Assembly (NCBI GenBank): GCA_947479645.1
Contig: CANKAJ010000042.1
Span: 1-34,612, forward strand
Direction of reading: 5' to 3'
Length of the DNA: 34,612 nt
Source of the DNA: Betaproteobacteria bacterium
Lineage (GTDB): Bacteria; Pseudomonadota; Gammaproteobacteria; Burkholderiales; SG8-39
The notes under the pieces were generated by a model that searched no databases, had not been told where the DNA came from, and was given only the letters and a program-made list of their open reading frames with translations. The position numbers and the translations under genes are program-made. Below are positions 1 through 34,612 of the stretch, piece by piece. Position 1 is the first letter of the stretch. Each line of letters opens with the position of its first letter.

Positions 1-90
1 CCAATTGCGATGGAGCAGGGCTTGCGCTTTGCTATACGCGAAGGTGGCAAGACCGTCGGTGCCGGTGTCGTGGCTAAGGTAATCCAGTAA
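1..90 (+). CDS. tuf: Elongation factor Tu, 3' end only (first tuf copy)
   Basis: Only the last 29 codons and the TAA stop lie in the window. They encode the end of EF-Tu domain III ([16 protein letters not shown] and onward to VVAKVIQ). EF-Tu is the GTPase that brings aminoacyl-tRNA to the ribosome. The bases are identical to the end of the complete tuf gene at 15736-16926, so this is the second tuf copy of the genome, a usual arrangement in proteobacteria. It sits just upstream of tRNA-Trp and secE, the usual tufB-like position. The start lies outside the window. Confidence 0.97.
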   Translation, partial: PIAMEQGLRFAIREGGKTVGAGVVAKVIQ

Positions 91-100
91 CCAGCCGTCA

Positions 101-123
101 GCCCAGAGCATTTCGCTTCGGGC
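101..123 (+). other. Stem-loop after tuf, copy 1
   Basis: GCCCAGAGC (101-109) can pair with GCTTCGGGC (115-123) around a 5-base loop. This gives a 9-pair stem with one A-C mismatch and one G-U pair. No T-run follows, so it is a poor intrinsic terminator. It could be an RNA processing or 3'-end stabilising structure between tuf and tRNA-Trp. The same hairpin follows the other tuf copy. Confidence 0.5.
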
Positions 124-136
124 GGCAAGCGAGTTA

Positions 137-212
137 AGGCCAATAGCTCAACTGGCAGAGCGTCGGTCTCCAAAACCGAAGGTTGGGGGTTCGATTCCCT
201 CTTGGCCTGCCA
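137..212 (+). tRNA. trpT: tRNA-Trp (anticodon CCA)
   Basis: The cloverleaf can be folded by eye. The acceptor stem is AGGCCAA (137-143) with TTGGCCT (202-208), followed by discriminator G209 and an encoded CCA at 210-212. The anticodon stem TCGGT/ACCGA encloses loop CTCCAAA with anticodon CCA at 170-172. The T arm contains GGTTCGATTCC. Length is 76 bases. It lies between tuf and secE with no clear promoter of its own, so it is probably cut out of a longer tuf transcript. Confidence 0.98.
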
Positions 213-255
213 AGGTCCAAATGATTAAAAGGACGCGTACTTTGCGGCGGGATCA

Positions 256-633
256 ATGACGGCAAGCCAAGTTGCGGAACAAATGACCGACAAGATCAGG
301 GTGGTGACAGCAATTTTGCTGTTGATTACAGGCTTGGCAGGCTTCTATCTACTGTCGGCAAGTCCAATGGTACTTAGGTTGGCGAGTGTGCTGGGGGGTA
401 TCGTTGCGGCAACTGCGCTAGCCTGGTTTACCGAGCCTGGAAGGCAGTTCTTCAAGTTTGCTCGGGAGTCTGTAACTGAGACGAAGAAGGTGGTGTGGCC
501 GACCCGAAAAGAGTCGATACAAACCGCTGGTGCTGTATTTGCATTCGTGGTGGTTATGGCTGCATTCCTCTGGATCAGCGACAAGAGCCTCGAATATTTG
601 CTGTATGACCTGATTTTAGGGTGGAAGAAATAG
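256..633 (+). CDS. secE: Preprotein translocase subunit SecE
   Basis: SecE is the small clamp subunit of the SecYEG protein-export channel in the inner membrane. The 125-residue protein has three hydrophobic segments at about residues 16-34, 39-58 and 91-108. An amphipathic stretch before the third carries the conserved ETKKVVWP motif (75-82). Three segments is the E. coli-like form rather than the short one-segment form. The ATG at 256 has only a weak ribosome binding site; an in-frame ATG at 283 is an alternative. It is followed after 2 bases by nusG, the standard pairing. Confidence 0.96.
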
Positions 634-635
634 TC

Positions 636-1172
636 ATGTCGATGCGCTGGTACGTAGTCCACGCTTATTCGGGATTTGAAAAGACGGTGCAACGTGCGTT
701 GCTCGATCGGATTGCCCGCGCCGGCATGCAGGAACAGTTCGGGAAGATACTGGTGCCGACCGAAGAGGTCGTGGAGATGAAAGCAGGCCAAAAGAGTATT
801 TCTGAGCGGAAATTCTTTCCAGGCTATGTGCTCGTTGAAATGGATATGACGGACGAAGCTTGGCATCTGGTAAAAAATACGGCGAAAGTGACAGGATTTG
901 TGGGAGGGGCTCACGGTAGGAAGCCACCTCCAATCAGTGAGAAGGAAGTACAAAGTATTCTGCAGCAGATGCAAGATGGCGTCGAAAAACCGAAGCCAAA
1001 GATTCTGTTCGAGATTGGCGAGGCCGTTCGAGTCAAGGAAGGTCCATTTACAGACTTTCATGGTTCTGTAGAAGATGTCAATTACGACAAATCAAAATTG
1101 AGAGTTTCGGTAACGATATTTGGACGAGCTACTCCGGTAGAGTTAGAGTTCGGGCAGGTTGAAAAGGCTTAG
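636..1172 (+). CDS. nusG: Transcription termination/antitermination protein NusG
   Basis: NusG binds elongating RNA polymerase and links it to Rho or to the ribosome through S10. The protein has an N-terminal NGN domain beginning [13 protein letters not shown] and a C-terminal KOW domain (about residues 120-178) containing [15 protein letters not shown]. The ATG at 636 gives 178 residues. A GTG at 621 in the same frame overlaps secE and adds residues not expected in the family. GGAAG at 623-627 is a suitable binding site for the ATG. A second in-frame ATG at 642 is also possible. Confidence 0.97.
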
Positions 1173-1241
1173 TGCGGCAATAAAGTTTGATTTTTGGGGT
1201 TTGTAGTAAGAGTGTGGTGCCGGCTTTTAATCCTGCTGGCA

Positions 1242-1287
1242 GTACAAGTTGTATAACGGGGAGGGGGCAGGCTGCTCCCGTTTGTAC
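1242..1287 (+). promoter_or_regulatory. Stem-loop in the rplK leader
   Basis: The 132-base nusG-rplK gap holds a hairpin. GGGGGCA (1263-1269) pairs with TGCTCCC (1273-1279) over a 3-base loop, and GTACAA (1242-1247) with TTGTAC (1282-1287) can close the base. It ends 17 bases before the rplK ATG. In E. coli, L1 represses its operon by binding the L11 leader, so this is a candidate for such a site. That role is inferred from position; I did not match the L1 binding motif. Confidence 0.4.
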
Positions 1288-1304
1288 CCAATAGGAGAGT
1301 GATT

Positions 1305-1739
1305 ATGGCAAAGAAGATTGTTGGTTATATCAAACTGCAGGTTCCTGCAGGAAAGGCCAATCCCAGTCCGCCTATCGGGCCCGCACTGGGCCAACGCGGC
1401 CTTAATATTATGGAGTTCTGCAAGGCATTCAATGCGCAGACGCAGAAGGTTGAGCCGGGCCTGCCACTGCCTGTTGTTATTACAGCCTATGTTGACAAAA
1501 GTTTTACCTTCATTATCAAGACCCCCCCTGCGACTGTCCTGATTAAGAAGGCGGCGGGAATCGAGCGCGGAAGCAAGACGCCGCATACCGATAAGGTTGG
1601 CAAGATTACCCGGGCACAAGCTGAAGAAATTGCCAAGACTAAATTGCCTGATCTTACGGCTTCAGATCTGGATGCCGCAGTCCGGACAATTGCCGGTAGT
1701 GCGCGGTCGATGGGTATCGTTGTGGAGGGTGTGAAATGA
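1305..1739 (+). CDS. rplK: 50S ribosomal protein L11
   Basis: L11 binds the GTPase-associated centre of 23S rRNA and helps factor-dependent GTP hydrolysis. The 144-residue protein shows the N-terminal signature with the Pro-Pro hinge ([10 protein letters not shown], prolines at 22-23) and the RNA-binding C-terminal domain ending [16 protein letters not shown] at 1293-1298 sets the ATG at 1305 as start; a GTG six bases earlier is too close to that site. The stop overlaps the rplA start in ATGA (1736-1739), implying translational coupling. Confidence 0.98.
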
Positions 1740-2449
1740 GTGCACTGACTAAACGCAAAAAAACTTGGGCAGCTCTGGTCGAGCAGAATAAGAACTATGC
1801 TGTGCTGGACGCCTTGGAAATTATCAAGAAAGGCGCTACGGCCAAGTTCAATGAGTCGATTGACGTGGCAGTCAATCTTGGGATTGATGCCAAGAAATCA
1901 GACCAGTCTGTCCGGGGTTCCGTAGTGTTGCCCGCTGGCACTGGAAAGAATGTTCGTGTGGCTGTATTTGCTCAAGGTGAAAAAGCAGTTGCAGCCAAGG
2001 CCGCAGGTGCGGATATAGTGGGGCTTGAAGATCTTGCTGAAAGCATCAAGGCCGGAAAGATTGATTTCGATGTTGCGATTGCGAGTCCTGATGCAATGCG
2101 AATTGTTGGTCAACTGGGGCAGATTCTGGGACCTCGTGGCCTGATGCCTAATCCCAAAGTGGGTACTGTTACGCCGGATGTTGCAGCGGCGGTAAGGAAT
2201 GCGAAGGCGGGTCAGGTTCAGTATCGCGCAGATAAGGCAGGAGTCGTTCAATGTACGATAGGCCGGGTATCTTTTTCGCCCGAACACCTTCGCGATAATC
2301 TGACGGCACTCCTCGAAGCATTGAACAAATCTAAGCCGAGCACGTCCAAGGGGGTTTACCTTAAAAAGCTGTCCCTTTCTTCGACAATGGGACCAGGGGT
2401 TCGGATTGACATGACCTCGCTCGGACTGCAGCAAGTGCAGCAGCATTAA
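1736..2449 (+). CDS. rplA: 50S ribosomal protein L1
   Basis: L1 forms the mobile stalk by the ribosomal E site and is the autogenous repressor of the rplK-rplA pair in well-studied bacteria. The 237-residue protein carries the family signature [14 protein letters not shown] in its second domain, and the length is normal. It starts inside the rplK stop (ATGA). It is followed by a 315-base gap before rplJ that holds the L10 leader. Confidence 0.98.
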
Positions 2450-2483
2450 TCAGTTGTATCCCACCATGGGAAAGAACTTTGGG

Positions 2484-2510
2484 CTGCCTTGGCGTTTTTT
2501 GTCAAGGCAG
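2484..2510 (+). other. Hairpin after rplA
   Basis: CTGCCTTGGC (2484-2493) pairs with GTCAAGGCAG (2501-2510), ten pairs including one G-U, around a T-rich loop (GTTTTTT). The T-run is in the loop and none follows the stem, so it is not a standard intrinsic terminator. It may be a processing site or the 3' boundary of the rplKA message. Confidence 0.45.
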
Positions 2511-2522
2511 GTTGTCAAAGAC

Positions 2523-2630
2523 CGTAGGAACCGTAAGGTTTAATTGGCTAGGGATGGAATCACGCCTGGATGGTGTTGTTAATTGCAACAGGCGTGGGTC
2601 TTGATCTAGTAATCCTACGCAGATGGCGTA
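2523..2630 (+). promoter_or_regulatory. Structured leader of rplJL, likely L10 autoregulatory site
   Basis: CGTAGGA (2523-2529) can pair perfectly with TCCTACG (2613-2619). The pairing encloses a hairpin formed by CACGCCTG (2561-2568) and CAGGCGTG (2589-2596), with an inner TTG/CAA pair. A small competing stem TACGC/GCGTA lies at 2616-2630. The region sits about 135-240 bases before rplJ, where the L10(L12)4 complex binds the leader in E. coli. The fold is read from sequence; the L10 role is by analogy. The rest of the 2450-2764 gap holds no gene. Confidence 0.6.
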
Positions 2631-2753
2631 CCCCAGATTGCGGGATTTTCCTGAAATCATGGTCGCCGTGTTTGGGTTGTGGAGTTTTGCGCGGATGATC
2701 GATATTCGATTATTTGTTGGTCAACTTGCGCATACTTGCAGCTTTAATTATTT

Positions 2754-2758
2754 GGAGG
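2754..2758 (+). promoter_or_regulatory. Ribosome binding site that fixes the TTG start of rplJ
   Basis: GGAGG at 2754-2758 lies six bases before the TTG at 2765. The TTG opens the typical L10 N-terminus ([14 protein letters not shown]). No ATG is available at this point in the frame. Confidence 0.75.
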
Positions 2759-2764
2759 TGGACC

Positions 2765-3295
2765 TTGGGTCTCAATCTTGACGAGAAAAAGGCGGTAGTA
2801 GCCGAAGTCTCCGCTGAAGTGGCGAAGGCACAGGCAATGGTCGTCGCTGAGTACCGCGGTCTTGCAGTGGGCAACATGACTGATCTGCGTCGAGAGGCGC
2901 GAAAGTCAGGGGTGTATTTGCGTGTTCTGAAAAATACCTTAGCGCGACGTGCAGTGGAAGGTACGCCGTTCTCAGGTCTGTCTCAGCATATGACGGGACC
3001 ACTGGTGTACGGAATTTCACCTGACCCTGTGGCAACTGCCAAGCTGATGCATGAGTTTGCAAAGAGTAACGTTAAACTCGTTATTAGGGCCGGCGCGATG
3101 CCAAATGCTGTGATTTCTGCTTCAGAGATCATGGCGCTTGCTGTGCTGCCCTCTCGAGATGAGTTGCTCTCCAAATTGCTTGGAACAATGCAAGCTCCAA
3201 TTGCACAATTTGTACGCACGCTGAACGAAGTTCCATCTCGTTTTGTTCGTACGCTTGCAGCAATTCGTGACAAAAAAGAAAGTGTCCCCGCTTAG
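2765..3295 (+). CDS. rplJ: 50S ribosomal protein L10
   Basis: L10 is the base of the L7/L12 stalk and anchors L12 dimers to 23S rRNA. The 176-residue protein starts [15 protein letters not shown] and includes the conserved core [17 protein letters not shown] and [15 protein letters not shown]. The start is TTG, chosen because of the strong GGAGG site and homology. A longer reading from 2714 would add 17 residues unlike L10. rplL follows after 65 bases, the usual stalk pair. Confidence 0.97.
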
Positions 3296-3360
3296 ATCAA
3301 CTGTTGTCTATTTGAATCCGCAGATCTGACCAGTTCTATATATTGATTCAGGAGAAAAAA

Positions 3361-3741
3361 ATGTCCGTTGCAAAAGCTGAAATCCTTGACGCAATTTCAA
3401 ACATGACCGTTTTGGAATTGTCGTCATTAATTAAAGAAATGGAAGAAAAGTTTGGAGTATCAGCAGCAGCTGCTACAGTTGCTGCTGCTGCTCCTGCGGC
3501 TGCAGGTGGTGCTGCCGCGGCAGCTGAACAGACCGAATTTGCTGTTGTGTTGTTAGCACCGGGAGACAGCAAGGTTAACGTGATTAAGGCTGTTCGGGAA
3601 ATTACTGGGCTAGGGCTCAAAGAAGCCAAAGATCTGGTTGATGGTGCGCCAAAGGCGGTCAAAGAAGGCGTCAACAAAGCTGATGCAGATGCGATTCTCA
3701 AGAAGCTGTTGGACGCGGGTGCAAAAGCAGAAATTAAGTAA
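3361..3741 (+). CDS. rplL: 50S ribosomal protein L7/L12
   Basis: L7/L12 is the multi-copy stalk protein that recruits translation GTPases. The 126 residues divide into an N-terminal dimer domain (1-33), an Ala/Gly-rich hinge (about 34-56) and the C-terminal factor-binding domain (57-126) with [25 protein letters not shown] at 3350-3354, six bases before the ATG at 3361, sets the start. A strong hairpin follows the stop, before rpoB. Confidence 0.98.
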
Positions 3742-3758
3742 AGAAGTTGCAGTTGAGA

Positions 3759-3791
3759 CTGGTAGTGGGACTTTCTGAGTTCCACTACCAG
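3759..3791 (+). terminator. Hairpin between rplL and rpoB, likely attenuator or processing site
   Basis: A 15-pair stem runs from CTGGTAGTGGGACTT (3759-3773) to its partner at 3777-3791 with a 3-base loop TCT and two G-U pairs. Only a weak T-rich stretch (CTTTGTCC) follows. In E. coli the rplL-rpoB gap holds a partial terminator and an RNase III site that lower rpoBC expression relative to the ribosomal genes. This hairpin fits that role by position. Confidence 0.65.
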
Positions 3792-3892
3792 CTTTGTCCG
3801 TTATCTGAATCGCAGGGCGCAGAAGAGAGTGGCCGGAATCAAGAAATTCCATTCGCTGTCTTCTGTCCTCTGGTATTTCACATGGAGCATCC

Positions 3893-6800
3893 ATGACCGC
3901 CGTCGCTAATTATTCTTCAACTGAAAAAAAACGCATACGCAAGAGTTTTGCTAAGCGTGCGAGTGTCCTTAACATCCCGTTTTTGCTCGCGACTCAGCTT
4001 GAGTCATTTACAGCTTTTCTTCAGGCTCCCATTTCTCCTGAGGCAAGGCGAAATCAGGGGCTGCAGGCAGCATTTACTTCGATTTTTCCAATTGCCAGCC
4101 ACTCTGGCAATGCGCGCCTTGACTTCGTGTCCTATGCTCTTGGCGAGCCACCATTTGATGTCAAGGAGTGCCAGCAACGCGGATTGACATATGCCAGTCC
4201 ACTGCGCGCCAAGGTGCGGTTGACAATAATGGATAAAGAAGCGGCAAAACCCACCGTTAAAGAGGTGAAAGAACAGGAAGTGTACATGGGGGAGATACCC
4301 CTGATGACAACGACCGGTTCGTTTGTCATAAATGGTACTGAACGAGTGATCGTCTCTCAGCTACACCGTTCCCCAGGTGTTTTCTTTGAGCATGATCGTG
4401 GCAAGACACACAGTTCCGGCAAATTGCTTTTTTCAGCGCGTATCATTCCTTATCGCGGATCCTGGCTTGATTTTGAATTTGACCCTAAGGATTTCCTTTA
4501 TTTTCGTGTTGATCGTCGCCGTAAGATGCCCGTTACGATATTGCTTAAAGCAATTGGCATGTCGCTGGAGCAGATTCTTTCCGCCTTCTATGACTTTGAC
4601 ACTTTTTTGCTATCAAAAGGTGCGATTCAGTTTGAGTTGGTGCCCGAGCGTCTGCGTGGCGAGGTGGCCCGCTTTGACTTTATGGACAAGGCAGGCAAGA
4701 TAATTGTCCAGAAGGACAAGCGTATTACTGTAAAGCACATTCGTGATCTGGAAGCCGCCGGAGTGAAGCGTATGCATGTCCCTGATGAGTTTTTGCTTGG
4801 CAGGGCGCTTGCGCACAACGTCATTGACAAGGAAACTGGTGAAGTTGTAGCCAATGCAAACGAAGAACTCACTGAAACCTTGCTCGGAAAATTGCGTGAG
4901 GGCAGCATCGAGTCAATTCGCACCTTGTTTACAAATGATCTGGACCAGGGCGCGTACATTTCGCAAACTCTCCGAATTGACGAAACAACCGATCAATTAG
5001 CTGCACGCGTCGCTATATATCGGATGATGCGTCCGGGAGAACCGCCTACTGAAGATGCAGTGGAGTCATTGTTTAACGGGTTGTTCTATAACGAAGAACG
5101 TTACGATCTTTCTGCGGTTGGTCGTATGAAGTTTAATCGTAGGGCCTATCCGAATAAACTTGACGAGAAGGCACCTGTCTGGTTACGTAATTTCTATCAG
5201 CGCGTTGGGCCTGCACTTGCTGTGGGTGCGGGAACGCTTTCCAATGACGACATTTTGGCAGTAGTAGGGATACTAGTTGAATTGCGAAATGGTCACGGTG
5301 AAATCGACGATATAGATCACCTTGGCAATCGCCGCGTGCGTTCGGTTGGCGAACTTGCAGAAAACCAGTTTCGGGCCGGCTTGGTGCGAGTAGAGCGGGC
5401 GGTGAAGGAGAGATTGTCGCAGGCTGAAAGTGATAATTTGATGCCTCACGACCTGATCAATGCCAAACCGATATCGGCTGCGATTAAGGAGTTTTTTGGA
5501 TCGTCACAACTTTCCCAGTTTATGGATCAGACCAATCCATTGTCTGAAATTACCCATAAGCGGCGTGTTTCGGCGCTGGGACCTGGAGGCTTGACACGAG
5601 AGCGAGCGGGTTTTGAGGTTCGCGATGTGCATCCTACGCATTATGGTCGCGTGTGCCCAATTGAAACCCCAGAAGGCCCGAATATTGGCCTAATCAATTC
5701 TTTGGCCTTGTTCGCACGTACTAACGAATACGGCTTTTTGGAAACTCCGTATCGCAAAGTGGTGAGTGGTAAGGTAACTGCAGAGATCGACTTTTTGTCA
5801 GCGATTGAAGAGGGCAACTTTGTTATAGCCCAAGCCAATGCTCAGTTGGACAAGCAGGGCAAGTTGCTGGATTCACTTGTTTCTTGCCGATTCAAGAATG
5901 AATTTGAGCTTAAGTCGCCGGAGGAAGTGCAATACATGGACGTGGCTCCGGCGCAAATCGTGTCGGTTGCAGCCTCTCTTATCCCATTTCTTGAGCATGA
6001 CGACGCAAACCGTGCCCTCATGGGATCAAATATGCAGCGTCAGGCGGTGCCCTGCTTGCGCCCCGAAAAGGCGCTGGTGGGAACTGGAATTGAACGCACA
6101 GTCGCTGTGGACTCAGGAACTGCAGTACAGGCCTTACGGGGCGGGACGGTAGATTATGTTGATGCGGGCCGAATTGTCGTACGTGTAAACGACAACGAAA
6201 CAGTACCAGGTGATGCTGGCGTGGATATCTACAATTTGACTAAGTACACCCGTTCAAATCAGAACACCAACATTAATCAGCGACCACTTGTCCGACCAGG
6301 TGAAATCATAGCCAGAGGTGATGTAGTTGCTGATGGCGCCTCTACCGATATGGGCGAGCTTGCGTTGGGTCAGAATATGTTGGTGGCGTTTATGCCATGG
6401 AATGGTTACAACTTCGAAGACTCGATCCTGATTTCGGAGCGTGTCGTTGCGGAAGATCGTTACACTTCAATTCATATTGAAGAATTGACAGTAGTTGCTC
6501 GTGATACGAAGCTCGGGCCAGAGGAAATTACCCGGGATATATCGAATTTGTCAGAGACTCAGCTTGCTCGACTGGATGAACCCGGTATTGTCTATATTGG
6601 CGCAGAAGTCCAAGCAGGGGATGTGTTGGTTGGTAAAGTGACCCCTAAAGGGGAAACACAGCTAACGCCAGAGGAAAAGCTCTTGCGAGCGATTTTTGGT
6701 GAAAAGGCATCGGATGTAAAGGATACCTCGTTACGCGTTCCCTCAGGAATAACGGGCACGGTCATTGATGTGCAAGTATTTACGCGCGAGGGACTAGAAC

Positions 6801-8074
6801 GGGATAAACGCGCGCAGCAGATCGTTGATGATGAACTGAAGCGTTACAAAAAGGATCTTGCGGACCAGATGCGTATCGTCGAAACCGATACCTTTGACCG
6901 GATTGAAAAATTACTTATTGGCAAGACTGCCAATAAGGGACCAAAAAAACTTGTCAAAGGCACTAAGGTTACCAAAGCCTATCTTGACGGTATTGAGCGA
7001 TACGATTGGTTTGATATCAGCTTGGTAATTGAAGAGTCACAATTGCAGCTTGAGCAACTCAAGGACGGCCTGTCGCGTATGCGTGAAGAGTTCGACAGAG
7101 CCTTTGAAGCAAAGAGCAAGAAACTGACGCAAGGCGATGAACTTCCGCCGGGCGTGCAGAAAATGGTAAAAGTCTACGTTGCAGTCAAGCGCCGACTGCA
7201 ACCTGGTGACAAGATGGCCGGGCGACATGGTAATAAGGGTGTTATATCTAAAATTGTTCCAATCGAAGATATGCCCCACATGGCCGATGGCACACCAATG
7301 GATATCGTCCTTAATCCACTCGGGGTTCCTTCACGAATGAACGTGGGCCAAATACTCGAAACTCACTTAGGATGGGCGGCCAAAGGCTTGGGACTTCGTA
7401 TCGGAGAGTTGCTCAAGCAGCAGAACAAGCTTGCTGAATTGCGCAATTTCATAACCAAGATATATAACGAGACAGGAAAATCCGAGGACATTCCATCGCT
7501 CACTGATGAGGAAATTCTTGAACTTGCCAAGAATTTGAAAAATGGGGTTCCGTTTGCCACTCCGGTATTCGACGGGGCAAATGAACAGGAAATCAGGGTG
7601 ATGCTTGATCTGGCTTATCCAGATGACGACGCGCGAACACGTCAGCTTGGATTTAATACGGGCAAAACGCAGGTGATTCTGCATGATGGCCGTACCGGAG
7701 ATGCCTTTGATCGCACCGTAACCATCGGCTACATGCACATGCTTAAGCTTCACCATCTGGTAGATGACAAGATGCATGCGCGTTCAACAGGTCCGTATAG
7801 TCTTGTCACGCAGCAACCTTTGGGTGGTAAGGCGCAATTCGGTGGGCAGCGATTCGGAGAGATGGAGGTATGGGCTCTGGAGGCATACGGGGCTTCCTAT
7901 ACGCTCCAGGAGATGCTGACGGTTAAATCCGACGACATTGCAGGCCGTACCAAGGTCTATGAAAATATTGTCAAGGGCGACCACAAGATCGATGCGGGTA
8001 TGCCCGAGTCGTTCAATGTGCTTGTAAAGGAAATTCGATCGCTGGGGATCGATATTGATCTGGAGCGTCGCTAG
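3893..8074 (+). CDS. rpoB: DNA-directed RNA polymerase subunit beta
   Basis: RpoB forms one pincer of RNA polymerase and much of the active-site cleft. The 1393-residue protein is slightly longer than the E. coli one (1342). The rifampicin-binding region is intact: [20 protein letters not shown] starts at residue 537, and the residues equivalent to E. coli Q513, D516, H526, R529 and S531 are Q542, D545, H555, R558 and S560, all wild type. The conserved [10 protein letters not shown] loop and C-terminal [20 protein letters not shown] are present. GGAG at 3884-3887 supports the ATG. Gap to rpoC is 60 bases. Confidence 0.99.
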
Positions 8075-8134
8075 CCTGTAATTAGGCTCGAGGACGAATG
8101 CAGCTTTTGACTCACGCTTTGTCGGAGTAAAAAT

Positions 8135-11100
8135 ATGAAAGCACTGCTCGATTTGTTCAAGCAGGTTACACAAGAAGAAGAGTTTGATGCGATTAAGATA
8201 GGTATTGCATCGCCCGAAAAAATTCGTTCTTGGTCGTATGGCGAGGTAAAAAAACCGGAAACCATCAACTATCGCACCTTCAAGCCTGAGCGAGAAGGAT
8301 TGTTCTGCGCAAAAATATTTGGGCCGATTAAGGACTACGAATGTTTGTGCGGTAAGTACAAGCGGTTGAAGCATCGTGGCGTAATCTGTGAAAAATGCGG
8401 TGTCGAAGTGACGCTAGCAAAGGTGCGCAGGGAGCGCATGGGGCATATAGAACTCGCCAGCCCAACAGCACACATCTGGTTTCTCAAATCACTTCCTTCT
8501 AGGCTTGGCCTTGTATTAGACATGACCTTGCGAGACATTGAGCGTGTCTTGTACTTTGAAGCCTACGTGGTTGTTGATCCAGGCTTGACTCCGCTAAAGC
8601 GCGCCCAACTGCTTTCAGAAGATGATTATTTGTCCAAAGTGGAAGAGTTCGGTGACGATTTCCACGCGACAATGGGAGCGGAAGGCATTCGCGATCTTTT
8701 GCGCTCGCTGGATCTTAGTCATGAAATAGAAACGTTGCGTAAGGACTTGGAAACGACCGGGTCTGATACCAAGATTAAGAAAATAGCCAAACGGTTGAAA
8801 GTGCTTGAAGGATTCCAGAAGTCCGGGATTAAGCCGAACTGGATGGTCATGGAAGTTTTGCCAGTGTTACCACCGGATTTGCGACCATTAGTTCCGCTTG
8901 ACGGTGGGCGTTTTGCGACTTCAGATCTGAACGATCTTTATCGCAGGGTTATTAATCGTAATAACCGCTTAAAAAGATTGTTGGAGCTTAAGGCACCTGA
9001 AATCATTGTCCGGAATGAGAAACGGATGCTGCAGGAAGCCGTAGATTCCCTTCTTGATAATGGTCGTCGTGGCAAGGCGATGACAGGTGCCAACAAGCGT
9101 CCGCTGAAGTCGCTTGCCGACATGATCAAAGGCAAGGGCGGCAGATTCAGACAAAACCTACTCGGAAAGCGGGTCGATTATTCTGGGCGGTCGGTAATTG
9201 TTGTGGGTCCACAACTGAAACTTCATCAGTGTGGATTGCCAAAGAAGATGGCCCTTGAATTGTTCAAGCCCTTCATCTTTCACAAACTTGAAAAAATGGG
9301 AATTGCTACCACCATCAAGGCAGCAAAGCGTGAGGTAGAAGCGGAGACGCCGGTTGTTTGGGATATTCTGGAAGAGGTTATTCGTGAGCACCCTGTGATG
9401 CTCAACCGTGCACCTACTTTGCATCGCTTGGGCATTCAGGCATTTGAACCGGTATTAATTGAGGGCAAAGCTATACAATTGCACCCGTTGGTTTGCGCTG
9501 CATTCAATGCAGACTTCGACGGTGACCAGATGGCAGTCCATGTTCCTCTGTCGCTTGAAGCTCAGATGGAAGCTAGGACACTCATGCTTGCATCCAATAA
9601 CATTTTGTCCCCCGCAAATGGCGAACCGATTATTGTTCCCTCGCAGGATATTGTGCTTGGGCTTTATTACGCAACGCGTGAACGAATCAATGCAAGAGGC
9701 GAAGGTATGGCGTTCGCTGATGTTTGCGAAGCGCAACGAGCCTATGAGTCTGGCAAGGTTGAACTGCATGCGGCCGTTACCGTGCGTATCAGAGAGTTTG
9801 CCATCGATCAAAGCGGTGAAAGAATTGAAAAACTGATACGGCGCACGACTACGGTGGGGCGGGCATTGCTTTCCGAAATTCTTCCGGCTGGTCTTCCGTT
9901 TGATGTAATAAACAAGGCATTAAAGAAGAAAGAAATATCCAAACTTATCAATGTCTCTTTTCGGCGTTGTGGTTTACGTGAAACGGTGATATTTGCCGAT
10001 AAATTGATGCAGGCGGGTTTTACATTTGCTACTCGCGCAGGCATTTCCATTTGTGTTGATGACATGCTTGTTCCACAGAAAAAGCATGACTTGATCGCTA
10101 AAGCTGAGTCGGAAGTCAAGGAAATTGAAGAGCAGTATGCGTCTGGTCTGGTTACGGTTGGGGAGCGCTACAACAAGGTCGTTGATATTTGGGGGCGTGC
10201 AGGCGATCAAGTCGGCAAGGCGATGATGGATCAGCTTTCATTTGAGGAAGTCATCAATCGCAGTGGCAAGACAGTTCGTCAAGAGTCTTTTAATTCAATT
10301 TACATGATGGCTGACTCCGGGGCGCGTGGATCTGCTGCCCAAATACGTCAGCTTGCTGGTATGCGGGGGCTGATGGCAAAGCCTGACGGTTCAATAATTG
10401 AAACACCAATCACTGCGAACTTCCGCGAGGGATTGAATGTTTTGCAGTACTTTATCTCCACCCACGGCGCACGGAAGGGCTTGGCAGATACTGCCCTCAA
10501 GACGGCAAACTCTGGTTACTTGACACGGAGATTGGTCGACGTAACGCAGGATTTGGTGGTCCGTGAAACAGACTGTGGCACCTCCAATGGCGTAGCGATG
10601 AAAGCATTGGTAGAGGGTGGGGAAGTGGTTGAAGCTCTGCGCGAGCGAATCCTAGGCAGATCAACTGCTTCTGAGGTACTGAATCCAGAGACGCAGGATG
10701 TAATGTATCCAGCGGGAACGCTTCTGAATGAGGACGAAGTTGATAAGATTGAAGAATTGGGTGTGGATGAAGTACGTGTACGCACGCCGTTGACATGCGA
10801 AACCCGTTGGGGGTTATGCGCAACCTGCTATGGTCGGGATCTGGCAAGAGGCCAACTCGTCAATAGTGGTGAGGCAATTGGTGTCATCGCAGCCCAATCT
10901 ATCGGAGAACCTGGTACGCAGCTGACAATGCGTACCTTTCACATTGGTGGGGCTGCATCGCGAACTGCGGTAGCTAGCCAAGTGGAGGCAAAGTCTAATG
11001 GCACTGTTAGGTTTACTCCTCAGATGAGATATGTGACAAATCCCAAAAATGAGCGAATTGTTATTTCTCGTACCGGGGAAGTGCTTGTCACTGATGACAG

Positions 11101-12331
11101 CGCTCGGGAGAGGGAGCGCCACAAGGTACCATATGGAGCTACGTTGTCGGTGGACGATGGAAGCCAGGTTAAGGTTGGCGTTGTCTTGGCCTCTTGGGAC
11201 CCACACACTCGCCCCATTATCACTGAATATGGCGGCACAGTACGTTTTGAAAACGTTGAGGAAGGTGTGACCGTAGCTAAGCAAATAGACGAAATCACCG
11301 GATTGTCAACTCTTGTCGTGATTGATCCAAAGCGAAGGATCACGGCGGTGAAGGGGTTGCGTCCTCAAGTTAAACTTCAGAATGAGCAAGGTGAAGAGGT
11401 CAAGATTACCGGGACTGATCATGCGGTAAATATTACCTTTCACGTCGGGTCGATTCTTACAGTTAAGGACGGCCAGAAGGTTGCCGTTGGCGATGTTCTA
11501 GCACGGATACCGCAGGAAACCTCCAAGACGCGTGATATTACGGGGGGATTGCCGAGGGTTGCAGAGTTGTTCGAAGCTAGGACTCCCAAGGATGCGGGCA
11601 TGCTGGCCGAGGTTACCGGTACCGTTTCATTTGGAAAAGACACCAAAGGTAAGCAGCGGTTGGTGATTACCGATCTGGATAATGTTGCCCATGAGTTTCT
11701 AATTACAAAAGACAAGCACGTCATGGTGCATGACGGGCAAGTCGTCAATAAAGGCGAGACCATTGTTGATGGTCCGGCTGAGCCGCACGATATTTTGCGG
11801 TTACAAGGTGTTGAGGCACTGGCGCGATACATAATCGACGAGGTGCAGGATGTTTATCGGTTGCAGGGAGTACGGATCAACGACAAGCATATTGAGGTGA
11901 TTGTTCGACAAATGCTTCGTCGAGTGCATATACAAGATGCGGGCGATACTCGGTTTATTCCCGGCGAGCAAGTAGAACGCGCTGACCTACTTCAAGAGAA
12001 TGAAAAAGCGGAGAGCGAAGGGAAAAAACCGGCAATGTTTAGTTATGTATTGCTTGGAATTACTAAAGCATCGCTTTCTACTGATTCGTTCATTTCCGCA
12101 GCCTCATTCCAGGAAACAACTCGAGTGTTGACTGAGGCGGCGATCATGGGTAAGAGAGACGATTTGCGGGGATTGAAGGAGAACGTTATTGTTGGTCGGC
12201 TCATTCCTGCGGGTACAGGATTGGCTTATCATCAAGCCCGCAAGAATGCCCCAACTCCCCAGAGCTTATTTACTGAGCCCGTTGAGCAAGTTGTCGAATC
12301 CCAGGTGACGATAACAGCCGCAAGCGCGTAG
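8135..12331 (+). CDS. rpoC: DNA-directed RNA polymerase subunit beta'
   Basis: RpoC carries the catalytic Mg2+ site. [12 protein letters not shown] begins at residue 458 with the three aspartates at 460, 462 and 464, the same numbering as E. coli. The first zinc site is C70, C72, C85, C88; the second is C814, C888, C895, C898. The length of 1398 residues is close to E. coli (1407). A GGAG just upstream supports the ATG at 8135. It is co-oriented with rpoB. No clear terminator follows before the str promoter. Confidence 0.99.
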
Positions 12332-12554
12332 CCACTCCAGTTTCAGATTGCGGTGGGATGTCCTGAGTTCTAGGGCTCCTGCCTATATGGTGAAAGAAAG
12401 CAGGGATTTGGGCCGACTCTATTGTAGTTGGAGAGATTTCAAGCAGCGTGTCGCATAAATGGACCGTTAGCCAGTTTTGGATAGAGTCCACTTTGGATTA
12501 GATGAAAGTAGTGGCATCAAGTAGCCGCCGAATTGTGGGGATTGTAGGTCTGTA
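12332..12554 (+). other. Gap between rpoC and the rpsL promoter
   Basis: No coding region is supported here on either strand. There is no stem followed by a T-run, so some read-through from rpoBC into the str genes is likely. CCTGC...GCAGG near 12380-12406 could form a weak stem with a long loop, but I would not call it a terminator. Confidence 0.5.
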
Positions 12555-12584
12555 TTGACCAATGCATAGATAATCACGTATAAT
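12555..12584 (+). promoter_or_regulatory. Sigma70-type promoter of the str operon
   Basis: TTGACC (12555-12560) and TATAAT (12579-12584) are separated by 18 bases, a near-consensus pair. Transcription would start near 12591, giving a leader of about 65 bases before rpsL. This is the best promoter I can see in the window and marks the start of the rpsL-rpsG-fusA-tuf block. Confidence 0.8.
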
Positions 12585-12657
12585 CGTCGGTCTTTTTCGC
12601 AAGTTACGGGCATCACGATCGTTTTATGTGTAGCCTCGATTTTTTGGAACAAAAACA

Positions 12658-13532
<875 letters not shown>

Positions 13533-13552
13533 AATTAATTAGTGCTACACAA

Positions 13553-13581
13553 GGGGGCGGATTGGATCCGCCTCTATTTTT
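13553..13581 (+). terminator. Intrinsic terminator-like hairpin between rpsG and fusA
   Basis: GGGGGCGGAT (13553-13562) pairs with ATCCGCCTCT (13566-13575), ten pairs with two G-U, over a 3-base TGG loop. ATTTTT (13576-13581) follows directly. The GC-rich stem plus T-run is the form of an intrinsic terminator. As fusA and tuf lie downstream on the same strand with no clear promoter in the gap, it probably works as a partial terminator or attenuator. Confidence 0.65.
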
Positions 13582-13603
13582 CACAGACTGAACCTAGGAC
13601 TCG

Positions 13604-15706
13604 GTGGCAGAAGTGGCGCGCAAGACCCCAATAGAGCGATACCGGAACATCGGCATTAGTGCGCATATTGACGCAGGTAAAACCACGACTACCGAACGGA
13701 TCTTGTTCTATACCGGTGTATCCCAAAGGATTGGCGAGGTTCAGGATGGCGCCACGGTAATGGATTGGATGGATCAGGAGCGCGAACGGGGAATAACAAT
13801 TACTTCGGCAGCGACAACATGCTTCTGGAAAGGCATGAATAGCGATCTACCGGAGCATAGAATTAATATTATCGATACTCCTGGTCACGTCGACTTCACG
13901 ATTGAAGTTGAGCGTTCGTTTCGCATACTTGACGGAGTATGTATGGTTTATGACGCTGTGGCAGGAGTGCAGTCACAGTCGGAAACTGTATGGCGGCAAG
14001 CGAACAAGTACAGGGTTCCACGTTTAGCATTTGTTAATAAGATGGATTGTAAAGGGGCAGACTTCCTTAAGTCTTACGATCATATTCGAACGAAGTTAAA
14101 CGGTAATCCTGTGCCAATCCAGATTCCGCTCGGGGTGGAGGATACGTTCGAAGGTGTTGTTGATCTGGTTGCAATGAAAGCAATCTACTGGGATGGCGCT
14201 TCTTTAGGGATGAAGTATTTTGTCCGTGAAATACCTGCCAGTCACATTGCTCAAGCAAAGATATGGCGCGATAAACTGCTCGAAACAGTGATTGATTCGG
14301 ATGAACGGCTGATGCGGAAATTTCTCGACGGAAACGAACTTTCGGTTGAAGAAATCAAGAGTGGATTGCGAGCACTGACGGTTGAGAATCAAATTGTTCC
14401 GATGCTGTGCGGTAGCGCATTCAGAAATAAGGGCGTGCAGGCCCTTCTTGATGCGGTTATAGATTATTTGCCTTCACCACTGGACGTTGAGCCGATGCAT
14501 GGAGAAGGAGTAACAGGGGAGTTGGAAGTAAGACTTCCGCGTGATGACGATCCCTTTACTGCTCTGGCATTTAAGGTCATGACTGACCCGTTTGTTGGGC
14601 AGCTTACTTTCTTTCGGGTATATTCAGGGGTTCTCAGTGCTGGGGATACAGTCTTTACATCAGGTCGTGGAAGTAAAGAGAGGATTGGACGTGTAGTACA
14701 AATGCACGCCGACCAGCGTCAGGAAATCGACGAAGTACGCGCAGGTGATATCGCGGCAGCTATTGGGCTGAAAGGCGTGACAACAGGTGAAACTCTGTGC
14801 AGTCCTCAAAACATAATTTTTCTGGACAAAATGGAGTTTCCAGAGCCGGTAATTGATTTGGCTGTAGAACCAAAAACATCTTTTGATCAAGAGCGGATGT
14901 CTCTGGCGCTTAATTGTCTAGCACAAGAAGATCCTTCATTTTTGGTGCGAATGGATGTTGAGTCTGGGCAGACCATCATTTCCGGTATGGGGGAACTTCA
15001 TCTGGAAATTATCGTCGACCGCATGAAGCGCGAATATGGTGTCGAAGCCAATATTGGAACACCTCAGGTGGCGTATCGTGAAACGATAAAGTCTAGAAGT
15101 GGGGATACTGAGGGTAAGTTTATCAGGCAATCTGGTGGGCGAGGTCAATATGGGCATGTGTGGATTCAGGTTGATCCACGACCCTGTGGTGATGGCTTCG
15201 AATTCGTAGATGGTATAAAAGGCGGCTGTGTTCCACGAGAATACATCCCTGCTGTCAGAGATGGGCTCGTAGATGCCTTGCCAAATGGGGTACTGGCGGG
15301 TTACCCGACTGTTGATATCAGGGTTACGCTATTCGATGGTTCATACCACGAGGTGGATTCAAATGAAAACGCCTTCCGTATGGCGGCATCGATGGCACTA
15401 AAGGATGGCTTAAGAAAAGCCAATCCCATTATTCTAGAACCGATTATGTTGGTCGAAGTAGAGATGCCTGAGGATGACATGGGGGATGTTTTGGGAGACC
15501 TGTCCTCACGTCGCGGCATGATTCAGGGGTTGGAGGATCTAGCTGGCGGCAAGGTAATACGGGCAGAAGTACCACTTGCAGAGATGTTCGGATATTCGAC
15601 TAGAGTTCGCTCGCTTACACAGGGGCGTGCGACATACAGTATGGAATTCAAGCATTACGCCGAGGCGCCTAAGCAGGTCGCTGAAGCGATTATTAACAAT
15701 AGATAA
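13604..15706 (+). CDS. fusA: Elongation factor G
   Basis: EF-G is the GTPase that drives translocation on the ribosome. The 700-residue protein has the G-domain motifs in order: [12 protein letters not shown] (20-31), RGITITSAA (62-70), DTPGHVDF (91-98) and NKMD (145-148). [18 protein letters not shown] and [13 protein letters not shown] follow in the later domains. It starts with GTG at 13604 behind AGGA (13596-13599); a second GTG at 13613 is possible and matches the shorter E. coli N-terminus. S124 replaces the usual Pro in the GGVQPQ motif and C149 replaces the usual Arg after NKMD. It is the str-operon copy, so most likely the housekeeping EF-G. Confidence 0.97.
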
Positions 15707-15735
15707 TTGCAACGAAGCAACAGGAAAACGACATC

Positions 15736-16926
15736 ATGTCCAAAGCCAAATTTGAGCGAACGAAGCCGCATGTGAATGTAGGGACGATAGGTCACGTGGA
15801 CCATGGTAAGACGACGCTGACGGCGGCGATTACGACGGTGCTATCGAAGAAGTTTGGCGGTGAGGCGAAGGCCTACGACCAGATTGATGCGGCCCCGGAA
15901 GAGAAGGCGCGTGGAATAACGATCAATACGGCGCACGTGGAGTATGAGACGGCGAACCGTCACTATGCGCACGTAGACTGCCCTGGTCATGCTGACTACA
16001 TCAAAAACATGATTACGGGTGCTGCGCAGATGGATGGTGCGATTCTGGTGGTGTCGGCCGCTGATGGTCCGATGCCACAGACGCGGGAGCACATTTTGCT
16101 GGCGCGTCAGGTGGGTGTTCCTTACATCATCGTGTTCATGAACAAAGCGGACATGGTCGATGACAAGGAGTTGCTTGAGTTGGTTGAGATGGAAGTGCGT
16201 GAGCTCTTGTCTAAGTATGAGTTTCCTGGTGACGACACCCCGATCGTGATTGGCAGCGCGTTGAAGGCGCTGGAGGGGGATACCTCGGAGATGGGCGAGG
16301 GGGCGATCATGAAGCTGGCCGAAGCGCTGGACACCTACATTCCGCAGCCTGAGCGGGCGATTGACGGGGCGTTTCTGATGCCGGTGGAGGATGTGTTTTC
16401 GATCTCCGGGCGTGGAACTGTGGTGACCGGACGGGTGGAGCGCGGTGTGGTGAAGGTGGGTGAAGACCTGGAGATTGTGGGACTCAAACCGACACTGAAG
16501 TCAGTGTGTACCGGTGTGGAGATGTTCAGGAAGCTGCTGGACCAGGGTCAGGCGGGTGATAACGTGGGTGTGTTGCTGCGTGGTACCAAGCGCGAGGAAG
16601 TCGAGCGCGGACAGGTGCTGGCCAAACCCGGATCGATTACGCCGCACACGAAGTTTGAATGTGAGGTGTACGTGCTCTCGAAGGACGAGGGCGGGCGGCA
16701 CACGCCGTTTTTCAACAATTACCGGCCGCAGTTTTATTTTCGGACGACTGATGTGACAGGCGCAGTGGAGTTGCCCGAGGGGACAGAGATGGTGATGCCT
16801 GGGGACAACATCAAGATGGTAGTGACGTTGATTGCGCCAATTGCGATGGAGCAGGGCTTGCGCTTTGCTATACGCGAAGGTGGCAAGACCGTCGGTGCCG
16901 GTGTCGTGGCTAAGGTAATCCAGTAA
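15736..16926 (+). CDS. tuf: Elongation factor Tu (complete tuf copy)
   Basis: The 396-residue EF-Tu has GHVDHGKTT (19-27), DCPGHADY (81-88) and NKADMVDD (from 136), then domain II and III sequences such as [13 protein letters not shown] and [13 protein letters not shown]. It delivers aminoacyl-tRNA to the ribosome. AGGA at 15722-15725 lies ten bases before the ATG. Codon use differs from the flanking genes: ACG, GCG, GTG and CTG dominate, where neighbours use mixed third positions. Its 3' end and flank match bases 1-129. It sits in the tufA-like position between fusA and rpsJ. Confidence 0.99.
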
Positions 16927-16965
16927 CCAGCCGTCAGCCCAGAGCATTTCGCTTCGGGCGGCAAG
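16837..16965 (+). repeat. Direct repeat: tuf 3' end plus 3' flank, copy 2
   Basis: This is the partner of 1-129, identical over 129 bases and in the same orientation. Identity stops at 16965, 39 bases beyond the tuf stop codon and 16 bases before the rpsJ start. Confidence 0.93.
16937..16959 (+). other. Stem-loop after tuf, copy 2
   Basis: This is the same nine-pair stem with one mismatch as at 101-123. It has no following T-run. Here it lies between tuf and rpsJ, which are otherwise 55 bases apart. Confidence 0.5.
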
Positions 16966-16981
16966 TAACAGGTAGATAAAT

Positions 16982-17290
16982 ATGCAAAGCCAAAAGATTC
17001 GTATCCGACTAAAGGCATTTGACTACCGGCTGATTGATCAATCAGCCTTGGAGATCGTTGATACGGCCAAGCGTACAGGCGCGGTCGTGAAAGGGCCTGT
17101 ACCATTGCCTACGAGAATCGAACGTTTTGACATTCTGCGTTCGCCCCACGTTAACAAGACGTCACGTGATCAGTTTGAAATTCGGACGCATTTACGTCTT
17201 ATGGACATCATTGATCCGACAGATAAGACAGTTGATGCCCTAATGAAACTCGATTTGCCAGCAGGAGTTGATGTAGAGATCAAGCTTTAA
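16982..17290 (+). CDS. rpsJ: 30S ribosomal protein S10
   Basis: S10 is part of the 30S head and also acts as NusE in antitermination with NusB and NusG. The 102-residue protein includes [16 protein letters not shown] and [20 protein letters not shown], with the expected length. It follows tuf directly, so the S10 block is joined to the str operon rather than having its own leader as in E. coli. The gap to rplC (136 bases) is long and structured. Confidence 0.98.
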
Positions 17291-17306
17291 AACGTAATTG
17301 CTTTTT

Positions 17307-17400
17307 GGAGTCACTGTCCCAAACGGCGACTCCGTTTCACTAACCGCCGGCCAATTGTAGTCGGCACCCCATACCAAGGTATATAAGTTCAACCTTGGTA
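17307..17400 (+). promoter_or_regulatory. Structured gap upstream of rplC
   Basis: Two competing stems lie near the start: GGAGTC (17307-17312) with GACTCC (17328-17333), and AAACGG (17321-17326) with CCGTTT (17332-17337). They share bases and cannot form together. A third hairpin, perfect over nine pairs, joins TACCAAGGT (17372-17380) to ACCTTGGTA (17392-17400), 27 bases before the rplC ATG. No T-run follows any stem. The layout suggests an RNA control element for the rplC-onward genes, where E. coli uses L4 feedback ahead of rpsJ. The function is inferred. Confidence 0.45.
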
Positions 17401-17426
17401 ATGGGATTGAAAAAAAGGGTAAGACC

Positions 17427-18116
17427 ATGAGTTTGGGACTCGTCGGCCGCAAGGTCGGCATGACCCGCATATTCACGGAAGAAGGGGATTCCCTTCCGGT
17501 GACCGTGCTGGACGTGTCAGATAATCGTGTCACTCAGATCAAAACTGCTGCCTCTGACGGTTATGTCGCTGTGCAGGTTGCATTCGGGAAGCGACGTGCT
17601 TCTCGAGTGACAAAGGCGATGGCAGGTCATTTTGCTAAAGCAGGGGTGGAGGCTGGCCAAGTACTCAAGGAGTTTCGCATTCCGGAGTCTGAGTTAGCCA
17701 ATCTGAAAGTAGGTGGTAAAGTGGGCGCTGACCTATTTAAAGTGGGTCAGAAAGTTGATGTCTCTGGAACGACGCAAGGTAAGGGTTTCTCAGGGGTCAT
17801 CAAGCGACACCATTTTGCGTCAAATCGTGCTAGTCACGGTAACTCCAAATCGCATAATGTACCTGGCTCAATTGGACAGGCACAAGATCCGGGTCGTGTG
17901 TTTCCGGGTAAGCGTATGGCTGGTCATCTCGGAGATGTCAAGCGAACCATACAGAGTTTGGTGATCGTGCGTATAGATACCGAACGCCAACTCCTCCTTA
18001 TCAAGGGGGCGGTTCCAGGGAGCCGTGGTGGTGATCTGGTCGTTAGTCCCGCTGCCAAACCAGGTAAGGTAAAAGTTGCTCAGGCAGCTAAGACCAAACC
18101 TGCGGGCAAGAAGTGA
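17427..18116 (+). CDS. rplC: 50S ribosomal protein L3
   Basis: L3 is an early 23S-binding protein whose loop reaches the peptidyl transferase centre. The protein has 229 residues against 209 in E. coli. The core includes [17 protein letters not shown] and [19 protein letters not shown], containing the glutamine that PrmB methylates in E. coli. The extra length is a Lys/Ala/Pro-rich C-terminal tail of about 20 residues. It is followed after 8 bases by rplD. Confidence 0.98.
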
Positions 18117-18124
18117 GGTGATGC

Positions 18125-18745
18125 ATGGAACTTAAAGTTATAAATGATCAGGGACAGAACGCCAGCGCTGTAGCGGCATCAGATGCGTTGTTCGGCCGTG
18201 AGTACAATGAGTCGCTGATCCATCAAATCGTAATTGCCTATAAAGCAAATGGTCGAAGTGGTACACGGGCCCAGAAGGGGCGCAGCGATGTTCGTCACTC
18301 GCAGAAGAAGCCTTGGCGCCAGAAGGGTACCGGACGTGCCAGAGCGGGCGATAGTGCGAGTCCCCTTTGGCGCGGAGGTGGAAAAATTTTTCCGAATTTA
18401 CCTGATGAGAATTTCAGTCATAAGGTCAATCGAAAAATGTATAGGGCGGGCATGTGCTCCATCCTTTCACAGCTGGCACGCGAAGATCGGCTTAGGGTTG
18501 TCGAGGAGTTCTCGATGGATGAACCTAAAACTAAGTTGCTGGTTCAGAAAATTAAGCAAATGGGGCTCGGTGAAGCGCTATTGATTACCGACATCGTTGA
18601 CCATAACCTATTGCTTTCAGCGCGTAATCTTTCGAATATCATGGTTCTTGATGTTGCGCATACTGACCCAGTATCTCTAATTCGTTTCCGGAATGTGATC
18701 CTCACCAAGAAGGCGATTCAGAAATTCGAGGAGATCTTGAAATGA
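18125..18745 (+). CDS. rplD: 50S ribosomal protein L4
   Basis: L4 lines the exit tunnel, and in E. coli represses the S10 operon. The 206-residue protein has the long basic tunnel loop with [20 protein letters not shown] and [11 protein letters not shown], then the globular part with [17 protein letters not shown]. The start is six bases after GAGGTG. Its stop overlaps the rplW start in ATGA (18742-18745). Confidence 0.98.
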
Positions 18746-19044
18746 GTGTGAAGGAACAGCGTTTAATGCAAGTGCTGCTTGCTCCGACAATTTCGGAAAA
18801 AAGTACATTTGTTGGAGAAAAGCATAATCAGGTAGTTTTTCGGGTCTCCCCGGATGCAACCAAGCCTGAGATCAAGTCGGCAGTTGAACTTCTGTTCAAG
18901 GTAAAGGTGAAAGCTGTTCAGGTATTGAATGTGAAGGGCAAGGAAAAGCGTTTCGGTCGTTTCATGGGACGGCGCCGAAATTGGAAAAAGGCCTACGTAT
19001 CTCTGATGCCTGGTCAGGAAATTAACTTTCAGGCGACGGAGTAA
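18742..19044 (+). CDS. rplW: 50S ribosomal protein L23
   Basis: L23 lies at the tunnel exit and is the docking site for trigger factor and SRP. The 100-residue protein starts [20 protein letters not shown] and includes [20 protein letters not shown] and [15 protein letters not shown]. It overlaps rplD by four bases, which suggests coupled translation, and ends three bases before rplB. Confidence 0.98.
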
Positions 19045-19047
19045 AAA

Positions 19048-19875
19048 ATGCCTCTAATTAAAGTTAAACCGACATCAAGCGGACGTAGAAGTGTTGTCAA
19101 GCTTGTTAATCCGGATTTGCATAAAGGCAAGCCGCATCAGCCGCTCCTTGAGAAGAAGTCAAAAAAAGCCGGTCGTAACAATACCGGCCGTATAACAGTG
19201 CGCCATCAGGGGGGGGGGCATAAGCAACAATACCGAATCATAGATTTTCGGCGTGATAAAGACAGCGTTCCTGCTAAGGTCGAGCGGCTTGAGTATGATC
19301 CAAACCGTAGTGCAAACCTTGCATTGCTTTGCTATGCAGATGGGGAGCGCCGTTATATTATTGCCCCGAAGGGAGTGTCCGCGGGAACGCAACTTGTCTC
19401 AGGCGTTGAAGCGCCTATCAAGCCAGGTAACGCTCTTCCACTTCGTAACATACCAGTGGGTACAACCATTCATTGCGTTGAACTACATCCTGGCAGAGGC
19501 GCCCAGATGGCGCGTTCTGCAGGTGTTTCGGTTCAATTACTTGCACGGGAAGGTAGTTATGCCCAGTTGCGCTTGCGGTCTGGCGAAATACGTAAGGTGC
19601 ATGTTGAGTGTCGGGCAACGATCGGGGAAGTGGGTAACGAAGAGCACAGTTTGCGCTCCCTTGGCAAGGCCGGCGCAGTACGTTGGCGTGGAATCCGACC
19701 GACTGTTCGAGGAGTTGCGATGAATCCTATCGACCATCCTCATGGTGGTGGTGAAGGTAAGACGGCCGCTGGGCGTGACCCTGTGAGTCCTTGGGGAGTG
19801 CTTACCAAAGGTTATAAGACCCGTAGCAACAAGCGTACGCGCGGGATGATCATTCAGTTCCGGAACAAGAAATAG
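19048..19875 (+). CDS. rplB: 50S ribosomal protein L2
   Basis: L2 is needed for joining of the subunits and supports the peptidyl transferase centre. The 275-residue protein has the conserved [20 protein letters not shown] and [19 protein letters not shown]230 corresponds to the conserved E. coli H229. The three glycines at 55-57 are written entirely with G, giving a run of ten G bases at 19209-19218. Length matches the family. Confidence 0.99.
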
Positions 19876-19885
19876 GGGCGATGCC

Positions 19886-20176
19886 ATGGCACGTTCGGTA
19901 AAGAAGGGTCCATTCGTGGATCAGCATCTAGTAAAAAAAGTTGATGCTGCTCGCACCACAAAAGACAAGCGTCCCATCAAGACATGGTCGCGACGTTCAA
20001 CTGTGCTGCCAGATTTTGTTGGGCTAACAATTGCTGTCCATAACGGCAAACAGCATGTACCGGTATATATTTCCGAGAATATGGTCGGACATAAACTTGG
20101 GGAATTTGCGTTGACGCGGACGTTCAAAGGTCATACTGCCGACAGGAAGGTCGCGGCTCCTGCCGCGAAGAAGTAG
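19886..20176 (+). CDS. rpsS: 30S ribosomal protein S19
   Basis: S19 lies in the 30S head and contacts S13 and the A-site side of the subunit. The 96-residue protein starts [18 protein letters not shown] and contains [19 protein letters not shown] and [17 protein letters not shown] short Ala/Lys-rich tail makes it slightly longer than E. coli (92). GGGGCG lies just before the ATG. Confidence 0.98.
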
Positions 20177-20189
20177 GGGGATTATGGAC

Positions 20190-20591
20190 ATGGAAACGCA
20201 GGCTAAGTTGTATGGCGTGAGACTTTCTGCACAAAAAGGTCGTCTGGTTGCTGATCAAGTGCGCGGACTTTCTGTGGAGAGAGCTCTTAATCTTCTTACT
20301 TTTAGCCCCAAGAAAGGGGCGCGCATTATCAAAAAAGTACTTGAATCCGCGATAGCAAATGCTGAACATAATGATGGTGCAGATGTTGATGAGCTTAAAG
20401 TAAAGCGAATTATGGTCGAGCAAGGTACGACATTAAAACGCTTTCAGGCACGCGCCAAGGGTCGTGGAAACAAGATCAGCAAACCCACCTGCCATATTTT
20501 CGTGACTGTCGGTGACGAAGATAAAAAGGCAGGAAAGGTTTCCAAGGTGGGCACGGCGGGCTCGGCCAATCGCCTGAATAGAAAAGGATAA
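20190..20591 (+). CDS. rplV: 50S ribosomal protein L22
   Basis: L22 lines the exit tunnel with a long beta-hairpin. Starting at the ATG at 20190 gives 133 residues beginning [18 protein letters not shown], the N-terminus expected for betaproteobacteria. GGGGG at 20176-20180 is then nine bases upstream. An ATG at 20184 adds Met-Asp only, with a spacing of three bases. [19 protein letters not shown] marks the C-terminal core. About 25 extra Lys/Gly-rich residues follow, beyond the E. coli end (110 residues). Confidence 0.96.
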
Positions 20592-20593
20592 CC

Positions 20594-21517
20594 ATGGGAC
20601 AAAAAATTCATCCGATTGGGTTCAGGCTCTCGGTAAATAAGAACTGGAGTTCACGCTGGTTTGCCAACAGCAAGAATTTTCCTGGTATGTTGAATGAGGA
20701 TCTTAAAGTCCGCGCATATCTAAAAAAGAAGCTCTCACACGCATCTGTTGGAAAGGTTGTAATTGAGCGCCCTGCTAAGGATGCTCGCATCACAATACAT
20801 TCTGCCCGACCTGGTGTAGTGATCGGCAAGAAAGGGGAGGACATTGAAGTCATCAAGTCTGACCTTCGCAAACTGTTGGGCGTGCAGATGGTGCATGTCA
20901 ATATCGAAGAAATCAGGAAACCTGAGGTTGATGCGCAGCTGATTGCAGACTCGATTACACAGCAACTTGAAAAGCGCATTATGTTTCGGCGAGCCATGAA
21001 AAGGGCTATGCAAAATGCAATGCGCCTAGGTGCTCAAGGAATTAAGATCATGAGCGCAGGTCGCCTGAATGGTATTGAGATCGCTCGTACCGAATGGTAC
21101 CGTGAAGGGCGTGTGCCACTGCACACTTTGCGCGCCGACATTGACTACGGTGTTTCCGAGGCAAAGACTACTTATGGCATTATTGGCGTCAAGGTTTGGG
21201 TGTACAAGGGAGAGGTTCTGGCAAAGAGCGATCAGTCTTCGTCTCCTGCAGCTCCAGTTGCAGACGACGTGACAGCCGCAAGAAAAATGCGTAAACCACC
21301 ATCTCGCTTATCAGCAAAACCTGAAGATAGGCCTGCAATTGCTGCGGCGCCTGATAGCGAAAAGGGTAAGCCGGCCCGGCGTGCTCCTGCTAGAAAGCCA
21401 GTACCGGGAGAGGTTGCGGTTGTAGCTGATGTACAGCCGAAAGCCACTGTAAAGCGAGTGCGTAAGCCCAAAACGGAGGCTGGCGCACCGCCTGACTCCA
21501 GCGGACAATCCACCTAG
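20594..21517 (+). CDS. rpsC: 30S ribosomal protein S3 with long C-terminal tail
   Basis: S3 lies at the mRNA entry side of the 30S subunit. The core has the KH domain (about 39-107) with the GKKG loop at 79-82 region, and the C-terminal domain with [19 protein letters not shown] and [15 protein letters not shown]. The protein has 307 residues against 233 in E. coli. From about residue 211 it is a low-complexity Ala/Pro/Lys/Arg-rich tail of about 97 residues, with no stop or frameshift needed to explain it. It starts 3 bases after rplV. Confidence 0.98.
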
Positions 21518-21554
21518 TAATCAGCAGTCAGAAACTAGACTGACAGGAAATTAA

Positions 21555-21968
21555 ATGCTCCAGCCAGCACGAACGAAATATCGAAAGCAGCAAAAAGGTC
21601 GCAACAAAGGCGTAGCAGCTCGAGGCACTAAGGTGTCGTTCGGCGAGTTCGGCTTGAAAGCGACGGAACGCGGGCGCCTGACAGCGCGTCAAATTGAAGC
21701 GGCGCGTCGTGCCATGACACGCCATATCAAGCGGGGAGGGCGAGTATTCATCCGCATTTTTCCGGACAAGCCAATTTCCCACAAACCTGCAGAAGTTCGC
21801 ATGGGCGGGGGAAAAGGTAACCCGGAATATTTCGTGGCGGAAATTCGTCCAGGAAATGTTCTTTATGAAATGGACGGAGTTGACGAAAGCACGGCGCGAC
21901 AGGCTTTTGCCTTGGCTGCTGCCAAGCTTCCCCTCAAAACGACTTTTGTATTTAGGTTAGTGGGGTAA
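21555..21968 (+). CDS. rplP: 50S ribosomal protein L16
   Basis: L16 organises the A-site region of the 50S subunit. The 137-residue protein starts [19 protein letters not shown] and contains [20 protein letters not shown] and FPDKPIS. R82 in [11 protein letters not shown] corresponds to the arginine that is hydroxylated in E. coli (R81). AGGAAA precedes the ATG. It is followed by rpmC after 3 bases. Confidence 0.98.
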
Positions 21969-21971
21969 AGG

Positions 21972-22166
21972 ATGAAAGCTAATGAACTGCGTGCCAAAGA
22001 TGCGACGCAACTGAATACTGAACTTGAAGAATTGCTGAAAGCGCAGTTTTCTCTGCGAATGCAGAAAGCAACTCAGCAGTTAACAAACACCAGTCAACTG
22101 AGAAAAGTGCGTCGAGATATTGCTCGAGTCCGTACATTTCTTGCTGAGAAGGTAGTTATCAAATGA
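21972..22166 (+). CDS. rpmC: 50S ribosomal protein L29
   Basis: L29 is a small helical protein at the tunnel exit next to L23. The 64 residues form two helices: [20 protein letters not shown] and a second containing [16 protein letters not shown]. Length is normal. AAAGG lies just before the ATG. Its end overlaps rpsQ in ATGA (22163-22166). Confidence 0.97.
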
Positions 22167-22426
22167 GCGAAACAAAAAATACGCGAATACTGACTGGACG
22201 TGTTGTCAGTGACAAGATGGACAAGACTGTAACGGTTTTGATCGAGCGTCGAGTCACTCATCCACTGATTGGGAAGGTGATTACGCGCTCGAAGAAATAT
22301 CACGCTCATGATGAAAAGAATGAGTTTCACGAGGGGGATCTGGTAATGATCGAAGAAACTCGACCAATATCAAAGACCAAAGCTTGGCGTGTTGCGAAGC
22401 TCATTGAGAAATCACGCTCTATTTAA
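22163..22426 (+). CDS. rpsQ: 30S ribosomal protein S17
   Basis: S17 is an OB-fold protein that binds 16S rRNA early in assembly. The 87-residue protein contains [20 protein letters not shown] and [17 protein letters not shown], the family signature. It overlaps rpmC by four bases and is the last gene of the S10 block. A 192-base gap with a promoter follows. Confidence 0.98.
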
Positions 22427-22434
22427 ATAAATGT

Positions 22435-22464
22435 TTGCAGTTATAGTTATTATCCAGTTATAAT
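22435..22464 (+). promoter_or_regulatory. Sigma70-type promoter of the spc block
   Basis: TTGCAG (22435-22440) and TATAAT (22459-22464) are 18 bases apart in an AT-rich stretch, within the 22427-22618 gap where no gene is seen. This matches the position of the spc promoter before rplN in E. coli. The two elements sit inside an imperfect inverted repeat: TGCAGTTAT on the left and ATAATTGCA on the right match at eight of nine positions. Confidence 0.65.
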
Positions 22465-22618
22465 TGCAGTCTGCCTAAGAGATGGTCACGAAAGGCCTCA
22501 AGCGCTGTCTGCGCAGTGGTCAATTAAACAGGCTGTGAACTTCCCTGAACGGGGTCCAAAACTGTCGTTTGCAATGAGTTTATCGCTCAGTGCATGATAA
22601 GTTGGAGAAAGAGAAAAT

Positions 22619-22987
22619 ATGATCCAAATGCAAACGGTGCTAGACGTCGCCGATAATACCGGTGCTCGTTCGGTAATGTGTATCAAAGTTCTGGGTGGCT
22701 CAAAGCGCCGATACGCCTCCATTGGTGATGTGATCAAGGTCAGCATTAAAGATGCTGCTCCACGTGGTCGCGTCAAAAAAGGCGAGGTTTATAACGCCGT
22801 GGTCGTGCGCACTGCCAAAGGCGTGCGTCGCGCAGATGGAAGTTTGATCCGATTCGATGCCAATGCTGCAGTTCTCTTGTCTGCCAAAATGGAGCCTATT
22901 GGTACTCGTATTTTCGGGCCGGTTACTCGGGAACTCAGAACTGAGCGCTTCATGAAAATTGTCTCTCTGGCGCCGGAGGTAATCTAA
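22619..22987 (+). CDS. rplN: 50S ribosomal protein L14
   Basis: L14 forms an intersubunit bridge and binds the silencing factor RsfS in bacteria. The 122-residue protein starts [20 protein letters not shown] and includes [20 protein letters not shown] and [25 protein letters not shown] upstream supports the ATG. It is the first gene after the spc promoter. Confidence 0.99.
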
Positions 22988-22989
22988 TA

Positions 22990-23307
22990 ATGGAACGGAT
23001 TCGTAAGGGTGACGAGATTGTTGTCCTCACTGGTCGCGATAAGGGCAAGCGTGGCTCGGTTTTGCGGCGAGTAGATAAAGATCATGTAGTTGTTGAGGGT
23101 ATTAATCGGGTAAAGAAGCATGTAAAGCCCAATCCCATGAAAAATCAGACTGGTGGAATTGTCGATAAAGATATGCCGATTCACATTTCCAATATTGCGC
23201 TGTTTAACCAACAGACACAAAAAGCTGATCGGGTGGGCGTGAAAATTCTTGATGACGGGCGTAAAGTCCGCGTTTTCAAGTCCAATGGTGAGCAGATCGA
23301 CGCCTGA
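22990..23307 (+). CDS. rplX: 50S ribosomal protein L24
   Basis: L24 is an assembly-initiating protein of the 50S subunit with a KOW motif. The 105-residue protein starts [20 protein letters not shown] and includes [15 protein letters not shown]. It starts two bases after the rplN stop. The length matches the family. Confidence 0.98.
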
Positions 23308-23326
23308 AGGGGTGGAGGAAGAAATT

Positions 23327-23866
23327 ATGCCGCGCTTACAGCAGTTCTATCTCGAAACAGTCGTACCTGATCTTATGAAAAAGTTCGGGTACAAGACAAA
23401 AATGCAGGCACCGCGTATTCAGAAAATAACATTGAATATGGGTGTTGGCGAGACGGTGCAGGACAAAAAAATTCTTGAGCATGCTGTGGGGGACTTGACC
23501 AAAATTGCGGGTCAGAAGCCAGTTGTTACAAAGGCCAAGAAGTCGATAGCTACATTCAAGGTACGTAAGGACTATCCAGTCGGATGTATGGTGACCCTTC
23601 GCGGTGCGCGGATGTATGAATTTCTGGATCGACTGGTTACTATTGCGATTCCTCGTATCCGCGATTTTCGTGGAATCTCAGGACGTGCTTTCGACGGCCG
23701 AGGCAACTATTCGATGGGAGTAAGGGAGCAAATTATTTTCCCTGAAATCGAATACGATAAGATTGACGCTCTCCGCGGTCTCAATATCAGCATTACTACG
23801 ACGGCGCAATCTGATGATGAAGCTCGAGCGTTGCTCGTCGGATTCAGATTCCCGTTTAAGACTTAA
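23327..23866 (+). CDS. rplE: 50S ribosomal protein L5
   Basis: L5 binds 5S rRNA and contacts S13 across the subunit interface. The ATG at 23327, behind GGAGGAAG, gives 179 residues, the same length as E. coli. A longer frame that overlaps rplX is not supported by homology. Conserved stretches include [29 protein letters not shown] and [19 protein letters not shown]. Confidence 0.98.
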
Positions 23867-23879
23867 GAGGATTGCCAAT

Positions 23880-24185
23880 ATGGCCAAGCTCGCCCTTATC
23901 AACCGCGATGTTAAACGTCGTAAAGTTGTTGCAAAATTCGCAATTAAGCGTGCCGAATTACTTGCTGTTGCCAACGATGTTAATCAAACTGATGACAGTA
24001 GGTTGGAAGCCCGTGCAAAATTTCAGGAGCTTCCACGTAATGCTTCTCCATCTCGACTTCGAAATCGTTGCAGGCTTACCGGACGTCCTCGTGGAGTGTT
24101 TCGCAAGTTCGGTCTGGGGCGTAGTAAGTTGCGGGAAATCGCTATGCGAGGCGAGATTCCAGGTATGACCAAGGCTAGCTGGTAA
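23880..24185 (+). CDS. rpsN: 30S ribosomal protein S14 (long, zinc-free form)
   Basis: S14 is a 30S head protein. The ATG at 23880, behind AGAGG (23866-23870), gives 101 residues, starting [17 protein letters not shown] and ending with [20 protein letters not shown]. The long C-minus form lacks the two CXXC zinc pairs, as in E. coli. A longer open frame reading back into rplE is an artefact of overlap. Confidence 0.98.
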
Positions 24186-24194
24186 GGAGAACCT

Positions 24195-24590
24195 ATGAGC
24201 ATGACCGATCCCATCGCCGACATGTTGACGCGTATTCGTAACGCGCAAATGGTTGGCAAAGCAAATGTATCCATGCCCTCTTCCAAGTTGAAGTTGGCAA
24301 TTGCTCAAGTACTCAAGGATGAAGGCTACGTTGACGGCTTTAACCGTCAAGAAAATAGCGGCAAGCCTGAATTGCAGATTATCCTCAAGTATTACGCTGG
24401 TGAACCCGTGATTGAAAAAATTGAGAGAGTATCTCGCCCTGGACTTCGAATTTACAAGGGGCGTGATGATATTCCCAAAGTGATGAATGGTCTGGGTGTT
24501 GCCATTGTCTCTACATCGCGTGGCGTAATGACTGATCGCAAGGCTCGAGCCACTGGTGTTGGTGGTGAAGTCTTGTGCATCGTGGCGTAG
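24195..24590 (+). CDS. rpsH: 30S ribosomal protein S8
   Basis: S8 binds the central domain of 16S rRNA and in E. coli represses the spc operon by binding mRNA near rplE. The 131-residue protein starts [18 protein letters not shown] and ends with [27 protein letters not shown] lies before the ATG. The length is normal (130 in E. coli). Confidence 0.98.
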
Positions 24591-24600
24591 TGGAGGATCC

Positions 24601-25134
24601 ATGTCTCGTATAGGAAAGAATCCCGTCTCTGTTCCAAAGGGAGTGGAAGTTACCATCTCCGCAGAACAGGTGTCTGTTAAGGGGCCATTAGGTGTACTTA
24701 CCCAGCGCCTTAGTAGCGTGGTTAAGTTAACCCATGAAAATGAGAGTCTCTTGTTTGCGGCTGCCAATGAATCTTATGAGGCAAATGCAATGTCAGGAAC
24801 ACTTCGGGCTCTGGTTGCCAATATGGTGACTGGGGTTACAAAAGGGTTTGAGCGAAAACTGACCTTAGTGGGTGTTGGGTACAGAGCCCAGGCGCAGGGT
24901 GATAAGCTTAATCTGGCTCTGGGTTTTTCGCATCCCGTGGTTCATGTCATGCCCACAGGAATAAAAGTTGAAACACCTACTCAAACCGAGATTTTGATCA
25001 AGGGTGTGGACAAACAACTCGTTGGTAAGGTTGCTTCAGAAATCCGTGCGGTACGTCCTCCTGAGCCTTATAAGGGCAAGGGAGTTAGATATGCCAATGA
25101 GACTGTTATTATTAAAGAGACAAAGAAGAAGTAG
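24601..25134 (+). CDS. rplF: 50S ribosomal protein L6
   Basis: L6 lies near the sarcin-ricin loop and factor-binding site. The ATG at 24601, behind TGGAGG, gives 177 residues, equal to E. coli. It contains [16 protein letters not shown], the central LVGVGYRAQ and the C-terminal signature [16 protein letters not shown]. Both L6 repeat domains are complete. Confidence 0.98.
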
Positions 25135-25146
25135 GGATGCCAAGCC

Positions 25147-25503
25147 ATGATTGACAAAAATATCTCACGGTTGAGGCGCGCTGCCAAAACTAGGATCAAG
25201 ATTCAGCAACTGAAGACGGCCCGCCTAGCTGTGCATAGAACGAACACTCACATCTATGCACAACTTGTTTCTACCGACGGGGCCCGGATTCTTACCAGTG
25301 CATCCACGGTAGAAAAAGATGTACGTATCACTATACCTAATGGCGGGAACGTAGCAGCAGCTGCTGCTGTTGGTAAGCGGATTGCCGAGAAAGCTAAGAG
25401 TCTTGGTATAGAGACCGTGGCGTTTGATCGCTCCGGATATAAGTTTCATGGTCGGGTCAAGGCGCTGGCGGAAGCCGCGCGTGAAGCCGGCTTGAAGTTC
25501 TAA
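25147..25503 (+). CDS. rplR: 50S ribosomal protein L18
   Basis: L18 brings 5S rRNA to the 50S subunit with L5. The 118-residue protein contains [32 protein letters not shown] and the C-terminal [20 protein letters not shown]. The N-terminal region is rich in Arg and Lys, as usual. It lies 12 bases after rplF and 12 before rpsE. Confidence 0.98.
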
Positions 25504-25515
25504 GCGAGGTCCAAG

Positions 25516-26037
25516 ATGGCAAGGATGCAGCCCAGAATGCAGTCCGGCGATGATCGCCAGGACGGTTTAAAGGAAAAGATGGTAGCAGTGAACCGCGTCA
25601 CCAAGGTGGTGAAAGGCGGTCGCGTGATGGGATTCGCGGCGTTGACGGTGGTAGGCGACGGCGATGGCGGTATCGGCATGGGTAAGGGCAAAGCGCGAGA
25701 GGTACCAGTAGCGATGCAAAAGTCTTTTGATGAAGCGCGTCGTAGGCTTTTCCGTGTCAAATTAAAGAAAGGCACCTTGCATCATGCTGTTATCGGTCGC
25801 CATGGCGCCTCTACAGTTATCATGCAACCGGCTTCTGATGGTACAGGAATTATTGCTGGAGGCCCCATGCGTGCTGTATTTGAAGTGATGGGTGTGACGA
25901 ATGTTCTTGCAAAGATTGTTGGGTCCACGAATCCCTACAATGTTGTGCGAGCCACGCTGGATGGTTTGAAGCGCATGAACACTCCGGCTGAGGTTGCTGC
26001 TAAGCGCGGCAAGACAATCGCTGATATCACTACCTGA
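25516..26037 (+). CDS. rpsE: 30S ribosomal protein S5
   Basis: S5 lies at the mRNA entry site and contributes to accuracy. The 173-residue protein has [16 protein letters not shown], with the loop residues K33, G34 and G35 matching the E. coli spectinomycin site in unchanged form. [18 protein letters not shown] and the C-terminal [13 protein letters not shown] follow. Start and length match the family. Confidence 0.98.
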
Positions 26038-26057
26038 TCAGGCTTGGAGCGTTATAT

Positions 26058-26237
26058 ATGGAAAATAAGATCAAGGTGACTTTGATAAAGAGCCCTATTG
26101 GTTGCAAGCAGGCCCATCGGGCCACTGTGCGCGGCTTGGGTTTGCGGCGTATTAATCAGACAGTAGAACTTGTCGCAACACCTCAGGTGCGAGGCATGAT
26201 TCTTACGGTAAATTATCTCGTTCGTGCAGAAGGTTGA
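26058..26237 (+). CDS. rpmD: 50S ribosomal protein L30
   Basis: This is a short gene of 59 codons between rpsE and rplO. The product starts [20 protein letters not shown] and has [18 protein letters not shown], the bacterial L30 core. TTGGAG lies about eight bases before the ATG. The order rpsE-rpmD-rplO is standard, which strengthens the call despite the small size. Confidence 0.97.
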
Positions 26238-26248
26238 GTGAGGAACGT

Positions 26249-26731
26249 ATGGAACTGAATACCATAAAACCTGCTGCTGGTGCCAAGCGTCCTCGTCGAC
26301 GTGTCGGTCGCGGTATAGGATCGGGTTTGGGAAAGACCGCGGGTCGTGGTCATAAAGGACAGAAGTCACGCTCTGGTGGTTTTCATAAAGTAGGATTTGA
26401 AGGAGGACAGATGCCGCTTCAGCGTCGACTTCCTAAGAGAGGTTTTGCTTCTCATCGTCACTCTGAAGAAGTGCGGCTTTCGGATCTTGCGACGGTTAGT
26501 AGTGATCAAATAGATATAGCTGCACTCAAGGCAAAAGGTCTTGTCAGCATTAGGGCCCTGCAAGTCAAAGTGATTCTCTCCGGTGAACTATCCCGGAAAA
26601 TCAACACTATTGGTCTGAGTGTGACAAAGGGAGCCAGAGCCGCAATCGAGGCCGCTGGTGGTACCGTGACTGAGATTATTGTCGAGCCTACAGTTCGTAA
26701 ATTGCCTAAGAAGGAAAAGCCAAAGGCCTAA
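26249..26731 (+). CDS. rplO: 50S ribosomal protein L15
   Basis: L15 is a late-assembly protein of the 50S subunit. The ATG at 26249, behind GAGG (26240-26243), gives 160 residues starting [20 protein letters not shown]. It has the Gly-rich [20 protein letters not shown] and [15 protein letters not shown] stretches. A TTG at 26234 overlapping the rpmD stop could add five residues, but the ATG is better placed. Confidence 0.98.
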
Positions 26732-26750
26732 GGTCTTTGCGAGCTGAAGA

Positions 26751-28076
26751 ATGGCAATTGTCAACCCACAACTCGGTAAAGCCGGCAAATACGGAGACCT
26801 TAAAAAGAGGTTGTTCTTTTTGCTGGGGGCGTTAGTTGTTTTCCGTGTTGGTGCTCACATTCCTGTTCCTGGGATAGACCCTGCAAAGCTTGCAGAACTT
26901 TTTCAGGGTCAGCAAGGCGGAATACTGGGATTGTTTAATATGTTTTCAGGCGGAGCGTTGTCACGCTTTACCATTTTTGCATTGGGAATAATGCCGTATA
27001 TTTCGGCGTCAATAATCATGCAGTTGATGTCGGCAGTTTCCCCGCAACTAGAGTCGCTTAAGAAGGAAGGCCAGTCGGGTCAGCGTAAGATTACTCAATA
27101 CACCCGATATGGCACTGTGCTTTTGGCACTTTTTCAGGCAACTGGCATTTCTATAGCGCTTGAGTCTCAAGCGGGCCTTGTAATGGACGCGGGCTTAATG
27201 TTCCGGTTTACGACTGTGGTGACGCTGGTCACAGGTACTATGTTTCTGATGTGGCTTGGAGAGCAGGTGACTGAGCGTGGATTAGGCAATGGAATATCGA
27301 TAATTATATTTGCCGGAATTGCTGCAGGATTGCCGAACTCTATTGCCGGTTTATTGGAGTTGGTGCGCACAGGGGCTATGCATCCTTTCACTGCGCTAAT
27401 GGTTACGGTTGCGGTTGTTCTTGTAACATGGGGTGTCTGTTTTGTTGAGCGTGGGCAACGAAAAATTCTGGTGAATTATGCCAAACGTCAAGTCGGAAAC
27501 AAGATATATGGTGGCCAGACATCGCATCTTCCGTTCAAGTTAAATATGGCTGGAGTTATACCTCCGATTTTCGCGAGCTCAATCATATTATTTCCAGCAA
27601 CACTGGCTGGCTGGTTTGGTACCAATGAGGGTGTATATTGGCTGAAGGACATTGCGGCTACTCTGTCTCCTGGACAGCCCATTTATGTTCTGCTTTACAT
27701 GAGTGCTATTGTGTTCTTTTGTTTTTTCTACACAGCTTTGCAATACAACCCCAAGGAAACTGCAGATAACCTGAAAAAGTCAGGTGCGTTTGTGCCTGGG
27801 ATACGTCCGGGTGATCAGACAGCTAAATACTTGGAGCGTATCTTGATGCGTCTCACTCTGGCAGGTGCCATATACGTTGCTTTGGTTTGTCTTTTACCCG
27901 AATTCCTTATTCTCAAGTGGAATGTTCCCTTTTATTTTGGTGGGACTTCTTTGCTAATTATTGTTGTAGTTACCATGGATTTCATGGCACAGGTACAGGC
28001 TTACGTGATGACTCATCAGTACGAAAGCCTGCTCAAGAAGGCTAATTTTAAGGGCGCGGGTTTTCCCGCCCGATAG
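26751..28076 (+). CDS. secY: Preprotein translocase subunit SecY
   Basis: SecY is the channel of the SecYEG translocon in the inner membrane. The 441-residue protein has ten hydrophobic segments, the conserved start of the first ([20 protein letters not shown]), the Gly/Phe plug region ([18 protein letters not shown]) and the cytosolic loops with [12 protein letters not shown] and [16 protein letters not shown]. The C-terminus [12 protein letters not shown] is typical. Its partner secE lies at 256-633. The ribosome binding site is weak (GCTGAAGA). Confidence 0.98.
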
Positions 28077-28100
28077 ACTGGATCGGACCCAAGCGGGGAT

Positions 28101-28319
28101 ATGTCCAAAGAAGACGTGATCCAGATGCAGGGAGAGATTGTAGACAATCTGCCCAACGCAACTTTTCGAGTAAAACTCGAAAACGGCCACATTGTTTTAG
28201 GGCACATTTCAGGAAAAATGCGCATGCACTACATTCGCATTCTTCCGGGAGACAAGGTGACGGTTGAAATGACGCCTTATGACCTTACGCGTGGTCGTAT
28301 TGTTTTTAGGGTGAAGTGA
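28101..28319 (+). CDS. infA: Translation initiation factor IF-1
   Basis: IF-1 blocks the ribosomal A site during initiation. The 72-residue S1-fold protein starts [20 protein letters not shown] and has [20 protein letters not shown] and [17 protein letters not shown]. Its place between secY and rpmJ is typical of betaproteobacteria and differs from E. coli, where infA is elsewhere. Confidence 0.98.
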
Positions 28320-28363
28320 GTGAGTCATACAGTTGCTACAGGATTAATGAAGGAGAGTTTGCA

Positions 28364-28477
28364 ATGAAAGTACTAACTTCGGTAAAGAAAATCTGTCGTA
28401 ATTGCAAAGTAATACGCAGGCACGGAGTGGTGCGAATTATTTGCACCGATCCGCGGCACAAGCAGCGTCAAGGCTGA
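28364..28477 (+). CDS. rpmJ: 50S ribosomal protein L36 (zinc form)
   Basis: This gene of 37 codons encodes [20 protein letters not shown] and ends with KQRQG. C11, C14, C27 and H32 form the zinc site of the C-plus form of L36. AGGAGAG lies about eight bases before the ATG. L36 fills a gap between rRNA helices in the 50S subunit. The sequence and the position after infA make the call firm despite its size. Confidence 0.97.
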
Positions 28478-28482
28478 ATCGG

Positions 28483-28524
28483 ATACCACTAAATGTGGTA
28501 TTGCGACCAAATACACGCTATAAT
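28483..28524 (+). promoter_or_regulatory. Hairpin and possible -10 element upstream of rpsM
   Basis: ATACCAC (28483-28489) pairs perfectly with GTGGTAT (28495-28501) over five bases, six bases after the rpmJ stop. TATAAT follows at 28519-28524, but no good -35 lies 16-18 bases before it. This may be the start of the alpha block, where E. coli uses an S4-binding leader ahead of rpsM. I could not match the E. coli pseudoknot. Confidence 0.35.
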
Positions 28525-28571
28525 CTCAGGTTTCGCTTTTCGGGCGAAGCCTATTTGGATGGAGTAACCGA

Positions 28572-28952
28572 ATGGCCCGCATTGCAGGGGTAAATATCCC
28601 AAACCATCAGCACGCTGAGATTGCGCTTCAGGCTATTTACGGCGTAGGTAAAACTCGTGCACAAGCTATTTGTGATTCAGCTGGAATAGGCAAAAGTTCC
28701 AAGATCAAGGACTTGTCTGAAGCTGACATGGAAAAGTTGCGTATCGAAGTTTCAAAGATCACCGTTGAAGGGGATCTGCGACGTGAAGTTTCCATGAACA
28801 TTAAACGGCTGATGGACCTTGGCTGTTATCGTGGAACCCGCCATCGCAAAGGGTTGCCGGCTCGCGGGCAACGTACTCGTACTAACGCACGTACTCGCAA
28901 GGGCCCGCGCAAGGCAGCGATAAAGCTACAGTCGGCACCAGGTAAGACTTAA
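28572..28952 (+). CDS. rpsM: 30S ribosomal protein S13
   Basis: S13 lies in the 30S head and touches the P-site tRNA and L5. The 126-residue protein starts [20 protein letters not shown] and has [29 protein letters not shown] leads into the basic C-terminal tail, which is slightly longer than in E. coli (118). GGATGGAG lies before the ATG. Confidence 0.98.
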
Positions 28953-28995
28953 GCCGCTAGTCGCACTTTACCGGATATCACAGGAATAAACGAAT

Positions 28996-29400
28996 ATGGC
29001 CAAGCAGCCTACCGCACCCGCAGCAACGCGCGCCCGCAAAAAGGTGAAGAAGAATGTCGCCGAGGGTATTGCGCATATACATGCTTCATTTAATAACACG
29101 ATTGTCACCATAACTGACCGTCAAGGTAATGCTCTTTCTTGGGCAACTTCCGGTGCTGCAGGATTCAAAGGCTCGCGTAAATCAACTCCGTTTGCTGCTC
29201 AGGTTGCTGCAGAACAGGCCGGACGCGGTGCACAGGAGTGTGGAGTCAAGAATCTGGAAGTTCGCATTAAAGGCCCCGGTCCTGGTCGTGAGTCGGCAGT
29301 GCGCGCTTTAAATGGGCTTGGTCTCAAAATTACAAGCATCGCCGACGTTACGCCGGTCCCACATAACGGCTGTCGCCCACCCAAGCGGCGCCGGATTTAG
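28996..29400 (+). CDS. rpsK: 30S ribosomal protein S11
   Basis: S11 lies on the platform of the 30S subunit near the E site. The 134-residue protein has a basic N-terminus, then [35 protein letters not shown] and [15 protein letters not shown], ending [11 protein letters not shown]. Length is near the E. coli value (129). It lies in the standard rpsM-rpsK-rpsD order. Confidence 0.98.
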
Positions 29401-29420
29401 TCGAAGTACGAGAGGAATTC

Positions 29421-30050
29421 ATGGCCCGCAATCTCGATCCAAAGTGCCGTCAGTGCCGTCGCGAGGGAGAAAAACTTTTCCTCAAAGGTGAGAAATGTTT
29501 CACCGACAAGTGCGCGATTGAGCGGCGTAGTTATGCTCCTGGTCAGCATGGCCAGAAAAGTGGTGCCCGTTTGTCTGATTTTGGCAAACAGCTGCGCGAG
29601 AAACAGAAAATGCGTCGCGTGTATGGCCTTCTGGAAGGACAATTCCGGCGAGTCTACGCTGAAGCAGATCGTCGAAAGGGTGTCGTTGGTGAGAACTTAT
29701 TACAAGTTCTTGAATCCCGCCTTGATACTGTTTCTTACCGTATGGGGTTCGGTGCTAGTCGTACTGAGGCTCGGCAGGTTGTGCGTCACAATGCCATTCT
29801 AGTCAACGGTCGTCGTGTAAACATTCCTTCGTATCAGGTTAAGCCAGGTGATGTGGTTGAAGTGGCGGAGAAGGCCAAGGCTCATTTGAGAATTAAGGCC
29901 GCGGCTGAAGCTGCGGAGTCGCGCGGATTTCCTGATTGGATTGAAGTTGATATTAAGACCCTCAAGGGAAAATTTAAGGCGCTGCCGCTGCGTAGCGAGC
30001 TACCTTCAAACATAAATGAGAGTCTTGTTGTCGAGTTGTATTCGAAGTAA
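29421..30050 (+). CDS. rpsD: 30S ribosomal protein S4 (zinc-binding form)
   Basis: S4 starts assembly of the 30S body and often represses the alpha operon. The 209-residue protein has C9, C12, C26 and C31 in the spacing C-X2-C-X13-C-X4-C, the C-plus form known from Thermus. E. coli S4 lacks this set. The S4 RNA-binding domain ([20 protein letters not shown]) and C-terminal [11 protein letters not shown] are normal. GAGAGGAA precedes the ATG. Confidence 0.98.
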
Positions 30051-30098
30051 TCCGCGAAGAAATCTTGAAGTTACCTGTTTGATCAGGGGAAAGCGTAT

Positions 30099-31082
30099 AT
30101 GCAAACCAGTGGATTCCTAAAGCCCCGCAACATTGATGTACAGACCGTGGCTCCGAACCATGGGCGTGTCGTAATGGAGCCGTTTGAACGTGGTTATGGC
30201 CACACACTTGGTAACGCGCTGCGTCGCGTTCTTTTGTCTTCCATGCCCGGTTTTGCCCCGACTGAGGTGCAAATTAGTGGCGTGCTTCATGAGTACTCCG
30301 CCATTGAAGGTGTGCAGGAGGACGTTGTAGATATCCTTTTGAATCTGAAGGGTGTCGTCCTTAAGCTACACAATCGCGATGAGGCTCTGCTTACCCTCAA
30401 GAAAATGGGCGATGGTCCTGTGACAGCGGCTGATATTGAGGTTACCCACGACGTAGAGATCGTCAATCCAGAGCATGTTATCGCGCACCTTTCGCCGGGT
30501 GGCAAGCTCGAGATGCAGATAAAAATCGAAAAAGGTCGTGGATATCTCCCTGGCAATATGCGTCTTGTTGCTGAAGAAGCTAAGACTGTTGGCCGTATAA
30601 TCTTGGATGCCTCATTTTCCCCTATTTTGCGGGTTTCCTTCACCGTAGAGTCTGCTCGCGTAGAAAAGCGTACCGACCTCGACAAGTTGATCATTGATAT
30701 CGAGACCAATGGTGCGATTGAGTCTGAAGAAGCGATCCGTTATGCCGCTGGCATTCTGGTGGATCAACTTTCCGTATTTGCTGCACTGGAAGGAACCGCT
30801 CCTGTTGCTGAGGAGAGGAAGTCCCCTCAGGTTGACCCCATTTTACTTCGACCAGTGGATGATCTCGAGCTTACTGTACGATCGGCCAATTGTCTCAAGG
30901 CTGAAAACATTTACTACATTGGCGATTTGATACAACGATCCGAGATCGAGTTGTTGAAGGCTCCGAATCTTGGTCGCAAGTCGCTTAATGAAATCAAAGA
31001 AGTCCTTGCATCACGCGGCCTGACTCTCGGCATGAAGCTTGAGAACTGGCCTCCAGTTGGCTTGGAGACAGCGCGCACCTGA
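30099..31082 (+). CDS. rpoA: DNA-directed RNA polymerase subunit alpha
   Basis: RpoA dimerises through its N-terminal domain to start core assembly, and its C-terminal domain binds UP elements and activators. The 327-residue protein has [20 protein letters not shown] (33-52) and the C-terminal [21 protein letters not shown]261 corresponds to the DNA-binding R265 of E. coli. AGGGGAAAG lies before the ATG. It is flanked by rpsD and rplQ as usual. Confidence 0.99.
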
Positions 31083-31115
31083 TGCGCCCATCCTGATTAA
31101 AGAAAGAGGCCTACC

Positions 31116-31514
31116 ATGCGTCACCGCCTAGGGCTGCGCAAGCTCAATCGAACCAGCAGCCACCGTTTGGCAATGCTGCGAAATATGACTAATTCGTTAC
31201 TCAAGCATGAGGCGATCACAACTACTTTGCCCAAGGCTAAGGAGTTGCGTCGTGTAGTAGAACCAATGATCACACTCGGTAAAACTCCTACGGTAGCCAA
31301 TCGCCGTCTGGCTTTTGACCGGCTGCGCGATCGCGATATTGTCACCAAGCTTTTTGGTGAACTTGGTCCCAGATATTTACAGCGTAATGGAGGATATTTG
31401 CGGATATTGAAGTTCGGATTCCGCAAAGGCGACAATGCACCAATGGCATTGGTGGAGTTGCTGGATCGACCCGAATCAACGGATGTTACGGCCACTTCCA
31501 GTTCTGCAGATTAG
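31116..31514 (+). CDS. rplQ: 50S ribosomal protein L17
   Basis: L17 lies near the tunnel exit. The 132-residue protein starts [20 protein letters not shown], followed by [20 protein letters not shown] and the conserved [26 protein letters not shown] lies before the ATG. It is the last gene of the ribosomal cluster, followed by a strong terminator. Confidence 0.98.
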
Positions 31515-31531
31515 CCAGTTCTGGGCTTCTA

Positions 31532-31560
31532 AAAAAAGGCCGGTTCACCCGGCCTTTTTT
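31532..31560. terminator. Bidirectional intrinsic terminator
   Basis: GGCCGG (31538-31543) pairs with CCGGCC (31549-31554) over a 5-base loop, with six A before and six T after extending the stem. It lies between rplQ (+) and the 3' end of the glycerate kinase gene (-), so it can stop transcription from both sides. Confidence 0.92.
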
Positions 31561-31590
31561 ATTAGTGTCTTCTGATTTGTTGGTCCGAAC

Positions 31591-32877
31591 TCAGAGAACG
31601 AGCAACACCCGGAAATCATTGACGTTGGTTCTCGTTGGTCCGGTCATGATCAAGTCACCCAGCTCGGAGAAAAAGAACCAAGCATCGTTTCGGGCTGCAA
31701 TGTTAACTGCATTTAGCTCCGCGTTCCTGGCGCGCAACATCGTGTCCGGGGTTATTATCGCGCCGGCATTGTCTTCAGAGCCATCGATGCCGTCTGTATC
31801 TCCGGCGAGTCCCCAGATATTAGGGCAATCAGCCAGTTCAATCACGGTTGCCAGCAGGAATTCAGTACAGCGTCCCCCTCGTCCGCTCCCTCTCAGGGTG
31901 ACTGTGCACTCGCCACCCGAAATCAACGCGATCGGTGTTGGCCATGGCTGGGCATAGTTAACAACCTGTCGAGCGATTGCAGCATGCATTTTACCTATCT
32001 GCGACGCCTCTCCTGTTACGCTATCGGCAAGAACAGCGGCCTTGATGCCGTGTTCACGAAAGTAGTGGACAGCTGCCTGCATTGCTATATGACCGTTCGC
32101 AATTATCCGATTTTCCACGTTCCTAAAGAACTTGTCTCCAGGCTTTGGCGTTTCCTCCAGTTCTCCGCAAACACCACGTTCAAGATGAGCTAGCACTGCT
32201 CGGGGTGCATTGACTTCAAACTGACCAATAATCCTTAATGCATCGCTGTAGGTACTGGGGTCCGGGGCACAAACCCCAGAAGCGATGTGAGTCGGGTCGT
32301 CTCCGATTACATCAGAAATGATTAGTGACAATACCGGCGCTTTGCAGGCTTGTGCCAAACGCCCTCCAAGAATAGCTGAAAGATGCTTTCTAACGACATT
32401 CATGTCCTGAATTGGGGCACCACAGCGAAGCAACTCAATTGTTGTTGCCTTGAGGTCAGCCACGCTTAGCCCGTCTGCGGGCAGCGAAAGCAGAGAGGTT
32501 CCTCCACCGGAGATCAGGACCAACAGCAAATCCTCTTTGCCGAGAGTTTTGGCTAACCGGAGCATCTCGCGGGCTGCTCTCTCACCAGCCTCATCGGGCA
32601 CAGGGTGGCCAGCCTCGATGACCTTGATTTTGCTGGTCAGAGCACCATGCTGATAACGGGTAACTACCATGCCATCAAGACGTGCTGTGGCCGGCCAATG
32701 CTGTTCCACTGCCAAGGCCATGGCAGCTGCCGCCTTACCGGCGCCTAGAACCAGGGTTCTACCCGACGGTGGCTTTGGCAGGTGCGGCGGCACCACCTTC
32801 ATAGGGTCAGCCGCACCGATAGCTGCACAGAAACTACCCAGTAATAGTTGTCTTGGGTCCAATAAACGGTTTGTCAA
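31591..32877 (-). CDS. gckA: Glycerate 2-kinase (GckA/TtuD, MOFRL family)
   Basis: This enzyme family phosphorylates D-glycerate to 2-phosphoglycerate with ATP in glycerate, glycolate, tartrate or serine-cycle metabolism. The 428-residue protein has GAGKA (45-49), SGGGTSLLSLPADG (from 123), MNVVRKHLSAILGGRLA (from 159), SDVIGDDP (188-195), GRGGRCTEF (332-340) and the MOFRL-domain motif GDTDGIDGSEDNAGA (359-373) with TGPTRTNVNDFRVLLV at the end. Older annotations call such proteins hydroxypyruvate reductase (TtuD). It lies alone on the - strand, convergent with rplQ. I saw no good promoter in the 96-base gap upstream. Confidence 0.9.
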   Translation of the reverse strand: MTNRLLDPRQLLLGSFCAAIGAADPMKVVPPHLPKPPSGRTLVLGAGKAAAAMALAVEQHWPATARLDGMVVTRYQHGALTSKIKVIEAGHPVPDEAGERAAREMLRLAKTLGKEDLLLVLISGGGTSLLSLPADGLSVADLKATTIELLRCGAPIQDMNVVRKHLSAILGGRLAQACKAPVLSLIISDVIGDDPTHIASGVCAPDPSTYSDALRIIGQFEVNAPRAVLAHLERGVCGELEETPKPGDKFFRNVENRIIANGHIAMQAAVHYFREHGIKAAVLADSVTGEASQIGKMHAAIARQVVNYAQPWPTPIALISGGECTVTLRGSGRGGRCTEFLLATVIELADCPNIWGLAGDTDGIDGSEDNAGAIITPDTMLRARNAELNAVNIAARNDAWFFFSELGDLIMTGPTRTNVNDFRVLLVL

Positions 32878-32973
32878 TGATCAAAGCAGAATCATACTTC
32901 AAGATCACATCGATAGATTTGGTGGTACAGATTTGTAGGCGGGACTAGGTTATGCATCCGCTAAAATGTGGAC

Positions 32974-33657
32974 ATGAATTCCGTTAAATTAAGTGTAGTA
33001 ATCTTTGCTCTTAATTGCGTGTCAATGGTCCATGCTCAGGAAAAGTCCGCCAATGCTTTGCCATCGCCGACCAGCAAGCCGGCAGCTGGACAATTCCAGG
33101 CAATTTTCGGGGCCATTGATGCCAATGATATGAGGGAAATTGAACGCCTGATCAAGCTGGGCGTACATTTGCCAGCGCGCAATGGCGACGGTGAACCCCC
33201 CCTCTATGTTGCTGCAGAAAAAGGCAGTCTGGAAGCGCTGCGACTGCTCCTTGAGGGGATGTCGGATGTGCGCTTGCGTACGCCAAACGGAGAAACCGCG
33301 CTACATGCAGCCGCAATGCGGGAAAACCCGGCATTCGTGAAGATTCTCCTGGATGGCGGGACCGAATCCAATTCGGTGAATCTCAATGGTGAAACACCGC
33401 TTGCATGGGCCTCGATGACTGGCACTTTATCTACGGTACAAATGCTGGTGGAGCATGGTGCCATCATCAATGCTATCGATGAACGGGGTAATACTCCGCT
33501 GCACGGTGCAGCTGCTTCTGGCCATCTGGAAGTGATCGCCTTTCTGCTGAAGCACCAGGCGCTTCTCTCACTACGCAATCGGGATGGTAAAACGCCAAGC
33601 GATCTGGCCCGCGAGAGGGAGTTTCCAGATGTTGTGAGGCTTCTGGATAAACAGTAA
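32974..33657 (+). CDS. Secreted ankyrin-repeat protein
   Basis: The ATG at 32974 gives 227 residues starting MNSVKLSVVIFALNCVSMVH. This looks like a signal peptide cut after A21 (VHA), so the protein is probably periplasmic or exported. A Ser/Pro/Ala linker follows, then about six ankyrin repeats from residue 41 to the end, with clear copies at GEPPLYVAAEKGSLEALRLL, GETALHAAAMRENPAFVKIL and GNTPLHGAAASGHLEVIAFL. Ankyrin repeats bind other proteins; the partner is unknown. A GTG two codons earlier (32968) is another possible start. The ribosome binding site is weak. It is divergent from the glycerate kinase gene. Confidence 0.85.
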   Translation: MNSVKLSVVIFALNCVSMVHAQEKSANALPSPTSKPAAGQFQAIFGAIDANDMREIERLIKLGVHLPARNGDGEPPLYVAAEKGSLEALRLLLEGMSDVRLRTPNGETALHAAAMRENPAFVKILLDGGTESNSVNLNGETPLAWASMTGTLSTVQMLVEHGAIINAIDERGNTPLHGAAASGHLEVIAFLLKHQALLSLRNRDGKTPSDLAREREFPDVVRLLDKQ

Positions 33658-33696
33658 GAGCGTATGCTCGGCTAGTAGATGAGTCACAGCGAGTAA

Positions 33697-34158
33697 TCAA
33701 TCGCCACTGACTTTGTCAGGGTTTAAAATCCCATTCCTTTGGCGTGGGTGACGAATCACGGCAGCCGAATACAACGCCCATGAGCCAAGAAGCGCCGCGC
33801 CGCCAAAAGGGGTCAGCAATCCCAGGCCGTTCGTGCCAGTCAATGAGATGACATATAGGCTGCCCGAGAATAAGAGGATTCCCGCGATCATCAGGACGCC
33901 TGACAGAATCAAGAGTCGAGAATCGGTGATGAATATGGCTGTCACACCCAATGCAAGCAATCCCAGCGCATGATAGAAGTGATACTGCACGGCTGTTTGA
34001 TAAATCAGCAGGTATGCCGGGCTTATCGTGTTCTGAATTGCGTGCGTTCCCAAGGCGCCCATGGCGACAGAAGTGAAGGCAGTGATACCGCCTGCCGAAA
34101 GAAAGAGGCGACTATAGGTATTCAATGGAGCTCCATCCGTATTGCCAGGCAATTTCAT
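33697..34158 (-). CDS. DUF423 family membrane protein (YgdD-like)
   Basis: The 153-residue protein has four hydrophobic segments, at about 15-37, 53-77, 82-106 and 113-135. It carries the family features GALGTHAI, YHFYHALGLLALG, FSGSLYVISLTG and GLLTPFGGAALLGSWAL. The function of this family is not established. It lies tail to tail with the ankyrin gene, 39 bases apart. The start may be a little further in, as the first 14 residues are not typical. Confidence 0.85.
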   Translation of the reverse strand: MKLPGNTDGAPLNTYSRLFLSAGGITAFTSVAMGALGTHAIQNTISPAYLLIYQTAVQYHFYHALGLLALGVTAIFITDSRLLILSGVLMIAGILLFSGSLYVISLTGTNGLGLLTPFGGAALLGSWALYSAAVIRHPRQRNGILNPDKVSGD

Positions 34159-34416
34159 AGATTAATAATCACATACTTTGGTGAAAGCATGCATGGGACC
34201 TGCTTGAGATTCGCGGACGCATGAATCACCTTATAATAGGATCAAGCCAGTGGAATTGGAGCTGGCTCAAAAAAACTGCACCAATATAGCCGCATATCCT
34301 GGCAAGCGCACTGAGCATATCGGCACGGCAGCCGCCTCTCCTTTATTTGGAATGATGTCCGGTGCGGTTTGGTTGCTTGTGCAACACAGGTTTCAACTTA
34401 CAAGAGGAGTGTCAGC
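34159..34416. promoter_or_regulatory. Divergent gap with a -10-like element
   Basis: No gene is supported in these 258 bases. TATAAT occurs at 34232-34237 on the + strand, about 180 bases before the next gene, but no good -35 lies at the right distance; TTGAGA at 34204-34209 is 22 bases away. AGCCAG/CTGGCT near 34245-34267 could form a short stem. Confidence 0.3.
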
Positions 34417-34612
34417 ATGTCGGACAAAGTTGTTATCAAGACCGTCGAAGAACTCAAGACCTGGGTCGGCAAGGAAGTGGCCGTCGGTAACTGGATTACC
34501 ATTACCCAGGACTTGATAAACAAGTTCGCTGAAGCTTCAGGCGATTACCAGTGGATCCACGTCGACGTTGAGCGCTGCAAGAAGGAGTCGCCGTTCAAGA
34601 GCACCATTGCTC
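34417..34612 (+). CDS. MaoC-like dehydratase, 5' part only
   Basis: The first 65 codons are present and the gene runs off the window. The product starts MSDKVVIKTVEELKTWVGKE, then has DLINKFAEASGDYQWIHVD. The GDxxxxH pattern with D43 and H48 is the catalytic pair of the hot-dog-fold MaoC hydratases, which act on enoyl-CoA substrates; NodN-type proteins have this N-terminus. AAGAGGAG lies eight bases before the ATG. The substrate cannot be told from this part. Confidence 0.85.
   Translation, partial: MSDKVVIKTVEELKTWVGKEVAVGNWITITQDLINKFAEASGDYQWIHVDVERCKKESPFKSTIA

Follow-up and report, generated by a model that had tools for sequence, protein, structure and literature searches.

Do two copies of one gene agree beyond their stop codons, and if so, what sets the beginning and the end of that agreement? 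Concerted evolution of tuf has been reported from 29 bacterial orders (PMC6053082), and a kinetic model of tuf conversion in Salmonella, as described in PMC5485169, assumes that conversion tracts cannot pass the boundary of identity. The question is raised by the stretch of DNA analyzed here (the window, 34,612 nucleotides; C42:1-34612), in which a first-pass annotation had noticed that an identity between two tuf copies passes 39 bases beyond the stop codon, over a stem-loop, and then ends sharply. It had offered two readings, namely that the converted tract regularly includes the 3' flank, or that the hairpin is itself under selection, for example for processing of the tuf 3' end.

Results

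Two tuf copies share 39 bases past the stop codon

Direct comparison within the window confirmed that positions 1-129 equal 16837-16965 base for base. All features given with coordinates in this section lie on the plus strand. The first stretch begins with the 3' end of a second tuf copy that is cut by the contig edge (1..90). Its final 29 codons (1-87) correspond to residues 368-396 of the EF-Tu encoded by the str copy (100%), and the stop codon lies at 88-90, which leaves 39 bases common to both copies past the stop (91..129, equal to 16927-16965). The str copy is complete (15736..16926; Pfam GTP_EFTU, D2 and D3) and is located after fusA, the gene for EF-G (13604..15706; Pfam EFG domains). 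A stem-loop is predicted within the common flank of each copy, at 94-126 and in the str flank (16927..16965) at 16930-16962. The first mismatch is a C at 130 versus a T at 16966, and further agreement is chance-like. From there on, each copy has its own flank: the second copy is followed by tRNA-Trp (CCA) at 137..212 (ARAGORN; Rfam RF00005 at 137-209), secE at 256..633 (Pfam SecE) and nusG at 621..1172 (Pfam NusG), and the str copy by rpsJ, encoding ribosomal protein S10, at 16982..17290 (Pfam Ribosomal_S10).

The genome thus holds two tuf copies in conserved contexts, the second being present only as its last 29 codons. Over the 90 coding bases that are assembled it is identical to the str copy, and the corresponding ends in the same-genus genomes G001, G002 and G006 differ from them. 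Among the first 20 EF-Tu matches listed in named genomes, 16 carried betaproteobacterial names.

The first-pass annotation had also pointed out that the copies form direct repeats flanking about 16.8 kb that include rpoBC, and had suggested that recombination between them could duplicate or delete the rif-str region. Direct repeats around secE, rpoBC and the str genes are the ordinary layout: in 10 of the 11 relatives with two full-length tuf copies on one contig (among the matches listed), the copies have the same orientation and lie about 16-20 kb apart, G050 being the exception. A deletion between the tuf repeats would take out essential genes. The gene order of the window, with the tuf copies as direct repeats, matches the order tufB, secE, rpoBC, str and S10 described for the proteobacterial cluster (PMC8046335); unlike the cluster as given there, the window has tRNA-Trp between tuf and secE.

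The left end and the length of the identity are set by the contig edge

Base 1 of the window is also base 1 of its contig; where the identity begins on the left, and how it comes to a total of 129 bases, is thus set by the contig edge. The assembly consists of 308 contigs (5.74 Mb, 94.01% complete, 1.83% contaminated). The first 400 bases of tuf, used as a query against the assembled genome, matched only the str copy beyond chance level; with this region present once, the assembly lacks the 5' portion of the second copy.

Exact common stretches were sought among 81 of the 308 contigs (C42 and 80 others; 724,923 bases). C102 entered this set with 20,000 of its 20,008 bases, so that its right end there is not a contig end; it had no listed match. 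The 81 contigs yielded 14 distinct exact stretches of at least 100 bases that touch a contig edge, with lengths of 107, 109, 121, 126, 129 (six times), 135 and 149 (three times). The six internal exact stretches of at least 100 bases measured 101, 101, 111, 116, 134 and 146, and none of them 129. Five of the six edge cases of 129 bases are not tuf. They involve contigs C150, C210, C233, C246, C250, C260 and C280, all of which lie outside the ten places in the genome that match EF-Tu, and they derive from only three contig groups: C280/C250/C246 with three cases, and C260/C233 and C210/C150 with one each. As a biological tuf repeat has no reason to match the length of edges that are not tuf, we take the 129 bases to be a property of the assembly.

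Two observations on individual contigs were made alongside. C280 (L014) and C250 (L017) have many exact stretches of 65-149 bases in common with C246 (L327), nearly in register; the three are diverged near-duplicates and may stem from different strains in one bin. C183 (L139) opens in a period-12 repeat (1-106).

A single assembler word length k behind all overlaps was considered and rejected: in a set of 61 contigs, the length 129 turned up just two times (tuf and C210/C150), alongside other lengths. That 129 and 149 recur is visible only in the 81-contig set, and not all edges fit a set of k values, as edge overlaps of 73, 107, 121, 126 and 135 bases, and shorter ones, also occur. In draft genomes of relatives, exact matches between tuf contig pieces likewise repeat at fixed lengths, namely at 141 (G098, G072, G071 and the abutting G023 contigs) and at 127 (G081 and G095). 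For two assemblers, the largest k is commonly 141 or 127. We infer that 129 recurs at contig edges because a de Bruijn assembler run with several k left repeats unresolved there.

An excess of variant calls located k positions from contig ends has been described and attributed there to unresolved repeats (PMC5368935). Our case resembles these k-length effects in that identity reaches inward from the contig end over a set distance, and the same distance is seen again at other ends. It differs in having two recurring lengths, 129 and 149 (109 was seen once), a pattern that several k would give. Taken together, the 129-base length of the identity and its left end are properties of the assembly; the recurrence at contig edges was observed directly, and multi-k assembly is its proposed cause.

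The sharp ending noted by the first-pass annotation therefore marks a biological end on the right, but not on the left, which is the contig edge. The assembly error at a contig join that the annotation itself had considered accounts, in the form of this edge effect, for the left end and the length. The identity stops on the right at 39 bases beyond the stop codon, and this end is probably a true boundary and a real branch in the window's genome: an edge placed by the assembly graph should end on the last common base, and the 39 bases should then be common to both loci.

Identity past the stop codon is sporadic among relatives

A search of the family found any tuf match in 69 of 98 genomes, and 45 pairs of tuf copies were compared past the stop codon, drawn from genomes with two tuf 3' ends among the matches listed. 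Two of these were set aside, leaving 43 informative pairs. G054 had no anchor in this comparison; a separate comparison gave 1 base common past the stop. In G023, one piece breaks off at a contig end 18 bases after the stop codon and its counterpart is the rpsJ side; as these pieces abut and could belong to a single locus, their 18 common bases are not evidence for two loci. G119 was left out, its matches being fragments of one gene, and so were third tuf matches in G062, G072, G021, G012, G098, G101 and G111.

Beyond the stop codon, 40 of the 43 informative pairs (among the matches listed) stayed identical for 0-5 bases, most family pairs being compared only across contig-edge overlaps, where part of the identity is built in. 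Longer runs occurred in three pairs, all from genus g14: 16 bases in G019, 16 in G075 and 33 in G071. The 16-33 common bases of these pairs (G019, L062 and L063; G075, L291 and L292; G071, L281 and L282) are unlike the window's sequence. Flanks common past the stop are thus known from two genera only, the window's and g14. A tRNA-Trp motif lies 3' of one tuf copy in every informative pair.

Eighteen pairs had no coding mismatch in the compared stretch, and in 15 of them the flanks part within 5 bases past the stop (G041, G045 and G055 over 1100 compared coding bases, the remainder over 87-248). This is the situation that the first-pass annotation had named as speaking against its proposal, that is, flanks that differ after the stop codon while the coding regions stay identical. 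In the same-genus genome G002, 97 of 97 coding bases are identical and 1 base is common past the stop. With 40 of the 43 pairs, G002 included, parting within 5 bases, the extended flank is sporadic. The 39-base identity of the window departs from the usual, though not defining, end of identity near the coding ends. A general conserved 3' element after tuf was rejected, given the 5 or fewer bases common in the same 40 pairs. A converted tract that includes the 3' flank is plausible here and in the three pairs with at least 16 common bases; that it does so regularly, as the annotation had put it, is contradicted by the other 40.

As a separate observation, the two tuf copies differ within the compared coding end at 64 of 299 bases in G084 (L301, L302), at 33 of 300 in G067 (L257, L258) and at 40 of 187 in G116 (L297, L298). 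Homogenization of tuf may therefore not extend to the whole family, provided that the three are not mixed bins.

The predicted stem-loop and the origin of the common flank

Within window positions 88-135, a G+C-rich stem-loop is predicted at -17.6 kcal/mol (z -2.27; of 200 shuffles, 3 folded as well or better). For comparison with relatives, 109 distinct spacers were folded against 100 shuffles over 48 bases each, which lie partly beyond the common flank; only non-redundant sequences of at least 48 bases with a recognized downstream gene had been kept. Several candidate identities for the structure were rejected. An intrinsic terminator, that is, a G+C-rich stem followed by a T-run, had no plus-strand match in 1-1200 or 16500-17400. 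A dispersed palindromic repeat was searched for with the 23-base core, which occurs nowhere else in the assembled genome with up to 3 mismatches allowed. At gathering thresholds, Rfam matched only the tRNA.

Could the stem-loop serve a function after both tuf genes, be it in 3'-end processing, in stability or in partial attenuation, with selection holding its sequence identical? The fold is predicted in both copies of the window (z -3.16 and -2.70, ranks 12 and 16 of the 109 spacers), and a strong one (z -5.62) lies between tuf and rpsJ in the same-genus genome G006 (C154, L173, 88-132). However, selection on a fold needs no identity of sequence. Eleven of the 109 spacers fold more significantly than the better copy of the window, and nine of these belong to pairs with at most 5 bases common past the stop (the other two, from G006 and G114, have no second copy for comparison). 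Conversely, the six flanks of G019, G075 and G071, with their long common runs, show no strong fold (z -1.64 to +1.10), which led us to reject a need for a hairpin in common flanks. Within the window's own genus, the rpsJ-side spacers of G001 and G002 are not strong folds (z +0.15 and +0.43), and G002 has only its single base common past the stop; the lack of a plus-strand terminator match also counts against a function. We therefore regard a selected stem-loop as very improbable, and the suggestion of the first-pass annotation that the hairpin is under selection found no support in the comparison: relatives with common flanks are without strong hairpins, and spacers that are not shared often have stronger ones. 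A passenger stem-loop is the simplest reading.

The common flank could also be an artifact of the second junction, in which the assembler joined the 39-base flank of one tuf locus to the tRNA-Trp side, or in which the flank is that of a second strain. The stretch does sit at the very edge of the contig, and the near-duplicates C280, C250 and C246 suggest a mixture of strains in the bin. Against such a chimera, an edge at a branch should need boundary-crossing words in the data. The tRNA-Trp gene starts 46 bases after the stop codon, inside the spacer range of about -3 to 143 bases estimated for relatives, and G019, which carries both tuf copies within one contig, also has 16 common flank bases. 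On balance we consider a chimeric junction unlikely, if somewhat less so than a selected stem-loop. Still harder to credit is that the 39 bases are no trace of conversion but an ancient flank, kept since tuf was first duplicated. It would explain a common flank without copying past the end of homology, but with 40 of 43 pairs parting within 5 bases, and G002 after 1, the 39 bases would have to have survived unchanged only here.

Positions 17-33 past the stop in the rpsJ-side flank of G071 agree with the tRNA-Trp-side flanks of G019, G075 and G068, of the same genus, at 13, 13 and 12 of 17 bases, and with the rpsJ-side flanks of G019 and G075 at 2 of 17 each. This comparison of sequences suggests, without proving, that the G071 flank was copied along with the gene from the other locus. 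G072 and G067, the remaining g14 members compared, speak against that direction, agreeing with the G071 rpsJ-side flank at 5 and 3 of 17 bases on their tRNA-Trp sides and at 9 and 8 of 17 on their rpsJ sides. For the window's genome, 10 of the 14 bases just before the rpsJ start match those of G006; together with the stem-loop of G006, this weakly favors the str copy as the donor, although the spacers of G001 and G002 are without a strong stem-loop.

Discussion

Our findings point to an identity whose two ends differ in origin. We propose that the near-identical tuf genes were not resolved by a short-read de Bruijn assembler using several word lengths, and that the contig on the tRNA-Trp side would start with the final repeat word of the assembly graph, which is 129 bases long and ends at the last common base. 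Gene conversion between the tuf copies would once have run past the stop codon in the window's lineage; it would have left its boundary 39 bases after the stop, at the right end of the identity, and the stem-loop would have been carried along as a passenger. We hold this account as a whole, with a left end and length set by assembly, a right end made by conversion and a passenger stem-loop, to be likely.

The arrangement resembles the concerted tuf evolution described for Salmonella tufA and tufB (PMC6053082, PMC5485169), with a str copy and a copy upstream of secE that are identical where both are assembled. It differs from the Salmonella conversion model in its 39 common bases beyond the stop codon. 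The account has to allow for conversion beyond the end of homology, which is unusual and which the model, as set out in PMC5485169, excludes by assumption. Judged by titles and abstract openings, we recognized no paper on tuf 3' flanks among the open-licence papers listed. Beyond the assembly effect, the finding is an ordinary one, a modest variant of the tuf gene conversion that is already known.

The analysis carries a caution for draft genomes: when a perfect repeat starts at the first base of a contig, its length should be compared with the overlap lengths of the assembly itself before it is taken to be biological. Copying may on occasion pass the stop codon. More than 5 bases of common 3' flank, found in 3 of the 43 informative pairs listed and in the window, bear on how conversion tracts end. 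It is a tentative idea, which we regard as possible but doubtful, that in tuf conversion the repair synthesis sometimes overshoots the homology into the 3' spacer (by 39 bases here, 33 in G071 and 16 in G019 and G075) and is then rejoined to unrelated sequence. If it were true, these spacers would naturally record which way conversion had run, and it would be mistaken to assume that tracts stop where identity ends.
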